Made by a program: the position numbers and the translations under genes. A DNA stretch of 64,000 nt from Bacteroidia bacterium. GTDB lineage: Bacteria > Bacteroidota > Bacteroidia > B-17B0 > Aurantibacillaceae. Where the stretch lies: contig JADLER010000095.1 of the NCBI GenBank assembly GCA_020846025.1, positions 1 through 64,000 of the forward strand, read 5' to 3'. Shown one piece after another: positions 1-64,000 of the stretch; positions within the stretch are counted from its first letter, which is position 1, and each line of letters begins with the position of its first letter. The notes under the pieces are model-generated. The model made no database searches and was not told the DNA's origin. It saw only the letters and a list, made by a program, of their open reading frames with translations.

Positions 1-1
1 A

Positions 2-535
2 GGAGGAAAAGATGGTATGGATTGTAGTTTATTAGTTTTTAATAAAGATAAGACCAAACTACAAATAGCAGCTGCCAATAATCCTGCGTGGATAGTGCGA
101 ACTGTAACTTCGGGAAAAGAAAACAATGTCAGTTCGAGCGCAATTACTAAGCCTGTCAGTTCGAGCGCAGTCGAGAACGACAACAACCACATCTCGACTT
201 CGCTCGATGTGACAGTACGTACACATGAAGTTATCGAAATAAAACCCGATAAAATGCCCGTTGGTAAACACGATAAACAACACATTCCATTTACCTTACA
301 CGAGTATGATTTGCAAAAAGGCGATGTTGTTTACACCTTAACCGATGGCTTCCCCGACCAATTTGGCGGAGAAAAAGGCAAAAAATTTATGAGTAAAAAC
401 CTACGCGAATTGCTTACTGCCAATGCACACTTACCAATGCACGAACAAAAACAATTACTCGAAACTACATTTACCAATTGGAAAAAAGATGTAGAACAAG
501 TAGATGATGTAACCGTGATTGGGGTGAGGATATAA
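2..535 (+). CDS. SpoIIE-type PP2C serine phosphatase, C-terminal part (5' end outside window)
   Basis: The reading frame is open from base 2 and reads GGKDGMDCSLLVF before the first internal ATG at 17, so this is the 3' part of a longer gene. KDGMD followed by a hydrophobic strand, NNPAWIV, TLTDGFPDQFGGEKGKKF and the final QVDDVTVIGVRI are the metal-binding and strand motifs of the SpoIIE/PP2C phosphatase domain. In this phylum that domain usually ends large membrane or propeller/TPR sensor proteins, and a full-length example lies at 17782-21168. Family members dephosphorylate serine on anti-sigma-factor antagonist-like partners; the partner here is unknown. Odd feature: between NNPAWIV and HEVIEIKPDKMPVG there are about 40 extra residues encoded by a palindromic DNA repeat (127-214). 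The insertion keeps frame, and the downstream DQFGG and VDD residues are intact. Confidence 0.88.
   Translation, partial: GGKDGMDCSLLVFNKDKTKLQIAAANNPAWIVRTVTSGKENNVSSSAITKPVSSSAVENDNNHISTSLDVTVRTHEVIEIKPDKMPVGKHDKQHIPFTLHEYDLQKGDVVYTLTDGFPDQFGGEKGKKFMSKNLRELLTANAHLPMHEQKQLLETTFTNWKKDVEQVDDVTVIGVRI
127..214. repeat. Palindromic repeat element inside the phosphatase gene
   Basis: A left arm starting TGTCAGTTCGAGCGCAG at 154-176 pairs with a right arm ending CGCTCGATGTGACA at 192-214. The arms match at 20 of 23 positions and are separated by a 15-nt spacer. A further partial direct copy (TGTCAGTTCGAGCGCA) lies at 127-142. TTCGAGCG...GTCGAGA palindromes of this style are, from general knowledge, dispersed intergenic repeats in many Bacteroidota genomes. 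Here the element sits in a coding frame without stops and adds residues such as VSSSA twice. Confidence 0.75.
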
Positions 536-632
536 CTACAAAGACACGGAACTTGCATTGAAAAAATAATGAACGAAAAAATTTCCATACGATTTTTTAA
601 TGACCACAAAAAAAAGGGAAGCACACACAGGG

Positions 633-1373
633 TTAATAAACAAAATTCTGCACCTCGGGGCCTGACTGAAAATTTTGATTTTTAGTGTAAAAATTCATTA
701 AAGAGGCATTAAACTTTCTGACATACATACTAAACTTTTTTATAGCATAACCATTCTGATAAAACGGAAAAGGATTATGTAATTGAATAAAAAAACGGTT
801 CTTTACTATAATGGCTACATCCTTTGAGGCAGTGCCGTTTTCTTTAGCAGTAGATGCCTTGGAAAGTGGCACAAAACCTAAGGAGGAATTATACACACTC
901 CCTTGTTCGGCTATTAAATAAAATGATGAGTTACAAACTATACTTGATGATTGCACTAAATTACTATCTAAAAATATTCCCGTTAATTTTTGCTGTTTAA
1001 CCGAATCGGAATAAGTAGAGTAGAAAAAATAAACAGGGCAAAAAGTAAATTCTTTTAAATAGGCTCTCACAATTGCTTTATTATTTAAAAAAGTTTCGCG
1101 CTCTACCTGTGTTGCTAAATCTATATTTCCTGCTTGCTTTAATCGTTGTATGGCATTTGCATTAGTTTTAAGGCGCACTAATAGTGCACCATTTTTTAAA
1201 GCAACTATTTGTGCTTTAGCAACAGGCCCTGATAATTTTGAAAAATGAATATATGAAGAATCTGTTTTATAATTATCTACCGCAGGACTTACAGCTAAAT
1301 TTGCTTGCGAGAAACAAGTAAGATAAATACCTAAAAACAGAATAGCGTATAGCTTATTTAATTTCTGAACCAT
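633..1373 (-). CDS. Hypothetical secreted protein
   Basis: This 246-aa protein begins with a typical Sec signal peptide ([18 protein letters not shown]) and is probably periplasmic or surface-exposed. I recognise no family. The mature part is of mixed polar character with a few Cys, and its tail is rich in Asn, Phe and Tyr. The start overlaps the 3' end of metG by 20 nt on the same strand, so it is likely co-transcribed and translationally coupled with metG. Coupling does not imply a related function. No T9SS C-terminal signal is evident. Confidence 0.7.
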
Positions 1374-3399
1374 TATTAAATCCAGTTTTAGTAGGACTAA
1401 TAAAACTTAACTCTCCCGCACTATTCGATGCCATCAAAATCATACCCTGACTTTCAATACCCTTAATTTTTCGAGGAGCTAAATTCACCAAAATACTTAC
1501 TTGTTGTCCAATAATCGCTTCGGGTTTATACCACTCGGCTATACCGCTTACCACCGTACGTACATCTATTCCTGTATCAATTTTTAATTTTAATAATTTA
1601 TCTGTTTTAGGTACACGCTCAGCTTCTAAGATAGTTCCAGTACGAATATCCATTTTACTAAAGTCATCAAAACTTGTTTCTGCTTTGGCTGGTGTAATAC
1701 TCACTGTAGAAGTTAAGTTTAATTTTTTACTAGTCTCTAGCTTATCAATCTGTGCTTGTATCTCAGTATCTTCAATTTTAGCAAACAATAATTCTTCTTT
1801 ATTGATTTTATGTTCAGCCGCCATGTTATTGGTTTGTTTAGCTGCATGCCATTTTAATGTTGGCATATTAAGCATTGTAAATAATTTGGCAGATGTAAAT
1901 GGAATAAATGGCTCGCAAACGATGGCTAAATTACAAGTAATTTGCAAAGCAATATTCATAATGGTTTTTACACGTTGCTCATCCGTTTTAATTAATTTCC
2001 AAGGTTCAGTATCCGCTAAATACTTATTACCCAATCGGGCAAGATTCATCATTTCAGATAGAGCCTCTCTAAATTTGAATTGTTCTAAAGAGGTGGCTAT
2101 CTTATCTGGAAAAGTAGCCAATTGCTCAAGAATTAATAAATCGTCTTTAGTATAAGTATCTGAGGCAGGAACATGACCGTTATAATATTTATGTGTAAGC
2201 ACTAAGGTACGATTTACAAAATTTCCTAAAATTGCTACTAACTCACTATTATTTTTGGTTTGAAAATCAGCCCAAGTAAAATCGTTGTCTTTTGTTTCAG
2301 GAGCATTAGAACACAAGGTATAACGTAAAACATCTTGCTTATCTTTAAAATCAATCAAATACTCATGCAACCACACTGCCCAATTTCGAGAGGTGGAAAT
2401 TTTATCCCCTTCTAAATTTAAAAATTCATTAGCAGGCACATTATCTGCTAAAATAAAATCGCCATGCTCCATAAGCATCGCTGGAAAAATAATACAATGA
2501 AATACAATGTTATCTTTTCCTATAAAATGAATTAAACGAGTTTCTTTATCTTTCCAATATTTTTCCCAATCGTTGGGTCTTAAATCTTTTGTTGCCGAAA
2601 TGTATCCAATTGGTGCATCAAACCACACATACAATACTTTACCTTCGGCATCTTTCACTGGCACTGGTACTCCCCAATCTAAATCTCTTGTCATAGCACG
2701 AGGTTGTAATCCATCGCCACTATCAAGCCAGCTTTTGCATTGTCCAAATACATTGCTTTTCCAATCTTTATGTTCGTCTAAGTAAGCCTGAATTTTTGGT
2801 TGCAGTTTATCTAATGGCAAAAACCAATTTTTTGTTTTCTTTAAAACAGGCTTGCTTCCGCTTAATGTTGATTTTGGTTCTATTAATTCTGTAGCACTCA
2901 AGGTACTGCCACATTTCTCGCATTGATCTCCATAAGCAACTGGATTCGCGCACTTAGGGCAAGTTCCGGTAATATAACGGTCGGCTAAAAATTGTTTTGC
3001 TTCTTCATCATAATATTGTTCTGTAACTTCTTCGGTAAATACACCTTTATTATACAACACTTTAAAAAAATCGGAAGCAGTTTGGTGATGTGTTTTGCTC
3101 GATGTACGAGAATAGATATCAAAAGAGATACCAAATTCCTTAAACGCATCGCCCATAATTTTATGGTATTTATTTACCACGTCTTGTGGGGTAACACCTT
3201 CTTTTTTAGCTTTAATGGTAATGGGTACACCATGTTCATCACTACCACAAATAAATAAAATATCTTCCCCTTTACTTCGTTTATATCTTACATAAATATC
3301 TGATGGTAAATAACAGCCTGCTAAATGCCCAATATGAACGGGACCATTAGCATACGGTAAGGCAGAAGTAACAAGAGTGCGTTTATAATTAGTTGGCAT
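1354..3399 (-). CDS. metG: Methionyl-tRNA synthetase
   Basis: Cytosolic class I synthetase that charges tRNA-Met. The protein shows the HIGH-type motif in [16 protein letters not shown] near the N-terminus, a zinc knuckle ([17 protein letters not shown]), the KMSKS-equivalent loop written DKISTS (a Lys-Ile-Ser-Thr-Ser form), and a C-terminal tRNA-binding EMAP/Arc1p-like domain ([19 protein letters not shown]... [11 protein letters not shown]). About 681 aa, normal for the long form with this domain. The frame stays open upstream to 3462, but [19 protein letters not shown] at 3399 matches where family members begin; the extra upstream residues look like untranslated leader. The stop overlaps the start of the secreted protein at 633-1373. 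Confidence 0.97.
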
Positions 3400-3479
3400 A
3401 GCGTTGGTTATATGACTAAAATGCTGTAAAATTGTGTAAAGATAACATTTAACTTTATTCATTAAAAATCAAAAAATTA

Positions 3480-4172
3480 ATGGCTTTACACAAAAAAGAA
3501 GTTTGGAAACCTATTCCTTCCATAAAATCTAATGGCAGTAAACGATATGCTGTTTCTTCGAAGGGCAGATTAGCTACTTACGAAAAAGATATAAAAGCAC
3601 TTTATATCTTAAAAACACATCTAAATAGCGGATTACCTATGGTAACCATTCATCTTGGCAAAGCTTCTAAAGCACTTTTTTGTCATAAAGCTGTAGCACT
3701 TACTTTTTTAAAGAAACCAAGTGCCAAGCATCATCGAATTATTCATATTGATTATAACAAAGAGAATAATCAGGTGTCTAATTTAAAATGGGTAACTTTA
3801 GCGCAGTACTACGAACATTTTAAAAATAATCCCAATGTCATTAAAGCCAATGCCCGAAAAGTTTATAAAGGGGAATCGGCTCGTAAACTCAACGAGAAAA
3901 AAGTTACACAACTAAAAAAAGAAATTTGGAATCCTAATCGCAAACTCACCTTAAAAAAACTAGCCGACAAATACCAAATTGCGGAAATGAATTTATACCG
4001 AATTAAAAATGGGGAATTATGGTTTCATATTCATGTAGATGGCGAACCCATTCATCCAAAATATAAAAAGCAATTACAAAACATCGAGTATCATCAGCGA
4101 TTAGAAAAAAAACAAAAAACAAAGCCATCTAAAAAAATTAGTACAAACTCCGTAAAACGAAAGAAAAAATGA
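3480..4172 (+). CDS. NUMOD4/HNH endonuclease-like protein
   Basis: 230 aa. The N-terminus (EVWKPIPSI... YAVSSKGRLATYEKD) resembles the NUMOD4 DNA-binding module. It is followed by an HNH-like core: CHKAVALTFL, then HIDYNKENNQVSNLKWVT, where His, Asn-Asn and Asn-Leu-x-Trp match the HNH signature. The C-terminal third is highly basic and contains a likely helix-turn-helix (LTLKKLADKYQIAEMNLYRIKNG) and a Lys-rich tail. Such proteins are relatives of phage and intron homing nucleases, but stand-alone chromosomal copies occur in Bacteroidota. No intron or mobile boundary is visible around it. It overlaps the next gene by 4 nt (ATGA), so it is co-transcribed with the LD-carboxypeptidase. Nuclease activity is inferred, not shown. 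Confidence 0.8.
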   Translation: MALHKKEVWKPIPSIKSNGSKRYAVSSKGRLATYEKDIKALYILKTHLNSGLPMVTIHLGKASKALFCHKAVALTFLKKPSAKHHRIIHIDYNKENNQVSNLKWVTLAQYYEHFKNNPNVIKANARKVYKGESARKLNEKKVTQLKKEIWNPNRKLTLKKLADKYQIAEMNLYRIKNGELWFHIHVDGEPIHPKYKKQLQNIEYHQRLEKKQKTKPSKKISTNSVKRKKK

Positions 4173-5062
4173 TTTATCCGCCATTTTTAAATAAGGGCGA
4201 TAAAGTTGCCATTATTGCTACTGCTCGTAAAATAACACCCGAGGAGATTTATCCCGCTGCTTCATTATTAAAAAAAAGTGGTTTAGAAGTACTATTGGGT
4301 AAAAATTTATTTGCCACACATCATCTATATGCTGGTACCGATGTACAACGTGCCGATGACTTACAATGGGCATTGAATCATAAAGAAATTAAAGCTATTA
4401 TTATCGCGCGTGGTGGTTATGGTACCGTAAGATTAATGGAAAGTGTTGATTTTACTCAGTTTAAACAGTATCCTAAATGGTTGGTTGGTTATAGCGACGT
4501 AACTGTGTTACACAGTGCTATTCATAATATTGGCATTATGACATTACACGCCACTATGCCCATTAATTTTACTAAAAACACTAAAGCCACTAAAAGTTTA
4601 ATCAATGCTTTGTTTGGAAAACATCAACGTGTGGATGTAGAAGAACATCACATGAATATAACTGGAAAAGCCACAGCACCATTAGTTGGAGGTAATCTTT
4701 CGTTATTATACGCACTCAGTGGAACACCTTTTGATATAGACACTAGAGATAAAATATTGTTTATTGAAGATTTAGATGAATATTTATACCACCTTGACAG
4801 AATGATGATGCAGCTTAAACTTTCTGGAAAGTTAAGTTGTTTAAAAGGTTTATTAGTTGGTGGAATGACTGACATGAGAGATAACCCTATTCCATTTGGC
4901 AAGCTACCCGAAGAAATTATTTTAGATGCTGTAAAAGATTACAACTATCCTGTATGTTTTGATGTACCAGCAGGGCATATTAGCGAAAATATAGCCTTGT
5001 ATTTGGGTGGTAAAATTGAACTAAAAGTAAAAGAGAGTTCGGCAAGTATTCAATTCTTATAA
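4169..5062 (+). CDS. LD-carboxypeptidase (peptidase family S66)
   Basis: 297-aa enzyme of the muramoyl-tetrapeptide carboxypeptidase family, which removes the terminal D-Ala from tetrapeptides during murein recycling. Family marks: ARGGYGTVRL, the nucleophile motif VGYSDVT (Ser109), the acidic FIEDLDEYLYHLDRM segment, and the C-terminal DVPAGHISENIAL carrying the catalytic His. There is no signal peptide, consistent with the cytosolic LdcA type. The start ATG overlaps the stop of the HNH-like gene, and the alpha/beta hydrolase begins 6 nt after its stop, giving a three-gene operon. Substrate preference cannot be read from the sequence. Confidence 0.93.
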   Translation: MIYPPFLNKGDKVAIIATARKITPEEIYPAASLLKKSGLEVLLGKNLFATHHLYAGTDVQRADDLQWALNHKEIKAIIIARGGYGTVRLMESVDFTQFKQYPKWLVGYSDVTVLHSAIHNIGIMTLHATMPINFTKNTKATKSLINALFGKHQRVDVEEHHMNITGKATAPLVGGNLSLLYALSGTPFDIDTRDKILFIEDLDEYLYHLDRMMMQLKLSGKLSCLKGLLVGGMTDMRDNPIPFGKLPEEIILDAVKDYNYPVCFDVPAGHISENIALYLGGKIELKVKESSASIQFL

Positions 5063-5068
5063 CAAAGT

Positions 5069-5863
5069 ATGTATTGTAAAACCAACGATAACTTAAATAT
5101 ATATTATGAAATACATGGTAATGAGCAGGCCTTAAAAACCATTGTATTTTTAAATGGTTTATCGCAAACTACTTTAGCATGGGTATTAACTGTTCCATAT
5201 TTTAAAGAGCAGTATAAGATTATACTTATTGATTTTATTTTTCAAGGAAAAAGTGATAAAACGGGTGAGTGGCGTAACTTCAATCAACATGCTCAAGATG
5301 TCATCACAATTCTTAACCATTTAAAAATTGATAGGGTTATTATAGCAGGTTTATCATACGGTAGTTTAGTGGCACAACACCTAGCTGTTCATTTCCCTCA
5401 ACGCCTCTCACACTTAATCTTAATGGCTACCTTTGCACACAAAACACCCTATTACGAAGCCATTGAGTTATCGTGGTGGCGGGCACTAGAGTTTGGAGGC
5501 TATCCATTGATGTTAGATATTATGTTGCCATCCGTATTAAGCGAACAATATTTTACAAATCCGCTTATTCCTATTGAGATGATGAAACAAGCGCGTCAAG
5601 AATTAAATGAAGATAAACAAGCTCTTTTTAAATTAATGCATGCTACAAAAGAAAGAGGAGATTATAGAAGCGAATTAAAAAAAATAAAAACACCCACTTT
5701 AGTTATTCAAGGCGAAAAAGATGCGCTATTTCCTACGCACATGGCTAAAGAAGTAACTCAAGCCATTAGCGGCGCTCGGTTAGAAATTATACCATTTGCA
5801 GGGCACACCCTCAATTTAGAAGCCGTGCCAGCCATGAGCCAACTTATTGTAAACTTTACTTGA
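5069..5863 (+). CDS. Alpha/beta hydrolase
   Basis: 264 aa. Canonical alpha/beta-hydrolase fold: HGN..-LNGLSQ oxyanion region, nucleophile elbow GLSYGS (Ser96), acid in QGEKDALFPT, and catalytic His in FAGHTLNLE near the C-terminus. No signal peptide. The size and cap region resemble small carboxylesterases and 3-oxoadipate enol-lactonase-like proteins, but the substrate cannot be assigned. It is the last gene of a tight operon with the LD-carboxypeptidase (6-nt gap). Confidence 0.9.
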   Translation: MYCKTNDNLNIYYEIHGNEQALKTIVFLNGLSQTTLAWVLTVPYFKEQYKIILIDFIFQGKSDKTGEWRNFNQHAQDVITILNHLKIDRVIIAGLSYGSLVAQHLAVHFPQRLSHLILMATFAHKTPYYEAIELSWWRALEFGGYPLMLDIMLPSVLSEQYFTNPLIPIEMMKQARQELNEDKQALFKLMHATKERGDYRSELKKIKTPTLVIQGEKDALFPTHMAKEVTQAISGARLEIIPFAGHTLNLEAVPAMSQLIVNFT

Positions 5864-5904
5864 AATATATCCTCATTTTAAGCGATAGTTGCTTAAAAAA
5901 ATCG

Positions 5905-5952
5905 TAATTTTGAATAGCCATTTTATGCACCATTACTTTTAAGAAATGGCTA
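5905..5952 (+). promoter_or_regulatory. Candidate -7 box and inverted repeat before the ACMSD operon
   Basis: TAATTTTG at 5905-5912 fits the Bacteroidota -7 consensus TAnnTTTG. No well-spaced TTG -33 element is evident. Immediately after it, TAGCCATTT (5915-5923) and AAATGGCTA (5944-5952) form a perfect 9-bp inverted repeat with a 20-nt spacer, ending 31 nt before the next start codon. It could be an operator or an mRNA leader hairpin. Confidence 0.4.
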
Positions 5953-5983
5953 CAAACAGTAAGAACTAAAATCTTTAATTAAC

Positions 5984-6454
5984 ATGGAACATATCTGGAT
6001 TTACACACTAAGCAAAGAGCTAAACAAAGAACAGCTTACAGAGTTTAAAGCAATGTGTCAGAGTTTTGTGGAGGACTGGAAGGCGCACGAAGTAAGCCTT
6101 GTTGCCTCTTATGATTTGTACCAAGATAGAATTTTAATTTTTAAAGTAGATGAAAGTAATTATGAGGCAAGTGGCTGCAGCTTAGATAGCAAAACTCGCT
6201 TTGTAAAACACCTAGAGCAAAAATTTGATATTGAATTATTAAACCGATTATTGGTTGGATACTTAGATGAAGCGAATAATCTACATATTGTAAAACACAC
6301 TCAAATTCCTGAGTTATTGGCAAATCAAAGCATTCATCCAAATACCCTGGTACTAAATAATTCCATCACCTTTGCTTCTGAATTAGAGTCGAATTGGAAA
6401 GTGCCTTTATCAAGCACTTGGCTTTCAAAATTTTTAGTAGCTAAGTCGGCTTAG
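5984..6454 (+). CDS. Conserved Bacteroidota protein (family often mislabelled ABC transporter ATPase)
   Basis: 156-aa soluble protein with no Walker motifs. The pattern WIYTLSKELNKEQ... FVEDWKAHE... ASYDLYQDRILIFKVDE... ASGCSLDSKTRFVK matches, from memory, a small Bacteroidota family that databases commonly call 'ABC transporter ATPase' without support. The SGCS-D segment is the most conserved part. It lies 25 nt upstream of the ACMSD gene and is probably co-transcribed. Biochemical function is unknown. Confidence 0.75.
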   Translation: MEHIWIYTLSKELNKEQLTEFKAMCQSFVEDWKAHEVSLVASYDLYQDRILIFKVDESNYEASGCSLDSKTRFVKHLEQKFDIELLNRLLVGYLDEANNLHIVKHTQIPELLANQSIHPNTLVLNNSITFASELESNWKVPLSSTWLSKFLVAKSA

Positions 6455-6479
6455 ATTGATGTACTTATTCTAATTAATT

Positions 6480-7469
6480 ATGTTTACAATAGATACACAC
6501 ACACACATTATACCCAAACATATTCCTGATTTTACTAAAAAATTTGGATACGGTCAATTCATTCAACTACATCATCATGTTGAAGGCAAAGCATGGATGA
6601 TGCAAGGAGAAAAAAAATTTAGAGAAATTGAAGAAAATTGTTGGAACCCAGAGGTAAGAATAAAGGACATGTCTAAACACCAAATTGATATGCAAGTTAT
6701 TTGCACTATTCCGGTGATGTTTAGTTATGACGCCAAACCAAAAGATGGATTAGAAATTTCTCAGTTTTTAAATGACGACATTGCTCAAATTATAAAACAA
6801 TATCCTGATAAATTTATTGGTTTAGCCACTGTGCCCATGCAGGATGTAGCACTTGCTGTACAAGAATTAGAAAGAAGCATGAAGTTGGGTTTTAGGGGTG
6901 TTCAAATTGGGAGCAACGTCAACAATATTAATTTAAGCGACCCACAATTCTTTAAATTTTGGGAAGCCTGCGAAAAATTAAACGCTTCTGTTTTAATTCA
7001 TCCTTGGCAAATGATGGGACAAGAACACATAACAAAATATTGGCTGCCTTGGCTAGTTGGTATGCCTGCAGAAATTAGTCGTGCTATTTGCTCCATGATT
7101 TTTGGTGGTGTGTTCGAGAAATTTCCAAAACTTAAAGTATGCTTTGCTCATGGTGGCGGTTCGTTCTTACCTACCATTAGCCGAATAGAACACGGTTGGG
7201 AATGCCGCCCAGATTTAGTAGCTATTGATAACGAATTTAATCCTAAAAAGTATTTAGGTAAATTTTGGGTGGATTCTCATGTGTGCGACCATAAAATGCT
7301 ACAATATATTATTGATTTAATAGGAGCTGATAAAATTATGCAAGGTTCTGATTATCCTTTCCCTCTTGGTGAGGCAGTTCCTGGAACGTTAGTAAGAGAA
7401 GCGCCTTTATCTAATGACACCAAACAAGTTATATTAGGAACAGCCGCCAAGTCTTGGCTCTCTATTTAG
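6480..7469 (+). CDS. 2-amino-3-carboxymuconate-6-semialdehyde decarboxylase (ACMSD)
   Basis: Amidohydrolase-superfamily zinc enzyme that decarboxylates ACMS in the 3-hydroxyanthranilate/kynurenine branch of tryptophan breakdown. The 329-aa protein starts with the metal-binding DTHTHIIP (His7, His9). Further family marks are VLIHPWQMMG, CFAHGGGSFLP and GSDYPFPLGE with the catalytic Asp. The GxxHP-W-Q-MMG context and the length of about 330 residues are characteristic of ACMSD rather than gamma-resorcylate decarboxylases. No other kynurenine-pathway gene is in the window. Confidence 0.93.
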   Translation: MFTIDTHTHIIPKHIPDFTKKFGYGQFIQLHHHVEGKAWMMQGEKKFREIEENCWNPEVRIKDMSKHQIDMQVICTIPVMFSYDAKPKDGLEISQFLNDDIAQIIKQYPDKFIGLATVPMQDVALAVQELERSMKLGFRGVQIGSNVNNINLSDPQFFKFWEACEKLNASVLIHPWQMMGQEHITKYWLPWLVGMPAEISRAICSMIFGGVFEKFPKLKVCFAHGGGSFLPTISRIEHGWECRPDLVAIDNEFNPKKYLGKFWVDSHVCDHKMLQYIIDLIGADKIMQGSDYPFPLGEAVPGTLVREAPLSNDTKQVILGTAAKSWLSI

Positions 7470-7486
7470 ATTTTGAATACTGCAAC

Positions 7487-7948
7487 ATGACGCATTTTTC
7501 TGACCACCAACTGCAAATGCTTACCTCAGCGGAGGGAAAAACACTAAAAAAAGTGATGATTTATTTTTGGGTAAATCGTTTAAACCCCAATGCACAAATT
7601 GATTTAATTGATAATGTGGAGCTAGTGTTTACAGACGATAGCTCCTTAGTAATTACTTGTAATGATGAAAGCACAGGTATAGACATTTTAAGTAACTATA
7701 ATTTTGAAGATGAAAAAAATCATTTAAAACAAGAGTTTGGCGGTAAAATTCAAATGATTCCAATTGATGCCTCTGCAACAAAAATGTGGGTTGATGTAAT
7801 CAACACCACCATAGAGGCATTTGAGTTAAGCAGAGAAGATGAACAATTTTTAAATGATGCCCTCATCATTAACTTTGGAACCGAAAAACGTTCAATAGGA
7901 ATAAGCCCAAATGATGGACTTATTATTGATTATTGGGAAGACCTCTAA
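7487..7948 (+). CDS. Hypothetical protein
   Basis: About 153 aa starting MTHFSDHQLQMLTSAEGK, 17 nt after the ACMSD stop. An upstream in-frame start at 7454 would overlap ACMSD and adds an unlikely leader. No transmembrane segment or signal peptide. Repeated beta-strand-like acidic segments (VELVFTDDSSLVITC, RSIGISPNDGLIIDYWEDL) suggest a small beta-rich cytosolic protein. I recognise no family. It probably ends the ACMSD operon. Confidence 0.7.
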   Translation: MTHFSDHQLQMLTSAEGKTLKKVMIYFWVNRLNPNAQIDLIDNVELVFTDDSSLVITCNDESTGIDILSNYNFEDEKNHLKQEFGGKIQMIPIDASATKMWVDVINTTIEAFELSREDEQFLNDALIINFGTEKRSIGISPNDGLIIDYWEDL

Positions 7949-8015
7949 TTGACCCCGAAATAAGATTTTATTGATACTTTATGAGCCAAAAGTATCGTAA
8001 AAGAAGTTTCATCTA

Positions 8016-8062
8016 TTACTTTCTTTTGTCTTGATACAAAAAAGTTACAAAAAAATCAAGGC
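8016..8062. repeat. Dispersed intergenic repeat, copy 1
   Basis: TTACTTTCTTTTGTCTTGAT followed by ACAAAAAAGTTACAAAAAAATCAAGG. Its reverse complement shares both ends (TTGATTTTTTTGTAA and CAAGxCAAAAGAAAGTAA) with 33136-33220, which carries a longer middle. Elements of this look occur between genes in Bacteroidota (general knowledge). It fills most of the convergent 206-nt gap between the ACMSD operon and kbl; I see no other feature there. Confidence 0.55.
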
Positions 8063-8154
8063 GCAAAACCCAAAATATGTACTAGTTGGGTTTAATCTAA
8101 GATAGCAAATAAATTAATTACAAGCAATGCTAAGCAAGAGCTATAAATATAACC

Positions 8155-9345
8155 TTACTTTATAACGCCCAACTCTTTTCCTACCTTTTCAAAGGCGGCT
8201 AAGGCTTTATCTAAATTGGCTTGTGTGTGCCCCGCCGAAAGCTGCACACGAATACGTGCTTGGCCTTTGGCCACCACCGGATAAAAGAAACCAATGACAT
8301 AAATACCTTCTTGCAATAATTTATCGGCAAATACTTGAGATAATTTGGCATCATAAAGCATCACCGGCACAATAGCCGAATCGCCTTCTTTAAACTCCAA
8401 ACCTATTTGCTTTAATCCTTTTTTAAAGTAATTGATATTCCACTCTAGTTTATCACGTAATTCGGTTGTTTCGCTCAGCATATCAAACACGGCAATACTT
8501 GCACCCACAATACTTGGTGCTAACGAATTAGAAAATAAATAAGGGCGAGAACGCTGACGAAGTATTTCAATAATTTCTTTTTTACCAGTTGTAAATCCGC
8601 CCATGGCACCACCTAAGGCTTTGCCTAGTGTGCCTGTAATAATATCCACACGCTTCATCACATTTTTTAACTCAACAGTTCCTCTTCCTGTTTTACCAAT
8701 AAAACCAGTAGCGTGGCTTTCATCAACCATTACAAGGGCATTATATTTTTCGGCTAAATCGCAAATCTTATCTAAAGGTGCCACAAAACCGTCCATACTA
8801 AAAACACCATCTGTTACAATAATGCGATAGCGTTGAGCTTGTGCTTTTTTAAGTTGCTCTTCTAAATCAGCCATGTCGCAATTTTTATAGCGGTAGCGTT
8901 GTGCTTTACATAATCTCACACCATCTATGATTGATGCATGGTTTAACTCATCAGAGATAACAGCGTCTTCTTCACCAAATAATGGTTCAAACACGCCACC
9001 GTTGGCATCAAATGCTGCAGCATACAAAATGGTATCTTCTTGTCCTAAAAAGGTGGCTATTTTTTGTTCTAATGTTTTATGAATATCCTGCGTTCCACAA
9101 ATAAAACGTACCGATGACATTCCATAACCATGTGTATCTAATGCGTTTTTAGCACCAGCAATTACTTTAGGGTGAGAAGATAAGCCCAAATAATTATTAG
9201 CACAAAAAATTATTACCTCTTTACCATCACTTACTTTAACAGAAGCACCTTGCGGCGTGATGATAATGCGTTCTTTTTTAAATAAGCCATTTTGCTCTAT
9301 TTCGTTTAATTGATCTTGAAGATGTTTTTGAAACTGCCCGTACAT
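8155..9345 (-). CDS. kbl: Glycine C-acetyltransferase (2-amino-3-ketobutyrate CoA ligase)
   Basis: 396-aa PLP enzyme of the alpha-oxoamine synthase family, cleaving 2-amino-3-oxobutyrate with CoA to glycine and acetyl-CoA in threonine degradation. Visible: FCANNYLGLSSHPKVI, SVRFICGTQDIHKTLE, DELNHASIIDG, VMVDESHATGFIGKTGRG, and the PLP-lysine motif GTLGKALGGAMGG. Length and motifs match Kbl rather than BioF or serine palmitoyltransferase (GTQDIHK and the GRGT..L segments are Kbl-like). No threonine dehydrogenase gene is adjacent. Confidence 0.94.
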   Translation of the reverse strand: MYGQFQKHLQDQLNEIEQNGLFKKERIIITPQGASVKVSDGKEVIIFCANNYLGLSSHPKVIAGAKNALDTHGYGMSSVRFICGTQDIHKTLEQKIATFLGQEDTILYAAAFDANGGVFEPLFGEEDAVISDELNHASIIDGVRLCKAQRYRYKNCDMADLEEQLKKAQAQRYRIIVTDGVFSMDGFVAPLDKICDLAEKYNALVMVDESHATGFIGKTGRGTVELKNVMKRVDIITGTLGKALGGAMGGFTTGKKEIIEILRQRSRPYLFSNSLAPSIVGASIAVFDMLSETTELRDKLEWNINYFKKGLKQIGLEFKEGDSAIVPVMLYDAKLSQVFADKLLQEGIYVIGFFYPVVAKGQARIRVQLSAGHTQANLDKALAAFEKVGKELGVIK

Positions 9346-9410
9346 AATAAGTTGTTTTTAAGTTATACAAAGTAACTTAAAAGATTGGATTTTTAAAAAC
9401 TAATTAAAGG

Positions 9411-10235
9411 CTATTTTTTACGACGAGCTATGAACCAATTATTTAGTAAATACTCGCGGTTATAGAGCATAGCTTGGTTGGTTTCTAAATCTATTAACTC
9501 AGCATTTGACTCTTGCAAGATGGCTTGTCCAGCGGCAGTGTCCCACTCCATAGTAGGTCCGAAACGCGGATATTCATCAGCCACACCTTCGGCAACCCAA
9601 CACATTTTAATGCTACTACCTGTTGTTACAATTTCAACGTCATATTGCAGGGCCTTCAACTTTTCGATATGCTGATAAGTTTCTGTACTCATGTGCGAAC
9701 GACTTGCCACCACCACATATTTTTTTCGAGTTTGTTCAATTGGTAATTTTTGTGACAATTGTATAAGTGCATCTAATGAAAAAGTATCTTCCGAAAAATT
9801 AATTTTCTCAAAAGATTGATTATCTATTTTATAGGCCCCAAGATGTTTGGCTGCAAAGTATAACTGCTTTAGTACAGGTGAATAAATAACACCTAAAGAA
9901 GGTAAATTATTTTCTACCAATGCAATATTTACTGTAAACTCTCCGTTACGTTTTACAAATTCCTTAGTACCATCTAAAGGATCCACAATCCATAAGGTTT
10001 TCCATTGTTTTCTCACTTCAAAACTATCATGTTTACCTTCTTCACTTAGAACAGGAAAAGCAAAGGGTTTTAAGATTTCTATGATTTTATCACTAGCACG
10101 TTTGTCGGCTAAGGTAAGCGGCGATTTATCCTCTTTATATTCTACCGAGAAATTAGTATGATACACATCTAAAATTTCTTTTCCTGCAGAAATTGAAGCA
10201 ATAATAGCTTGTTGTAATAAATGAGAATAATTCAT
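9411..10235 (-). CDS. cysQ: 3'(2'),5'-bisphosphate nucleotidase
   Basis: 274-aa inositol-monophosphatase-fold phosphatase that hydrolyses 3'-phosphoadenosine 5'-phosphate from sulfate assimilation and cofactor transfer. Metal-binding motifs: EEG near residue 81, WIVDPLDGTKEF, and MEWDTAAGQAIL. The KEFVKRNGEFTVNIALVE segment is typical of CysQ. No sulfate-assimilation genes adjoin it, and feoB ends 4 nt upstream of its start on the same strand, so it may be the last gene of the feoA-feoB unit. Confidence 0.93.
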   Translation of the reverse strand: MNYSHLLQQAIIASISAGKEILDVYHTNFSVEYKEDKSPLTLADKRASDKIIEILKPFAFPVLSEEGKHDSFEVRKQWKTLWIVDPLDGTKEFVKRNGEFTVNIALVENNLPSLGVIYSPVLKQLYFAAKHLGAYKIDNQSFEKINFSEDTFSLDALIQLSQKLPIEQTRKKYVVVASRSHMSTETYQHIEKLKALQYDVEIVTTGSSIKMCWVAEGVADEYPRFGPTMEWDTAAGQAILQESNAELIDLETNQAMLYNREYLLNNWFIARRKK

Positions 10236-10239
10236 GCTA

Positions 10240-12270
10240 CTAACTTAAGATATTATAAATTAAAAGCGAAGAAAAATAAGCTAATCCAGACATAAAGGCA
10301 AATTGAATAAGTGGCCATTTCCAATGTTTAGTCTCACGATACGTAGTAGCTAATGTACTCATACATTGCATTGCAAATACGTAAAACAACATTAACGACC
10401 AACATACTACCCATGAATATACAGGTTCTTGGGTTTGATACTTTTTTTCTGACAATAATTTTTCACGTAGAGTAGATGTATTATCAGCATCTCCCACACT
10501 ATATATTGTAGCCATGGTTCCAACAAACACTTCGCGAGCTGCAAATGAAGTAATTAAAGCAATTCCAATTTTCCAATCGAAGCCAAGTGGTTTTATGATA
10601 GGTTCTATTTTTTGCCCTAAAATTCCTGCATAAGAGGTTTCGAGTTTTTGTGCATTAAAATCTATTTGTAAAGCTTGTTTAATACTATCGTTCGTTTCTT
10701 GATTTAAAGCCATTATTTCTTTTTGTTTAACTTCCTCAAATTGTGTTGAGCCATGTGAAGTTAAAAACCAAAGAACTATAGAAATAGCTAAGATGATTTT
10801 TCCAGCATCAAATAAAAATACTTTTACTTTATCAAACACCAGCATCATTACCGTTTGCCATTGTGGTTTTCGATATACAGGTAACTCCATAATAAAATAA
10901 CTTTTCTCTTTAGCTTTTAGCACAAACTTAAATACTAAAGCAGCTAAAAGCGCCGACATAAAACCCAACAAATACATACCCATTAAAACCAAACCCTGAT
11001 AGTTAAAAAAACGAGTAGTAGATTTTCCTACAAACATCATACTAATTAAAAGTGTGTAAACGGGCAAACGAGCCGAACAACTAACTAATGGCGTTACTAA
11101 AATAGTAATTAGCCTATCCTTTTGATTCATAATTGTTCGGGTGCTCATAATAGATGGTACAGCACAAGCCACACTACTTATCATAGGTATAACCGATTTA
11201 CCATTTAAACCAAAGCGACGCATGATTTTATCTAAAATAAAACTGGCGCGTGCCATGTAACCAGTATCTTCTAGCACAGCAATAAAAAAGAACAGCAAAG
11301 CAATTTGAGGAATAAAAACAGCAATGCCACTAATACCAGCCAAAATTCCGTTTACAATTAAATCATTGAGTTTACCCGACGGAAGAACTCCTGAAACAGT
11401 GTTCATTATCCATACGAACCCTTCCTCAATCCACGTCATAGGATACTCGGCAATGTAAAAAATAAACTGAAATATTATAGCTAAGATGAATAAGAAGAAC
11501 ACAAAACCAAATATCTTGTGTGTAAAAAAGGCATCTAGTGTTTGAGAAATGCTTTTCTTTAATTGTTCAGGTTGCTTTACACACTTAGCAATAATGTAAT
11601 TTATTTTTGAGAAACGTTGTAAATTATCATTTAACTCAAAGTCTTCTAAGGCTTTTATATCAGTTATAGTATCCGCTAATTGGACAGAGATAAAGTCAAA
11701 ATAATTAGTAGTGTTAGGAAAAGAGGATTGTAATTTTTCGAAATGATAAAAAACCGTATGTGATATTTTAGCCTCTAAGATTAACGATTTAAGTTCATCA
11801 ACACCTTGTTTTGTTCTTGAGTTTACAGATATTACAGGTATATCTAAGAGTTTAGATAAATCCTGATGATAAATAGAAATATGATTTTTTTCTGCCTCAT
11901 CAATCATATTTAACGCCAATACACAAGGTATTTTTAAATCAATAATTTGAGTTGCTAACAACAAATGGCGTTTAAGATTAGATGCATCAGCAACAATTAC
12001 TGCTACATCAATTTTATCTTCTTGACTAATCAGCGCCTGACAAGCTACTTTTTCATCTATTGATTTTGGAAATAAACTATACGTACCAGGTAAATCGGTT
12101 ACAGTTGCCTTATACGAGTTTGTTGTAAAACTTCCGTAATGTTTATCTACGGTAACACCAGCGTAATTACCTGTTTTTTGAGAGAGACCAGTTAAGGCAT
12201 TAAACAAAGTAGATTTTCCACTATTTGGATTCCCTACAAGTGCAATTGAAATATTTTTTAAAGAACTCAC
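10240..12270 (-). CDS. feoB: Ferrous iron transporter FeoB
   Basis: Inner-membrane Fe2+ transporter with an N-terminal G domain. With the start chosen here the protein is 676 aa: P-loop GNPNSGKS at 13-20, GNYAGVTV switch I, DLPGTYSL (G3), NMIDE (G4), then a polytopic membrane domain with the two gate regions (SVACAVPSIMSTRT and CSARLPVYTLLI). Start choice: the frame extends to a TTG at 12300 inside feoA, but a GTG at 12270 gives MSSLKNISIALVGNPNSGKS, the usual N-terminus, and has a purine-rich GGAGGGG about 10 nt upstream. It follows feoA directly and is presumably iron-regulated; no operator was identified. Confidence 0.95.
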   Translation of the reverse strand: MSSLKNISIALVGNPNSGKSTLFNALTGLSQKTGNYAGVTVDKHYGSFTTNSYKATVTDLPGTYSLFPKSIDEKVACQALISQEDKIDVAVIVADASNLKRHLLLATQIIDLKIPCVLALNMIDEAEKNHISIYHQDLSKLLDIPVISVNSRTKQGVDELKSLILEAKISHTVFYHFEKLQSSFPNTTNYFDFISVQLADTITDIKALEDFELNDNLQRFSKINYIIAKCVKQPEQLKKSISQTLDAFFTHKIFGFVFFLFILAIIFQFIFYIAEYPMTWIEEGFVWIMNTVSGVLPSGKLNDLIVNGILAGISGIAVFIPQIALLFFFIAVLEDTGYMARASFILDKIMRRFGLNGKSVIPMISSVACAVPSIMSTRTIMNQKDRLITILVTPLVSCSARLPVYTLLISMMFVGKSTTRFFNYQGLVLMGMYLLGFMSALLAALVFKFVLKAKEKSYFIMELPVYRKPQWQTVMMLVFDKVKVFLFDAGKIILAISIVLWFLTSHGSTQFEEVKQKEIMALNQETNDSIKQALQIDFNAQKLETSYAGILGQKIEPIIKPLGFDWKIGIALITSFAAREVFVGTMATIYSVGDADNTSTLREKLLSEKKYQTQEPVYSWVVCWSLMLFYVFAMQCMSTLATTYRETKHWKWPLIQFAFMSGLAYFSSLLIYNILS

Positions 12271-12277
12271 CTTATTA

Positions 12278-12511
12278 TTACCCCTCCGCTGTTTTATCAA
12301 TTACAACCGTAGAAGCTTCTTGTTTCCTAAGGCTGAGCTGATAGCCAGCTATTTCAATGGCTAATGGATCCCCCAATGGTGCAATATTGGTTAATTTTAC
12401 GGTTTCACCAGGTAAACAACCCATTTCTACGAGTTTTAAAGACAAAAAACTATCTGTAAATGACTTAATAACAGCTGTTTGTCCTATTTTTAAAGTATCT
12501 AGCGTTTGCAT
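12278..12511 (-). CDS. feoA: Ferrous iron transport protein FeoA
   Basis: 77-aa SH3-like cytosolic partner of FeoB. Motifs: TLKIGQTAVIKSF, KLVEMGCLPGETVKLTNIAPLGDPLAIEIAGYQLSLRKQEA in shortened form, i.e. the conserved ExGxxPG and DPxxIxxxGxxxxLRxxEA pattern (only partly quoted). First gene of the feoAB operon, with the feoB GTG start 7 nt beyond its stop. Confidence 0.93.
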   Translation of the reverse strand: MQTLDTLKIGQTAVIKSFTDSFLSLKLVEMGCLPGETVKLTNIAPLGDPLAIEIAGYQLSLRKQEASTVVIDKTAEG

Positions 12512-12608
12512 TACTAAACCGTAAAGTTAGAAAAATTATAGAAAAATGACATACCTAAAATATGGTATAGAATCCTAAATAAGAGACAGAGAATAATACT
12601 AAATAAAC

Positions 12609-12636
12609 TTCATACAGTTCTAATAAACTGTATGAA
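12609..12636. terminator. Hairpin between feoA and the His/Cys-rich peptide
   Basis: TTCATACAGTT (12609-12619) and AACTGTATGAA (12626-12636) form a perfect 11-bp stem with a 6-nt loop. It lies between two minus-strand genes, after the 12660-12890 gene and upstream of feoA. It lacks a clear T-run on the minus strand, so it could be a weak terminator or a dyad operator for feoA. Confidence 0.45.
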
Positions 12637-12659
12637 CTACAAATCAATCATGGAATTAA

Positions 12660-12890
12660 TTAGTGAGCATGCTCCTCTGCAGGGGCAGACGCTTCATGAT
12701 CATGAGATGCATCGTGACCTTCTGAACATGAAGTTTCACATTTTTCACCTTCTTTGCAACATCCATGATGCTTATCGCAAGTGCTTACTATTAACAAGAT
12801 AATAAATACAGTTACTAATGCTAAAATTAAAGGGACACGAAATGATACTTTTTTTGGTTCAGCTGAATGATTATCGTGATGAGCGCTCAT
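12660..12890 (-). CDS. Small membrane protein with His/Cys-rich tail
   Basis: 76 aa: a short charged N-terminus with three His (SAHHDNHSAEPKK), one transmembrane helix at about residues 20-41 (VPLILALVTVFIILLIVSTC), then a tail dense in Cys and His (CDKHHGCCKEGEKCETSC and HDASHDHEASAPAEEHAH). Such tails bind transition metals, and its place directly upstream of feoAB on the same strand suggests a metal-related role; both points are inference. No family recognised. A hairpin separates it from feoA. Confidence 0.72.
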   Translation of the reverse strand: MSAHHDNHSAEPKKVSFRVPLILALVTVFIILLIVSTCDKHHGCCKEGEKCETSCSEGHDASHDHEASAPAEEHAH

Positions 12891-12944
12891 ACTTTAAATG
12901 GTTTAATTTTTTGTAAAAATAAATTATTTATTTATTAAACAAAA

Positions 12945-14054
12945 CTATTGTTTTGAAAATTTTATGCTTTGTTGTTGGTTTGCAATCGATAAATTAAGAA
13001 TGTACATCCCTCCGGCTAAATCAGAAATATCTATAGTATGTTTATTCACAATCTGAGTATTAGTATGTAGTACATTTTGCATAAGTATCTTTCCTTGTAT
13101 ATCCATAATTTGTATGTTTATTGGTTGATTATGTTGTTGTGTAATAATATGTAATTCATTATTTGAAGGATTAGGAAATATAGAAATAGCCAATAAATTC
13201 TTCTCTTCTTCATTTATCCCTACCCAGTAGCGTATTCTATCACGATAACGTGCTTGGGTAGGTACAAATCCTCCTGCAATTAGGTTGCCTGTTACTTCAT
13301 AAAAAGGTATCTTTTCATTTAATGACAACCATTGATAACTTCGTACATAATTAGGGAAGCCAATCCTATCAAAGCCAGCAGGTAGCGCATTAATTCTAAT
13401 AGTATCTGTTGAATATTGTGTTGTTACAACCCTTATACAAGAATCAGTACCATAAGGAGTGGTAATAGTTCCCCAACCATCAACTTCAGTAATTCTATAT
13501 CCATGCTTTTTGTAATTAAAAGGCACAACCGTAAGTGTAGGTGTAGTAAAAAAGAATGTAGAAGAGTCTCTATTTAAGTATTGCAATGGAAATTGGTATA
13601 ATTTATCTTCGTTAGATGTTGTGGCGGTGATGCCTAATGGAATTCCAGATATGGTTTGTCCTTGTCCAACGGCATTAAAAGAGCTTGTTCCATTTTTTTT
13701 ATAAAAGCTATATATGTTTTTAAATGTAAGATTATAAGAGCCTAATGGAATAGCTGGAATTGGCAAAGAATCCATTGTTTTTTCACCATATTTTCCAAAG
13801 AAAAATAAAGAATAAGGTGTAGCCGTTGAAGGCACAAATTTCCTTATCCCCTGTCCTGTTGAATCTAATGTACTAAAGTCCCAAAAATAATTGGCACCTG
13901 TAGCTGTGTAATTTCCTATACTCGAAAGTCTTGCAGAAGAATAACGACAAGTATCACCACTTACAGGCATATTATTAGATGTGATGGTTATCTGTGCTTG
14001 TAAATCTCCTAATGAAAATAGGACGATAAAGTTAAAAAGTATTTTTTTAATCAT
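12945..14054 (-). CDS. Secreted protein with T9SS type A sorting domain
   Basis: 369 aa. Signal peptide (KKILFNFIVLFSLGDLQAQ), a beta-rich central region without a recognised catalytic motif, and a C-terminal domain of about 75 residues beginning ISIFPNPSNNELHI and ending with MYILNLSIANQQQSIKFSKQ-type residues, the type A signal that directs export through the type IX system and attachment to the cell surface. The opening part (SGDTCRYSS... GANYFWDFS) resembles other Bacteroidota surface proteins of unknown function. Lies 9 nt past the small C-rich gene's upstream region with no obvious operon partner. Confidence 0.88.
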   Translation of the reverse strand: MIKKILFNFIVLFSLGDLQAQITITSNNMPVSGDTCRYSSARLSSIGNYTATGANYFWDFSTLDSTGQGIRKFVPSTATPYSLFFFGKYGEKTMDSLPIPAIPLGSYNLTFKNIYSFYKKNGTSSFNAVGQGQTISGIPLGITATTSNEDKLYQFPLQYLNRDSSTFFFTTPTLTVVPFNYKKHGYRITEVDGWGTITTPYGTDSCIRVVTTQYSTDTIRINALPAGFDRIGFPNYVRSYQWLSLNEKIPFYEVTGNLIAGGFVPTQARYRDRIRYWVGINEEEKNLLAISIFPNPSNNELHIITQQHNQPINIQIMDIQGKILMQNVLHTNTQIVNKHTIDISDLAGGMYILNLSIANQQQSIKFSKQ

Positions 14055-14090
14055 AATTTAGTTTAAAAGATGAGTAAATATACGTTTTTT

Positions 14091-14879
14091 TTACCAACTA
14101 CCACCCGAACCGCCTCCACCACCTCTGCCACCACCAAAACCACCCCAAGATGAACTACCTCCAGAATAGCTGCCACCATAACTACCAAAAGACGAACCTC
14201 CACCCCAATAGGTATAACCACCACCTCTTCTATAACCTCCGCCACCGCTACCGCTACCTCCAGAAATTTTAGCCAAAATATACAATACAATTAACAAAAA
14301 GGCAATGAACAACAGTGGATGATTTTGAATGAATACTAAAAGTGAGCTAACTGTTCGATTGTCTTTTACATTATATTCTCCCTTTGCTGCCATCATTAGA
14401 GCTTGACATCCTGCCCTTAATCCAGCCGAATAATTACCTTCTCTAAAAAAAGGGAAAATTTCTTTTTCTCTTATGTGCATCGTTTGAATATCAGTAATAG
14501 CACCCTCTAAGCCGTATCCAACTGCAATAAACAAACGTCTTTCACCTTCATTTCCTGTTGGTTTTATTAATATAACTACACCATTATTTTTGTCAGCTTG
14601 CCCTACACCCCATTCATTTAAAATTTTTGTAGCATAGGTTGCATCATCCATATTTCCCAAATCATCAACAATTACTATGCAAATTTGGTTAGATGTTTCG
14701 TTACTAAAATTTTGCAATTCTCGCTCCAAAGTTTCTTGCTCTTGTGCTGATAAAAATTGAGGGAATTGCTTAGATAAATTATTAACTAACCTTGGAGGCT
14801 TAGGCCTATCGGGTATCTGCGAAAATAATACATAAGGAATAAAACAAAATGTAATAAATATATGTAAAATCTGTTTCAA
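14091..14879 (-). CDS. TPM-domain membrane protein with Gly-rich tail (YgcG-like)
   Basis: 262 aa: signal peptide, periplasmic TPM_phosphatase domain (about residues 35-165; ICIVIVDDLGNMDDATYA, NNGVVILI, RLFIAVGYGLEGAITD, GNYSAGLRAG), one transmembrane helix (HPLLFIAFLLIVLYILAK), then a low-complexity Gly/Ser/Trp/Tyr tail of about 55 residues. This is the usual layout of the YgcG/TPM family, which occurs with LemA. Some members are described as phosphatases or as photosystem II repair factors in plants; the bacterial role is unsettled. Third gene of the lemA operon. Confidence 0.9.
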   Translation of the reverse strand: MKQILHIFITFCFIPYVLFSQIPDRPKPPRLVNNLSKQFPQFLSAQEQETLERELQNFSNETSNQICIVIVDDLGNMDDATYATKILNEWGVGQADKNNGVVILIKPTGNEGERRLFIAVGYGLEGAITDIQTMHIREKEIFPFFREGNYSAGLRAGCQALMMAAKGEYNVKDNRTVSSLLVFIQNHPLLFIAFLLIVLYILAKISGGSGSGGGGYRRGGGYTYWGGGSSFGSYGGSYSGGSSSWGGFGGGRGGGGGSGGSW

Positions 14880-14895
14880 CTTAATTTAAACTTAG

Positions 14896-15333
14896 TTAGC
14901 TAAAAGATACATTATCTGAAAGTTCATTCTTATCATTTGAATGATAAGGAAAATATAATTTAAGTTTCTCTCCGCACATTTTTACAGATGTTTCTAACCC
15001 TGAAACAATATCTCCCTTTTTAAAATAATCAATGGCACATTGTGTGATTTCTTTCCAAAATTCATCATGAACCTTTAAATGAATTCCTTCATCTCCCCAC
15101 ACCGAAAATGTCTTAGACTTAATTGCTAAATAAAACAAAATGGCATTTCTGTCCTTTGTTTGATGCATATTTAACAGCTCAAATTGCTTTTTGCAAGCCT
15201 CCAAGGCATCACCCTTACAATATTTTGTAATATGTATTCTAATTTCGCCCGAGGTGTTTAACTCAGCGGATTTAATAGATGCAATAAGACGATCCTCGTC
15301 TTTAGTAGATATAAGTTTTCTATTAAAAAACAT
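14896..15333 (-). CDS. TPM-domain protein
   Basis: 145 aa, single TPM_phosphatase-type domain: DRLIASIKSAELNTSGEIRIHI, AILFYLAIKSKTFSVWGDEGIHLKV, FWKEITQCAIDYFKKGDIVSGLE. No signal peptide or transmembrane segment is visible, unlike the neighbouring TPM protein. It starts 1 nt after the lemA stop (on the minus strand) and lies 16 nt upstream of the Gly-rich TPM gene, so the three form an operon. The lemA-TPM-TPM order is common in Bacteroidota. Confidence 0.88.
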   Translation of the reverse strand: MFFNRKLISTKDEDRLIASIKSAELNTSGEIRIHITKYCKGDALEACKKQFELLNMHQTKDRNAILFYLAIKSKTFSVWGDEGIHLKVHDEFWKEITQCAIDYFKKGDIVSGLETSVKMCGEKLKLYFPYHSNDKNELSDNVSFS

Positions 15334-15334
15334 T

Positions 15335-15925
15335 TTACTTAATATTCATCTCTACTTTAGGAGCTTTTTCAGCGCCTGCCTCAGCTTCAAAATAAGTGGC
15401 ATCTTTGTATCCCCAAGCAAAAAATGTAGCAGGTATCTTTTTAATTGAGGCATTAAAAACTTTTACAGCCTCATTATATTTCATACGTTCATTAGAAATT
15501 CTATTCTCACAACCTTCTAATTCTACTCGTAACTCACTAAAAGCTTGGCTAGATTTAAGATTAGGATAATTTTCACTTACCATCAAAAGGCGCGATAAAG
15601 CAGAAGAAAGCTCACCTTGTGCTTGCTTAAATTGCTGCATGTTTTCTGTCGTCATATTACTAGGATCAATCGTTACTTGTGTAGCTTTAGCTCTTGCCTC
15701 TACAACTTGAGTAAGTGTTGATTTCTCAAAATTAGCTTCTGCTTCAACAGTCTTTACAATATTAGGAATTAAATCTAATCGGCGTTGATACTGGCTTTCA
15801 ACCTGATGCCATTGTGAAGTAACACCCTCATTTAAATCTACAAATTTATTGCGAGTACTACAACCATAACCCATAATTAAAACTAAAAAGGCAACTATGC
15901 CACCAATAATAAATGTGCGTTTCAT
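15335..15925 (-). CDS. lemA: LemA family protein
   Basis: 196 aa. One N-terminal membrane anchor (FIIGGIVAFLVLIMGYGC) followed by the LemA helical domain: NKFVDLNEGVTSQWHQVESQ, YQRRLDLIPNIVKTV, ELSSALSRLLMVSENYPNLK, NERMKYNEAVKVFN, and FFAWGYKDATYFEA at the end. LemA proteins are widespread membrane-anchored helical bundles of unknown molecular function. First gene of the operon with the two TPM proteins. Confidence 0.94.
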   Translation of the reverse strand: MKRTFIIGGIVAFLVLIMGYGCSTRNKFVDLNEGVTSQWHQVESQYQRRLDLIPNIVKTVEAEANFEKSTLTQVVEARAKATQVTIDPSNMTTENMQQFKQAQGELSSALSRLLMVSENYPNLKSSQAFSELRVELEGCENRISNERMKYNEAVKVFNASIKKIPATFFAWGYKDATYFEAEAGAEKAPKVEMNIK

Positions 15926-15991
15926 ACGTTTTATAATTTAATAAAAATAATAATGTAAAACTAAAAATAATTACCTTAGAAGCTATCTATT

Positions 15992-17728
15992 TTGACTAAG
16001 AAATTAACATATTTTTTTTATTTCGTTTGTATTTGTTACATCTCATCAAGAGCCCAAACAATATACACACTGTCTGTTATTAATACAGATAGTTCAGATA
16101 TTTTTAAGAAAGTGGATTTTAGAAAGCAGTTTACTGAAACTTACTTAATAGAAAAAGAGCTAACTATAATTTACCTCAACTTACTTAACGAAGGTTATAT
16201 TTCTGCTAATGTAGATAGTGTTATAATGAATCAAGATACATACAATGCGTATTTACATATCGGAAAAAAATATAGTTGGGTTAATTTACGTTATCAAATG
16301 AAAGACCAGAGTGTAATTGGTAAAATTGGATATGGCGAACGATTTTTTACAAATAGAACTTTTAAATACTCTGAATTACATAAACTGCTTGAAAAAATTA
16401 TTGTTTATTATGAGAATAATGGTTATCCTTTTGCTAATGTAAAACTTGATAGCGTAGAAATTAATGATAATAAAGTATCAGCCAAAATTAACATTCAAAA
16501 AAATTTATTCATAAAATTAGATAGTATTATTACCGAAGGAAGTGGTAAAGTAAATCATAAGTTTTTACACCGTTACTTAGGCGTGAAAAATGGAATGGCA
16601 TACAATGCAGCAGCATATAAAGGGATTTCTAATAAGATTAAACAACTACCATTTGTAATTGAGAAGAAACCACCATTTATGCAACTAACAGATAAGCAAA
16701 ATAAATTATACTTATTTTTAGATAAAAAAACAGCATCTCAGTTTGATGGCATTGTAGGTATTTTACCAGACGACAAAGGAAAAACAATTTTTACTGGCGA
16801 TTTAAAAATAAAACTAGTAAACACTATTTTGAAAAGTGGAGAAACCTTTGATATGCAATGGCGACGTTTACAATCACAAACGCAAGATTTAAAAGTAAAT
16901 ATTATCTATCCTTACATTGCAGGTTTACCCATTGGTGCAGATTACGCCATTAAATTATACAAAAAAGACACCACCTTTTTAGATGTCAATAATACTATTG
17001 GATTAAATTACTACTTTAAAGGATTAAATTATCTAAAAATATTTTATAAGCAACGCAATGCCAATTTAATTTCAACAACAGGTTTGCAATTTGCTACAAC
17101 ATTACCAGATTATGCCGATGTAACAACAAAAGCTTATGGTATGGGTGTTTTTATTGAGCAGTTAGACTACAAGTTTAATCCTAAAAAAGGCGTGAGTATT
17201 ATACTTCAAGGTTCGGTGGGAGATAGAATTATAAAACGAAACCCAAAGATAAATGACCAAGCATATAATAATATTTCATTAAGAACCTCTCAATATCAAA
17301 CGGAAGGCATGATAATTGGATATATTAATCTTTATAAGAATCATGTATTAAAATTAGCAACCCAATTTGGAAGCGTATTTGGTAATACGATTTATAAAAA
17401 CGAATTGTATAGAATTGGAGGATTAAGAACGCTAAGAGGCTTTGATGAAGAAAGTATCTATACATCAACTTATGCTATTCCAACCATCGAATATCGTTTT
17501 TTATTTGAGAAAAATTCTAACATTTTTATATTTGGAGAAGGGGCTTGGTACGAAAACAATAACGTATCTGGTTACATAAACGATGTGCCAATTAGTGTTG
17601 GTGCAGGAATTAACTTTGAAACTAAGGCTGGTATCTTTAATTTAAGTTACGCATTAGGTAAACAATTCTCTAACGGATTTGATTTTAGAATAGGCAAAAT
17701 TCACGCTGGATTAACCGCTTTATTTTAA
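15992..17728 (+). CDS. Omp85/BamA-like outer-membrane protein
   Basis: 578 aa. The only start that provides a signal peptide (TKKLTYFFYFVCICYISSRAQ) is the TTG at 15992. The N-terminal half carries POTRA-like repeats (YENNGYPFANVKLDSVEI, IITEGSGKVNHKFLHRYLGVKNGMAYN), and the C-terminal half is a beta-barrel with the Omp85 lid-loop signature (YRIGGLRTLRGFDEESIYTS) and a closing aromatic strand ending in ALF. This is the surface-antigen (TamA/BamA) architecture but shorter than BamA, closer to TamA/ShlB-like proteins. The substrate is unknown. It precedes the sensor gene at 17782 by a short gap. Confidence 0.87.
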   Translation: MTKKLTYFFYFVCICYISSRAQTIYTLSVINTDSSDIFKKVDFRKQFTETYLIEKELTIIYLNLLNEGYISANVDSVIMNQDTYNAYLHIGKKYSWVNLRYQMKDQSVIGKIGYGERFFTNRTFKYSELHKLLEKIIVYYENNGYPFANVKLDSVEINDNKVSAKINIQKNLFIKLDSIITEGSGKVNHKFLHRYLGVKNGMAYNAAAYKGISNKIKQLPFVIEKKPPFMQLTDKQNKLYLFLDKKTASQFDGIVGILPDDKGKTIFTGDLKIKLVNTILKSGETFDMQWRRLQSQTQDLKVNIIYPYIAGLPIGADYAIKLYKKDTTFLDVNNTIGLNYYFKGLNYLKIFYKQRNANLISTTGLQFATTLPDYADVTTKAYGMGVFIEQLDYKFNPKKGVSIILQGSVGDRIIKRNPKINDQAYNNISLRTSQYQTEGMIIGYINLYKNHVLKLATQFGSVFGNTIYKNELYRIGGLRTLRGFDEESIYTSTYAIPTIEYRFLFEKNSNIFIFGEGAWYENNNVSGYINDVPISVGAGINFETKAGIFNLSYALGKQFSNGFDFRIGKIHAGLTALF

Positions 17729-17781
17729 GAAAATTGACAATTTTCAAAATTATTTTATTAAACTTGTTAAAATATTGTTGT

Positions 17782-20700
17782 GTGAAAAAGACAGGTAAAA
17801 TCTTCTTTATATTGTACTTATTAACTCAGGTTGCTTATTCACAAAAAATGAATTTGCAAAAATTTTCAGTTAAAGAAGGTTTAATACAATCAACAGTTAA
17901 ACACATTCAAAAAGGAGGTCATGGTGGCTTATGGTTAGGAACTAATAATGGCCTTTCTAGATTCAACGGAAAATCTTTTGAGAACTTCACAACCAGTAAT
18001 GGCTTACCTTCTAATGAAATTACCGCCTTATTATTTGCCAATAATGCCTTGTATATTGGAACAAGAAAAGGATTTTGCTCATTTAATGGAAACAAAATTG
18101 AGACTTTTCCTTTTTACAAAAAAATTACTGGAACTGTAGTTAAGTTACTAGAAAAAAATAATATACTGCATATTTTAACTACTAAAGGATATTATAGATT
18201 AAATATTCTTGATACATCGCCTTTAATAGATTCGGTTGCGATTCCAAATATTATTGCTCAACAAATAAGAGATGCGGAATTTGACGAAGATGGAAACCTA
18301 TGGATTGCTACAAATCAAAAAGGTTTGTATCTGATGGAACTAAATATCTGTACCAAAATTCCAAAATTTATCTTAATACAAAATGCGACTTCTTCTACAA
18401 ATATTAATAAAAAATTGATTCGTATTGTAAACTTTAATACCAGTAACTTACTTAAAGGTAATTCTATCTCAGCCATAGAATTTGATAATCGGCATAATTT
18501 ATTTATAAGCGATTCAGATAATGGAATAGCAGAAATAAAATTTGATTACATTAACAATAATGGTATTCAAGCAAATTACGTTCAGTTTACTTCAACAATC
18601 TCTGATTTCCATGCTCGTATAATAAATATTTATAAAGATACAGAAGGTAATATTTATTTAGCAACTGATGGATTTAATATTATTAAAATCCCAATTGATA
18701 AAAACACAGGCGAACATGTTTATAACGAATCATTTATCATCCCCTCAAGAAACTCTTTAAGTTTTGCAGAAGATAATTTTCAAAACATATGGATAGGAAC
18801 GCTTAATGACGGCTTAATATGTATGAGTACATCTTCATCATTAAGCTTTAATAAATCAACTGGATTGGGCGAAGAGAAAGTAGTAAGTGTATTTGTTTCG
18901 GGCGATAGCGCCATTTGGGTAGGCACTTATGGCGGTGGCGCATTTAGATATAAACACAATGAATTCAAATCCTGTTTTTGGCCACAAGGCATAACTGAAT
19001 CAATTATAAAATCTATAACCGAAGATAATAATCAAAATATTTGGTTAGCCACTATTGGTGGAGGAATAGATATAATTAATAAAAGTGATTTTCAAAAAGA
19101 GCTTAAGGTTTCAAAAATTTTAAAAGAAAGCGATGGACTAGTTTCAAATTACGTTTCATATTTATATAAAGATTCTAAAGGAGCTATTTGGGCTGGCTAT
19201 TTATCTTCTTCTAAAATTGATAGAATTATTAATGTAAATGGAGAATATAAAATCACTTCATTTACAATTAGCGATTTAGCAAAGTTTAATGTAACATGTA
19301 TTACCGATGATAATGAAGGGAATATCTGGGTAACATCTAACGAAGGTGTATGGAGTTTAAATCCTAAGACAGGACATGTGGATAATCAATTTGCAGTTTT
19401 TAAAAATATTCAAACTATTGCAAAAGACTGGAATGGAAATATGTGGCTAGGTAGTTCAGATATTGGGGCTATTATTTTGAAAAACAAATTAAAAGCACGT
19501 TATTTTGAGCAAAATGCTACGAATACAATTGAGAAAATAAATGCAGAAAATGGGATATCTAGTAATTACATAAACACCATTTTATTTGACAAAGAATTTG
19601 CATGGTTGATTACTAACAATGGTATTAACCAACTTAAGATAGATTATTACCTGAACAATATTAAAGAAATTAAATCCTTTCATAAAGGACAAAACTTTGC
19701 ATCGTATGATAACAAACCTAACACAAGTGTATTTGATAAATCTCATGTATTATGGATTGGCTCCATTGAGGGATTAACACAATATAAAAATTTCTCAATA
19801 ACCAATCATGAAAACAAACAACAACCTCAATTGTTTATCACATCGCTATTAATTGAAAATAAGAAAATAGATTGGACTGATGCAGATTTATTTACGTCGG
19901 GGGAATATTCTGGTATTAGCTTTAAAGGATTTTATAACTGGCACAAAATACCGAATAATTTAGTATTAGATTATAAACACAGCAGTTTACAATTTAATTT
20001 AAGTACGGATAACATTGCTAATCAACAATCCATGAATTATACTTATAAACTCATTGGTTATGATAAAGACTGGAGTTCATTATTTGGATCGAATGAGATT
20101 ACATATCGTAATTTACCCGCTGGAGATTATTCGCTAATTATAAAAACATCGGCTAGCAACGATTTTAGCGAAAAAAAAGAATATGTTTATTCCTTTAGTA
20201 TTGTTCCCCCGTTTTGGAAAACTAAGTGGTTCTACATTCTCATATCAATCATACTAATTGTTTCACTTTATGTATTTATTGTAAATAGAGAAAAAAGATT
20301 GAAACGCGAAAAAATGCGATTAGAACTATTAATAAAAGCTAGAACTTCGGAAATAGAAGCACAAAAACGAGAAATAGAATTACAAAATAGCTTAATACAA
20401 GGAATTAACAAAGACCTTACAGATAGTATTAAATACGCACAACGCATTCAACAAACCATCTTACCCGATTCGAGTGTCTTAGAAAAACATTTTGCTGATT
20501 ACTGTGTTATGTATAAACCACGCAATATTGTAAGTGGCGATTATTATTGGTTTGCCGAACAAAATGATTTAGTATATGTAGCTGTAGTAGATTGCACAGG
20601 ACACGGTGTTCCAGGAGCATTCATGTCATTAATTTCTAGTAGTATATTAACTGAATCGGTTAAAGAGCATATCAGCCAACACGATCCTGTAAAAATGCTT

Positions 20701-21168
20701 GAATATCTAAGACAGGAAATGAGTGCTAAACTAAACCAACATAATAAAGGAACAGTAACCGACGGATTAGATATTGCCTTAATTTGTTTTAATAAACAAA
20801 CTAAACAACTTGAATACGTTAATGCAAACAGACCGCTATATATAATTTCAAATGATGAATTAATTACCTTAACCTCCGAGAATATTACCATTGGCGGTGA
20901 AGGCGATATTAATACCGTTATTCCAACCAAGAAGATGACTTTAAAAACTGGTGATTTATTATTTATGTTTACCGATGGTATTACCGACCAATTTGGTGGA
21001 GAACGTAATAAAAAATATAATCCAGCTCGTTTAAGACAATTTTTATTAATGCACAATCATTTGTCGTTAACACAACTAGAGTCTGGTTTAACAACCGAAA
21101 TTACCGAGTGGCAAGGCAAATCAGAACAAACAGATGACATCCTACTCATAGGATTAAAAATTGCATAA
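17782..21168 (+). CDS. Two-component-regulator propeller / Y_Y_Y / SpoIIE phosphatase sensor
   Basis: A signal peptide (KKTGKIFFILYLLTQVAYSQ) is followed by periplasmic beta-propeller repeats with the Reg_prop pattern (GGLWLGTNNGLSRFNG, NLWIATNQKGLYLM, AIWVGTYGGGAFRY, VLWIGSIEGLTQY). A Y_Y_Y domain (MNYTYKLIGYDKDW, AGDYSLIIKT) and one transmembrane helix (KWFYILISIILIVSLYVFI) come next, then a coiled coil and a cytosolic SpoIIE/PP2C domain (VSGDYYWF, VDCTGHGVPGAFMS, TDGITDQFGGE, QTDDILLIG). The layout is a hybrid sensor in which a phosphatase replaces the kinase. Start: GTG at 17782 gives a clean signal peptide; a TTG at 17734 would add 16 residues. Homologous to the partial protein at 2-535, without its insertion. 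Confidence 0.92.
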   Translation: MKKTGKIFFILYLLTQVAYSQKMNLQKFSVKEGLIQSTVKHIQKGGHGGLWLGTNNGLSRFNGKSFENFTTSNGLPSNEITALLFANNALYIGTRKGFCSFNGNKIETFPFYKKITGTVVKLLEKNNILHILTTKGYYRLNILDTSPLIDSVAIPNIIAQQIRDAEFDEDGNLWIATNQKGLYLMELNICTKIPKFILIQNATSSTNINKKLIRIVNFNTSNLLKGNSISAIEFDNRHNLFISDSDNGIAEIKFDYINNNGIQANYVQFTSTISDFHARIINIYKDTEGNIYLATDGFNIIKIPIDKNTGEHVYNESFIIPSRNSLSFAEDNFQNIWIGTLNDGLICMSTSSSLSFNKSTGLGEEKVVSVFVSGDSAIWVGTYGGGAFRYKHNEFKSCFWPQGITESIIKSITEDNNQNIWLATIGGGIDIINKSDFQKELKVSKILKESDGLVSNYVSYLYKDSKGAIWAGYLSSSKIDRIINVNGEYKITSFTISDLAKFNVTCITDDNEGNIWVTSNEGVWSLNPKTGHVDNQFAVFKNIQTIAKDWNGNMWLGSSDIGAIILKNKLKARYFEQNATNTIEKINAENGISSNYINTILFDKEFAWLITNNGINQLKIDYYLNNIKEIKSFHKGQNFASYDNKPNTSVFDKSHVLWIGSIEGLTQYKNFSITNHENKQQPQLFITSLLIENKKIDWTDADLFTSGEYSGISFKGFYNWHKIPNNLVLDYKHSSLQFNLSTDNIANQQSMNYTYKLIGYDKDWSSLFGSNEITYRNLPAGDYSLIIKTSASNDFSEKKEYVYSFSIVPPFWKTKWFYILISIILIVSLYVFIVNREKRLKREKMRLELLIKARTSEIEAQKREIELQNSLIQGINKDLTDSIKYAQRIQQTILPDSSVLEKHFADYCVMYKPRNIVSGDYYWFAEQNDLVYVAVVDCTGHGVPGAFMSLISSSILTESVKEHISQHDPVKMLEYLRQEMSAKLNQHNKGTVTDGLDIALICFNKQTKQLEYVNANRPLYIISNDELITLTSENITIGGEGDINTVIPTKKMTLKTGDLLFMFTDGITDQFGGERNKKYNPARLRQFLLMHNHLSLTQLESGLTTEITEWQGKSEQTDDILLIGLKIA

Positions 21169-21172
21169 GGCA

Positions 21173-23209
21173 ATGATTCATTTGAAGTCTATACCCTTTC
21201 TAAAAATTATATTACCCTACTTAGTTGGTTTATTAATTTGCATTAATACTGGAACATTTCATTCGTTACATCTCGTATTTACTTTAGTAGCCTTACTGTG
21301 GTTAATAGCATTTATAATTCAAAAAATAACAACAGCTCACAAAGCCAAAAAGATACTCTTCATTTTGCTTACTAATGCATTATTGTTTTTATCGGCATTT
21401 GAAAGTTGTTTTGTATATAATGCTCGTATAAACATCAACCATTATACCAACTACCATTTATCGGGTTCGCAAGCTATTTTTGCTAGAGTAAATAACATTC
21501 CAGTAAAAGGCGAAAAAATTATTAAAGTACCTATAGAAGTTTCTTGTATTCAATTTAATCAGGAATGGAAATACAGCCAAGGGCAAAGTTATGTATATAT
21601 CAAAAACGAAAAGGCAATAATGCCAAATTTAGGAGAGGTGCTTTTCTTTAAAACAAATTTTAATATAATTAATCCCACTAAAAACCCAGGCGAGTTTGAT
21701 TACAAGGCTTACCTCGAACGTCAAAATATTTTTAGTGTGGCTTATCCAACCGACACAATTATTAAAATTCAGGATGATAAATTCCAATATCGCCCCTCCG
21801 AAATAGGCGTTGTGATAAAATCTAAACTCATCGGTTTATTACGAACATGTGAACTGTCACAAGAAGCGTTTTCCATAGGTGCAGCTTTAATGTTGGGTTA
21901 TGATGATGAAATTGAAAATGATATTTTGCAAAGTTTCTCTCACTCGGGCACACTTCATATTTTATCAGTATCGGGTATGCACACTGGTGTTTTGTACGCT
22001 ATTCTCATTTGGGTTTTCTCGTTAATTGATAAACACGAACGTTATAAAAAAACAAGGTGCCTTGTCATCATTAGTTTTTTAATTTTATTTGTTTTAATTA
22101 CAGGCGTATCGCCCTCTGTATTAAGAGCAGCGCTGATGTTGGCGCTGATGGTATTAGGACAAACATTTTATAAAAAAGGAAATTCTTATAATACTCTTTT
22201 ATTTTCTGCATTCATTATTTTATTATATAATCCGTATCTCATCATTGATGTAGGCTTTCTGTTAAGCTATTTGGCAGTATTTGGCATCTTATATCTTTAT
22301 CCTTTACTTTTTAATCGTTATCCTGTTCAGCAACCAATTTTAAAATTTTTATGGTCTAGTGTACTTATTTCTTTTTCGGCAACTCTATTTACATTACCTA
22401 TTTCATTATTTTATTTTCATCAGTTTCCTATTTGGTTTGTAGTTTCTAACATTATTATTATTCCCATCAGCACGGCGTTATTAGTTCTCACTATCTTGCT
22501 TGTAGCTCTATATAAACTCGTATTTATAAAAACAATGTTAGTTGTTTTAATTAATTCATTAACATCGTTGATGTTATGGTTTACAAGATTAACTGACCAT
22601 CCGAAATTTGGGTTTATTGATTTTATCCCTTTTTCAGCTATTGATTTTTTTCTTCTATCAGTTCTTATCTGTTTTATGTTAATAGCCTTTCAACTTAAAA
22701 GTTACAAATTTTTAATCGCCTCTGGCTGGATAGGTATTTTTTGGATTTTAAGCTCAATCATCTGTCATTATCAGCAATCGCAAGAAAAAGAACTCACGGT
22801 GTTTCATGTAAAACGAAAAACAGCTTACATTGTGCGTATAGGTCATCAGGTTTACGCATCACTCCATCAATTATCCGACAAAGAATTTCAACGCTATGTA
22901 AAACCTTATCTATTAGGCATCTCTAATTTAAGCATCATACAAGCCAATGATAAAATAATAAGTATGCCTCACACCACTGTTACAAATAGCACTTGGATAT
23001 CGCCTCCTAAAAATAGTAACTCAAGCATTATTATTGTATCCAATAATCAGTTGCCAGAAATTAAGCACCTTCGTCAAAATAAGATAACCATTATTGCAGA
23101 TTGCACGAACAGTTATACCTTTGTAAAGAAATTAAAAAAACAATGTGCTCAGCTCCATATAGAGTGTTATGCTATTAACGAACAAGGAAGTATAAGTATA
23201 AAATTATAG
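21173..23209 (+). CDS. comEC: ComEC/Rec2-family DNA uptake channel protein
   Basis: About 678 aa from the ATG at 21173 (a TTG 12 nt upstream overlaps the previous stop). Polytopic membrane protein with an N-terminal DUF4131-like region (NPTKNPGEFDYKAYLERQNI) and the Competence domain signature SHSGTLHILSVSGMHTG followed by multiple helices (TGVSPSVLRAALMLALMV). Family members form the inner-membrane channel for single-stranded DNA in natural transformation. The C-terminus is short and I see no metallo-beta-lactamase HxHxDH motif, so this is the form lacking that nuclease domain. It follows the sensor gene by 4 nt; DUF2027-Smr starts 2 nt after its stop. Confidence 0.9.
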   Translation: MIHLKSIPFLKIILPYLVGLLICINTGTFHSLHLVFTLVALLWLIAFIIQKITTAHKAKKILFILLTNALLFLSAFESCFVYNARININHYTNYHLSGSQAIFARVNNIPVKGEKIIKVPIEVSCIQFNQEWKYSQGQSYVYIKNEKAIMPNLGEVLFFKTNFNIINPTKNPGEFDYKAYLERQNIFSVAYPTDTIIKIQDDKFQYRPSEIGVVIKSKLIGLLRTCELSQEAFSIGAALMLGYDDEIENDILQSFSHSGTLHILSVSGMHTGVLYAILIWVFSLIDKHERYKKTRCLVIISFLILFVLITGVSPSVLRAALMLALMVLGQTFYKKGNSYNTLLFSAFIILLYNPYLIIDVGFLLSYLAVFGILYLYPLLFNRYPVQQPILKFLWSSVLISFSATLFTLPISLFYFHQFPIWFVVSNIIIIPISTALLVLTILLVALYKLVFIKTMLVVLINSLTSLMLWFTRLTDHPKFGFIDFIPFSAIDFFLLSVLICFMLIAFQLKSYKFLIASGWIGIFWILSSIICHYQQSQEKELTVFHVKRKTAYIVRIGHQVYASLHQLSDKEFQRYVKPYLLGISNLSIIQANDKIISMPHTTVTNSTWISPPKNSNSSIIIVSNNQLPEIKHLRQNKITIIADCTNSYTFVKKLKKQCAQLHIECYAINEQGSISIKL

Positions 23210-23211
23210 TT

Positions 23212-24204
23212 ATGAAACTTAGAATTGGTGATAAAGTTAGATTTTTAGATGAAGTGGGTGAAGGCACCATTACGAGAATTAAGGACAAAGACACCGTATA
23301 TGTAGAAATGAATGACGGCTTTGAAATTCCTTATCCTGTTAAAAAACTTGTACCAGTACACACCGAGCTAATCTTAAATCCAGAGGTTGAAAACATTGAG
23401 TTAGAACTCGAAACCACACTGACTGATTGTGTTTATTTTATTATAGAACCCGATCACAACATGCCTTTATTGGTAAGCGATTATAAATTTTATCTTTTCA
23501 ATTCTTCGGCTTATAGCATGATGTTTACTTATAGTATTAAAGACGAAGCGCATTTTCAAACATTAAAGCAAGGGCAATTAGGCGCTTATCAAAAGGTACT
23601 TTTAAAGCAAGTTAAAAAAGATTTTTTTAAAGAATTTGTAAAGCATAAAATTGAATGTTTATTTTTTAAAAACACTTATTACAAATCTCAGATACCTTTA
23701 GCCGAAGTTTTACATATTGATGAAAGAGTTCTAGCACAATCTAATTTATTAACGCATAATGAGTTTAAAAATCAAGTTATTGCATTTGTATTGAAAGATG
23801 ATTTTTTAGATAAAAAACAAGTTATCCAAAATCTAACAACGGAGGATGTGATGCGACTGAAATCCATCAAGGAATTTAAACAACCTAAAAAAGTGTCGGC
23901 TGTAAAACAACAACTCAAAGATTTAAGTCGTGAAATTGATTTACATATTGAGGAGTTAGTAGATTCGCATAAAGGCCTAACCAATTATGAAATTATGTCG
24001 ATACAAATTCAGCGGTTTGAAAAAGAATTAGATTTTTGTATGGCTAACGGTTATAAGAAATTAATTGCCATACATGGCGTTGGAAACGGCAAACTAAAAC
24101 AGGAAATTGTTGCCATTTTAAAAACCCATAGCCAGCTTGAGTTTTATGATGCCTCATATAAGGAATATGGATATGGCGCTACTGAAATTAGAATCCGTAG
24201 CTAA
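23212..24204 (+). CDS. DUF2027 and Smr domain protein
   Basis: 330 aa. N-terminal SH3-like DUF2027 segment (IGDKVRFLDEVGEGTITRIK, MNDGFEIPYPVKKLVPV), a central beta-rich domain, and a C-terminal Smr domain (EIDLHIEELVD, KKLIAIHGVGNGKLKQEI, YGYGATEIRI), where DLHI and HGxGxGxL are the endonuclease-associated signatures of MutS2-type Smr domains. This combination is typical of Bacteroidota. A nucleic-acid role (branched-DNA or RNA nicking) is inferred from the Smr domain alone. Tightly downstream of comEC, so probably co-transcribed. Confidence 0.9.
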   Translation: MKLRIGDKVRFLDEVGEGTITRIKDKDTVYVEMNDGFEIPYPVKKLVPVHTELILNPEVENIELELETTLTDCVYFIIEPDHNMPLLVSDYKFYLFNSSAYSMMFTYSIKDEAHFQTLKQGQLGAYQKVLLKQVKKDFFKEFVKHKIECLFFKNTYYKSQIPLAEVLHIDERVLAQSNLLTHNEFKNQVIAFVLKDDFLDKKQVIQNLTTEDVMRLKSIKEFKQPKKVSAVKQQLKDLSREIDLHIEELVDSHKGLTNYEIMSIQIQRFEKELDFCMANGYKKLIAIHGVGNGKLKQEIVAILKTHSQLEFYDASYKEYGYGATEIRIRS

Positions 24205-24215
24205 ACGTATTGTAT

Positions 24216-27200
24216 TTATTCTTCACTATCACAATGAAAACGGGGTTGCTTTTTAGCTTGAGGCTTTGTAACCTTCGCCCCTTTTTGTTTCTCGACAATG
24301 AGTTTTGCTATAATTCTTGCTCTTTCTTTTTGAATGTCTGCTTGTAATTTTAAATCCTCCTCTTTATCGTAATATATTTGACCATCAATAATTGTTGTTT
24401 GAACTTTAGCATAAACGCTCATTGGATTATCCGTCCATAAAACCACATCACCCGATTTGCCTACTTTAATACTTCCTACTTTATCATCAATATGCAACAT
24501 CTTAGCAGGGTTTATAGTTACTAATTTTAGTGCTTGAACCTCAGTAAGTTCGCCATATTTAATAGTTTTAGCAGCTTCTTGATTTAAACGACGTCCCATT
24601 TCAGCATCATCGCTATTAATAGCTGTATTTACACCAGCTTTAGTTAGCATGGCCGCATTATATGGTAAAGCATCCATCACTTCTAATTTATAAGCCCACC
24701 AATCGGCAAAGGTTGAAGCGTTTGTTCCGTGCGCTTTAATTTTATCAGCTACCTTATAACCTTCTAAAACATGTGTAAAAGTATTTACTTTAAACTTCAT
24801 ACTATCTGCCACATGCAACAACATGTTTAACTCGCTTTGCACATAGCTATGGCAAGTAATATCACGTTTACCATCCATAATTTCTACCAAAGCATCTAAT
24901 CCTAAATCTTTTTTAGGAGCCGTTAAATTTTCTTTAGCAATTTGCTTAGGTGATAGTTTAGAGAATGCTTCCATTTGTTGTTGATAAGCTTTGGCTCTTG
25001 TAAAATAATCGTAATACACCTGCTCCACACCCATTCGGGTTTGCGGGAAGCGTTTAGTATCAGGATTAAGACCGTTAGAATGTTTTACGTTTTCACCCAA
25101 AGCAAATTTTATAAATGCAGGAGCTTTCTCGTATTTTAATTCATCAGCGCCTTTACCCCAACGTAATTTTATTAAAACACTCTGTCCTCCAATAGGGTTT
25201 GCTGAACCATGTAACAACTGGGCTGTAGTAACACCACCAGCTAGTTGACGATAGATATTTATATCCTCAGGATTCACCACATCACCCATTCTTGCCTCCG
25301 CACTACTTGCATTAGCCCATTCATTTACTCCATATAAAGCAATGTGCGAATGTTCATCAATAATTCCAGGCGTTAAGTGTAAACCTTTGGCATTAATAAT
25401 TTTTGCAAAGGCCGTTTTGGGTGCATCAATATTTGGTGCTATGCGAACTATTTTTCCATCTACAATATATACATCGTATTCTTTTAAAATTGAATCCGCT
25501 TCATTTGTCCAAATGGTTGCATCTTTAATTAAAACAGCATCATAACGTTTCTTAAACTTACCCCAAAGGTCTTTTATTAAGCCTTCAGATTCTGGCAAAG
25601 GCTCGCCATAAGCGGTAAATGGATAATATACTTTTCCAATATCTATTTTATGGTTATGCTTAGGTTTAACTTTTACACTATCACTCGATATAAAAGTCAT
25701 ATTAAAATCCATCCATTCTCCATCGTTAGTTTGCCCCTTACCCGAAAAAGATTTTGATGACTCGGTATAATTTCCAGACAATCGCACTGAATTAATTGAA
25801 TCTCTCATAAAACTAAGAGTAAGCAAATTATTTTTAAACGTAAGGTTTCCTTTTAATTTATTACTATCAGATACTATCACCAGCGCTTTATAGTGTTGTT
25901 GCTCGGGTAAGATATTTACTTTAAATTGTTCTTTACCAAGACTTAATTGATAATTACCCGAGATATTTGGAGCACTTAAATCGCTGTAACTATGTTTTAC
26001 ACCATTACTCCATGTTTCGTAAATAATAGCGTCGTCTTCAAAAACAGATTTATTGCAAATAAAAAAATTAGCATACATGCCTGCTTTTAGACTTCCTATT
26101 TTATCTTGCACACCAATAAACATAGCTGGATTAAAGGTTAAAGCTTTTAAGGCTGTTTTTTCTGACAAGCCATACTTTACCGCTTTGCGTATGTTATTTA
26201 AAAATTGTGATTTATCTTTTAAATCGGCACTGGTGATACAAAATTGTACATAGTTTTTTTCTAATGTAGAAAGATTAGCTGGTGCCATTTCCCAATGTTT
26301 TAAATCCGTAAGCGATACTTGTTCGGCATCAAATGGATCTTCAACATCCATAGCTTCTGGGAAATTTACTGGTATAATAAATCGTGCGTAAGTGTTTTGT
26401 ATGTCGTATAAACGTTGGTACTCATCGCCTGCTCCTTTAATAATATATTTTACTTTAAATTCATCACCAATTTGTTTAGCTTTAACAGCATTGTATTTAT
26501 TACTCACCTCCATAATAGATGGTAATTCTTGCAATTTATTAAAAGCATCAAGGCTCAAATTAAATTCCTTGTTAGGGTTTTTAGACTCGGCATACCATTT
26601 TGCATCATAATACGTTTGGCGCAACAAAGCCATGCTACCCATTAAAGAGGTAGGATATAACTGCGATGAACTACCTTTGTTAAACGAATAAAATCCTGCG
26701 GCTCTATCTTTTATAAAACTTTCGTTTTCTTTTTGGTTTGATAGATTAACTAAAACGCCACTTCCTCTCACAATACCATCTTTTGATGAAGTAAGCACAG
26801 CACCTATGCCTTGTTTTCTTAGCTCATCAGCTTGTTTTTCTTGATGTGTAAATACAGATTTTGCTTCTACATCACTTTTAATAGCTTGATTCCAAGCGTA
26901 TGCACCTGTTTTTGGATTATCTCCCATATTCTCCTTTTTTACTGGAGGTATACCGTAATCGCTATACAAATCAATAAATGCTGGATAAATATGCTTGCCA
27001 TCCAAATTTACTACAATTGCCTCTTTGGGTGCTTCTAAATTAGTACCCGCTTTTAAAACCTTGCCATCTTTAATAATTAAAGTGGCTTGATTTAGCACCT
27101 CATCGGTGCTTACATGCAGTGTACAATAGGTAAACGCATAAGTAGTGTGTGTGTTATCAACAGCGCCATTGCTGGGTTTTGATATTTGAGAAATACCAAC

Positions 27201-27242
27201 TTGAAACTGTAAAACAATTATAATGAAGAATAATAAACGCAT
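24216..27242 (-). CDS. Large two-part amidohydrolase-family protein
   Basis: 1008 aa with a signal peptide (RLLFFIIIVLQFQVGISQ). The N-terminal half has the amidohydrolase frame (ATLIIKDGKVLKAG, KHIYPAFIDLYSDYG), but the metal ligands HxH are replaced by YxD, while its closing part (LTFNPAMFIGVQDKIGSLKAGMYANFFI) is present. A middle beta-rich domain follows. The C-terminal half is a complete amidohydrolase: TPGIIDEHSHIALYG (metal HxH), INSDDAEMGRRL, and VTINPAKMLHIDDKVGSIKVGKSGDVVLW. This duplicated layout is common in Bacteroidota periplasmic amidohydrolases of unknown substrate; imidazolonepropionase- or prolidase-like functions are possible. Confidence 0.87.
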   Translation of the reverse strand: MRLLFFIIIVLQFQVGISQISKPSNGAVDNTHTTYAFTYCTLHVSTDEVLNQATLIIKDGKVLKAGTNLEAPKEAIVVNLDGKHIYPAFIDLYSDYGIPPVKKENMGDNPKTGAYAWNQAIKSDVEAKSVFTHQEKQADELRKQGIGAVLTSSKDGIVRGSGVLVNLSNQKENESFIKDRAAGFYSFNKGSSSQLYPTSLMGSMALLRQTYYDAKWYAESKNPNKEFNLSLDAFNKLQELPSIMEVSNKYNAVKAKQIGDEFKVKYIIKGAGDEYQRLYDIQNTYARFIIPVNFPEAMDVEDPFDAEQVSLTDLKHWEMAPANLSTLEKNYVQFCITSADLKDKSQFLNNIRKAVKYGLSEKTALKALTFNPAMFIGVQDKIGSLKAGMYANFFICNKSVFEDDAIIYETWSNGVKHSYSDLSAPNISGNYQLSLGKEQFKVNILPEQQHYKALVIVSDSNKLKGNLTFKNNLLTLSFMRDSINSVRLSGNYTESSKSFSGKGQTNDGEWMDFNMTFISSDSVKVKPKHNHKIDIGKVYYPFTAYGEPLPESEGLIKDLWGKFKKRYDAVLIKDATIWTNEADSILKEYDVYIVDGKIVRIAPNIDAPKTAFAKIINAKGLHLTPGIIDEHSHIALYGVNEWANASSAEARMGDVVNPEDINIYRQLAGGVTTAQLLHGSANPIGGQSVLIKLRWGKGADELKYEKAPAFIKFALGENVKHSNGLNPDTKRFPQTRMGVEQVYYDYFTRAKAYQQQMEAFSKLSPKQIAKENLTAPKKDLGLDALVEIMDGKRDITCHSYVQSELNMLLHVADSMKFKVNTFTHVLEGYKVADKIKAHGTNASTFADWWAYKLEVMDALPYNAAMLTKAGVNTAINSDDAEMGRRLNQEAAKTIKYGELTEVQALKLVTINPAKMLHIDDKVGSIKVGKSGDVVLWTDNPMSVYAKVQTTIIDGQIYYDKEEDLKLQADIQKERARIIAKLIVEKQKGAKVTKPQAKKQPRFHCDSEE

Positions 27243-27309
27243 GAGGTATATTTTTATAACAAATATAAGGTAATTGCCCCTCGAATAAAATTTTGCTTTT
27301 GTATTTAAT

Positions 27310-27329
27310 TAAACAGAAATTGTTAATTT
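27310..27329. repeat. 20-bp word shared with 30605-30624
   Basis: TAAACAGAAATTGTTAATTT occurs identically here and at 30605-30624, continuing one more T in both. This copy lies in the 158-nt gap upstream of the amidohydrolase (minus strand); the other lies just before the cytochrome gene and includes part of its TAATTTTG box. I see nothing else in this gap. Confidence 0.5.
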
Positions 27330-27400
27330 TTAGATTAAAACAGTATTCATCAACTATTCGAGTAGTTTTAAATTACAACCAAGAGGTAACAAATGCTTGA

Positions 27401-27904
27401 TTACAATTTCTTTAAAAATTGGCGATGATTGACGGTAAATTCACGAGTTAATTTAGACAGTAGCTCATAGTCGTAGAAATATTTTTGTTGGTTTTTGCTT
27501 GAAATCATACAAGGCGTTGGTTTATTTTCAATAATTTCAATTGTATTTTTGGTATTCCTACTCAACATAAAATAACATCTTTCTTTTTGTATTTGCCTTG
27601 ACTTAATAATGGTATTAACCTCTAGTAAAGAAAGAGAGTTTATCAAAAACAAGAAACGATATTTGTCTTGATGTTTCACAAAATAATTGACACATGAAGA
27701 ACAATTTAAGTTTGAAATGAGAATGATAGGTAATTCATCAGTAAGCATCTGTTTTGTTTCCATCTGTTCCAACTCATTATTAAATACAGAATGCAACATT
27801 GTATCGCAACGAGTTGTTACATCTATTTGCGAATATATTGTGAAGCTAAAGAAAGATAGAAGTATAATGCTAATCCGTCTTAATCTTATATTTCCTAACT
27901 CCAT
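27401..27904 (-). CDS. Secreted protein with CxxC motif (thioredoxin-like, putative)
   Basis: 167 aa. N-terminal signal peptide (RRISIILLSFFSFTIYSQ), then a CxxC at Cys68-Cys71 in PIILISNLNCSSCVNYF, preceded by a hydrophobic strand and followed by a helix and a second strand (RFLFLINSLS). This is the beta-CxxC-alpha opening of thioredoxin-fold proteins, but the rest does not show a clear cis-Pro motif, so the fold is a suggestion. Its start lies 35 nt inside the preceding gene (27870-29069), implying translational coupling. Last gene of the five-gene cluster. Confidence 0.65.
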   Translation of the reverse strand: MELGNIRLRRISIILLSFFSFTIYSQIDVTTRCDTMLHSVFNNELEQMETKQMLTDELPIILISNLNCSSCVNYFVKHQDKYRFLFLINSLSLLEVNTIIKSRQIQKERCYFMLSRNTKNTIEIIENKPTPCMISSKNQQKYFYDYELLSKLTREFTVNHRQFLKKL

Positions 27905-29069
27905 AACTTAGATTTTTTTCTTTAATCATTTTATTGATTTTAGAATTATAGTCTTTATCTAAATCAAATGATTTAGTTTCTATATTATCAATAAATGGAA
28001 AATAAACAATAGTAAACTCATTATTTCCATTATAAACAATTCCATTCACGTTCCCAAAAAAGCCCTCGGCTAGTTCATGGTTATTGGTATAAGTTTGATT
28101 TGCTTCGTAAAAATTAGAGACAAGTGTAGAAGTGCTTAGTTCCCATTTATCGTGTACCTTTAACCAAATATCAAACAAACACTTGGGACTACTCGGTAAT
28201 TTTATCATTACTAAAAGATGAGTGCTATCTAAAAGAAAAATCTTTTGAATTCTTTTTAATAAAACTTCATCTTTTTGAAGCATAGCATTAATCCCTTCCT
28301 TTGTATAATTATTTTGAGAGCGAATTTCATTCAAATAAATTTGATTTGAATCTAAACGATTGGAGCAGATAGAATCTATCTTTGAGAAATTAGTGTCATA
28401 AAAATATATTTTATACTCAGTAGTCAAAGAATAAGCAATCAAACCATTGTAAATACTAAACCATTGGTGAATAAAATGGCTGAAAATAGCATTACTTTCA
28501 TCCATTCTTTTTAAATCAGTTATCATCCGTTCTTTTAATAACAGCTTACCCCATAAATGCCTATGTGGTGAATCGGCAGGATGAAAATTATAATTTACAT
28601 ACAGGAAATATTCATTATTACTTAACTTTCTTATTTGATTAAAAGAATATTTATTAGTTATGGTAGAAGTATTAGTAATCTTATTTCCTAAAACCTCAAA
28701 AAGATAAATAAATTTATCAGTTAATAAGCTGATTGTACTATCAGCAACCGCAATAGAAAACACATTATCATGAATCAAGTTTTTGGTATGCTTAGAATTA
28801 TCAATCTGTATCGAATCTATCAAGCCAGACACCTCATTATATCTATAAATCTGACGATAATTTGTATGATTGTAATTATACTTTGTTATAAAATAGGTAA
28901 TCCCCGAATTACATGTAGAAACAATAGCATTTACACTACTTGTTTCATTCGACTTAATTTTTAAATTTTTATTTGAAAGTTCTATTATTTGATTCCCTTG
29001 TGATAATAGAATTATTGGTAGTAAAGTCATTACTACCAATAATCTTCGACCACTATATATTAAAGCCAT
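27870..29069 (-). CDS. Secreted hypothetical protein, predicted propeller-like
   Basis: 399 aa. Signal peptide (RRLLVVMTLLPIILLSQG). Repeated strand-turn-strand units with periodic YFITKYNYNH, VFSIAVADSTISLL, KFIYLFEVLGNKI, LLVMIKLPSSP and NEFTIVYFPF suggest a beta-propeller, as in six-bladed 'BF2992/DUF4934-like' Bacteroidota proteins; the assignment is by pattern only. The start at 29069 overlaps the upstream small-protein gene by 17 nt; an internal Met at 29030 would also leave a signal peptide. Encoded between the small secreted paralogues and the CxxC protein. Confidence 0.65.
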   Translation of the reverse strand: MALIYSGRRLLVVMTLLPIILLSQGNQIIELSNKNLKIKSNETSSVNAIVSTCNSGITYFITKYNYNHTNYRQIYRYNEVSGLIDSIQIDNSKHTKNLIHDNVFSIAVADSTISLLTDKFIYLFEVLGNKITNTSTITNKYSFNQIRKLSNNEYFLYVNYNFHPADSPHRHLWGKLLLKERMITDLKRMDESNAIFSHFIHQWFSIYNGLIAYSLTTEYKIYFYDTNFSKIDSICSNRLDSNQIYLNEIRSQNNYTKEGINAMLQKDEVLLKRIQKIFLLDSTHLLVMIKLPSSPKCLFDIWLKVHDKWELSTSTLVSNFYEANQTYTNNHELAEGFFGNVNGIVYNGNNEFTIVYFPFIDNIETKSFDLDKDYNSKINKMIKEKNLSYGVRKYKIKTD

Positions 29070-29502
29070 ACTCCTTCGCTTCTTCGCGGTTTAAAATCTT
29101 ATACTCTAATTTATTTTCTTCCAAGTTGTAATCGTACAATACAAGAAAATTATTATTGTAAATAAAATTACCTTTTTGAATTTCATCTCTAGAATTTTGA
29201 ATTTTCTCAAATACTAGGATTTCAACCTCATTTAATTCATCATTTGAAAGTTCAGTTTCAAATGCTTGAGCATTTTTCCATTTACAACTAGTCATACCAG
29301 GATCTGAACAGGCTAATATGGCATTAAAGCCTCCATTTCCATTACTAGTTATTGTAGCATCAACATATTTGTAACCAAACAATCCGCCATTACTTTTTGT
29401 AATAGTTGTGTATGTCGGAGTTGATAATAATTCAGCATCTGGGTTAATTGCAAATCCTTTGATTGTAGAAAGGCAAATTGCAGAAATAATTAATGTTCTC
29501 AT
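29053..29502 (-). CDS. Small secreted protein, paralogue B
   Basis: 149 aa with a signal peptide (RTLIISAICLSTIKGFA). It shares with the next gene the block TKSNGGLFGYKYVDAT, a Cys pair spaced CX7C (Cys65 and Cys73 in CSDPGMTSC), and a C-terminal region (GNFIYNNNFLVLYDYNLEENKL) followed by an E-A dipeptide. The two genes are clearly tandem duplicates. I recognise no database family. The Cys pair could form a disulfide after export. Co-transcribed with the propeller-like gene, which it overlaps by 17 nt. Confidence 0.7.
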   Translation of the reverse strand: MRTLIISAICLSTIKGFAINPDAELLSTPTYTTITKSNGGLFGYKYVDATITSNGNGGFNAILACSDPGMTSCKWKNAQAFETELSNDELNEVEILVFEKIQNSRDEIQKGNFIYNNNFLVLYDYNLEENKLEYKILNREEAKEYGFNI

Positions 29503-29519
29503 CTTTTTTTATTTGTTTA

Positions 29520-29930
29520 TTAGATTAATCCTTTATCATTCGCTTCCTCTATTAAATAAATAGAGTATTCTAACTTGTCAGTTTCCAAATTATATTTATA
29601 AATAACAAAAAAAGTGTTATCAAATATAAACTTACCATTTAATTTTGATTCTGTAATGTTTCTAATTACAGTTTCATCAATAATATTTAGTGTTTCAAGA
29701 GAAATATCTATACTAATATCTTTATATGTTATCTTAGCTCCAGAAGAATATCTGCATTTTGTCCACCCTGGATCAGTACAAGTAAGAAATACTTGTCCAT
29801 TATTCATTGAAGTCTGCTCTACATATTTATATCCAAACAAACCTCCTTTAGATTTAGTAACATAAACCTCGTGTGAATAGCAACTCGCAGTTATAAATAA
29901 GCAAATTGCAAACGCTGTAATTTTTTTCAT
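29520..29930 (-). CDS. Small secreted protein, paralogue A
   Basis: 136 aa with a signal peptide (KKITAFAICLFITASCYS). Shares TKSKGGLFGYKYVEQT, CTDPGWTKC (Cys51, Cys59; CX7C) and the C-terminal GKFIFDNTFFVIYKYNLET with paralogue B, 17 nt downstream. Sequence divergence between the two is concentrated in the middle. No known family or catalytic motif seen. First secreted gene after the HTH gene of the cluster. Confidence 0.7.
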   Translation of the reverse strand: MKKITAFAICLFITASCYSHEVYVTKSKGGLFGYKYVEQTSMNNGQVFLTCTDPGWTKCRYSSGAKITYKDISIDISLETLNIIDETVIRNITESKLNGKFIFDNTFFVIYKYNLETDKLEYSIYLIEEANDKGLI

Positions 29931-29986
29931 ATTTATTTTATTTTAAGATTTCTGCAAAGTTATTGCAAAGTAAATGAAATTATTTT

Positions 29987-30226
29987 TCAGTCTATTTTTT
30001 TTATATATTTATATTCAAAATATTCCTTCTCATCGTAATAATATATCTTTCTTTTCCTACAATATCTAATTGGAGCACCTAACTCCTTCATTAAATTCAA
30101 TATATTAATTATTTGTCTTTCAGAAATATTCAACTTTAATGATAAACCATGAGTTGTACAAGCGATTTTATTCTGTATGAGGTAATCTATATATTGTATG
30201 CGTTTTAACTGATTAATTATTGACAT
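29987..30226 (-). CDS. Small HTH DNA-binding protein
   Basis: 79 aa consisting almost only of a winged helix-turn-helix of the HTH_11/DeoR type: LKRIQYIDYLIQNK, then CTTHGLSLKLNISERQI (recognition region), IINILNLMKELGAPI, and RYCRKRKIYYYDE wing. From memory, short proteins with the ELGAPI-Y...YYY signature are frequent in Bacteroidota. It lies 56 nt upstream of paralogue A on the same strand, so it probably regulates or belongs to that cluster. No effector domain is present. Confidence 0.75.
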   Translation of the reverse strand: MSIINQLKRIQYIDYLIQNKIACTTHGLSLKLNISERQIINILNLMKELGAPIRYCRKRKIYYYDEKEYFEYKYIKKID

Positions 30227-30351
30227 AACGAGAGATAAATTAATTTATAATTAAATAATCGAATGATTAAAGAATATAAACTTGTTTCTATTTTATCTAT
30301 TTCGTCCCTTAATAGAATTAAAAAAATAAATTGGCGTGGGACAATTACCAA

Positions 30352-30468
30352 CTTGCACAGGAGGGAGTCGAAGCCCTAGAAGCAGAGTAAAGCAAAGCCC
30401 ACGCCTTGGCGTGAGCGTTTGTTTCTTCTCTCTGCTTCATTTAATTATTCGACTTTTACCTGTGCAGG
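30352..30468. other. Long nested hairpin (structured RNA or MITE-like palindrome)
   Basis: Four nested stems: CTTGCACAGG (30352-30361) with CCTGTGCAGG (30459-30468; one G-U pair); AGTCGAA (30366-30372) with TTCGACT (30448-30454); GAAGCAGAG (30379-30387) with CTCTGCTTC (30430-30438); and an inner stem around CACGC-CTTG-GCGTG (30400-30413) extended outward by AGCAAAGC/GCGTTTGTT. It occupies the middle of the 421-nt gene-free stretch 30227-30647, which otherwise holds AT-rich DNA and a promoter-like box at 30619. An alternative pairing of AGCGTTTG (30414-30421) with CAAACGCT (30474-30481) is also possible. GC content is visibly higher than the surroundings. Confidence 0.7.
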
Positions 30469-30604
30469 ATTAGCAAACGCTAATGTTATATGTTTTCTAT
30501 ATTATTTCTTCATAAAAAGTATCGAAATTTTAATTATTATATTCTGTTTAATAAAATATTGGTTACCTACAAATTTATAGAAATATTGTTAAGTAAGCGT
30601 TATA

Positions 30605-30626
30605 TAAACAGAAATTGTTAATTTTG
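30605..30626 (+). promoter_or_regulatory. Candidate promoter box and shared 20-bp word
   Basis: TAATTTTG at 30619-30626 fits the TAnnTTTG -7 consensus 21 nt before the cytochrome ATG at 30648. It overlaps the 20-bp word TAAACAGAAATTGTTAATTT also found at 27310-27329. No -33 TTG at ideal spacing. Confidence 0.4.
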
Positions 30627-30647
30627 AGAAAATTATAAAAAATTACT

Positions 30648-31253
30648 ATGGCTACAGGAATGTTTCATACACACATGTTATTTGTGGTATTATTTACCTT
30701 TATTTATTTATTAAAAACTATTTTATTATTAAGCGACAAAAAAGAACTTTTAGACAAGTTTAAAAAGAAAACAAAGGTGTTTGAAATGGTGGTGAGTTTT
30801 GGTTTTTTAGCTACAGGTGTTTACTTACTAGTTAAACTTCCAGAAATCAATCAGTTTATGATTTTAAAAATTGTATTGGTGCTTGCATCAATACCAGTAG
30901 CTGTTATTGGTTATAAAAAAGAAAATAAAATTATGGCTACCCTTTCGTTTTTCTTAATTATTGTAGCTTTCTCGTTAGCCTACAAAGCAAAAGATGCAAA
31001 GGCTGGAGAGCAAATTGCAAGCACAGATGGTAAAGAGATTTTTGAAACTAAATGCGCATCTTGTCATGGTGCTGATGGCAAACTTGGCTTAGGTGGCGCC
31101 AAAGATTTATCGGCTACTAACCTAGTCCAACCAGAAATTATAAACATCATTACAAATGGTAAAAACACCATGGCTTCATACCGAGGTGTTTTAACTGATG
31201 ATCAAATTACTGCCGTTACAGCTTATATCGAAAATGATTTAAAAGGAAAATAA
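30648..31253 (+). CDS. Membrane-anchored c-type cytochrome
   Basis: 201 aa. The N-terminal part has four predicted transmembrane helices (MLFVVLFTFIYLLKTILLL, VSFGFLATGVYLLVKL, MILKIVLVLASIPVAVIGY, SFFLIIVAFSLAY), resembling SirB-type small membrane proteins. It is followed by a single mono-haem cytochrome c domain with CASCHG (Cys136, Cys139, His140) and a candidate distal Met in NTMASYRGVLTDDQ. The haem domain would face the periplasm and act in electron transfer. hflX follows 2 nt after its stop. Confidence 0.9.
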   Translation: MATGMFHTHMLFVVLFTFIYLLKTILLLSDKKELLDKFKKKTKVFEMVVSFGFLATGVYLLVKLPEINQFMILKIVLVLASIPVAVIGYKKENKIMATLSFFLIIVAFSLAYKAKDAKAGEQIASTDGKEIFETKCASCHGADGKLGLGGAKDLSATNLVQPEIINIITNGKNTMASYRGVLTDDQITAVTAYIENDLKGK

Positions 31254-31255
31254 AC

Positions 31256-32455
31256 TTGAAATCGGCACCACAACCTACTCAACTTATTACACCAAAAGCT
31301 GTTTTAATTGGTATTATTAATAAACAGCAAAACGAATCATTAGCAAAAGAGTATTTAGATGAATTAGCTTTTTTGGCGCTCACCTACGGTGTAGATACAT
31401 CAAAAGTATTTACCCAAAAACTTGATAAACCAGACAAAGCTACCTTTATTGGAAAAGGTAAGTTACAAGAGATAAAGCAGTATATTCAAGATAACAACAT
31501 TAGCGTGGTTGTTTTTGATGATGAGTTATCGCCCTCTCAACAACGCAATTTAGAAAAAGAAATTGGTAAGAAAATACTAGACCGCACAACTCTTATTCTC
31601 GAAATATTTTCTCAAAGAGCGCAAACGGCTCATGCCAAAACACAAGTACAATTGGCGCAATACCAATATCTACTGCCTCGGTTAACAGGTATGTGGACTC
31701 ACTTAGAGCGACAACGTGGTGGCACTGGCACACGTGGTGGAGCGGGTGAAAAAGAAATTGAAACCGATAGACGAATTACTCGCGATAAAATTGCGCAGCT
31801 TAAAGAGGAGTTAAAAGTTATAGATAAACAAATGGCTACACAGCGCAAAAACAGAGGCGAGTTTGTGCGGGTGGCATTGGTGGGTTATACCAACGTTGGC
31901 AAATCTACCATTATGAATTTAATTAGTAAAAGCGATGTGTTTGCCGAAAATAAATTATTTGCCACCTTAGATACAACTGTTAGAAAAGTAACCATTGATA
32001 ATTTATTTTTTCTATTAACCGATACCGTAGGCTTTATTCGTAAGTTACCTACCCAACTTATCGAAAGTTTTAAAAGCACCTTAGATGAAGTACGCGAAGC
32101 AGATGTACTCATTCATGTGGTGGATATTTCTCATCCTAATTTCGAAGACCATATACACGTTGTAAGACAAACACTTCAAGACATAGGCGCAGGAGATAAA
32201 AAAACCATCTTAGTGTTTAATAAAATAGACGCGTTTAAATTTGTAAAAAAAGAGGAAGATGATTTAACGCCTATAACTCGTGAGAATATGTCGTTAGAGG
32301 ACTTAAAGAAATCGTGGATGAGCAACTTAAATGAAACACCATTGTTTATTAGTGCGCAGAAGAAAGAAAACATCACTGATTTTAAAAAAACAGTTTACGA
32401 CATTGTTAAAGAAATACACATCAAACGGTTTCCGTATAATAATTTATTTTATTAA
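31256..32455 (+). CDS. hflX: GTPase HflX
   Basis: 399-aa ribosome-associated GTPase that splits stalled or heat-damaged ribosomes. N-terminal HflX domain (LDELAFLALTYGVDT, FIGKGKLQEIK, VVFDDELSPSQQRNLEK, DRTTLILEIFSQRAQT) and the glycine-rich loop GGTGTRGGAGEKEIETDRR. The G domain has ALVGYTNVGKSTIMN (G1), DTVGFIRKLP (G3), NKID (G4) and ISA (G5). The frame begins with TTG at 31256 directly after the cytochrome stop; no Met occurs before the conserved domain, so TTG is the probable start. Confidence 0.95.
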   Translation: MKSAPQPTQLITPKAVLIGIINKQQNESLAKEYLDELAFLALTYGVDTSKVFTQKLDKPDKATFIGKGKLQEIKQYIQDNNISVVVFDDELSPSQQRNLEKEIGKKILDRTTLILEIFSQRAQTAHAKTQVQLAQYQYLLPRLTGMWTHLERQRGGTGTRGGAGEKEIETDRRITRDKIAQLKEELKVIDKQMATQRKNRGEFVRVALVGYTNVGKSTIMNLISKSDVFAENKLFATLDTTVRKVTIDNLFFLLTDTVGFIRKLPTQLIESFKSTLDEVREADVLIHVVDISHPNFEDHIHVVRQTLQDIGAGDKKTILVFNKIDAFKFVKKEEDDLTPITRENMSLEDLKKSWMSNLNETPLFISAQKKENITDFKKTVYDIVKEIHIKRFPYNNLFY

Positions 32456-32472
32456 AACTCATTATCAATCCA

Positions 32473-33015
32473 TTGTTGCGATTTTTAAGTATCATATTTT
32501 TAGGTGCAGCCTTTTCATTAAGTGCGCAAGATGATTATGTATTAAAACCTCCTAGGGATTATAACCTTAACCCCGCAAAGTTTGCAACTTTTATAGAGTT
32601 AGGCGGTAATGGCGGGTTATATTCATTAAACATTGACCGAATTTATTATTATAAAGAACTACTAAAATTAAGTGCTCGCCTAGGCTTTGCACCAATGTTT
32701 AATGGCATATATATTGAACAAGCCTATATTGCCGAACAAAATTTTATACTCTTTAAAAATCCCCATCACCTCGAAGTTGGACTTGGAGCTACTCTTGAAC
32801 GATTATATAACGAAAAACCAAATCAACCCAACCAATATTTTTGGGAGAACTTAGTTTTTGGTGTTACAAGATGTGGATATCGTTACCAAAAACAAGACGA
32901 TGGTTTTTTTTTAAGAACAGCTATTACACCTATTATAATGAGCCATGATGCTTTAGGTTCGCACCCCAACTATTTTAGGTTTTGGGCAGGTGTGAGTGTT
33001 GGTGTAAGTTTTTAA
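32473..33015 (+). CDS. Hypothetical outer-membrane or secreted protein
   Basis: 180 aa. The start is one of two adjacent TTG codons (32473 or 32476), followed by a signal peptide (LRFLSIIFLGAAFSLSAQ). The mature part has alternating strands (FIELGGNGGLYSLNIDRIYYY, LKLSARLGFAPMFNG, HLEVGLGATLERL, FLRTAITPIIM) and ends FWAGVSVGVSF with a terminal Phe, consistent with a small beta-barrel. No family assigned. Lies 17 nt after hflX. Confidence 0.75.
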   Translation: MLRFLSIIFLGAAFSLSAQDDYVLKPPRDYNLNPAKFATFIELGGNGGLYSLNIDRIYYYKELLKLSARLGFAPMFNGIYIEQAYIAEQNFILFKNPHHLEVGLGATLERLYNEKPNQPNQYFWENLVFGVTRCGYRYQKQDDGFFLRTAITPIIMSHDALGSHPNYFRFWAGVSVGVSF

Positions 33016-33135
33016 AAGTTAAGATAGTTTATTGTCTTTTATAATAGAACAAGTAACTCAGTTAACAGAACACCATGAAGCTTTCAGTTCGCACCTTGCG
33101 TGGACATCTTCCCACTCAAAAGCCTGTGTGTGAGG

Positions 33136-33220
33136 TTGATTTTTTTGTAAATTTTATATCCAAACAAAAAGTTTTATAAAAAACTTGAACTTTTGTTATT
33201 TCAAGGCAAAAGAAAGTAAG
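33136..33220. repeat. Dispersed intergenic repeat, copy 2 (expanded)
   Basis: Begins TTGATTTTTTTGTAA and ends with CAAGGCAAAAGAAAGTAA, matching the reverse complement of 8016-8062 at both ends but with a middle about 38 nt longer. The rest of the gap 33016-33273 shows nothing else I can name. Confidence 0.5.
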
Positions 33221-33273
33221 AGAATATCCTCACGCACAAGATTTTTTGTTTTTATTGCCGCAGCATTGCAAAT

Positions 33274-34537
33274 CATTAGTGTTCGGAACATGTTTAATCA
33301 TCAATAATATGAACAATTTTATTAGGGTCCCCGCCAGATAAGATGACGATTTCTTTTAATAGACTTTTTTGCAGTTCATTGCTGATTTTCATTTTTACAA
33401 TTTTGTAGCCAGATAAATTGTTCTTCTTTTTGTACACGATGATAAGCATTGCCAGTATTAAAGTCATATATACCATTACTTTGATTCCATTTAAGTTCCT
33501 ATTAAGTAAATGGCTAAAGTTTAATTCCTGTTTTATGAATTTAAAAAACACTTCAATTTCCCATCTTTTTCTATATAAATCAGCAATTTCATAAGCATCC
33601 AGATCAAAATTATTTGTAACAAAACAAATTTCTTCATTTGAACTTTTAACATAACCTCTTATAAATCTAAATGGTACCAATATTGGTTTTTTGGTGCTAT
33701 GTTCAATAAAATTAACTTCAAGATCTTCTGTCAGCAAAACACTGGGCGTGTTTTTTACAGACACTATTCTATTACTTTTTAATATTTTATAAGTAGCACT
33801 TGTTTTAATTCGGGTAACAAACAAAATATTTTCCTTATTAAGCGTTGCAAAGGTATTTCTACTTTGTACTCCACGATCGAATGTCACTATACTGGACTTA
33901 TTGTATCTGTAATTATATATAACTTCAGGAATGGTCAAATCTTCGCATAAGTATTTTTGGCCAGTATAAATTTTAAAGTCACATGGTAAGGAACCATGCA
34001 GCCTCATTGTAAACTTAACTTGTTTCTTGTCCGTTTTACTTCCTATTTTCATTCCCCATTGAACAAGCTTAGAGGAAACAGCCACCATGGTAGTATCATA
34101 TTTTTGAATAGCATTTTGCTCCTTCAATTCTGCATTGAATTTATCAAACAGTAATTCAAATATTTTTTCAAAATAATCCACATTAATACTACTAATTCGA
34201 TCACTTAGTGAATTGTATTTGGCTTTAATCTTGCTTTGATTTGCAAGAAGAATAAATTCTGCGGAATTGAAGCATTCTTCTAAAACTCGTAAAGACGGCT
34301 TCCCATATTCAAGCATTGAATAAAGAATTAACTTAAAAACAATTGAACCATTAAGTTTTTTTACTTGATGATTCACTTTCGTTTGAGTCGATAGCGCAGA
34401 AAGTTCATCATCTGAAATATAATTGAGTATTGCTTCAAACTTCATCTTTCAAAGATCAAATCAATCTGAAAATGAATTCTTTAGCTTGTAAATAATTTAT
34501 TAAAAAGCTTTTGTTAAGGTTCCGAACACTAATGATA
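33274..34537. mobile_element. IS4-type insertion sequence
   Basis: About 1.26 kb. Left end CATTAGTGTTCGGAAC; the right end reads GTTCCGAACACTAATG before ATA, a perfect 16-bp terminal inverted repeat (18 bp if the adjoining AT is counted). The direct repeat GCAAAT flanks it (33268-33273 and 34538-34543) and is the likely target duplication. Joining the flanks restores a palindrome whose outer arms are CCGC and GCGG (33258-33261 and 34547-34550), so the insertion site was itself a small palindromic repeat. One intact transposase gene on the minus strand. Confidence 0.85.
33294..34445 (-). CDS. IS4-family transposase (DDE)
   Basis: 383 aa, intact. N-terminal DUF4372-like region (KLNGSIVFKLILYSMLEYGKPSLRVLEE), first catalytic Asp in QKYDTTMVAVSSKL, second in IVTFDRGVQSR, and the IS4 Y-R-E-K signature YRKRWEIEVFFKFIKQEL carrying the catalytic Glu. 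Complete frame and intact ends suggest a recently active copy. It separates the hflX unit from the response-regulator locus. Confidence 0.93.
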   Translation of the reverse strand: MKFEAILNYISDDELSALSTQTKVNHQVKKLNGSIVFKLILYSMLEYGKPSLRVLEECFNSAEFILLANQSKIKAKYNSLSDRISSINVDYFEKIFELLFDKFNAELKEQNAIQKYDTTMVAVSSKLVQWGMKIGSKTDKKQVKFTMRLHGSLPCDFKIYTGQKYLCEDLTIPEVIYNYRYNKSSIVTFDRGVQSRNTFATLNKENILFVTRIKTSATYKILKSNRIVSVKNTPSVLLTEDLEVNFIEHSTKKPILVPFRFIRGYVKSSNEEICFVTNNFDLDAYEIADLYRKRWEIEVFFKFIKQELNFSHLLNRNLNGIKVMVYMTLILAMLIIVYKKKNNLSGYKIVKMKISNELQKSLLKEIVILSGGDPNKIVHIIDD

Positions 34538-34643
34538 GCAAATGCAGCGGAGCGGGCGTATTATTCGCTAAATCTTACAATTTAAAGTCAATAAATCTTC
34601 GTGAAAAATTAAACTCTCAATTCTCTGCTACAACGCAAGAAAA

Positions 34644-35333
34644 TTAAAACTCAAATTTATATCCTATTCCTTTGATGGTTTTAATATAGTCTTCGCCCAG
34701 TTTTTCTCGAAGTTTTCTAATATGTACGTCTATGGTTCTATCTCCTACCACTACTTCATCTCCCCATACTTGTTCTAAAATAAACTCACGAGTAAATACT
34801 TTTCCAGGTTTACTAGAAAGTAACAACAATAACTTAAACTCCTTCTTAGGAAAATTTATTTCTATCCCATCTTTATATACTGAATGTCTTTCTCTGTCTA
34901 TCTTAATGTTCCCCAAATCAATCTCAGAAGTTGGTTTTGGTGATGTTGTATTTCTTCTTAAAAGTGCCTTTATTCTACTTACAAAAACTCTTGGTTTAAT
35001 TGGCTTTGTAATATAATCATCGGCGCCTACTTCAAAGCCAGCTATTTGGGAATAATCTTCATTTCTAGCACTTAAAAATGCAATAACGCATTGTTGTAAG
35101 TTCTCGTGCTCTCTAATCTCCCTGCAAGTTTCAATGCCATCTTTCTCCGGCATCATCACATCTAGCACTATTAAATTCGGTATTTGTTTCTTAGCTATCT
35201 TAAGCGCATCATTTCCATTAGTTGCTGTAAATACTTGAAAGCCTTCTTTAGTTAAATTATAACTTAAAAAATCTAAGATGTCTTGTTCATCATCTACAAG
35301 TAAAATTTTATATAGATTATTCTCAATATTCAT
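34644..35333 (-). CDS. OmpR/PhoB-family response regulator
   Basis: 229 aa from the ATG at 35333 (a TTG 6 nt upstream is in frame). Receiver domain complete: acidic pair Asp14-Asp15 in LLVDDEQD, phospho-acceptor Asp58 in LIVLDVMMPEKDG, Ser88 in AFLSAR, Lys110 in DDYITKPIKPR. C-terminal winged helix (IDLGNIKIDRERHSVY, GDRTIDVHIRKLREKLGEDY, TIKGIGYKFEF). No histidine kinase gene is adjacent, which is unusual for this family. It is divergent from the TonB-receptor gene with a shared 165-nt intergenic region. Confidence 0.94.
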   Translation of the reverse strand: MNIENNLYKILLVDDEQDILDFLSYNLTKEGFQVFTATNGNDALKIAKKQIPNLIVLDVMMPEKDGIETCREIREHENLQQCVIAFLSARNEDYSQIAGFEVGADDYITKPIKPRVFVSRIKALLRRNTTSPKPTSEIDLGNIKIDRERHSVYKDGIEINFPKKEFKLLLLLSSKPGKVFTREFILEQVWGDEVVVGDRTIDVHIRKLREKLGEDYIKTIKGIGYKFEF

Positions 35334-35412
35334 ATTCAATAAATCAATGCAACAAAGTTACTTGATAGTAGATACACTCATGTTAAGTAAATATTAAATT
35401 ATACGATAAATA

Positions 35413-35439
35413 GTGAATCAAAATTAATATTTAATTAAT
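35413..35439. promoter_or_regulatory. Putative response-regulator operator, copy 1
   Basis: GTGAATCAAAATTA followed by ATATTTAATTAAT, with TTAAT at 35424 and 35435, 11 bp apart. Nearly the same block occurs upstream of the secreted-protein gene at 38427-38456. An 11-bp direct-repeat period is the usual geometry for OmpR/PhoB-type dimers. It lies between the divergent regulator and TonB-receptor genes. Confidence 0.5.
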
Positions 35440-35498
35440 TATTAGATGATTTTAAAGTGAGATTATGGTTGTTGTTTTGTGGAAAAACTAATCAAGTT

Positions 35499-38399
35499 AT
35501 GAACATAAAATTAATTATCATATCGCTACTTACTTTTTCAAATTTAATTATAGCACAAAACGGTAGTATCACCGGAAAAGTAATTGATTCTAAAACAGGT
35601 GAAGTATTACCAGGAGCCACAATATTAATTGAGGGAACAACAAAAGGAGTGTTGAGTGATTTTGAAGGAATCTACGCTATAAAGAGTTTGTTACCAGGAA
35701 AATATACCCTTATTTCTAGCTTTATTACTTACGATAATAAGAAGAACATTGATGTTATTGTTAAAGCAAACGAAGTAACAGAATTTAATATTGGCTTAGA
35801 CCCATCAAGTTCTCAACAATTAACAGAGGTTGTTGTTCAAGCAGAAATGAATAAAGAAAATACAAATGCCATTTTATTTATGCAAAAAAATAATGCAAGT
35901 GTAAGTGATGGTATTTCATCAGAAAGTATCAAAAAAACACCCGATAGAACAACAAGTGATGTTATAAAAAGAATCAGTGGTGCTACAATACAAGACAATA
36001 AATTCGCCATCATCAGAGGAATGAGTGATAGATATAACATCGCTTTTATAAATGGTGCTCCTTTACCTAGTTCAGAAAGTGATAAGAAAGCTTTTTCTTT
36101 TGATATTTTTCCAGCTAATCTATTAGATAATATTATGATTATTAAAACAGCCACCCCTGATTTACCTGGCGATTTTTCTGGTGGTGTTATTCAAATTAAT
36201 ACGAAAGGTATTCCTGAAAAAAACATGCAAAGTATCTCAATTGGGGCTGGTTATAATACACAAACAACATTTAAAGAAATTAAAACCTATAAAGGAGGAA
36301 AAACTGATTGGCTTGGCATTGATGATGGAACAAGAGCGTTACCGAGTTCTCTTCCAACAACGAAAGATTTTTCAAAAGATAAACTAGAGCAGATTAATTA
36401 TGCTAAAATGTTAAATTATGATTGGAGTTTACAAACTCAAAAAGCAATTCCTAACTTAAACCTACAATACTCATTAGCAAATGTAGGTAAGGTATTTAAA
36501 AGGAAAGCAGGGAGTATATTAGCAATCAACTATAACAATAACACAAATACAACATTTACAACTAGAAGAGATTTTTCGGAACAGGGCGAAAATTATGAAA
36601 TTATCAAGAATAGTGATTATCAAGACACCACATATACTAATACTATTTTAGCAAGTGCACTTTGGAATTTAGCTTACAAATTAAATGACAATAATCAGAT
36701 TAGTTTAAAAAATCTATATAGCATAAATTCAGAAGATAAAGTAATAACCCGAAAGGGAGCATTAGATATAGGTAATAATAAATGGGAAAAGTCAAGTGCA
36801 AGATGGTTTACTCAAAATAAAATTTATTCGGGTCAATTAAATGGAGAACATAATATTGAAATTGCAAAAATCAAATTAAACTGGGTGGCAGGATATAGCC
36901 ATATAAAAAGAGAGATGCCTAACTTAAGAGTAATGCGTTATACAAAAAGTTCAATCGAACAAAATGTAGAGGCTGATTCAACGCCTTACACAGCAAACAT
37001 TTTTACTAGTAACTCAACTTCAACTAGTAATGGTGGAACTATGTTATTTACAAAAACAGATGAGAGTATAAAAAGTATAAAATATGACTTATCAAAAAAC
37101 ATTAAAATTAGTAAAACACAACATGAGTTAAAGCTAGGAGGAAATCATATTTACAGAGACAGAGCATTTACTGCAAGACTATTAGGTTATGGAATGTACA
37201 GAAAAAATTCATCATTAACCCCTAATACCAATTTACTATTGTTAGATGAATCAGAAATTTTTTCTCAATCGAACATGGGAATTATTGACGGACCAGGTGT
37301 AAAAGACGGCGGTTTTTTATTAGTAGAAGCCACAACACCTAAAGATAGCTACCAAGCATCTTCGTTATTAAACGCAGGCTATTTATCAATTGACTCAAAA
37401 TTCTTTGACCGTTTAAGATTTATATATGGCGCAAGAATTGAATCTTATAATCAAAAAATTACCTACTTTTTAAAACCTGATGAAGCAACTACAAATGACA
37501 CCACTGTAATAGACATCTTACCCTCAATTAATGCAGTATATAGCCTAACAGAAAAAACAAATCTTAGATTATCCTATTACAGAACAGTATCTAGACCAGA
37601 GTTTAGGGAATTAGTACCATTTACATTTGTAGATTTTTCTAATGGATTTAGTATTGATGGGAATCCAACATTAATAAGAGGAAAGGTAGATAACTACGAT
37701 ATAAGAGGTGAATGGTTTCCAGGCGTTGGGCAATTGGTTTCAATATCTGGATTCTACAAACGAATTACTAATGCAACAGAAATGGCTGTGAATGCAGCTT
37801 CACAAATTAAGAGTTTAACTTATGTAAACGTTCCATTAGTAGAAAACATAGGACTTGAATTAGAATATCGCATTAAATTAAGTAGTCTCTTTAAAAATGA
37901 TTCATTAAACATCATTAAAAACACCTCATTCTTCTCAAATTTTGCCTATATACAATCTAAAGTAGATGTAAGTAAAATAAACGGTGCAGGAATGTCAACT
38001 CGTCCGCTTCAAGGGCAATCTCCTTTTATTATAAATGCAGGTGTACAATATTTAGATACTGAAAAAGGCTGGGGAGTTAGCTTATCCTATAATGTAATTG
38101 GAAGAAGAATAGTAATTGTTGGCTCTATTGCAGAGCCTGACTTTTATGAAGCTCCAAGACATGTATTAGACTTACAATTATCTAAAACTATCAAACAGAA
38201 ATTTGAAATAAAACTAAACCTACGAGATATCTTAGCACAAAGACAAATTTGGTATCAAGACATTAATAAAAATGGAAAGCTTGATAAAAATGCTGAAAAA
38301 GAAAATCAAAACCTCACACATTCAAGCAATATAGACAATGTAATGTTTAATACAAAACTAGCACCAACTATATCTTTATCGTTATCCTACAAATTTTAG
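35499..38399 (+). CDS. TonB-dependent outer-membrane receptor with CarboxypepD_reg domain
   Basis: 966 aa from the ATG at 35499, which gives the signal peptide NIKLIIISLLTFSNLIIAQ; the frame opens at a GTG 42 nt upstream that would spoil it. An N-terminal carboxypeptidase-regulatory-like domain (GSITGKVIDSKTGEVLPGAT) is followed by the plug (SDVIKRISGATIQDNKFAIIRG, TATPDLPGDFSGGVIQI) and a 22-strand-type barrel (NLRLSYYRTVSRPEFREL), ending SLSLSYKF. Imports an unknown ligand using TonB energy. No SusD gene follows; instead a secreted T9SS protein and a response regulator are next. Confidence 0.93.
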   Translation: MNIKLIIISLLTFSNLIIAQNGSITGKVIDSKTGEVLPGATILIEGTTKGVLSDFEGIYAIKSLLPGKYTLISSFITYDNKKNIDVIVKANEVTEFNIGLDPSSSQQLTEVVVQAEMNKENTNAILFMQKNNASVSDGISSESIKKTPDRTTSDVIKRISGATIQDNKFAIIRGMSDRYNIAFINGAPLPSSESDKKAFSFDIFPANLLDNIMIIKTATPDLPGDFSGGVIQINTKGIPEKNMQSISIGAGYNTQTTFKEIKTYKGGKTDWLGIDDGTRALPSSLPTTKDFSKDKLEQINYAKMLNYDWSLQTQKAIPNLNLQYSLANVGKVFKRKAGSILAINYNNNTNTTFTTRRDFSEQGENYEIIKNSDYQDTTYTNTILASALWNLAYKLNDNNQISLKNLYSINSEDKVITRKGALDIGNNKWEKSSARWFTQNKIYSGQLNGEHNIEIAKIKLNWVAGYSHIKREMPNLRVMRYTKSSIEQNVEADSTPYTANIFTSNSTSTSNGGTMLFTKTDESIKSIKYDLSKNIKISKTQHELKLGGNHIYRDRAFTARLLGYGMYRKNSSLTPNTNLLLLDESEIFSQSNMGIIDGPGVKDGGFLLVEATTPKDSYQASSLLNAGYLSIDSKFFDRLRFIYGARIESYNQKITYFLKPDEATTNDTTVIDILPSINAVYSLTEKTNLRLSYYRTVSRPEFRELVPFTFVDFSNGFSIDGNPTLIRGKVDNYDIRGEWFPGVGQLVSISGFYKRITNATEMAVNAASQIKSLTYVNVPLVENIGLELEYRIKLSSLFKNDSLNIIKNTSFFSNFAYIQSKVDVSKINGAGMSTRPLQGQSPFIINAGVQYLDTEKGWGVSLSYNVIGRRIVIVGSIAEPDFYEAPRHVLDLQLSKTIKQKFEIKLNLRDILAQRQIWYQDINKNGKLDKNAEKENQNLTHSSNIDNVMFNTKLAPTISLSLSYKF

Positions 38400-38426
38400 C
38401 AAATCACAACATCATTAAATTTTAAA

Positions 38427-38456
38427 GCGAATCGAAATTATTAATATTCAATTAAT
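38427..38456. promoter_or_regulatory. Putative response-regulator operator, copy 2
   Basis: GCGAATCGAAATTATTA followed by ATATTCAATTAAT: same word as 35413-35439 with a 3-nt insertion. TTAAT at 38441 and 38452 keeps the 11-bp spacing. It sits about 90 nt upstream of the secreted-protein start, with a TAATTTTG box downstream at 38511-38518. Confidence 0.5.
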
Positions 38457-38510
38457 ATAATTATAAATTTTACATAAGATTCGTTTAATGTTCAAGAAAG
38501 ATTGCTGAAA

Positions 38511-38518
38511 TAATTTTG
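38511..38518 (+). promoter_or_regulatory. Candidate -7 promoter box
   Basis: TAATTTTG fits the Bacteroidota TAnnTTTG element, 25 nt before the ATG of the secreted-protein gene and 55 nt after the TTAAT repeats. No clear -33 TTG, as expected for an activator-dependent promoter. Confidence 0.45.
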
Positions 38519-38542
38519 TAGCAATAAAAAACAAAAAATATC

Positions 38543-40270
38543 ATGAAAAAAACTTATTTATCTGCGGCTTTACTTGCCAGCTCATTTTTAACCGCACAGT
38601 CGCCATTTACATGGGATGTTACAACATACAAAGGCGCATTTCCAGTAACCGACAATACACCAGCAACAGATTGGACTTTTGGTTGGGCAAATTGGGATCC
38701 CGAAAACACCGTTTATGCTGTTCCTACATCAACCATTACTGGAGATATTTCAACTAATACTTCGATAAGTGGTGTTGTGTATCTAGACGGTATTGTGCAT
38801 GTTAAGAACAATGCCATACTTACCATTGCGCCAGGCACAATTATTAGATGTAAAGCAAATGATGTAAGCTTAAATCCTGGAACGCTCGTAATCACAAAAG
38901 GCTCTAAAATTAATGCACAAGGCACAGCATCACAACCCATCGTTTTTACATCAAACAATTCAGTTAATGATGGTCGTAATCCTGGCGATTGGGGAGGGAT
39001 TATCTTATTAGGAGATGCTGTAATAAATACAGGAGGCGTTTCTACTAATCCAAATGTAAGCAGAGTTGAAGGTTTTGCAACAAATGACCCATTAAGATAT
39101 TATGGAGGTGCAAATGACGCTGATAATTCAGGAATTTTATCTTATGTTAGAATTGAATTTGCAGGAGTTGCATTAGACCCATTACAATCAAACTCAGAAA
39201 TTAATGGTTTAACACTAGGAGGAGTTGGTTCTGGTACACAAATTGATCATGTGCAAGTTTCATTTTGTGGTGATGATGCTTTTGAATGGTTTGGTGGAAC
39301 CGTTGACGCAAAATATTTAATTGCATACAGAACAATTGATGATGATTTTGATACTGATTATGGATATAGAGGTCGTGTACAATTTGGTTTAGGTATTAAA
39401 GATCCAAATCTGTGGGATGCCATTTCAGGTGGCGCAAGTAATGGGATTGAATCTGATAACAACGGTACCTCGCCCTATTTAGCACATCCTTTAACAAGAC
39501 CTGTATTCTCAAACTTCACATTTATTGGAGCAAAAGGAGATGGTACGGTATATGGTTCAGGAACTTTACCCGTTGGTGAAGCACACGAAGCAGCGGCGCA
39601 CATACGTCGTAACTCTTCACATTCAATATTTAATTCACTTATTTTAGGTTACGAAAAAGGATTACGTTTACAAAATGCTGTAACGCAAGATAATTTTAAT
39701 GCTCCATCAAACGCTGACTCGGTTGCTGTAATTGCAAATGTTAACATTACATCTGAAATCCCTTCTACTTATATAACCGAATCGGCTACTGTTTTTAATC
39801 AAGGTTGGTATCATAGCTATTCCGTTTCAAATAACATTGATACAGTTACTACAATTGCTCAGATTAATTTTGTAAATGCTTTTGTTTCTCTAGGGTCAAC
39901 GCCAGATTATCGTCTTGCTTCCAATTCATCTGCCTCAACTGGCGCAACTTTTACTCACCCAGCATTTGTTGGAGGTTTCACAGGTATCGAAGATAACATT
40001 CATCTAATTAAAGATTCCTTTATAGTGTTCCCTAATCCAACCTCAGAAAGTACTACTCTGTCATTCGATACTAAAGAAGAAGGCAATGTTACAATTACAC
40101 TATATGATATTCTTGGCAATCTAGTTAATCAAATTTCAGACAACAATTCATTTGAAAAAGGACATCATTCTATAGTAGTTAGTACTTCTCATTTATTAAG
40201 TGGGGTGTACTTTTTTTCAATTGAATTAAATAACGTAAAAGAAACTAAGAAAATAATTATTAATCATTAA
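38543..40270 (+). CDS. Secreted T9SS protein with predicted beta-helix
   Basis: 575 aa. Signal peptide (KKTYLSAALLASSFLTAQ), a central region with strand-rich repeats typical of right-handed parallel beta-helices (VVYLDGIVHVKNNAILTIA, LVITKGSKINAQGTASQPIVF, NPGDWGGIILLG, GILSYVRIEFAG), Asp-rich loops (YRTIDDDFDTDYGYRG), and a type A T9SS sorting domain (FIVFPNPTSESTTLSF ... GVYFFSIEL). Homologues next to a TonB receptor of this type are, from memory, recurrent in Bacteroidota, but the ligand or substrate is unknown to me. Followed by a hairpin and the second regulator. Confidence 0.88.
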   Translation: MKKTYLSAALLASSFLTAQSPFTWDVTTYKGAFPVTDNTPATDWTFGWANWDPENTVYAVPTSTITGDISTNTSISGVVYLDGIVHVKNNAILTIAPGTIIRCKANDVSLNPGTLVITKGSKINAQGTASQPIVFTSNNSVNDGRNPGDWGGIILLGDAVINTGGVSTNPNVSRVEGFATNDPLRYYGGANDADNSGILSYVRIEFAGVALDPLQSNSEINGLTLGGVGSGTQIDHVQVSFCGDDAFEWFGGTVDAKYLIAYRTIDDDFDTDYGYRGRVQFGLGIKDPNLWDAISGGASNGIESDNNGTSPYLAHPLTRPVFSNFTFIGAKGDGTVYGSGTLPVGEAHEAAAHIRRNSSHSIFNSLILGYEKGLRLQNAVTQDNFNAPSNADSVAVIANVNITSEIPSTYITESATVFNQGWYHSYSVSNNIDTVTTIAQINFVNAFVSLGSTPDYRLASNSSASTGATFTHPAFVGGFTGIEDNIHLIKDSFIVFPNPTSESTTLSFDTKEEGNVTITLYDILGNLVNQISDNNSFEKGHHSIVVSTSHLLSGVYFFSIELNNVKETKKIIINH

Positions 40271-40282
40271 TACAATTTTAGT

Positions 40283-40313
40283 TAAAGGTGCAAACATTGT
40301 GTTTGCACCTTTA
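40283..40313. terminator. Strong hairpin between secreted-protein gene and second regulator
   Basis: TAAAGGTGCAAAC (40283-40295) and GTTTGCACCTTTA (40301-40313) form a perfect 13-bp stem with loop ATTGT. It ends 5 nt before the ATG at 40319, so on a read-through transcript it would mask the translation start of the next gene. It looks like a terminator for the secreted-protein gene, possibly with attenuator behaviour. Confidence 0.7.
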
Positions 40314-40318
40314 TATTT

Positions 40319-41011
40319 ATGGTGAATATATTCCACATAGTTCTAATTTCAAATCAAAAAACATTTGCTAATGAGGTAGTTCCAATCATAGAAGAAGACA
40401 ACAACAAAATTTCCATTATAAGTTCAGAAAAGGTACTTTACAACCTACTAGACAAGGAAAAGGTTGATTTGATATTGATGGAACTTGATTTCAAACCAAA
40501 AGACGGGATTACACTAACTGGTGAGATAAAAAATAATAAAAAAATTAAATCACCACACATTATGTTATATTCTAATAAACTTGATGATTATATTCAAATT
40601 ATTGCATATAATTCAGGAGTTGATGATTATATTTCATCAAATATAAATCCAAAATTATTAAGAGCCCGTATCTCATCCATTAAAAAAAGATTAACTGACA
40701 GATATTCAAGTACGGACCTCATACCTAGAGAATCAAATTTCTATGTTGATAAAGAACAATATGTAATTCATACTTCAAAAGGAAAAATAAGTTTACCGAA
40801 AAAAGAATTTGAATTATTAAATTTAATGTATAAAAACAACAAAAAAGTATTTACACGAAAAGAAATTACAATGCTTATTTGGAACCTAAATGAACCTACT
40901 AAAAGCAGAAGGATTGACACTCATATTAGGAACATTCGTAAAATTCTTGGTAAAGATGTTATAAAAACTGTAAAAGGGAAAGGCTATAGCATTAATAATG
41001 AAATACTTTAA
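40319..41011 (+). CDS. OmpR-type regulator with degenerate receiver domain
   Basis: 230 aa, same architecture as 34644-35333. The receiver fold is kept, but the chemistry is lost: the acidic pair is Ser11-Asn12 (LISNQK), the phospho-acceptor position is Glu55 (LILMELDFKPKDG), and the conserved Lys is Ser107 (DDYISSNINPK); Ser85 remains. The winged helix is intact (ISLPKKEFELLNLMYKNN, SRRIDTHIRNIRKILGKD, TVKGKGYSI). It should act without phosphorylation, Glu possibly mimicking the active state, as known for atypical regulators such as HP1043 or ChxR. It lies downstream of the TonB-receptor and secreted-protein genes behind a strong hairpin, convergent with the YitT-type gene. Confidence 0.9.
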   Translation: MVNIFHIVLISNQKTFANEVVPIIEEDNNKISIISSEKVLYNLLDKEKVDLILMELDFKPKDGITLTGEIKNNKKIKSPHIMLYSNKLDDYIQIIAYNSGVDDYISSNINPKLLRARISSIKKRLTDRYSSTDLIPRESNFYVDKEQYVIHTSKGKISLPKKEFELLNLMYKNNKKVFTRKEITMLIWNLNEPTKSRRIDTHIRNIRKILGKDVIKTVKGKGYSINNEIL

Positions 41012-41012
41012 C

Positions 41013-41993
41013 TTAATGTTGTAAAGGACGTTTTTTTATCATCCCTCCTTTTGTATCTTTAATACTATTCATTACAACAAAAGCATTTGGATCAATCTTT
41101 AAGATCTCTGTATTTAACTTATTCAGTTCTAATCTTGTAATAACTGTAAAGATAATATCAATATCATTTCCTTCGCCACGTTTACCATAACCTCGTTTAC
41201 CTGCATAAACAGTTACACCACGCCCCATATCTTCTATAATCATCTTCCTAATTTCTTCGTTATGAGATGAAATAATGGTAACACCTGTATATTCTTCAAT
41301 ACCTTGTATTACAAAATCTAATGTTTTAGATGCAGCTAAATATGTAATCATGGAATATAGCGCAGCTTCAATTGATAAAAAATAGGCAGCTGTTGAAAAG
41401 ATGATAATATTAATTCCAATAATTACATCGCCCATGGTTACCCCAAATTTACGACTTAAAAATATCGCTAATACTTCCGTTCCATCTAATACAGCTCCAC
41501 CTCGTACTGATAATCCAATACCTGATCCAAGAAAGAAACCACCAAAAACCGCTACAAGTAATTTATCATGTGTAATTTCAGGAAAATGAATAAATGTTAT
41601 GCTTAAAGCTAATCCAGTTATACTAATAATGGTTTTAATTGCAAATTGTTTATCTACTACCTTAAAGGCTAGTAACACAAATGGGACATTTACTAAAACG
41701 AGCAAAATAGATAAAGGTGCATTAAATAAATCAGCTAATAAAAGTGATATACCTGTAGCCCCCCCATCAATGAAATGACTTGGTAATAAAAAACTTTCTA
41801 ATCCAAAAGAAGCAGATGCAATACCAAGTGTTATTAAAAAAATATCGCGTAATAAACGATGAAACGACACCCTTAATGAAACAAAACCCTTTGCAATATA
41901 ATATGGGGTGTAATTCTTGTTTTTATTAGTTTTATTCTTATAATTTAATACTAAATAAATAACTGCTTTCTCAAAAAACTTTCTCATACTCAT
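41013..41993 (-). CDS. YitT-family membrane protein
   Basis: 326 aa. About five to six transmembrane helices (FLITLGIASASFGLESFLLP, SILLVLVNVPFVLLAF, TIISITGLALSITFI) with the glycine-rich motif GGATGISLLLADL and GTEVLAIFLSRKFG typical of YitT_membrane. A cytosolic C-terminal DUF2179 domain (VTIISSHNEEIRKMIIEDMG, DIIFTVITRLELNKLN) follows. Function of the family is unknown; transport is assumed. Ends 1 nt from the stop of the regulator gene on the other strand. Confidence 0.92.
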   Translation of the reverse strand: MSMRKFFEKAVIYLVLNYKNKTNKNKNYTPYYIAKGFVSLRVSFHRLLRDIFLITLGIASASFGLESFLLPSHFIDGGATGISLLLADLFNAPLSILLVLVNVPFVLLAFKVVDKQFAIKTIISITGLALSITFIHFPEITHDKLLVAVFGGFFLGSGIGLSVRGGAVLDGTEVLAIFLSRKFGVTMGDVIIGINIIIFSTAAYFLSIEAALYSMITYLAASKTLDFVIQGIEEYTGVTIISSHNEEIRKMIIEDMGRGVTVYAGKRGYGKRGEGNDIDIIFTVITRLELNKLNTEILKIDPNAFVVMNSIKDTKGGMIKKRPLQH

Positions 41994-42038
41994 TTATTTG
42001 TTTTAATCTAGTTTTAAAAGACTAGAAACTCAATATAC

Positions 42039-42575
42039 CTATTTATCTCGGTATATGACTAAATTAATAATTCCTAAAGCTGGCGTACTATTATCTGTAA
42101 GTGACACCACAAAAGGTTTACGTTCTCCTTCAAAACAATTATAAACTACAAAACCTTTATCTTCGGTAGGATTTGGTAGTTTTTGCTCATAATATCGTTT
42201 TAAATCATTAAATATATCCGTACTTAAATCTATATCTGTACAATTAATTTGAATTTCCACTTCATCTAAACTATCATTCTGTAAATTATAGGTTACAGAG
42301 TAATTAGTGATACTATCTATTTTAAACTCAAAATATAAATAATTCGTATCTCTTTCAGTAGGTACTGTTTGTTCTTTTTTAATAATAGAATCTGTACTGC
42401 TATTTAAATCTAATCCTCTAATTACGCCATCTTTAGTTTTAATGATGTCATCTAACACCGCATTATATCCTGGAAACACTCTTTGTTTCTTAGGTTGTTC
42501 TATTGGTTGCGTATTATTACACGCCCATAAAAACAGTGAAATGACAACTAAAATATAATAAATAATTTTATGCAT
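42039..42575 (-). CDS. Hypothetical lipoprotein
   Basis: 178 aa with a lipoprotein signal peptide (KIIYYILVVISLFLWAC, lipobox LWAC). The mature part contains KEQTVPTERDTNYLYFEF and strand-rich segments, and ends GIINLVIYRDK; no family recognised. Starts 3 nt after the lysS stop on the same strand, so probably co-transcribed. Confidence 0.75.
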   Translation of the reverse strand: MHKIIYYILVVISLFLWACNNTQPIEQPKKQRVFPGYNAVLDDIIKTKDGVIRGLDLNSSTDSIIKKEQTVPTERDTNYLYFEFKIDSITNYSVTYNLQNDSLDEVEIQINCTDIDLSTDIFNDLKRYYEQKLPNPTEDKGFVVYNCFEGERKPFVVSLTDNSTPALGIINLVIYRDK

Positions 42576-42578
42576 AAA

Positions 42579-44120
42579 TTATTTTTCTAAATCCTCACTA
42601 ATTACGGTTTGTACTTCTGGTCTCATTTGTGGAAATAATAATACATCTTGAATAGATGGTTGATTGGTTAACAACATACACAATCTATCAATTCCAAACC
42701 CAATTCCCGATGTAGGAGGCATACCATATTCTAAAGCACGTAAAAAATCATAATCAATAAACATAGCCTCATCATCGCCTCGTTCCATAAGCCTTACTTG
42801 CTCTTCAAATCGTTCACGCTGATCAATAGGGTCATTTAATTCAGAATAAGCATTAGCTATTTCTTTTCCATTTATCATCAATTCAAAACGCTCTACCAAA
42901 CCTTGTTTGTCTCTGTGTTTTTTGGTAAGTGGACTCATCTCAACTGGATAATCAGTGATAAATGTAGGCTGTATATAATTTGATTCACACTTTTCACCAA
43001 ATATAGTATCAATTAGCTTTGCTTTACCCATTGAATTATCAATCTCTAGGTGTAGCTTTTTACACACCTCACGTAATTGAGTTTCATCCATATTACTCAC
43101 ATCAATGCCAGTATGCTCTTTAATAGCATCATAAATAGTAACTCGTTTAAATGGTGGGGTGAAATTAATTAACTTATCTCCTACCGGAATTTCGGCTGTA
43201 CCATGTAAATCTAGTGCAATTTTCTCGAGTAGTTTTTCGGTAGTGTTCATCATCCAAAAATAATCGCGATAAGCCACATAAAACTCTAAAACCGTAAACT
43301 CAGGATTATGTGTTCTATCCATTCCTTCATTTCTGAAATTACGACTGAACTCATACACCCAATCAAATCCCCCCACTATCAATCGTTTTAAATATAACTC
43401 GTTAGCAATACGTAAATACAACGGAATATCTAAAGCATTGTGATGTGTGAGAAACGGGCGCGCAGCTGCTCCACCCGGAATAGTTTGTAAAACTGGCGTA
43501 TCAACTTCTAATGCGCCATTATTGTTTAAAAAATCTCTAATAGATGAAATAATTTTGGAGCGTTGCTCAAATGTTTTCTTAACTTTTGGATTAATGATTA
43601 AATCTACATAACGCTGACGATAACGAAACTCTGGATCAGACACCTCATCAAAGGCATTACCTTCAGCATCTGTTTTTACAACTGGCAAAGGCTTTAATGA
43701 TTTACTTAACAACTTAAAAGAAGTAACATGTATAGAGATTTCACCAGTTTTAGTAGTAAACACATAACCCTCCACACCAATAATGTCTCCTAAATCAATT
43801 AATTTTTTCCATACAACATCATACAATGTTTTATCTTCTCCAGCACATATATCATCACGACGAACATAAATTTGAATTCGCTCTGTACTATCTTGAATTA
43901 ATGCAAAAGCTGCCTTGCCCATATCTCGTACACTCATAATACGACCAGCAATACTTATATCTTTATAGTTAAGCTTATCTCTTTCGTAGTTTTCTTTAAT
44001 ATCCTCGGCTGTTACATTTACTTTAAATTCAGCTGCTGGATATGGATCAATCCCTAGTTTTCTTAACTCCTCTAACTTTTCGCGTCTTAATATTTCTTGT
44101 TCGCTTAACTCTTGAAACAT
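42579..44120 (-). CDS. lysS: Lysyl-tRNA synthetase (class II)
   Basis: 513 aa. N-terminal OB-fold anticodon-binding domain (ISIAGRIMSVRDMGKAAFALIQD), then the class II core: motif 1 region (RSKIISSIRDFLNNNGALEVDTP), motif 2 (VYEFSRNFRNEGMDRTHNPEFT), and motif 3 (PPTSGIGFGIDRLCMLL). Length and motifs are those of bacterial LysS. First gene of a unit with the hypothetical lipoprotein. Confidence 0.97.
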   Translation of the reverse strand: MFQELSEQEILRREKLEELRKLGIDPYPAAEFKVNVTAEDIKENYERDKLNYKDISIAGRIMSVRDMGKAAFALIQDSTERIQIYVRRDDICAGEDKTLYDVVWKKLIDLGDIIGVEGYVFTTKTGEISIHVTSFKLLSKSLKPLPVVKTDAEGNAFDEVSDPEFRYRQRYVDLIINPKVKKTFEQRSKIISSIRDFLNNNGALEVDTPVLQTIPGGAAARPFLTHHNALDIPLYLRIANELYLKRLIVGGFDWVYEFSRNFRNEGMDRTHNPEFTVLEFYVAYRDYFWMMNTTEKLLEKIALDLHGTAEIPVGDKLINFTPPFKRVTIYDAIKEHTGIDVSNMDETQLREVCKKLHLEIDNSMGKAKLIDTIFGEKCESNYIQPTFITDYPVEMSPLTKKHRDKQGLVERFELMINGKEIANAYSELNDPIDQRERFEEQVRLMERGDDEAMFIDYDFLRALEYGMPPTSGIGFGIDRLCMLLTNQPSIQDVLLFPQMRPEVQTVISEDLEK

Positions 44121-44262
44121 AATCTCTATTTAAATAAAATTTTTCCCGAAGTTAATTATTTAAGCCTAGCAATATAACCCAAAACAAGCCTAACTTTTCA
44201 CATTTTATTAAAAGATAGACCATAAATAAGTGTAATTTTTAAAAATAGAACTATTTTTGAAT

Positions 44263-45252
44263 ATGCGATTTTTAACCTCTTTCTCATTCTATTTGCTTTT
44301 AGGGTTTTGTATAACCTATATTAACCCTGCATTTGCTCAAGAAAATGAGAAAGAAATGCCACAAACCGAAGCCTCAGATGAGCAAGATCTTTATGTGCCA
44401 GACAAAGGGTTCCATTTGGGCGTTATTATTGGGGCTTATTGGGCTAATAGGAATACTGCTTATTTATACGACGGGTATGGTTACGACATATACGGACAAC
44501 GAAATTCATTTGTTAATAGTGTATTGCGCGACCAGATTGTGAATGTTTATGGCGGCGGTAATGGCGGTGTAGATTATATAGCTCAATTACTTAATGTAAA
44601 CCCTGGCGATTGGACGTTTACAGAAAGTGATATGCCCGTAAATTTAAGATATACTACTACTTACGTTGTTGGGCTTAACACCCGATATAGGATTGACAAA
44701 AAATCAGCCATACTTTTAAATATAAATGGCACAAAACTAAATGTAAATGGTAAATTTACGATTACGGCATTAAACACCACTGGCGCTGGAAATGGCTTAG
44801 GTAATGGATTTAACAACACGCCTCGCATTAATCAATTTGCTATTGTTGGATCCGAACAACGTTTGATGTTTCAATTTGGATATCAACGCTTGTTGGGTAA
44901 AAACAAACGTCTTAACTTCTTAGTAGAAGCAGGCATGAATATTATCATGTCAAAAGCTCAAAAAAACCAAGCCGTTTTTACGAGTGATTTTAATGGTGGC
45001 GCCAATAATTTTACAATTGATTTAATGAATGTATATCGCCAATCACAATATTACTACTACAGTGCAAAATATTTTACTGGTGTAGGCATTGGTGCTTTTG
45101 CTGGCTTGGGTATTAATTTTAATATCAATCCTAAATATAGCATTCAACTTTTATATAATCCTTCCTACGACCGCATTACCTTAGGCTATGCCCCAACTTT
45201 TAAACTTCAAAATGCTTGCGGATTTAGAGTTTATTATAATCTAAGCTATTAA
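44263..45252 (+). CDS. Outer-membrane beta-barrel protein
   Basis: About 329 aa from the ATG at 44263 (a TTG 6 nt earlier is in frame). Signal peptide (RFLTSFSFYLLLGFCITYINPAFAQ), a short acidic linker, then strands ending in aromatic residues (LRYTTTYVVGLNTRYRI, SAILLNINGTKLNVNGKF, LMFQFGYQRLLG) and a C-terminal GFRVYYNLSY. Barrel of PorT/OMP_b-brl-like type; the exact family is not assigned. TATTTTTG at 44252-44259 just before the start resembles a -7 box, which would give a very short leader. Confidence 0.8.
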   Translation: MRFLTSFSFYLLLGFCITYINPAFAQENEKEMPQTEASDEQDLYVPDKGFHLGVIIGAYWANRNTAYLYDGYGYDIYGQRNSFVNSVLRDQIVNVYGGGNGGVDYIAQLLNVNPGDWTFTESDMPVNLRYTTTYVVGLNTRYRIDKKSAILLNINGTKLNVNGKFTITALNTTGAGNGLGNGFNNTPRINQFAIVGSEQRLMFQFGYQRLLGKNKRLNFLVEAGMNIIMSKAQKNQAVFTSDFNGGANNFTIDLMNVYRQSQYYYYSAKYFTGVGIGAFAGLGINFNINPKYSIQLLYNPSYDRITLGYAPTFKLQNACGFRVYYNLSY

Positions 45253-45322
45253 TAAAGGTTAAACGACTTATTTTACGTTATAAGTGGTAATTATATTTGA
45301 GTTTATATGATTACTTTTAGGC

Positions 45323-45985
45323 GTGATTAAATTACATCAAATTCGAAAATCTTACCAACTAAATAATACCTCTTTTGAGGTGTTAAAAGGAATTGATTTG
45401 CAGATTAATGAGGGCGAATTTGTTTCCATTATGGGCTCTTCTGGATCGGGAAAATCCACGCTCTTAAATATATTAGGTATTTTAGATAACTATGATAGTG
45501 GTAGTTACTACTTAGATAATCTTTTAGTAAAAGATTTATCCCAAACCAAGGCTGCCCAATTACGAAATCAGTTTTTAGGTTTTGTTTTTCAATCATTTAA
45601 TTTATTATCTTTTAAAAATGCTATGGAAAATGTGGCGCTTCCGCTGTATTATCAAAAAGTATCGCGCAAAGAGAGAAATAAAAAAGCTCTCGAATATTTA
45701 GATAAAGTAGGTTTAAAAGAATGGGCTAACCACCTACCTAGCGAAATGAGTGGAGGACAAAAACAGCGTGTAGCCATTGCTAGAGCATTAATAGGAAACC
45801 CAAAGGTAATTTTTGCCGATGAGCCAACAGGTGCTTTAGATTCTAAAACCTCGATAGAAGTGATGGATATTTTTAAAGACATTAATCAGCAAGGAAAAAC
45901 CATTGTATTAGTAACCCACGAAAATGATATTGCCGAAATGACACATCGCACCATTAGATTAAAAGATGGATTAATTGTTTCGTAA
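45323..45985 (+). CDS. MacB-like ABC transporter ATP-binding protein
   Basis: 220 aa, GTG start. Walker [11 protein letters not shown]-loop FVFQSFNLL, signature MSGGQKQR, Walker [17 protein letters not shown]-loop LVTHE. Size and sequence match the LolD/MacB ATPase group. First gene of a four-gene efflux operon (two FtsX-type permeases and an HlyD adaptor follow). Confidence 0.95.
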
Positions 45986-45997
45986 AACTATTGTATC

Positions 45998-47227
45998 ATG
46001 TTTGACCTAGATAAATGGCAAGAAATATTAGGAACTATTAAAAAAAATAAGCTCCGAACTTTTTTAACCGCATTTAGTGTGGCTTGGGGAATTTTTATCC
46101 TTATTGTACTTCTTGCCACAGGCCAGGGTTTACGAAACGGCGCACAAGCACAATTTGGAAATGATGCTGCTAACAGTATTTGGATAGATGGTGGTGAGAC
46201 TAGCATGGCGTATGACGGCTACAAAACAGGTAGAAAAATTCAGTTAAAAAACTCTGATTTTTATTATGTGAAAAATAATATTGAGGGTGTTGAGTACGCC
46301 TCGGCTGTTTATAACGGACGAGCAGGCATGACGCTTTCCTATAAAAATGAGCGAGCAGGTTACACAGTTCGTTCTTGTGCTCCCGATCATAATTTATTAG
46401 AGAAAGCTAAAATTGTAAAAGGTCGTTTTATTAATCAAAATGATTTTAATGAATATAGAAAAGTGTGTGTAATAGGAATACCTGTTGAAGAAACACTTTT
46501 TAAAGGCGAAGAATCGTTAGGTAAATTTATTGATATATCGGGAACGAAATTTGAAGTTGTAGGTGTTTTTTCAGACCCTGGAAAAGGCGATAATGATAGG
46601 GCTTATATTCCATTACTGACTGCGCAACGTATTTATAACGGACAAGATAAAATTGGGATGATGTGGATAAGTACAGGAACCGTTAGTGCTGAATACAGCG
46701 AACAAATGGAGCAAAACATTCGACAATTTCTTGCTAAAAAACATCATTTTAATCCCGATGACATGAATGCGATTGGTATTTTTAATAATAATATTGAGTA
46801 TTGGCGCATAATGAATATGCTTGATGGGGTATCTTGGTTTGTATTCATTATTGGAGTATTTACTTTAATTGCTGGCGTTGTAGGTGTCAGTAATATTATG
46901 ATGATTGTAGTAAAAGAACGTACCAAAGAAATTGGTGTAAGAAAAGCATTAGGTGCTACACCTTGGTCGGTTATTTCTTTAATATTACAAGAATCGGTTT
47001 TTATAACATTTATAGCTGGTTACATAGGTTTAATTTTGGGTGTAGGAACTATCGAGCTAGTTAAATACTTTAAACTGGAAGGTGATTTTTTTAAAAACCC
47101 AGAAGTAGATATTTCTGTAGCCATTACAGCAGTTATTTTAATAATTATTGCTGGTGCTTTAGCTGGATTTTTTCCTGCCCTTAGAGCATCAAAAGTTGAA
47201 CCCATAGTTGCATTAAGAGACGAATGA
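45998..47227 (+). CDS. MacB-like ABC transporter permease 1
   Basis: 409 aa. N-terminal helix (RTFLTAFSVAWGIFILIVLLA), a large periplasmic MacB_PCD domain, and C-terminal FtsX domain with three helices (GVSWFVFIIGVFTLIAGVVG, SVFITFIAGYIGLILGV, AITAVILIIIAGALAGFFPA). The coupling helix VKERTKEIGVRKALGATP is intact. Overlaps the second permease by 4 nt; with it, forms the likely heterodimer. Confidence 0.93.
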   Translation: MFDLDKWQEILGTIKKNKLRTFLTAFSVAWGIFILIVLLATGQGLRNGAQAQFGNDAANSIWIDGGETSMAYDGYKTGRKIQLKNSDFYYVKNNIEGVEYASAVYNGRAGMTLSYKNERAGYTVRSCAPDHNLLEKAKIVKGRFINQNDFNEYRKVCVIGIPVEETLFKGEESLGKFIDISGTKFEVVGVFSDPGKGDNDRAYIPLLTAQRIYNGQDKIGMMWISTGTVSAEYSEQMEQNIRQFLAKKHHFNPDDMNAIGIFNNNIEYWRIMNMLDGVSWFVFIIGVFTLIAGVVGVSNIMMIVVKERTKEIGVRKALGATPWSVISLILQESVFITFIAGYIGLILGVGTIELVKYFKLEGDFFKNPEVDISVAITAVILIIIAGALAGFFPALRASKVEPIVALRDE

Positions 47228-48480
47228 TGATTTTTGAGAAAGATAATTGGCAAGAAATTTTTGCAACAATTCGTAAAAATAAACTACGAACATTTTTGAC
47301 TATGTTAGGTGTGTTTTGGGGAATTTTTATGTTGGTAATTATGTTGGGCGCTGGCAATGGCTTACGTCATGGTATTTTACGAGAGTTTGGAGGTAGTGCC
47401 ACAAATAGTTTTTTTGTGTGGGCGCAACAAACAACTAAAGCATACAAAGGCATGAAACCAAATAGGATTTTTAATTATAAAACAAACGATATTAAGGCCA
47501 TTGAACAACTACCCGAAGTAGCTGTGGTATCTCCATTAAACCAGTTAGGTGGCCACGAAGGTACTAATAATGTAATGAGGGGTTTAAAAACAGCAGCTTG
47601 TGAAATTCAGGCTTGTTATCCAAACATTTCAGACATATCGGAAATTAGAATTAACAAAGGACGATTTATAAATGCTTTAGATATAAAAGAAAAACGAAAA
47701 GTATGCGTCATTGGTCCTCGTGTAGCTGAAATGTTATTTAAGAAAGATGAGGATGTTATTGGTGAATATATTAAAATTAATGGTGTGTATTTTAAAGTTG
47801 TAGGATTAACAGAAATAGCCATTGGCGGACAAGAAGGCAGAGAGCAATCTCAACGCATAAACATTCCTTTTACTACATTTCAAAATGCGTTTAATTATGG
47901 TGATGTGGTTGGCTGGTTTGCTATTAAATCTAAAGAAGAAGTGCCTGCCGAAGTTTCTGAACAACGAGTTGTAGAACTATTAAAAGAACGTCATAAAATT
48001 GCCCCTGATGATTTAAAAGCCATAGGGCATTGGAATATGGCAACAGAGTATAACAAACTCACTGGTCTTTTTTCTGCTATTGAAATTTTAGTTTGGATTG
48101 TAGGTGTAGGAACTCTATTAGCTGGGGTAATTGGTATTAGTACCATTATGCTTATTGTTGTAAAAGAACGCACAAAAGAAATTGGAGTGAAAAGAGCCTT
48201 AGGAGCGGTACCTGCGCAAGTAATAGGTCAAATTGTACTAGAAGCCATTTTCCTAACCTCTATTTCTGGATACTTTGGTTTGGTGTTTGGGATAGGTATT
48301 TTAGAGGGATTAGATAAAGCTATTGGCAATTCGGGTGGCCTATTTACTAACCCCACAGTTGATTTAGCTGTTGCCATAAAAGCTTTAATTGTACTTATAA
48401 TTAGCGGAGCTTTAGCAGGACTTTTACCAGCCAGTAAAGCAGTAGCAATTAAACCAGTAGAGGCATTAAGAACAGAATAA
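47224..48480 (+). CDS. MacB-like ABC transporter permease 2
   Basis: 418 aa, paralogue of the preceding permease with the same layout: N-terminal helix (LTMLGVFWGIFMLVIMLGAG), periplasmic MacB_PCD domain, FtsX domain and VKERTKEIGVKRALGAVP. Tandem permeases encoded with one ATPase imply a heterodimeric MacB-type complex that exports from the periplasm together with an adaptor and a TolC-like channel. Confidence 0.93.
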   Translation: MMIFEKDNWQEIFATIRKNKLRTFLTMLGVFWGIFMLVIMLGAGNGLRHGILREFGGSATNSFFVWAQQTTKAYKGMKPNRIFNYKTNDIKAIEQLPEVAVVSPLNQLGGHEGTNNVMRGLKTAACEIQACYPNISDISEIRINKGRFINALDIKEKRKVCVIGPRVAEMLFKKDEDVIGEYIKINGVYFKVVGLTEIAIGGQEGREQSQRINIPFTTFQNAFNYGDVVGWFAIKSKEEVPAEVSEQRVVELLKERHKIAPDDLKAIGHWNMATEYNKLTGLFSAIEILVWIVGVGTLLAGVIGISTIMLIVVKERTKEIGVKRALGAVPAQVIGQIVLEAIFLTSISGYFGLVFGIGILEGLDKAIGNSGGLFTNPTVDLAVAIKALIVLIISGALAGLLPASKAVAIKPVEALRTE

Positions 48481-48502
48481 TAAATTTTTAACTCAAACAA
48501 AA

Positions 48503-49603
48503 ATGATAAAACAAACAATTAAAATTACGTTCCTCATTTTATTTATAGGATTAGTGTTTTGGACATTTTACTTTTTATATAATAAATCGCAAAAACCACC
48601 TGAGGTTTATAAAACCATCAAACCATTTGATACAACTATTATCAAAAAAACAGTAGCTACTGGTTCGGTAACACCACGTAAAGAAATTAATGTAAAACCA
48701 CAGGTTAGTGGAATCATAGAAAAGCTTTACATTATTGCAGGACAAGAAATAAAGCAAGGTGATATTATTGCTAAGGTGAAAATTATACCCAATATGTTAA
48801 ACCTTGCTAATGCTGAAAACAGAATTAATACCGCTCAAGTTAATTTTGATAATGCAAAATTAGATTACGATCGCAATAAAACCTTATTTGACCAAAATGT
48901 AATTTCTAAAGCCGATATGCAGGTTTATGATATGAAATTAAACGCTGCAAAAATTGAATTAGAATCCGCTCAAAATCAATTACAAATTATTAAGGAGGGC
49001 GCTTCAAAAACAGCTGGCGCAACTAGCAATACATTTGTAAAAGCTACTATTACCGGTATGGTGTTAGATGTCCCTGTAAAAGAAGGAGGACAAGTGATTG
49101 AAAGCAACACCTTTAACGAAGGAACAACTATAGCTGTAGTTGCTAATATGGGTGAAATGATTTTTGAAGGTAGATTAGATGAAAGCGAAGTTGGAAAAAT
49201 TAAAGAGAACATGGATATTGTATTAACAATAGGTGCGATTGATAAAGAAAGTTTTACAGCAAAGCTTGAGTATATTGCACCTAAAGGGGTTATCGAAAAT
49301 GGCGCTATACAGTTCTTAATTAGGGCAGCCATTGACAAAACGAACTCTTCATTTTTAAGAGCTGGTTATAGTGCTAATGCAGATATTATTCTTGATAAAA
49401 AAGAAAGAGTTATGGCAATTCCAGAAAGTGTTTTACAATTTGACAAAGAAAAACCTTATGTAGAAATTGAAACTAAAAAACAAGTTTTTGAGAAACGCTT
49501 TATCAAAACAGGATTATCTGACGGTTTAAATATTGAGGTTTTAGAGGGTTTACAAAAAACCGATCATATTAAAACACCTCAGTTGGAAGAAATAAAAGAT
49601 TAA
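48503..49603 (+). CDS. HlyD/MacA-type periplasmic adaptor
   Basis: 366 aa. One N-terminal anchor (KITFLILFIGLVFWTFYFL), a lipoyl-like segment (VKPQVSGIIEKLYIIAGQEIK), a coiled-coil hairpin (NAENRINTAQVNFDNAKLDYDRNKTL in shortened sense, then KLNAAKIELESAQNQLQI), and beta-barrel and membrane-proximal domains (EGRLDESEVGKIKENMDIV). Membrane-fusion protein linking the inner-membrane ABC pair to an outer-membrane channel. No TolC-like gene is in the operon. Confidence 0.92.
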   Translation: MIKQTIKITFLILFIGLVFWTFYFLYNKSQKPPEVYKTIKPFDTTIIKKTVATGSVTPRKEINVKPQVSGIIEKLYIIAGQEIKQGDIIAKVKIIPNMLNLANAENRINTAQVNFDNAKLDYDRNKTLFDQNVISKADMQVYDMKLNAAKIELESAQNQLQIIKEGASKTAGATSNTFVKATITGMVLDVPVKEGGQVIESNTFNEGTTIAVVANMGEMIFEGRLDESEVGKIKENMDIVLTIGAIDKESFTAKLEYIAPKGVIENGAIQFLIRAAIDKTNSSFLRAGYSANADIILDKKERVMAIPESVLQFDKEKPYVEIETKKQVFEKRFIKTGLSDGLNIEVLEGLQKTDHIKTPQLEEIKD

Positions 49604-50226
49604 AATTTAGCTTGGATACCTATTCCAATATTAGCGCCACCACCTACTAAATCAAGTGCATCATCTAGTTTAGTAAACGTATTTTGAAAGTCCATATCTC
49701 TATAAGCGCAATGTACGTAAGCTAAATTAAGATACATTCCAACGTATTTTCCAAAATAGAAACGAGGTTGAAAATGAATATCATATATTAATCCACCCCC
49801 TTTAGCTTGCGACACATAGGCATCACGCGCATCCCAATTTAAGTGTGAATATCCTATGTTAAAACCTGCCAACATATCCACATATTTTGACCGTACAAAA
49901 TGAGCATTAACTAATACAGATCCATCTACAGATGTAACAGATGGTTTTGTGTTAGTAACCGAATCAGTTTCAGTAAAATAATCTGAATATTGCACTTTTG
50001 CACCAACCCCCAACCAATTTAAAACTCCATACTCGTAATGCAAACTAAATATTTTATTAGCAGCAGCCTCTTTTTTAGAAGTAGGTTGAGAGGCAATTTT
50101 AGATGTGTAACTATAAATTCCTAAGTCTGCTCCCAGCGCCACTACATTTTTTCCTTTTTCAAAACTTCGTTGAGCTTGAGTAATAAAAGAGAAACAAACT
50201 AATAAAGTAATTATGTATTTAGTCAT
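49600..50226 (-). CDS. Hypothetical outer-membrane protein
   Basis: 208 aa. Signal peptide (KYIITLLVCFSFITQAQ), then barrel-like strands (NVVALGADLGIYSYTS, YGVLNWLGVGAKVQYSDYF, GSVLVNAHFVRSKYVDM, PRFYFGKYVGMYLNLAYVHC) and a C-terminal NIGIGIQAKF ending in Phe. Small eight-strand-type barrel of unknown function. Its stop overlaps that of the adaptor gene by 4 nt on opposite strands. Confidence 0.78.
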   Translation of the reverse strand: MTKYIITLLVCFSFITQAQRSFEKGKNVVALGADLGIYSYTSKIASQPTSKKEAAANKIFSLHYEYGVLNWLGVGAKVQYSDYFTETDSVTNTKPSVTSVDGSVLVNAHFVRSKYVDMLAGFNIGYSHLNWDARDAYVSQAKGGGLIYDIHFQPRFYFGKYVGMYLNLAYVHCAYRDMDFQNTFTKLDDALDLVGGGANIGIGIQAKF

Positions 50227-50334
50227 AGTTTTATTTTTTCATAAAATTACAGCAATTTAATGAATTATGGGAATTTTTATTTTATCTATATTTCTAAAAT
50301 AAATTAGTAATATTGATATATCCATTTAGGTCTT

Positions 50335-50775
50335 ATGTCATTATACATTGTTAAAATAGCTTATAACGAAGATACCATTCAGCGTATCATTCAGCTACGT
50401 TATGAAGTGTTGCGTAAACCATGGCAAAAACCTATTGATACAGCTAGCGATGAACTAGAGCAAACCGCTATTAACGCCTATATTGAAGAAAATGGAGAAA
50501 TCATTGCCTGCGGAAGATTACAAGATAACGGGCATAGCACTGGGCAAATTCGATTTATGGCGGTAAGTAAGTCTCATCAAGGTAAGGGTTTAGGAAAACT
50601 AATTTTAATAAAATTAGAACAAGAAGCCAAACGTATTGGATTAACCCAAATAGAGTTACAAGCTAGAGAAAATGCTGTTAAATTTTACGAAGCCAATGGC
50701 TATACTATAAAAGAAAAAAGTTTTGTACTTTGGAACATCATTCAGCACTTCTTAATGTTTAAGATGCTAAGTTAA
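50335..50775 (+). CDS. GNAT-family N-acetyltransferase
   Basis: 146 aa. GNAT fold with acetyl-CoA-binding motif A QIRFMAVSKSHQGKGLGKLI (Q/R-x-x-G-x-G/A) and the closing ARENAVKFYEANGY. Closest in style to the small ElaA/YjcF-type acetyltransferases (LRYEVLRKPW at the N-terminus). Substrate not predictable. Its 3' end overlaps the GT9 gene by 17 nt on opposite strands. Confidence 0.92.
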   Translation: MSLYIVKIAYNEDTIQRIIQLRYEVLRKPWQKPIDTASDELEQTAINAYIEENGEIIACGRLQDNGHSTGQIRFMAVSKSHQGKGLGKLILIKLEQEAKRIGLTQIELQARENAVKFYEANGYTIKEKSFVLWNIIQHFLMFKMLS

Positions 50776-51793
50776 TCTTCAAGAAGTGAGTTAATTCTTT
50801 TATAACGTCATTTACTGATATATCACGAATACATTTAAAATCAGGGCAATCATTTGGATTTTTTACACGTTGATGATTAGCTCCAATCCAAGAACTACAA
50901 GGCGCACAAGGCAAACTAAGCGACTGTATATGATGTTTTCTATGTAACCAATTATAACCGTACTGAATAGGATTTGAAGCACCCCAAATTGTAAATGTTG
51001 GTTTATTAAATAAAACAGCTATATGCATTAATCCACTATCTAATCCAATATAGGCTTGTGAATGATATATTAAATTCATCACATCACTTAGTTTTGTTTT
51101 TCCGATTAATGAGATAACATGCGGATAATTTTGTTTGGCCAGAGTATAATGTAAGTTAATCTCTGATTGATCACCTAATAAAACAATAGTTGTATCAGAA
51201 ATTTGATTAAATAACTTTAACCAATTTTCAAATGGCCAATTTTTAAAAGATGCTTTATTATTTGCTGAACTTGGCTGAACAATAATATAGTGTTTGGGTA
51301 ACTGATATTGAGCAATAGATTGTGGATTAAAACTAATTTTAAAATCTAAATCTTGCAATGAAGCCTCTGATTGAAATAAATGTAGGTTTTGGAGTGCATC
51401 ATGAATACCAATTTTAGGGTTTAAGAAATGAACAGTGTTAGAAGTTTTATTTGGTTCAAAACTTTTATAGTTTGTATATAATTTTTTTGCCAAGATTTTA
51501 GAAACCCAAAAATGTGCTCTACTAAAAGCAAAATGATTTAAAAAGACAAGATCAAATTTTTTGTAATGACTAATAGCAAAAAACAACAAAGTTGGTTTAT
51601 GTAGAGCTACTTTTTTAAAATCAAATAATTGAACATTCTCAAACATTGTTTCGCATTGATAAGGCGAAGTAAATAGACCAGTAACTAAAAATCCATCTTT
51701 TTTCAAGGCGTTTATGAGTGGTATTAACAAAACTGCATCTCCTACTCCTGCAGATACAAAAACTAAAGCATGTTTGTGTTTATTTATACTCAT
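50759..51793 (-). CDS. Glycosyltransferase family 9 (heptosyltransferase-like)
   Basis: 344 aa. Marks of the ADP-heptose:LPS heptosyltransferase family: N-terminal VFVSAGVGDAVLLIPLINAL, central HYIIVQPSSANNKASFKNW, and the nucleotide-sugar binding GLDSGLMHIAVLFNKP with later CAPCSSW. Acts in the cytosol on the inner core or another surface glycan. Overlaps the FkbM gene by 4 nt; both belong to a minus-strand pair divergent from the flippase at 52738. Confidence 0.9.
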   Translation of the reverse strand: MSINKHKHALVFVSAGVGDAVLLIPLINALKKDGFLVTGLFTSPYQCETMFENVQLFDFKKVALHKPTLLFFAISHYKKFDLVFLNHFAFSRAHFWVSKILAKKLYTNYKSFEPNKTSNTVHFLNPKIGIHDALQNLHLFQSEASLQDLDFKISFNPQSIAQYQLPKHYIIVQPSSANNKASFKNWPFENWLKLFNQISDTTIVLLGDQSEINLHYTLAKQNYPHVISLIGKTKLSDVMNLIYHSQAYIGLDSGLMHIAVLFNKPTFTIWGASNPIQYGYNWLHRKHHIQSLSLPCAPCSSWIGANHQRVKNPNDCPDFKCIRDISVNDVIKELTHFLKINLAS

Positions 51794-52632
51794 CTAACTC
51801 TCTCTAAAATTGTTTTATTAATTTCTTCGATAGACGGGATACTTGTATTCGATTGATGGATAAAGATATAATTATTAATGTATTCTTTGCTTCCAAAATA
51901 AGATTCATGGTTGGTTAAGTGTGTTTTATCTTCATAAGGAAACAATTGTAATACCTTTTTTGAGAAATAATAACATAGGTAGCCTTGTTGTTTAAATTGA
52001 TTAAATATGATTTCTAAATCTGTGTTTTGATGATGCCTTTGTTCTATTTCAATTATTAAAGTTGGGTGAAATTGAGCGAGGTAATTTTTTGCACCTTTTA
52101 ATACATTAAGCTCATGTCCTTCTACATCAATTTTTATAAGATCAGGTTTAAGATTCTGTTGTGTTACAAAATTATCTAGACTGTCTGTTTTCACCTTATA
52201 TATAATAGCTTCGGTTTCATTAACTTCTTTATGATGAACTTCTAATGAACTTAAACAATTATCAAGAACCCCATTAATTAATGGGATTTTAAATTGAAAT
52301 TCACCTTTTTTGTCGGACAAAGCCAAGGATAAAACATGGCTTTGAGAAAAAATATGTTTTAATTGATAGTTAAGTCTTTTTTCGGGTTCAAACAAATAGA
52401 TTTGATTTGCTGAAATGTGTTTTTCGGAATACAACGCGTATTCACCTTTATTAGCACCAATATCAAAAAAAATAGAATTTTTGTTTAAGAAAAATTCTAA
52501 TAGTAACAACTCAGCATCAAACTCAGAACTTGAAAGTGTTTGCCAATTAAGATGTTGGTAATGTCTAAATACTCGATTTTTTATAAATCGAGGATAAACA
52601 ATTAACAATATATTTTTAAAGAGTTGACGCAA
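51790..52632 (-). CDS. FkbM-family methyltransferase
   Basis: 280 aa. SAM-dependent methyltransferase: motif I IFFDIGANKGEYALYSE, LFEPEKRLNYQL, and the FkbM signature PDLIKIDVEGHELNVLKGA. FkbM enzymes methylate sugar hydroxyls or lipid-linked glycans; here the GT9 and flippase neighbours favour a surface polysaccharide. Probably starts with MRQLFKN at 52632. Confidence 0.92.
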   Translation of the reverse strand: MRQLFKNILLIVYPRFIKNRVFRHYQHLNWQTLSSSEFDAELLLLEFFLNKNSIFFDIGANKGEYALYSEKHISANQIYLFEPEKRLNYQLKHIFSQSHVLSLALSDKKGEFQFKIPLINGVLDNCLSSLEVHHKEVNETEAIIYKVKTDSLDNFVTQQNLKPDLIKIDVEGHELNVLKGAKNYLAQFHPTLIIEIEQRHHQNTDLEIIFNQFKQQGYLCYYFSKKVLQLFPYEDKTHLTNHESYFGSKEYINNYIFIHQSNTSIPSIEEINKTILERVR

Positions 52633-52737
52633 AGATTAGATATGTTTATTTGGGATACAATATAAAGCTAATTTTGCGGTTATGTAACAAGTCCACGAAA
52701 ATTTCATATTTTTATCCGACCTATCAATTAAAAAGCT

Positions 52738-53988
52738 TTGCTAAAAAACATCATATCTACTTTATTTACAAAAGGCGTTGTAGCAATTATTAACTTATTA
52801 ATCTTACTGATAAGTAGTAAACAATTAGGCGGTGATGGTAGAGGATATGTAAGTTTAATAATATTAAACATAGCCATTATTCAAATTATAACAGAAATAT
52901 ATACAGGTTCTGCAACTGTTTACTTTATATCCAAACAACCATTTCGTCAATTATACAATTTTGGAACTTTTTGGGCAATACTTTGCACTTTTATCATTGT
53001 TGGAATCATGTATTTGTTATATGTTTTCTTTGACATTGGTATTGGTGGTTTTTGGTTACACTTATTATTCCTTTCTTTTTTAATTATCCAACATTCTTTT
53101 CACATGGTTGTTATTTTAGCCAAAGAAAAAATCAAGTTATATAACTTTTTAAATTTACTTCAGCCATTCATGTTATTGCTCGTTCTATTGATGTTCTTTT
53201 TCCTTTTCCAAAATAAAAATTTTATTAGTTATATCTATGCTTTGTATATTTCTTTTGGCATTGCAATTTTTATATCTTCTATTCAGTTGTTTAAAATTTA
53301 TCAATCTACCTCTCACAACCAAACTACTGAATTTCATCCCATAAAAATTATCGAAAATGGATTTTATAATCAATTAGCCAATTTATCGCATATATTAAGT
53401 AACCGCTACAATTTTTATTTATTAGGTAATACTGTGTTGGTGGGCGTATATTCGAGCGCTACCTCACTCATTGAATCATTATGGATAATAAGTGGTAGTG
53501 CCTCACCTATAATTTTAGCACACATAGCTAATGAAAAAGACCCCGAAAACAATGCAAGACTAACTTTAGCTTATGCTAAAATCTGTTTTCTATTAAGCTT
53601 AATATGTGTGATATGTCTTTATTTTATTCCTCGTGATTTTTTTGTGTTTTTACTTGGGCAGGATTTTATTCATATAAAAACCGTTATGCTATACCTTTCG
53701 CCAGGTGTGCTATGTATAAGTTTTGCCACTATTATTAGTCATTATTACTCTGGATTAGGGAAACAAAAAATACTATTAATGGCTAATAGTACGGGATTTT
53801 TAGTTACCATTTGTTTAAGTAAATATTTAATTTCCAAAGATCAACTCTTAGGAGCTTCGTACACCGCTACTCTTTCTTATGCCACTACTACTATCGTTTT
53901 AGTTTGTGTTTTTTTATGGCAAAATAAATTTAGAATAACCGATTTTTTTAACCTCAAACAAGATGTAGCACTTTTAAAGAAGCATTAA
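52738..53988 (+). CDS. Polysaccharide flippase (Wzx/MOP-type)
   Basis: 416 aa, TTG start at 52738 (LKNIISTLFTKGVVAIINLLILLISSKQLG is the first helix, with no Met before it). About 12 predicted transmembrane helices and the MOP-superfamily entry motif. Exports lipid-linked glycan repeat units across the inner membrane. Divergent from the FkbM/GT9 pair, so the three likely form one glycan locus. The 240-nt gap after it (53989-54228) contains only AT-rich sequence with two short weak hairpins. Confidence 0.87.
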   Translation: MLKNIISTLFTKGVVAIINLLILLISSKQLGGDGRGYVSLIILNIAIIQIITEIYTGSATVYFISKQPFRQLYNFGTFWAILCTFIIVGIMYLLYVFFDIGIGGFWLHLLFLSFLIIQHSFHMVVILAKEKIKLYNFLNLLQPFMLLLVLLMFFFLFQNKNFISYIYALYISFGIAIFISSIQLFKIYQSTSHNQTTEFHPIKIIENGFYNQLANLSHILSNRYNFYLLGNTVLVGVYSSATSLIESLWIISGSASPIILAHIANEKDPENNARLTLAYAKICFLLSLICVICLYFIPRDFFVFLLGQDFIHIKTVMLYLSPGVLCISFATIISHYYSGLGKQKILLMANSTGFLVTICLSKYLISKDQLLGASYTATLSYATTTIVLVCVFLWQNKFRITDFFNLKQDVALLKKH

Positions 53989-54228
53989 GGTTAACTTCAT
54001 TACTCAATACATCAGCTATTTCAATCTTTAAATTAACCTATTCAAGAATTTGTTGTTTTTTAAAATAACCTTTTTAGGTTTTATATCGTATAAGAATATA
54101 GCAACTATAAAAAGAATAGAAATCATGCAGTCATAAGTGAGCTATTAGCTCAAATAAACAAAGTATAAATTATAAACTAAAATATAAAAAAATGAAACAA
54201 AGTATTAACTCTTCAAAACCTATTCGTC

Positions 54229-57078
54229 ATGAAAACTTATTTACTAACCGCTGTTGTAATGGCTGCATTCAGTTGTACGACAGCTATTGGGCAACCAGCC
54301 AACTCCGCCTCTCCGATTGATAGTCTTGCTCAATTTAATCAAAAACAATGGACTAATTTTTATTGGTCTCAACATTCCACTCCGAGTGGATTAGCTGAAT
54401 TTTTGAATGCTCATCAACGAGATTACATCCGAGAAACGTTTTTCCCTACCCAACGTTCATCAGCTCAAAACCCTGTTCCACAACAAGCTTGTACAAATAT
54501 TGATTTTGAAAATGGTGATTTAACCGGTTGGCTACGTTCAAGTGGTTACAACCCTGGTTACAATGCCCAAGGCTGTTGCCAAAGTGCTGGTGGCGCTCAA
54601 AATATTATGACAGGTGCTGGAACCGACCCTTGTGGCGGTTTTCCTGTGGTAGCGCCTGGTGGTAATTTTTCATTAAGGCTTGGCAACAATGGTTCTGGTG
54701 GTATTGCTGATAGAATTGAGCAAACATTTATGGTTACACCCGCTAATGCTAATTTTACCTACAAATATGCTGTAGTATTAGAAGACCCAGGCCATGCGAC
54801 AAGCGATCAACCAAGCTTTCAAATTGATATGGTTGATTCAACTAATACGCCTATTCCTTGTACATTTTACAATGTGGCAGCTGGTCAAAACATACCAGGT
54901 TTTATAAATTCCACGACTTGTAACAATGTGGTATATAAACCATGGTCGAGTGTAAGTGTTGATTTAACTAATTATATTGGGCAAAATGTTACCATTCGCT
55001 TCACCACTTATGATTGTGCACTTGGCGGACATTATGGCTATGCATATATAGATGGTAGCTGTCTAGATTTTAATATAACTCAAGATGCAAATTTATGTCA
55101 AGGTAATACTATACAATTAACAGCTCCTATTGGCTTTTCTACTTATAACTGGACACTTCCAAATGGTGCATCAGCAACCGGACAAGTTTTAACAACGGGC
55201 ATTCCAGGTGTTTATACCGTAACTTTAACTACTATTACTGGTTGTCCTGGACCAACACTTACCTACTCTTTAACTCAATACCCAAAACCTACAGCTAATT
55301 TTTTACCCATACAAACTACTGCATGTACTCATAGCCTTACATTTGTGAATACGAGTACAGTAAGTAGCGGCAATATTGTAATGAGTAATTGGAATATGGG
55401 TGATGGCAATACATCTAACAACTTAAATAGTTTTAACAATTACTCTAATGATGGGACTTATAATGTACAACTCATTAGTACTAGTAATATGGGTTGTAGA
55501 GATACAGTTATAATTCCAATTACAATTTTACCATTACCAGTTGTAACATTTACAGCTAATGCTGTGTGTTTAAATAATACAACCTCATTTCTCAACACCA
55601 CCTCTATAAATAATGGTTTTGTAACAACTTCAATTTGGCAGTTTGGCGATGGTTCAAGTTCAAATTTGGCACAACCAACACATACTTATGCTAATGCGGG
55701 TTCCTTTCCAGTAACATTAATTGTAACTACTAATTCAAATTGCGTGAATAGTATAACTCAAAATGTTACCGTACATCCTTTGCCAGTTGCTAATTTTACT
55801 AGTAACGAACCATGTTTAAATCAAGCTACACACTTTAATAATTTAAGTACCATTGCTTCGGGTAGTATCATTAAATATCGTTGGGATTTTGAAAATGACG
55901 GCATCATAGACGACTCAACTGCTAATCCAAGTCATTTATATCCTAGTGCAGGCACACAACAATCAAGATTACAAGCCATATCCAATAATAATTGTAGTAA
56001 TCAAAATCTTGGCAATGTGATGGTGCATTATAACCCAACTGCTAATTTTCAAGTACCTTCTACCTGTATTCCTAATGCTACTTCATTTAATAACCTTTCT
56101 ACAAGTAGTGATGGCATTATCACCTCATACGCTTGGGATTTTAATGGTGATAATGTAACAGATAATGTGCAACAAAATCCTCAATATATATTTACATCAA
56201 GCGGAAATTTTGGAGTAAAACTCGAAGTCCAAACACAATATGGTTGCGTCAATACAATTATAAAATCAGCTTTTGTAAATCCAAGCCCTAGCTCATCTTT
56301 TGTTGCTCAAAATAATGAGGGTTGCCCAAGTTTATGTGTCAATTTTATAAATCAATCTAACATTAGTAGTGGCCAAATTGTAACTAATCAATGGATTTTT
56401 GGCGATGGAAGCAATCCAGATTATAGCCTTAATCCTACACACTGCTACCAAACAGGAAACTACTCAGTGGCACTAAAAACTGTATCTGATAGTGGTTGCA
56501 TTAATGAAACAACATTACCTAACATAGTAAATGTGTATCCTACACCAACCGCTAATTTTTATATCACACCTGAAAAGGTTGATATTACACAACCTCTCAT
56601 TCAAGTAGCAGATGCCTCCATTGGCGCCTCATCAGTTAGTTATTTGTTTGATAATGGCACTATTAAAAACACCCCTAACTTTGATTATCAATTCAACACC
56701 AATTCTGCCAAAACAGTTTCAATAATGCAATTTGCCATTAATACCTATGGTTGTCGAGATTCAATTATAAAACAAGTAGAAATTAAACCCGCATTTGTTA
56801 TTTATATTCCAAATGCTTTTACTCCTAATGGTGATGGATTAAACGATGGTTTTCAAGCGAAAGGCATGGGTATAATGGACTTTAAATTACAAGTATTTGA
56901 CCGCTGGGGAGCTTTAGTTTTCGAAACATCTGACATAAATAAAGCATGGGATGGCAGTATAAATGGAAATGGTGGCGGAGAGGACTCAAAACAAGAGGTT
57001 TATGTGTGGAAAGCAAGTGTGGTGGATGTTTTAAGAGAAAAACATAGCCTAATTGGCCATGTTACTTTATTAAAATAA
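54229..57078 (+). CDS. PKD-repeat adhesin-like protein with T9SS type B signal
   Basis: 949 aa. Signal peptide (KTYLLTAVVMAAFSCTTAIG), an N-terminal beta-sandwich domain (ACTNIDFENGDLTGWLRS ... GHYGYAYIDG), then about six PKD-like repeats marked by MGDGNTSN, FGDGSSSN, WDFENDGI, WDFNGDNV and FGDGSNPD. It ends with the gliding-motility-associated C-terminal domain (IPNAFTPNGDGLNDGF, QVFDRWGALVFET). That CHU_C/SprB-type signal marks export by the type IX system and surface attachment. Probable adhesin or glycan-binding surface protein; the ligand is unknown. Confidence 0.92.
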   Translation: MKTYLLTAVVMAAFSCTTAIGQPANSASPIDSLAQFNQKQWTNFYWSQHSTPSGLAEFLNAHQRDYIRETFFPTQRSSAQNPVPQQACTNIDFENGDLTGWLRSSGYNPGYNAQGCCQSAGGAQNIMTGAGTDPCGGFPVVAPGGNFSLRLGNNGSGGIADRIEQTFMVTPANANFTYKYAVVLEDPGHATSDQPSFQIDMVDSTNTPIPCTFYNVAAGQNIPGFINSTTCNNVVYKPWSSVSVDLTNYIGQNVTIRFTTYDCALGGHYGYAYIDGSCLDFNITQDANLCQGNTIQLTAPIGFSTYNWTLPNGASATGQVLTTGIPGVYTVTLTTITGCPGPTLTYSLTQYPKPTANFLPIQTTACTHSLTFVNTSTVSSGNIVMSNWNMGDGNTSNNLNSFNNYSNDGTYNVQLISTSNMGCRDTVIIPITILPLPVVTFTANAVCLNNTTSFLNTTSINNGFVTTSIWQFGDGSSSNLAQPTHTYANAGSFPVTLIVTTNSNCVNSITQNVTVHPLPVANFTSNEPCLNQATHFNNLSTIASGSIIKYRWDFENDGIIDDSTANPSHLYPSAGTQQSRLQAISNNNCSNQNLGNVMVHYNPTANFQVPSTCIPNATSFNNLSTSSDGIITSYAWDFNGDNVTDNVQQNPQYIFTSSGNFGVKLEVQTQYGCVNTIIKSAFVNPSPSSSFVAQNNEGCPSLCVNFINQSNISSGQIVTNQWIFGDGSNPDYSLNPTHCYQTGNYSVALKTVSDSGCINETTLPNIVNVYPTPTANFYITPEKVDITQPLIQVADASIGASSVSYLFDNGTIKNTPNFDYQFNTNSAKTVSIMQFAINTYGCRDSIIKQVEIKPAFVIYIPNAFTPNGDGLNDGFQAKGMGIMDFKLQVFDRWGALVFETSDINKAWDGSINGNGGGEDSKQEVYVWKASVVDVLREKHSLIGHVTLLK

Positions 57079-57184
57079 TGTCAAAAAGACATTGAAAACT
57101 ATTTGGTTTAAAGTTTGATTAAAGAAAATAACAAACTTACCTTAGTAAGTAAAATATAAGTATTAACCTTTAAAAAAAATTAAA

Positions 57185-57502
57185 ATGGCACTAGAAATAA
57201 CCGATTCGAACTTTGAACAATTAGTTTTAAAATCAGATAAACCAGTATTAGTTGATTTTTGGGCAGAGTGGTGTGGTCCATGCCGTATGGTAGGCCCAGT
57301 AGTTGAAGAGTTAGCTAAAGATTATGACGGAAAAGCTTTAGTAGGAAAAGTAAATGTGGACAACAATTCTGAAATTTCAGCTAAGTACAGCATTAGAAAT
57401 ATACCTACTTTATTAGTATTTAAAAATGGCGAAGTAGTTGATAAACACGTAGGTGTAGCCGCTAAAAATGTGTTAGCTGGTAAGTTAGACGCACATTTAT
57501 AA
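57185..57502 (+). CDS. trxA: Thioredoxin
   Basis: 105-aa cytosolic disulfide reductase. Active site WAEWCGPCRMVGP (Cys30, Cys33), YSIRNIPTLLVFKNGE with the cis-Pro at IPT, and the usual DFWA strand. Single gene with its own strong terminator right after the stop. Confidence 0.97.
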   Translation: MALEITDSNFEQLVLKSDKPVLVDFWAEWCGPCRMVGPVVEELAKDYDGKALVGKVNVDNNSEISAKYSIRNIPTLLVFKNGEVVDKHVGVAAKNVLAGKLDAHL

Positions 57503-57518
57503 ATTAAGAAAACAATCA

Positions 57519-57546
57519 CAAAAAGCCGCAATAATGCGGCTTTTTG
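57519..57546 (+). terminator. Rho-independent terminator after trxA
   Basis: CAAAAAGCCGCA (57519-57530) and TGCGGCTTTTTG (57535-57546) form a perfect 12-bp stem with loop ATAA; the right arm supplies the T-run. It can act on both strands. Confidence 0.92.
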
Positions 57547-57636
57547 TATTTTATTAACCTAAAATACTATCTCAAAATATATTATAATTAATAACATTTG
57601 TAATTTGGAGATTACTCATAATTCAATTGAAATCCT

Positions 57637-57644
57637 TAAATTTG
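57637..57644 (+). promoter_or_regulatory. Candidate -7 box directly before panD
   Basis: TAAATTTG fits TAnnTTTG and ends 4 nt before the panD ATG at 57649. If used, the transcript would be leaderless or nearly so. No well-placed -33 element was seen. Confidence 0.4.
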
Positions 57645-57648
57645 CGCC

Positions 57649-57999
57649 ATGCAAATTCAAGTGATGAAATCTAAACTGCATTGCGTAACTGTAACTCAGG
57701 CAGAATTAGATTATATTGGAAGCGTAACCATTGACGAAGATTTGATGGATGCTGCTAATTTTATTGAAAACGAACAAGTTCATATCCTAAATAAAAATAA
57801 TGGACAACGTTTTATTACATACGTTATTAAAGGGAAAAGAGGAAGTGGTGTTATTTGTTTAAATGGACCAGCTGCTAAGCTCGTAAATCTTGGTGATGTG
57901 GTTATTATTGTATCTTATGCAACTATGGATTTTGAAAAAGCCAAATCATTTAAACCTTGGGTTGTGTTTCCAGATACAAAAACCAACCAATTAAAATAA
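57649..57999 (+). CDS. panD: Aspartate 1-decarboxylase precursor
   Basis: 116-aa pyruvoyl enzyme that makes beta-alanine for pantothenate and CoA. The self-cleavage site is Gly24-Ser25 in [18 protein letters not shown], the canonical position, which confirms the start at [29 protein letters not shown] and [11 protein letters not shown] are also family motifs. Followed 4 nt later by the YbhN-like gene. Confidence 0.96.
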
Positions 58000-58003
58000 C
58001 AAA

Positions 58004-59035
58004 ATGACAAAAAACAACAGCAAATCCATTATTCAATTTATTATTTTATTGGGTATAGGTGTTGTTTTAGTATGGCTTTCCTTCAAATCAGTTTGGGCAG
58101 ATAAAGATAAAATTATAGAATCCTTTCAATCTGCTAATTACGTGTGGGTAGCCATTTCATTAATCATTTCGTTTCTTAGCCATTTTCTAAGAGCCTATCG
58201 ATGGAATTATTTATTAAAACCTACAGGTCATTCGGTTACTCTTTTTAATGCAACTGCCGATGTATTGGTTGGTTATTTTGCTAATTACGGACTTCCTCGT
58301 ATGGGCGAAATTACACGTTGCACCTTAGCCACTAAGTACGACAATGTTCCTTTTGAAATTGCTCTCGGAACCGTTATAACAGAGCGTATTATTGATATGT
58401 TATTAATGATATTAATTTTTGTACTTACTTTAATATTTCAATTTTCTCAACTTCAAGAACTCACCATCACTTATATCTACAATCCATTAATAAATAAGCT
58501 AGATGGCATGACGCAAAACCCATTCAAACTATTAATATTGATTGGGATTTTAATTCTATGTGTGATTTTATTTTTCATGCTTCGTAAAAAATACGGCAGT
58601 TTATTAAAAGGAAAATTAGGAGCAATAATCTCTGGTTTTGCAAAAGGATTAAGTTCAATAAAAGACATGGAGAATAAATTTCAATTTATTGTTTTAAGTA
58701 TCTTAATTTGGGCGGCCTATTTTTATAGTCTTTATGCTTGTTTTTATGTTTTCTCCGACACTGCACGTTTAGGACATTCCGAATGTTTAGCATTATTACT
58801 CTTTGGAACATTTGGTGTCGTATTATCTCCGGGTGGCTTGGGAGCTTATCCAGCTATAGTCTCAGCACTTTTAATGTATTATGGTATCAATCAAATTGCA
58901 GCATTTTCATTCCCTTGGATTAGCTGGACATCACAATTTGTGATGATTATTGTACTTGGTTTATTAAGTTTAATTTTGCTTCCACTAGTAAACAAACAAA
59001 AAAACAATGACGTTTTATCAGAAACTGAAAAATAA
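58004..59035 (+). CDS. YbhN/UPF0104 lysylphosphatidylglycerol-synthase-like membrane protein
   Basis: 343 aa with about eight transmembrane helices and the family patterns LSHFLRAYRWNYLLKP, ADVLVGYFANYGLPRMGEITRC, TVITERIIDMLLM and LSPGGLGAYPAIVSALL. It corresponds to the membrane part of MprF without the cytosolic synthase, so lipid modification is not proven; a lipid or glycolipid translocase is the usual guess. Its 3' end overlaps rfaE2 by 29 nt. Confidence 0.9.
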   Translation: MTKNNSKSIIQFIILLGIGVVLVWLSFKSVWADKDKIIESFQSANYVWVAISLIISFLSHFLRAYRWNYLLKPTGHSVTLFNATADVLVGYFANYGLPRMGEITRCTLATKYDNVPFEIALGTVITERIIDMLLMILIFVLTLIFQFSQLQELTITYIYNPLINKLDGMTQNPFKLLILIGILILCVILFFMLRKKYGSLLKGKLGAIISGFAKGLSSIKDMENKFQFIVLSILIWAAYFYSLYACFYVFSDTARLGHSECLALLLFGTFGVVLSPGGLGAYPAIVSALLMYYGINQIAAFSFPWISWTSQFVMIIVLGLLSLILLPLVNKQKNNDVLSETEK

Positions 59036-59504
59036 AATTGTAAATAAGCAACAGCTTTCAGAACGACTTAACCAATGGAAAGCCGATAAACAAACTATTG
59101 TGTTTACAAACGGTTGTTTTGATATTTTACATCGTGGACATGTTGAATACCTTAATCATGCTAGAGATTTAGGTAATAAACTAGTGCTTGGTTTAAATAC
59201 CGACAACTCCGTAAAACGCTTAGGAAAATCGCCCGAAAGACCTATTAATACAGAAGATACACGCGCCATAATACTTGCCGGATTAGAATGTGTGGATGCC
59301 ATTATTTTATTTGATGAAGATACGCCACTAGAACTGATAAAATTTGTACAACCTGATGTATTAGTTAAAGGAAATGACTATAAAGCAGAAGCTATTGTAG
59401 GGTATGACGAGGTAACAAACAGAGGCGGAAAGGTTATTACCATTCAATTAGTTGAGGGTTTTTCTACCACTAAATTAATTGAAAAGATGAAGTCGGATAA
59501 ATAA
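59007..59504 (+). CDS. rfaE2: D-glycero-beta-D-manno-heptose 1-phosphate adenylyltransferase
   Basis: 165 aa. Nucleotidyltransferase of the HxGH type: VFTNGCFDILHRGHVEYLNHA, LGLNTDNSVKRLGKSPERPI, LVKGNDYKAEAIVG and a closing FSTTKLIEKMK. It corresponds to the C-terminal domain of HldE (RfaE2) and would supply ADP-heptose for LPS core, fitting the heptosyltransferase-like gene at 50759. The kinase half is not in the window. The start lies inside the preceding gene (29-nt overlap). Confidence 0.93.
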   Translation: MTFYQKLKNKIVNKQQLSERLNQWKADKQTIVFTNGCFDILHRGHVEYLNHARDLGNKLVLGLNTDNSVKRLGKSPERPINTEDTRAIILAGLECVDAIILFDEDTPLELIKFVQPDVLVKGNDYKAEAIVGYDEVTNRGGKVITIQLVEGFSTTKLIEKMKSDK

Positions 59505-59585
59505 CGCTAAAAGGTTAATATCTTAAAAAACTAATCTATTTTCTTTATTAAATAAAGCCTTACTTTAACACTTATTTAATTAAAA

Positions 59586-61067
59586 GTGTCGAACCCATTA
59601 AAAAAATTAGCATCGCAAACGGTGGTGTATGGTTTAGGTAGTATTTTACCTAGGGTTATCACGTTTTTATATTCATTTATCTTAACGTATGTTTTTAAAG
59701 AACCTGCCGAACTATCTGTAAATACAGAGTTTTACGCTTATATGAGTTTCTTAAACATTTTATTTACCTACGGTATGGAAACCGCTTTCTTCAACTTCTC
59801 CAGAAAATCTGAAAATAAGGATGTGGTGTTTTCAACGGCTTTCATTTCTATATTAAGCAGTAGTATTGTGCTTAGCTTAATACTAGCGACATTTTCTGGT
59901 AGTATTGCTGATTTTATTAAAGAACCTGAGCATGTAAATTTTATAATTTGGTGTATTTTAATTGTTGCCACAGATGCCATTATGGCGATACCATTTGCAA
60001 AATTAAGACAAACGAATAGAGCAAATAAATTTGCAGGATTAAAAATTTTAAATGTATTGATCTTTATTTTAGTTTGTATTTTTTACCTCAACATTTGCAA
60101 ACCGGCTTATTATTCAAACCCAGAGTCAGCCTTAGCAAAATGGTATAATCCAGAGGTTGGTGTTGGATACGTGTTTATTGCTAGTTTAGTAGCAAATCTT
60201 ATTACCATGTTATTTCTAGCTAAAGAAATTACTTCAGTACCATTAATTTTTGATAAAAAAATTTGGAAAGACATGTTACAATATGCTTGGCCACTTCTCA
60301 TCTTAGGTTTTGCCGGCATGATTAACGAAACCTTTGACCGATTTATTCTAAAATATTTATTACCCGAAGATATTGCCCGATTTGAATTAGGCGTATATGG
60401 CCAATGTTATCGCATTGCTATGTTAATGACCATATTTACAACAGCCTTTAAATATGCCGCTGAACCTTTTTTCTTCAACAACGCTTCTGATAAAAATTCT
60501 AATAAACTTATTGCTATCACTATGAAATATTATGTGATTTTTTGCCTATTTATTTTTGTAGGCATCATGATGAATTTACCTTGGCTTCAACATATCATAA
60601 GCGAACGTTACCGCGAAGGGATTGCTGTAGTTCCTATTTTATTACTTGCTAACCTTTGCGTGGGTGTATATTGGAATTTATCTATCTGGTTTAAATTAAC
60701 TGGACAAACCAAATTTGGCGCTGGTATTACCATTGCTGGTGCCATTATTACTTTAGTAATTAATTTTGTATTCGTTCCAAGTCATGGTTACATTGCTTGC
60801 GCTTGGGCAACTTTTGCTTCATATTGCTTTATGATGATTGTATCTTATTTATTAGGGCAAAAATATTACCCTATTAAATATAATTTAAAAAGTATTTTTG
60901 TATTTGCAAGCTTAGGACTCCTGTTATATTTTATATCCACACTATATCAAGATTTAGAAAATGTTATTATTAAACTCATAATTAATAATGCTTTGTTTGC
61001 ATTTTATCTATTAGTTTTTTATAAATTGGAGTTTCAAAATTTAAAGAAACTTAAAGAACTAAAATAA
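59586..61067 (+). CDS. Polysaccharide biosynthesis flippase (Wzx-type)
   Basis: 493 aa, GTG start at 59586 giving [23 protein letters not shown], the usual opening of this family. About 14 transmembrane helices, with [20 protein letters not shown] and [20 protein letters not shown] typical of MOP flippases of Bacteroidota. Second lipid-linked glycan exporter in this region. dut begins 2 nt after the stop. Confidence 0.92.
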
Positions 61068-61069
61068 CC

Positions 61070-61504
61070 ATGATAGTAAAAGTAGTAAACCAATCCAAAC
61101 ACGAACTACCACAATACGCCACCGAACTTTCAGCAGGCCTAGATTTACGTGCTAATATTGATAACCCTATAGAGGTAAAACCCTTGCAAAGAGTTTTAGT
61201 ACCAACTGGTTTATATATTGAATTAGCCAAAGGCTATGAAGCACAAGTAAGACCAAGAAGCGGTTTAGCTTTTAAAAACGGTATCACTGTTTTAAACTCT
61301 CCAGGAACCATAGATGCCGACTATCGTGGTGAGTTAAGAGTATTACTGGTAAATTTATCGGATACTACTTTTGTAATTAATGATGGCGAACGTATTGCTC
61401 AAATGGTAATTGCTAAACATGAGCAAATTAAATGGCAACAAGTAGATAGTTTAGAAGAAACAACCAGAGGCGCCGGAGGTTTTGGACATACAGGAGTGAA
61501 ATAA
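61070..61504 (+). CDS. dut: dUTP diphosphatase
   Basis: 144-aa trimeric dUTPase, hydrolysing dUTP to dUMP. All five motifs: [46 protein letters not shown] and the C-terminal [10 protein letters not shown]. Co-directional and tightly linked with the flippase and the Cys-rich protein downstream. Confidence 0.97.
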
Positions 61505-61516
61505 ATTAGTATTCCT

Positions 61517-61999
61517 TTGGATCTTCAAAAACATAATCAAAAGGCAAACACACTTAAAAAAGAGAATAAGATCTTTTACGACAAATTAAAACGAACTAAA
61601 CCGAAAAACTTAGATCAGTATTTTCACGAGCTACACGACGAAGTATTTGAGAAGATAGATTGCCTAAGTTGTGCAAATTGTTGTAAAACCACCTCTCCTA
61701 TATTTTATAACCGAGATATAGAACGCCTAGCCAAACACTTCAGAATAAAACCAGGTGAATTTATTGAGAAGTATCTTAAAATTGATGAAGATAAAGATTA
61801 TGTTTTAACTCAAGCACCTTGCCCATTTTTGGGAGAAGACAATTATTGTTCGGTATATGAAGCAAGGCCTAACGCTTGTAGAGAATATCCTCACACGAAC
61901 CGAAAAAGAATGGAACAAATTTTAGAGCTCACTTATCGAAATACCATGGTGTGCCCGGCAGTACTTGAAATTACAGAGCGATTAAAAAAAGTTTTATAA
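61517..61999 (+). CDS. YkgJ-family Fe-S/zinc cluster protein
   Basis: 160 aa, TTG start at 61517 (no Met before LDLQKHNQK). CxxCxxCC motif in DCLSCANCCKTTSPIF, then APCPFLGEDNYCSVYEARPNACREYP with further Cys and a final VCPA, the YkgJ (CxxCxxCC) family pattern. Metal or iron-sulfur binding inferred from the family; function not known. Stop overlaps that of the P-loop gene on the other strand by 6 nt. Confidence 0.9.
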   Translation: MDLQKHNQKANTLKKENKIFYDKLKRTKPKNLDQYFHELHDEVFEKIDCLSCANCCKTTSPIFYNRDIERLAKHFRIKPGEFIEKYLKIDEDKDYVLTQAPCPFLGEDNYCSVYEARPNACREYPHTNRKRMEQILELTYRNTMVCPAVLEITERLKKVL

Positions 62000-62404
62000 T
62001 AATTTTACTTTATATTTTTCAGCCATTTTTTGGAGTTGCTCATTACTAACACCATGTGTGTTTTGTTGCCCATGATAATTTTCAACAGTAACAACAAATA
62101 AAGCATAATGATATTTTGAGGCCAATTTAAAATAAGGCTCCATTTCCCAATCCAAGGTAAATGTATTATGTACAAAAACTTTTGGAAATTTTTGTTGAAG
62201 CGCATCTTCGGTTAGTTGTTCGCATTGCTTATACGCTTTAAAATTTTCATTAAAATTAAATACATACTCGCCCGTGTGTTCATCAGTAAAATAATCATCA
62301 ACCGAAAAAATAGGATAGGTATTCTCTTCAGATAAAACTTTAGCTAAGGTAGATTTTCCACTACCCGGCAAGCCTCTTAGCAATATCAAACAATACGGTT
62401 CCAT
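61994..62404 (-). CDS. P-loop kinase-like ATPase
   Basis: 136 aa from the ATG at 62404, giving MEPYCLILLRGLPGSGKST with Walker A GLPGSGKST; a TTG at 62440 would add 12 residues without homology. Then SVDDYFTDEHTGEYVFN, VFVHNTFTLDWEMEPYFKLA and VVTVENYHGQQNTHGV. This resembles the AAA_33/N4BP2-like polynucleotide-kinase-type P-loop proteins. The substrate (nucleic acid or small molecule) is not evident. Confidence 0.85.
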   Translation of the reverse strand: MEPYCLILLRGLPGSGKSTLAKVLSEENTYPIFSVDDYFTDEHTGEYVFNFNENFKAYKQCEQLTEDALQQKFPKVFVHNTFTLDWEMEPYFKLASKYHYALFVVTVENYHGQQNTHGVSNEQLQKMAEKYKVKLL

Positions 62405-62503
62405 ATCTTCTAAGTTACAAAATTTAGAGCTGAATAGCAAGAGTTTGTGTGATAAATAAAGTTGTTAAGCTTATTTTAATTCACAAGTAGTTATTTCTCC
62501 ACC

Positions 62504-62695
62504 TTAACTACCCTGATGATTATACTTACTGCATTTCTTTCTAGCTTCTGATTTTGAAACAGCACTTATTTGTTTAGTTGAATTTGTGGTTGTTTGAAAA
62601 TGACTTAGAGTTGTTGTTTCACATTCACAATTATATTTTTTACATCCAAAAACTATAAAAATAATAATGATGAGAAATATTGATTTCGTTATCAA
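62504..62695 (-). CDS. Small CKKY lipoprotein
   Basis: About 63 aa from a TTG at 62695: MITKSIFLIIIIFIVFGC is a lipoprotein signal with lipobox VFGC, followed by CKKYNCECETTTLS and an Ala/Lys-rich helix (SKSEARKKCSKYN). A longer frame exists but has no signal-peptide logic. Short lipoproteins with CKKY-CxC patterns and a terminal Cys are, from memory, common in Bacteroidota and of unknown function. Confidence 0.65.
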   Translation of the reverse strand: MITKSIFLIIIIFIVFGCKKYNCECETTTLSHFQTTTNSTKQISAVSKSEARKKCSKYNHQGS

Positions 62696-62747
62696 AAAAT
62701 TATTAGTGCACTTGCCGAAACAGATAAACCAAGCAGTAAACTTACAC

Positions 62748-64000
62748 TTAATGTTGAATAATGAATTTTTTATACATATCTCCACTCTTTGCACTCGTTA
62801 TTTTTAATGTATAAACACCTGTAGGTAATTTTGAAATATCAATTGAGTCTGAATAATCTTGAGTTATTACAACTTGGCCTAAATTATTAAGAATATCAAT
62901 TTTTGTTTTTAAACTCATTTTATCATCCGACATAATTTGGATAACATGAGTTGCAGGATTAGGATATATCTTAATTTCTGATTGTTTTTCAAAAGAGTTT
63001 AAACCTGCTATACATGAGTTATAACAAACTTTACGAACTCTCAAATCATCAGAAATGTATAAATTTCCGAATTTATCAAAGGTAACATCCATTGGAGAAT
63101 ACAATTGGGCACTAGTTGCAGGGCCACCATCACCAGAATAACCTCCACCAATTCCTGTTCCTGCTAATTTAGAGATAATTCCATTTGAGTCAACTTTTCT
63201 AACAACTCCGTATTCTCTATCACCAAAAATTAGATTTCCTAAACTATCAACTTCTAATCCTCTTGTACTTCCCATATCAGCATTAATGGCTAATCCTCCA
63301 TCTCCTGAGTTACCCTGTATGCCAGTTCCTACAACAGTAGTTATGATTCCAAGATTATCAATTTTTCTTATACGATTATTCACTGCATCGCCAATATAAA
63401 TGTTATTAAATTTGTCAGTCGCTATGCCTAAAGGATTGTTGAATTTAGCATTAACTGCCAACCCTCCATCACCTGAAAAACCAGGCCCGTTACCACCAGC
63501 AAAAGTTGTAATTATTCCATTTTTATCTACTACTCTAATCCTATTATTACCTGCATCTGCAATATATATATTACCGTATTTATCAATTGCTACATCTGAT
63601 GGGAAATATAATCCTGCATTTTTTGCAGGACCACCATCACCACTATAATAACCTTGTCCTTGATATACCTGATAAGGTGCTCCAGCTATTGTTGTAATAA
63701 TTCCATTTGTGTCTATTTTACGAACTTGATTATATTGAGCTTCGGCAAAATATAAATTACCAACAGAATCGATGGTTAAACCCCAAGGATGGCGAACCAA
63801 AGCGTTAGTAGCTGGAATACTATCGGCTAAATTTGCCATTAACCCTCCAGCAATAGTTGTTATAATGCCATTCGAATCAACTTTTTTGATAAGGCCATAA
63901 TACCATTCGCAAAAATAGACATTACCTTTTTTATCGGTTACAATCCCTGTTGGAGAAGTAATATCAGCCAAAATTGCTGGGCCACCGTCACCTGAATAAC
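62748..64000 (-). CDS. NHL-repeat secreted protein with T9SS signal (5' end outside window)
   Basis: The frame stays open to the window edge, where it reads YSGDGGPAILADITSPTG, so the gene continues upstream. At least six NHL-type units repeat the pattern GDGGxAxxAxxxxPxGIAxDxxGNxYIADxxNNRIRKID (for example GNIYIADAGNNRIRVVD and NNIYIGDAVNNRIRKID), which build a beta-propeller. The C-terminus is a type A T9SS sorting domain (IKIYPNPATHVIQI ... GVYTLKITSAKSGDMYKKF). A surface or secreted propeller, probably carbohydrate- or protein-binding; ligand unknown. Confidence 0.92.
   Translation of the reverse strand, partial: YSGDGGPAILADITSPTGIVTDKKGNVYFCEWYYGLIKKVDSNGIITTIAGGLMANLADSIPATNALVRHPWGLTIDSVGNLYFAEAQYNQVRKIDTNGIITTIAGAPYQVYQGQGYYSGDGGPAKNAGLYFPSDVAIDKYGNIYIADAGNNRIRVVDKNGIITTFAGGNGPGFSGDGGLAVNAKFNNPLGIATDKFNNIYIGDAVNNRIRKIDNLGIITTVVGTGIQGNSGDGGLAINADMGSTRGLEVDSLGNLIFGDREYGVVRKVDSNGIISKLAGTGIGGGYSGDGGPATSAQLYSPMDVTFDKFGNLYISDDLRVRKVCYNSCIAGLNSFEKQSEIKIYPNPATHVIQIMSDDKMSLKTKIDILNNLGQVVITQDYSDSIDISKLPTGVYTLKITSAKSGDMYKKFIIQH

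Follow-up and report, generated by a model that had tools for sequence, protein, structure and literature searches.

The window, a stretch of 64,000 nucleotides, starts at base 1 of contig C95 in the genome of an uncultured member of the Bacteroidota (3.24 Mb in 241 contigs, 92% complete; G000 below). It opens inside a gene for a SpoIIE-type serine phosphatase, the 5' part of which is missing because the window starts at the first base of the contig. The open frame 2-535 matches the PF07228 profile (E 8.4e-11, 42.6 bits, cut-off 25), and its product matches the sequence of SiaA of Pseudomonas aeruginosa (6k4e), a SpoIIE/RsbU-type PPM phosphatase. The metal-site motifs TDG and DD are present, and the positions of GDF and DSTGHG fall beyond the contig end. 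Both TDG (341-349) and DD (503-508) presumably hold an Asp of the metal site. The features of the locus are as follows, with the basis of each in brackets.

2-535, plus strand: SpoIIE-type serine phosphatase, C-terminal part, 177 codons and stop (open frame, profile and protein match)
77-100, plus strand: NNPAWIVR, conserved, before the loop (sequence, alignment)
101-235, plus strand: loop 2, enlarged to 45 residues that consist mostly of repeat units (alignment with paralogues)
101-126, plus strand: probable decayed repeat unit, TVTSGKENN (compared with TVTSSEVEK at the same place in the metagenome-assembled genome SZAS-4)
127-142, plus strand: truncated direct repeat copy, within a 27-nt unit also found on contigs C122 and C217 (repeat search, comparison)
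153-176, plus strand: left repeat arm, 24 nt (folding)
177-191, plus strand: 15-nt spacer of the inverted pair, similar to the spacer of the C217 copy (folding, comparison)
192-215, minus strand: right repeat arm, 24 nt, inverted copy (folding)
236-268, plus strand: EIKPDKMPVGK, conserved, after the loop (sequence, alignment)
341-349, plus strand: TDG motif (sequence, alignment)
503-508, plus strand: DD pair near the C-terminus (sequence, alignment)
ENNVSSSAITKPVSSSAVENDNNHISTSLDVTVR: peptide predicted for the window protein

Loop 2 comprises 45 residues in the window and 5 in the paralogue on contig C3, which is 89% identical downstream. Its centre is an inverted pair of 63 nt in which 21 of the 24 positions of the arms are paired, and bases 127-142 repeat 154-169 directly (16 nt identical). 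The hairpin fold of the arms has z scores of -3.71 as RNA and -5.36 as DNA, none of 200 shuffles being as good in either form. An automated repeat search with a 9-nt seed listed no inverted pair, and by reading all exact segments of the arms are shorter than that seed; also by reading, the pair has the form CTGTC...GACAG and carries neither a GTAG nor a CGTC tag at its ends. A scan against Rfam gave one match only, at 519-588 outside the loop (E 0.73, far below the gathering score).

The initial annotation had proposed a palindromic repeat inserted in frame into a SpoIIE domain, and this is confirmed by the open frame, the PF07228 match and a hairpin beyond that of the shuffles. Its placement of the insert between two conserved strands also stands; the limits it gave (97-225) are replaced by 101-235, the 23-bp arms came close to the 24 nt measured, and the partial direct copy and the roughly 40 additional residues agree with the figures above.

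The repeat is not confined to this gene. The core of the family (family A) was defined as TCGAGCGNAGTCGAGA with at most one mismatch, the reversed pattern serving as control. The own genome contains 14 such cores at seven places, in both orientations (reversed control, 0), and the core occurs in 30 of 60 related genomes with up to 79 copies; G029 and G056 have 50 and 51, again with no match of the reversed pattern in either, and inverted plus/minus pairs recur in G029. The 27-nt unit that precedes the window pair is common to the window, C122 and C217, and the C217 copy lies in no frame of at least 100 amino acids, a stop-to-stop frame of 89 being present there. Matches with two mismatches in the own genome (C29, C32) were excluded as possibly due to chance. 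The stretch on C32 is repeat-like and lies near the junction of an apparent fusion protein (L053, 892-2985), which we take to be a membrane pyrophosphatase-like protein joined to a YceI-like domain. At another locus (L345, 1444-1906, on contig C25 of G029) seven direct copies follow each other 74-75 bases apart, in no frame of at least 100 amino acids.

These copies bear on two alternatives. An ordinary coding tandem repeat, expanded at the level of the peptide and with the DNA palindrome as a by-product, would fit the direct units of the loop, which encode SSS-x-V-E-N in tandem; it is scarcely credible for a sequence that is also read in other frames, on the other strand and outside long frames, and a coding repeat without DNA mobility was rejected because of this use. 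An assembly artefact, with similar paralogues confused about 100 bases from a contig end where the insert begins, is very improbable. C95 does start at window base 1, and the matches on C122, C217, C41 and C153 are likewise no further than about 1.1 kb from the start of a contig, but the same architecture occurs in other assemblies (SZAS-4, KLAP24, G026) and inside long contigs such as the 1.8-Mb C1 of G026. The first 100 bases of the window and bases 1-150 of C122 belong to contigs that both stop inside a SpoIIE gene of the same subfamily, and the two may form a single gene that has repeats in both its loops, of which C122 would hold the 5' half.

Five of the seven places in the own genome lie inside long frames, with 25 codons or more both before and after them, namely in the SpoIIE genes of the window (loop 2), of C122 and C69 (loop 1) and of C219, and in a gene for a T5orf172/ResIII protein. 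A fifth SpoIIE gene, on C3, carries a decayed unit at loop 1. The C219 gene (L048), counted as SpoIIE by eye as the script gave it no such label, ends shortly behind a row of decaying units at loop 1; its frame lacks the rest of the phosphatase, which may be a price paid for the repeats. Over eight genomes, 30 of 111 repeat sites are inside long frames with at least 25 codons on each side, and 18 of these are in SpoIIE genes (17 by script and C219 by eye). The shares per genome (G000 5/7, G060 8/10, G014 5/7, G029 4/29, G056 0/27, G061 5/9, G062 2/7, G063 1/15) are not population estimates, since several genomes were chosen with the repeat in view (G060-G063 and G014 for repeat-bearing SpoIIE relatives; G029 and G056 for complete match lists), and they cover 17 of 23 matches in G063 and 50 of 51 in G056. 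The majority of sites in G029, G056 and G063 are outside long frames.

Repeats in frame also occur in enzymes of related genomes: ValS, MetH, SucB, LeuS, PurL and D-Ala-D-Ala ligase. Profile scores exceed the curated cut-off for ValS, SucB, PurL and D-Ala-D-Ala ligase; those of LeuS (535 bits, cut-off 548) and MetH (1097 bits, cut-off 1497) are below it, and the stretches used may cut the gene. The SucB repeat lies between the lipoyl and E3-binding domains. By reading, the MetH loop holds family A in G029 and family C in G062, the ValS loop of G029 is occupied in G063 by a CCTCTCC..GGAGAGG palindrome, and the PurL site has a decayed A-like unit in G026 and G032. One 24-nt unit corresponds to 8 residues; in ValS, MetH, PurL and Ddl, however, length differences of about -5 to +7 residues separate loops with a single unit from those of relatives, and in loop 1 of SpoIIE the difference is +4 residues. 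These four enzymes made up the flanking orthologue comparison, in which LeuS found no match but itself in the loci fetched and the query contained no SucB. As the length differences do not match 8 residues, loop sequence was replaced or trimmed as well. At three loci of G061 (L292, L296, L317) repeats stand in frame just before an apparent sorting domain, presumably the C-terminal sorting domain of type IX secretion.

The preference for SpoIIE loops was examined in 133 SpoIIE frames gathered by protein or family searches, the repeat not being used as bait; an earlier count on 118 frames was replaced, since it included loci fetched through the repeat itself. Cores of families A, B and C give 30 matches in 17 genes (reversed controls, 0). 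Loop 2 accounts for 22 of these, spread over 15 genes, and loop 1 for 4 in as many genes; three more, from 2 genes, lie in the linker that precedes the domain, and a single one falls elsewhere. Thus 26 of the 30, two of the 30 being contributed by the window itself, fall in loops that make up 2842 of 87075 residues (3.3%). Among distinct loop-2 sequences 38 of 74 are 5 residues long, and many long ones carry other repeat families or other frames; 12 of 49 long loop-2 segments contain an inverted repeat matched by at most one of 60 shuffles, with about 1-2 expected, and none of five loop-1 segments does so in the same test. The alignment of SpoIIE domains took 52 of the 65 domains found.

Repeats that end in CGTC, with no visible likeness to the window family, are clearest in L147 and L196 and are also seen in L135 and L186. 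Together, families A, B and C and the CGTC-ended repeats are read as SSEVE, LDCAR, STSLD, VRAKSR, AERSR, LSEAE and ASTSL. Because cores A and B both contain GAGCGNAGYCGA and core C is similar at its ends, these three may, judged by their letters, be variants of one stock. A related genome, G014, has seven copies of family B, five of them in SpoIIE loops. In a strict pattern survey of 87 family genomes, just 2 have the A core directly behind the WIVR strand of SpoIIE, so that the family A case is uncommon; the pattern is known to miss the own genome, where the core sits further from WIVR, a third match (G012) is in no SpoIIE frame, and G079, with the same sites as G060 by contig numbers and positions, was treated as the same genome. 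SpoIIE-type phosphatases form very large expansions in this lineage, many with TPR-like N-terminal parts; the window protein has 75 matches in G023 and 63 in G017.

The initial annotation had asked for genome copies to be mapped and orthologues compared. The copies found exceed what chance would give, as judged by the reversed control, and the comparison revealed short loops alongside long ones of varied origin; a segment conserved in distant orthologues and devoid of DNA-repeat character is not what is seen. Its central proposal, a REP-like repeat within an open coding frame between two conserved strands, is thereby supported, with translation being predicted.

The structural setting was considered on a 302-residue model of the homologue from SZAS-4 (mean pLDDT 86.5), the fold of which matches SiaA 6k4e (Foldseek E 4.2e-18). 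Strands 154-160 and 199-205 flank loop 2, in which pLDDT drops below 50 at 167-182 and 189-192, and the loop-1 repeat is at the tip of the hairpin 52-60/66-75. The insert thus fits a low-confidence stretch between hairpin strands of the modelled homologue, consistent with a tolerant position. Over 99 codons from EIKPDKM on, dN/dS is 0.06-0.11 between the window and four paralogues or homologues, a value that does not date the insert; by this measure the codons after the loop look to be under purifying selection.

Very probably, therefore, the window holds a REPIN-like palindrome in frame in a hairpin loop of a SpoIIE phosphatase, predicted to be translated and tolerated, and belonging to a dispersed non-autonomous family that survives in permissive loops. 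Two 24-nt REP-like units in inverted order would have come to lie in frame in the beta-hairpin loop. Their translation would lengthen this loop by about 40 residues, hydrophilic and flexible, which the fold would accommodate, presumably with a near-neutral effect on activity. The non-autonomous palindrome of this lineage, probably mobile as a unit, would spread through genomes, and copies landing in genes would persist where the frame is kept and the loop is permissive. The large family of SpoIIE paralogues would offer many such loops, which paralogue duplication or conversion, plus added repeat units, would later enlarge, with replacement or trimming of loop sequence as part of the process. 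Repeats of this kind can, it seems, change the shape of proteins and leave them intact. Points that weigh against this reading are the Y1_Tnp searches described below, which yielded no mobilising enzyme, the paralogue comparison, which defined neither a target-site duplication nor a precise empty site, the loop lengths that do not match a unit of 8 residues, the two genomes only in the strict survey of the A core, and the possible common stock of families A, B and C.

Duplication or gene conversion could also account for the window insert as such. It is a possible reading, if on balance doubtful, that the insert came from a repeat-bearing sister paralogue and that only some earlier event was a landing. 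The paralogues on C122, C69, C3 and C219 carry the repeat at the same loop-1 place in differing stages of decay, the window loop starts with TVTSG and two SZAS-4 loops with TVTSS, three G014 paralogues share an identical ASTSLSP insert, and the 27-nt unit is common to the window, C122 and C217. However, loop 2 in other paralogues and species differs in repeat family, orientation and reading frame, a variety for which conversion by itself does not account, and other enzymes carry repeats too. On the reading preferred here, that of a dispersed family retained in permissive loops, we infer rather than count the number of independent landings behind this variety.

That repeats gather in two loops of a single expanded family (34 PF07228 matches in the own genome) might instead indicate that the loops are adaptive, the repeats providing new loops that diversify partner or substrate choice among SpoIIE paralogues and the insert being domesticated. 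This is decidedly unlikely: the loop sequences drift and differ between paralogues, no conserved peptide is seen beyond the DNA repeat, and the same repeats are found in housekeeping enzymes. A broader proposal, rather unlikely as well, is that REP-type palindromes of several, partly unrelated families repeatedly colonise one hairpin and are a source of paralogue-specific loops under selection; if true, selfish repeats would diversify a signalling family, the SpoIIE phosphatases of Bacteroidota.

As a dispersed palindromic family in permissive loops, the repeat can be placed among known classes. A REPIN is an inverted pair of short imperfect palindromes, dispersed in a genome. The window family consists of short imperfect palindromes with many dispersed copies in one genome and forms inverted doublets with a short spacer (153-215 being one hairpin), and 'REP-like' is right for its architecture. 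The GTAG or CGTC end tag of REPs is absent from the window pair; the separate family of L147 and L196 begins with CGTC and may belong to the CGTC-tagged REP superfamily. MITEs are marked by terminal inverted repeats together with a target-site duplication; the window repeat shows inverted arms, and no clean empty site or duplication is definable from the paralogues. In-frame insertion into protein genes, the mark of Rickettsia palindromic elements (RPEs), is found at the 30 of 111 sites described above.

REP-associated tyrosine transposases (RAYTs) were sought with the Y1_Tnp profile, which gave no match at E 0.001 in the own genome (92% complete). More than 100 matches were obtained, and the scan for nearby cores covered 30 loci that were fetched and, in addition, 15 stretches selected around weak matches: the family A core was near Y1_Tnp in 0 of 30 and 0 of 15, and in two of the 15 a family B core lies about 1.4-1.6 kb away. 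Among 25 genomes, Y1_Tnp is present in 11 of 13 with at least 20 A copies versus 4 of 12 genomes of the same family that lack A copies (Fisher p 0.015, the groups having been cut after seeing the data and one of the 13, G056, being outside the family). G016 and G017 have 51 and 55 A copies and no Y1_Tnp match, and none of the loci is linked. A RAYT as mobiliser is thus not supported, no linked Y1_Tnp locus having been found despite the association with copy number.

In the literature searched, with most subscription journals outside its scope, no paper was found with the letters of the repeat in any of four forms; among the matches listed for REP, RAYT, REPIN, palindromic repeats and SpoIIE in Bacteroidetes, judged by title and start of abstract, none dealt with the repeat or the loops. 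The window protein resembles SiaA/RsbU-type PPM phosphatases in sequence, homologue fold and C-terminal metal-site motifs, and differs in a loop enlarged by repeat DNA. With REPIN/RAYT systems the repeat shares inverted, short, imperfect and dispersed palindromes; in contrast to them, no RAYT linked to the window repeats was found.

In-frame palindromes are already on record in Rickettsia and several REP-rich species (PMC3733652). RPEs lie in frame inside many protein genes, and expression of the decorated proteins is reported for some (PMC10969869, PMC3733652). The window repeat shares with them palindromic units in frame in protein genes; it differs in phylum, in size (24-nt units and a 63-nt inverted pair versus about 150 bp) and in the recurrence of several repeat families at one loop within a single protein family, the likeness being one of description. 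PMC3733652 also describes intragenic GTAG- and CGTC-tagged REPs, single and paired in open reading frames and with clusters coding for 43-82 residues, different REPs at about the same site in recB of X. campestris and X. oryzae, and CGTC repeats in Bacteroidetes. Unlike these, the window family has neither tag, and a hairpin of a large phosphatase family is one of the main sinks here. What the present case contributes is the convergence, in uncultured Bacteroidota, of several repeat families on a single loop within one family of proteins, with further copies in core enzymes. Nature has here set up an experiment, many times replicated, on the sites at which a protein tolerates an insertion, and the idea that variation in protein length is supplied by selfish DNA becomes testable. 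By analogy, the best reading is that the window repeat works like RPEs and the known intragenic REPs.

Follow-up and report, generated by a model that had tools for sequence, protein, structure and literature searches.

A PhoB-like locus with a degenerate PhoB twin, probably a phosphate-starvation locus, conserved in a family of uncultured Bacteroidota

The locus described here occupies positions 34644-41011 of a 64-kb window, the whole stretch of DNA analysed (64,000 nucleotides), from a Bacteroidia bacterium whose genome we call G000. It holds four genes, and the open-reading-frame list and Pfam domain searches placed all of them where an earlier reading of the letters alone (the sequence-only reading) had put them. 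RR1 (34644..35333, minus strand) encodes a canonical, PhoB-like response regulator of the OmpR/PhoB type (Response_reg and Trans_reg_C). Divergent from it, on the plus strand, lie a gene for a TonB-dependent receptor (35499..38399; TonB_dep_Rec_b-barrel, CarbopepD_reg_2 and Plug), for which the ATG at 35499 is the better choice of start and whose product has a CarbopepD_reg domain at its N-terminus; a gene for a T9SS-secreted, FII/ElpS-like surface protein (38543..40270; Por_Secre_tail); and RR2 (40319..41011; Response_reg and Trans_reg_C), encoding a PhoB paralogue with a degenerate phosphorylation site. The surface gene and RR2 are separated by a terminator- or attenuator-like hairpin (40283..40313, plus strand; -18.8 kcal/mol); five bases separate its end from the start codon of RR2, and most orthologous loci have a comparable hairpin between the same two genes. 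There is no kinase ORF in the 30-46 kb interval, in line with the earlier claim for 33-45 kb, and neither the ORF list nor Pfam revealed a SusD-like gene in or beside the locus. The sequence-only reading had missed one neighbour, an IS4-family insertion sequence (33258..34550, minus strand; NCBIfam transpos_IS4_1, above cut-off) that lies just 3' of RR1 and outside the module.

This gene order is kept across the family. A receptor ortholog (E <= 1e-60) was present in 71 of the 87 family genomes sampled. When the longest receptor of each genome was taken, a divergent response regulator was found within 4 kb upstream in 55 of the 71 and a co-directional one within 6 kb downstream in 52; regulators stood on both sides in 46, several of the failures being contig ends. 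Of 20 loci inspected in full, 19 had RR1 divergent from receptor, surface protein and RR2, some of them with additional genes, namely for a SpoIIE-type phosphatase, a 134-residue protein that matches no Pfam family, a PstS-like protein and small proteins; in the twentieth, from G079, RR2 was kept and the receptor was not found. The sequence-only reading had made the association of the four genes depend on conserved order in related genomes. That order is conserved, and so the association was not refuted.

Three PhoB-type boxes lie in the intergenic regions. A motif found by EM on 172 upstream regions has the form TTAACATTN3TTAAC with a further TTAA 11 bp on, that is, tandem TTAACA at 11 bp, a layout expected for regulators of the OmpR/PhoB type. 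The motif was refitted without the window genome and its 97% relative, and scored on both strands of the 64 kb. Box 1 (TTAATATTTACTTAACATGAGTGT; 35374..35397, minus strand) faces RR1 and, at 19.5 bits, is the best site of the window; box 2 (TTAATATTTAATTAATTATTAGAT; 35424..35447, plus strand), upstream of the receptor, is weak, with 9.6 bits, and ranks sixth; box 3 (TTAATATTCAATTAATATAATTAT; 38441..38464, plus strand), upstream of the surface-protein gene, scores 12.8 bits and ranks second. The direct repeat previously noticed before these last two genes is thus real, both copies being PhoB-type boxes, and box 1 adds a third, stronger site. A generic repeat finder did not return the shared repeat among its top families; it was the motif model that detected it. 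The same model found no box upstream of RR2. Box 1 is predicted to be an RR1 autoregulation site, and is possibly shared with the receptor.

Of the regions upstream of the receptor, 96% scored at least 10 bits, and of those upstream of the surface gene 87% did, compared with 4% of 326 control upstream regions and 1-2% of shuffles; the high rate is partly by construction, since these families also supplied the training regions and the loci are related. From the start of box 3 to a Bacteroidota -7 promoter element (TAATTTTG; 38511..38518, plus strand) the distance is 70 bp; this is the commonest spacing in orthologous loci (13 of 21 occurrences), and 17 of the 21 share the same 11-bp phase. The core of the box also fits published data from Riemerella anatipestifer: in the motif that DAP-seq gave for its phosphate-responsive regulator PhoP, the letters conserved best are TTTAACA (PMC9603813). 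A strict form of the pattern matched five sites in G000, against two for a control pattern. Two of the five are in this locus and the remaining three are without phosphate genes, so that no wider Pho regulon was found in this genome by the strict pattern.

RR1 combines receiver and winged-helix domains with a full set of phosphorylation residues in the alignment (D, D, D, S, Y, K), predicted 11-bp tandem sites upstream and, in some relatives, a linked PhoR-type kinase. Its best NCBIfam models are those for PhoB, yet it falls below their cut-offs (224.8 of 296.2 bits and 213.2 of 270 bits), and the kinase likewise scores below the PhoR cut-off; for this reason we write PhoB-like and PhoR-like. 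In G000 the PhoR-like kinase gene is single copy and located elsewhere (G000:C116:3134-4171), and each of the 62 good family genomes also has one such gene. The kinase gene directly follows RR1 in G050, G001 and several outgroups, and stands beside RR1 in loci L089, L119, L141, L147, L155, L168, L200, L171 and L180. The C116 kinase is 66% identical to the RR1-adjacent kinase of G050, and no OmpR-type regulator was found beside it. Because the kinase adjoins RR1 in relatives and is unlinked in G000, RR1 and the C116 kinase constitute a separated pair, between which phosphotransfer is predicted; the earlier suggestion that a distant kinase serves RR1 is supported to this extent.

Neither PhoU nor PstS was detected in G000 (assembly 92% complete), which carries two PitA-type carriers. 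Given the absence of PhoU and PstS, sensing of the signal must differ from the E. coli model, and Pst/PhoU probably has no part in how the PhoR-like kinase perceives phosphate. Directly 5' of the kinase gene (G000:C116:724-3137, L117) are genes for a TPR protein with HisKA_3 and HATPase domains and for a small membrane-like protein, the latter overlapped by the start of the kinase gene.

The arrangement of receptor, surface protein and PhoB is already known from Flavobacterium. The PhoBR operon PUSIV of F. johnsoniae (Fjoh_0541-0549) encodes PhoR (Fjoh_0543), PhoB (Fjoh_0544), a TonB receptor (Fjoh_0545) and the beta-helix-type protein FII (Fjoh_0546), and Pi depletion induces the last two with log2FC of 8.0 and 9.9, respectively (Lidbury et al. 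2020, PMC8115612). Compared by description, PUSIV and the window locus share a PhoB beside a CarbopepD_reg TonB receptor and a beta-helix-type surface protein, with no SusD among the listed genes. They differ in that (i) PhoR adjoins PhoB in PUSIV but is unlinked in G000, (ii) FII is described as a lipoprotein, whereas the window surface protein has a T9SS tail, and (iii) the window locus has the degenerate RR2 following the surface gene. In two Flavobacteriia loci (L171 and L180), homologs of the window genes occur in this same order, with kinase and RR1 homolog on one side and receptor and surface protein on the other.

FII is related to ElpS of Caulobacter crescentus (CC0170), which is secreted under phosphate starvation and encoded beside the TonB receptor CC0171 (PMC2996285). 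Sphingomonas, Pseudoalteromonas and Parabacteroides likewise have a homolog of the window surface-protein gene paired with one for a TonB receptor, in Sphingomonas together with T2SS genes. The window protein matches the ElpS-like gene of Sphingomonas at 39% identity (E 3e-28), and its place in the ElpS/FII group is through comparison with such ElpS-like genes paired with TonB receptors. While ElpS is a T2SS-dependent lipoprotein in Caulobacter, the window protein is a T9SS substrate. Of the earlier description of this protein as a T9SS-exported beta-helix, the first part was confirmed by the Por_Secre_tail domain. As for the second, AlphaFold gave a confident model rich in strands (pLDDT 84, pTM 0.83), and Foldseek yielded no convincing global match, with weak tailspike and pectate-lyase hits in addition to the sorting domain; these hint at a beta-helix fold.

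The lack of a neighbouring kinase and of SusD had been taken to indicate an unusual system. This was not borne out, since PUSIV and ElpS/CC0171 are known systems that also lack SusD. The locus resembles SusCD loci in combining TonB-linked uptake with a surface partner, but it has neither SusD nor CAZymes, and the receptor scores far under the cut-off of the SusC model (25.9 of 368 bits); a SusCD/PUL assignment was ruled out by the missing SusD and this score.

The second regulator is a receiver fold without phosphotransfer residues, i.e., a pseudo-receiver, as the sequence-only reading had recognized. At the positions where RR1 is intact, RR2 reads S, N, E, S, Y, S in the alignment: the acidic pair DD is changed to SN, the phospho-Asp to Glu and the Lys to Ser, and the Ser is kept. 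Its structural model comprises receiver and winged-helix folds (pLDDT 85), with a pTM of 0.55 because the arrangement of the two domains is uncertain, and the Foldseek matches to this model include the atypical regulators RitR, CosR and HP1043. These proteins and ChxR (reviewed in PMC12632262) resemble RR2 in having OmpR/PhoB architecture and no working phosphorylation site; RR2 differs from them in its position within a Pho locus beside the canonical, PhoB-like RR1, and in that the substitution varies between genera. Two regulators per system, one or both with a pseudo-receiver, are also found in CmrRST of Clostridioides difficile and BldM/WhiI of Streptomyces, for which heterodimer or co-regulator models have been proposed; these belong to other phyla and serve other functions, and BldM/WhiI are of another regulator family.

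In phylogenetic analysis RR2 formed its own clade (support 100/100), placed in a wider group with three outgroup proteins (L143, L147 and L151; 100/99), although long branches make the details of this tree uncertain. The outgroup proteins retain the Asp, Thr, Tyr and Lys and have partly lost the acidic pair; the L147 gene adjoins a gene for a SpoIIE-type phosphatase. We consider the best reading, still a tentative one, to be that RR2 co-regulates the same promoters without needing phosphorylation. The sequence-only reading had proposed an independent co-regulator; that proposal is plausible, and RR2 is retained downstream of the receptor in 52 genomes.

The strongest competing explanation holds that RR2 is an activator in which Glu acts as a permanent phosphate mimic, making it a constitutively active copy of PhoB that provides positive feed-forward. 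Glu does occupy the phosphorylation site in genus g1 and in G050, and RR2 of g1 retains the recognition-helix arginines common to RR1 and RR2. ChxR, of the OmpR/PhoB type, sets a precedent in that it dimerises, binds DNA and activates, all without phosphorylation (PMC3960148). Syntenic RR2 proteins, however, carry the non-mimic Asn in most of g3, where the Lys is replaced by Phe, and an unaltered Asp in g8, where the pocket is lost and the Lys is replaced by Leu. These orthologs rule out Glu as a universal phosphate mimic, so such mimicry cannot be the common mechanism of RR2, and we regard a constitutive activator as unlikely.

The proposal of a specialised acquisition module had left the nutrient unspecified. 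The match to PUSIV supports such a module and points to phosphorus, and we consider the assignment of the locus to phosphate starvation (Pho) well supported. A quite improbable alternative is that RR1 is a PhoB-like regulator with some other input, and that the substrate is, for example, a siderophore or glycan. It is consistent with the scores of RR1 and the kinase under the curated PhoB and PhoR cut-offs, with the lack of PstS and PhoU in G000, and with the control of many non-phosphate genes by PhoP in R. anatipestifer. Against it, gene set and order match the Pi-induced F. johnsoniae locus, and in Caulobacter starvation for phosphate induces proteins of the ElpS type. Further, a PstS-like gene separates RR1 from the receptor gene in two genomes of the same genus; it has the Pfam domain PBP_like_2 and reaches 199.8 bits with TIGR02136, slightly short of the 206.6 cut-off. 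The absence of PstS is also not peculiar to G000, pstS being often missing in Flavobacterium too (present in 26 of 102), and the PitA-type carriers are present in G000.

That RR2 is a functionless, decaying duplicate of phoB is very improbable. Its phosphorylation residues are gone and it diverges fast, with 32-53% identity between most genomes compared with 70-82% for RR1. Nevertheless, the reading frame is intact in every aligned ortholog, the position is fixed across genera, and residues of the receiver loop and the DNA-binding helix are invariant. Between the window and its nearest relative (L077), dN/dS was 0.15 for RR2 and 0.04 for RR1; within the genus, mean identity was 79% for the RR2 DNA-binding domain and 67% for the receiver. 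That RR2 persists in G079, a genome in which no receptor was detected, also speaks against decay. RR2 is on these grounds an intact PhoB paralogue under purifying selection and fixed in position, as judged from sequence comparison, and the dN/dS and conservation rule out a pseudogene. Least probable by far is the suggestion that the IS4 element (transposase at 33294-34445; ends with 32-nt inverted repeats, 84% complementary) removed the kinase from beside RR1: it does occupy the position that the kinase has in G050, but L077 lacks the element, having unrelated DNA in its place, no same-genus genome examined has a kinase beside RR1, and in G086 and G078 the kinase is at its own site, likewise orphan, which rules out the insertion as the cause as far as sampled.

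Taken as a whole, the best explanation, and a likely one, is a Pho locus under RR1 in which receptor and surface protein scavenge phosphorus and RR2 is a modulator. At low phosphate, the C116 PhoR-like kinase would phosphorylate RR1. RR1 would then bind TTAAYA repeats, arranged in tandem every 11 bp, ahead of three genes (its own, that of the receptor and that of the surface protein) and induce these. The receptor and the T9SS-exported ElpS/FII-like protein would form an outer-membrane unit capturing phosphorus, probably organic. Since RR2 has no PhoB box and starts right after the hairpin, we infer that it is most likely expressed weakly, from transcription of the induced surface gene that continues through the hairpin, and is probably Pho-induced. 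As its receiver would not normally be phosphorylatable, its activity would track its amount rather than that of the kinase, and it may bind the same type of box as a homodimer, or as a heterodimer with RR1, and so modulate the Pho response with a delay. More speculatively, and at somewhat less than an even chance, RR2 may represent a lineage-specific layer of Pho control, in which phosphorylation was lost by different routes in each genus and the gene was kept behind an attenuator, its dose reporting past Pho induction and tuning PhoB via shared boxes or heterodimers.

We found no description of a conserved degenerate PhoB twin at the RR2 position in the literature searched. Through the analysis, a locus carried by the majority of genomes in this family of uncultured Bacteroidota is assigned a function, phosphorus scavenging, and a testable PhoB box with a fixed spacing to the -7 element becomes available for these bacteria. 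The analysis also reveals PhoB twins that form a natural series, all at one syntenic position, in which different substitutions removed the phosphorylation site. As the working of pseudo-receivers was described as a mystery in a 2025 review (PMC12632262), this series should be a good system in which to ask how they function.

Some further features of related loci were noted. The SpoIIE-type phosphatase and the 134-residue protein, which has no Pfam or NCBIfam match, recur inside the locus in relatives (L081:6722-9036, with equivalents in L078-L088, L094 and L096) at two different positions, and perhaps work together with RR2 there. G000 contains no close copy of either (best SpoIIE match 37%), while its 3.2-Mb genome holds 38 matches to the SpoIIE-type phosphatase, a striking expansion. 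In sister lineages (L143, L144, L145, L147, L155, L168 and L200), stand-alone receiver-domain proteins of 124-141 aa are encoded at the RR2 position, directly after the surface gene, with phosphorylation sites that are intact in some and degenerate in others. Finally, one locus (L160:12475-16017) has surface-protein genes in tandem, the second of which is preceded by TTAA-type repeats of its own.
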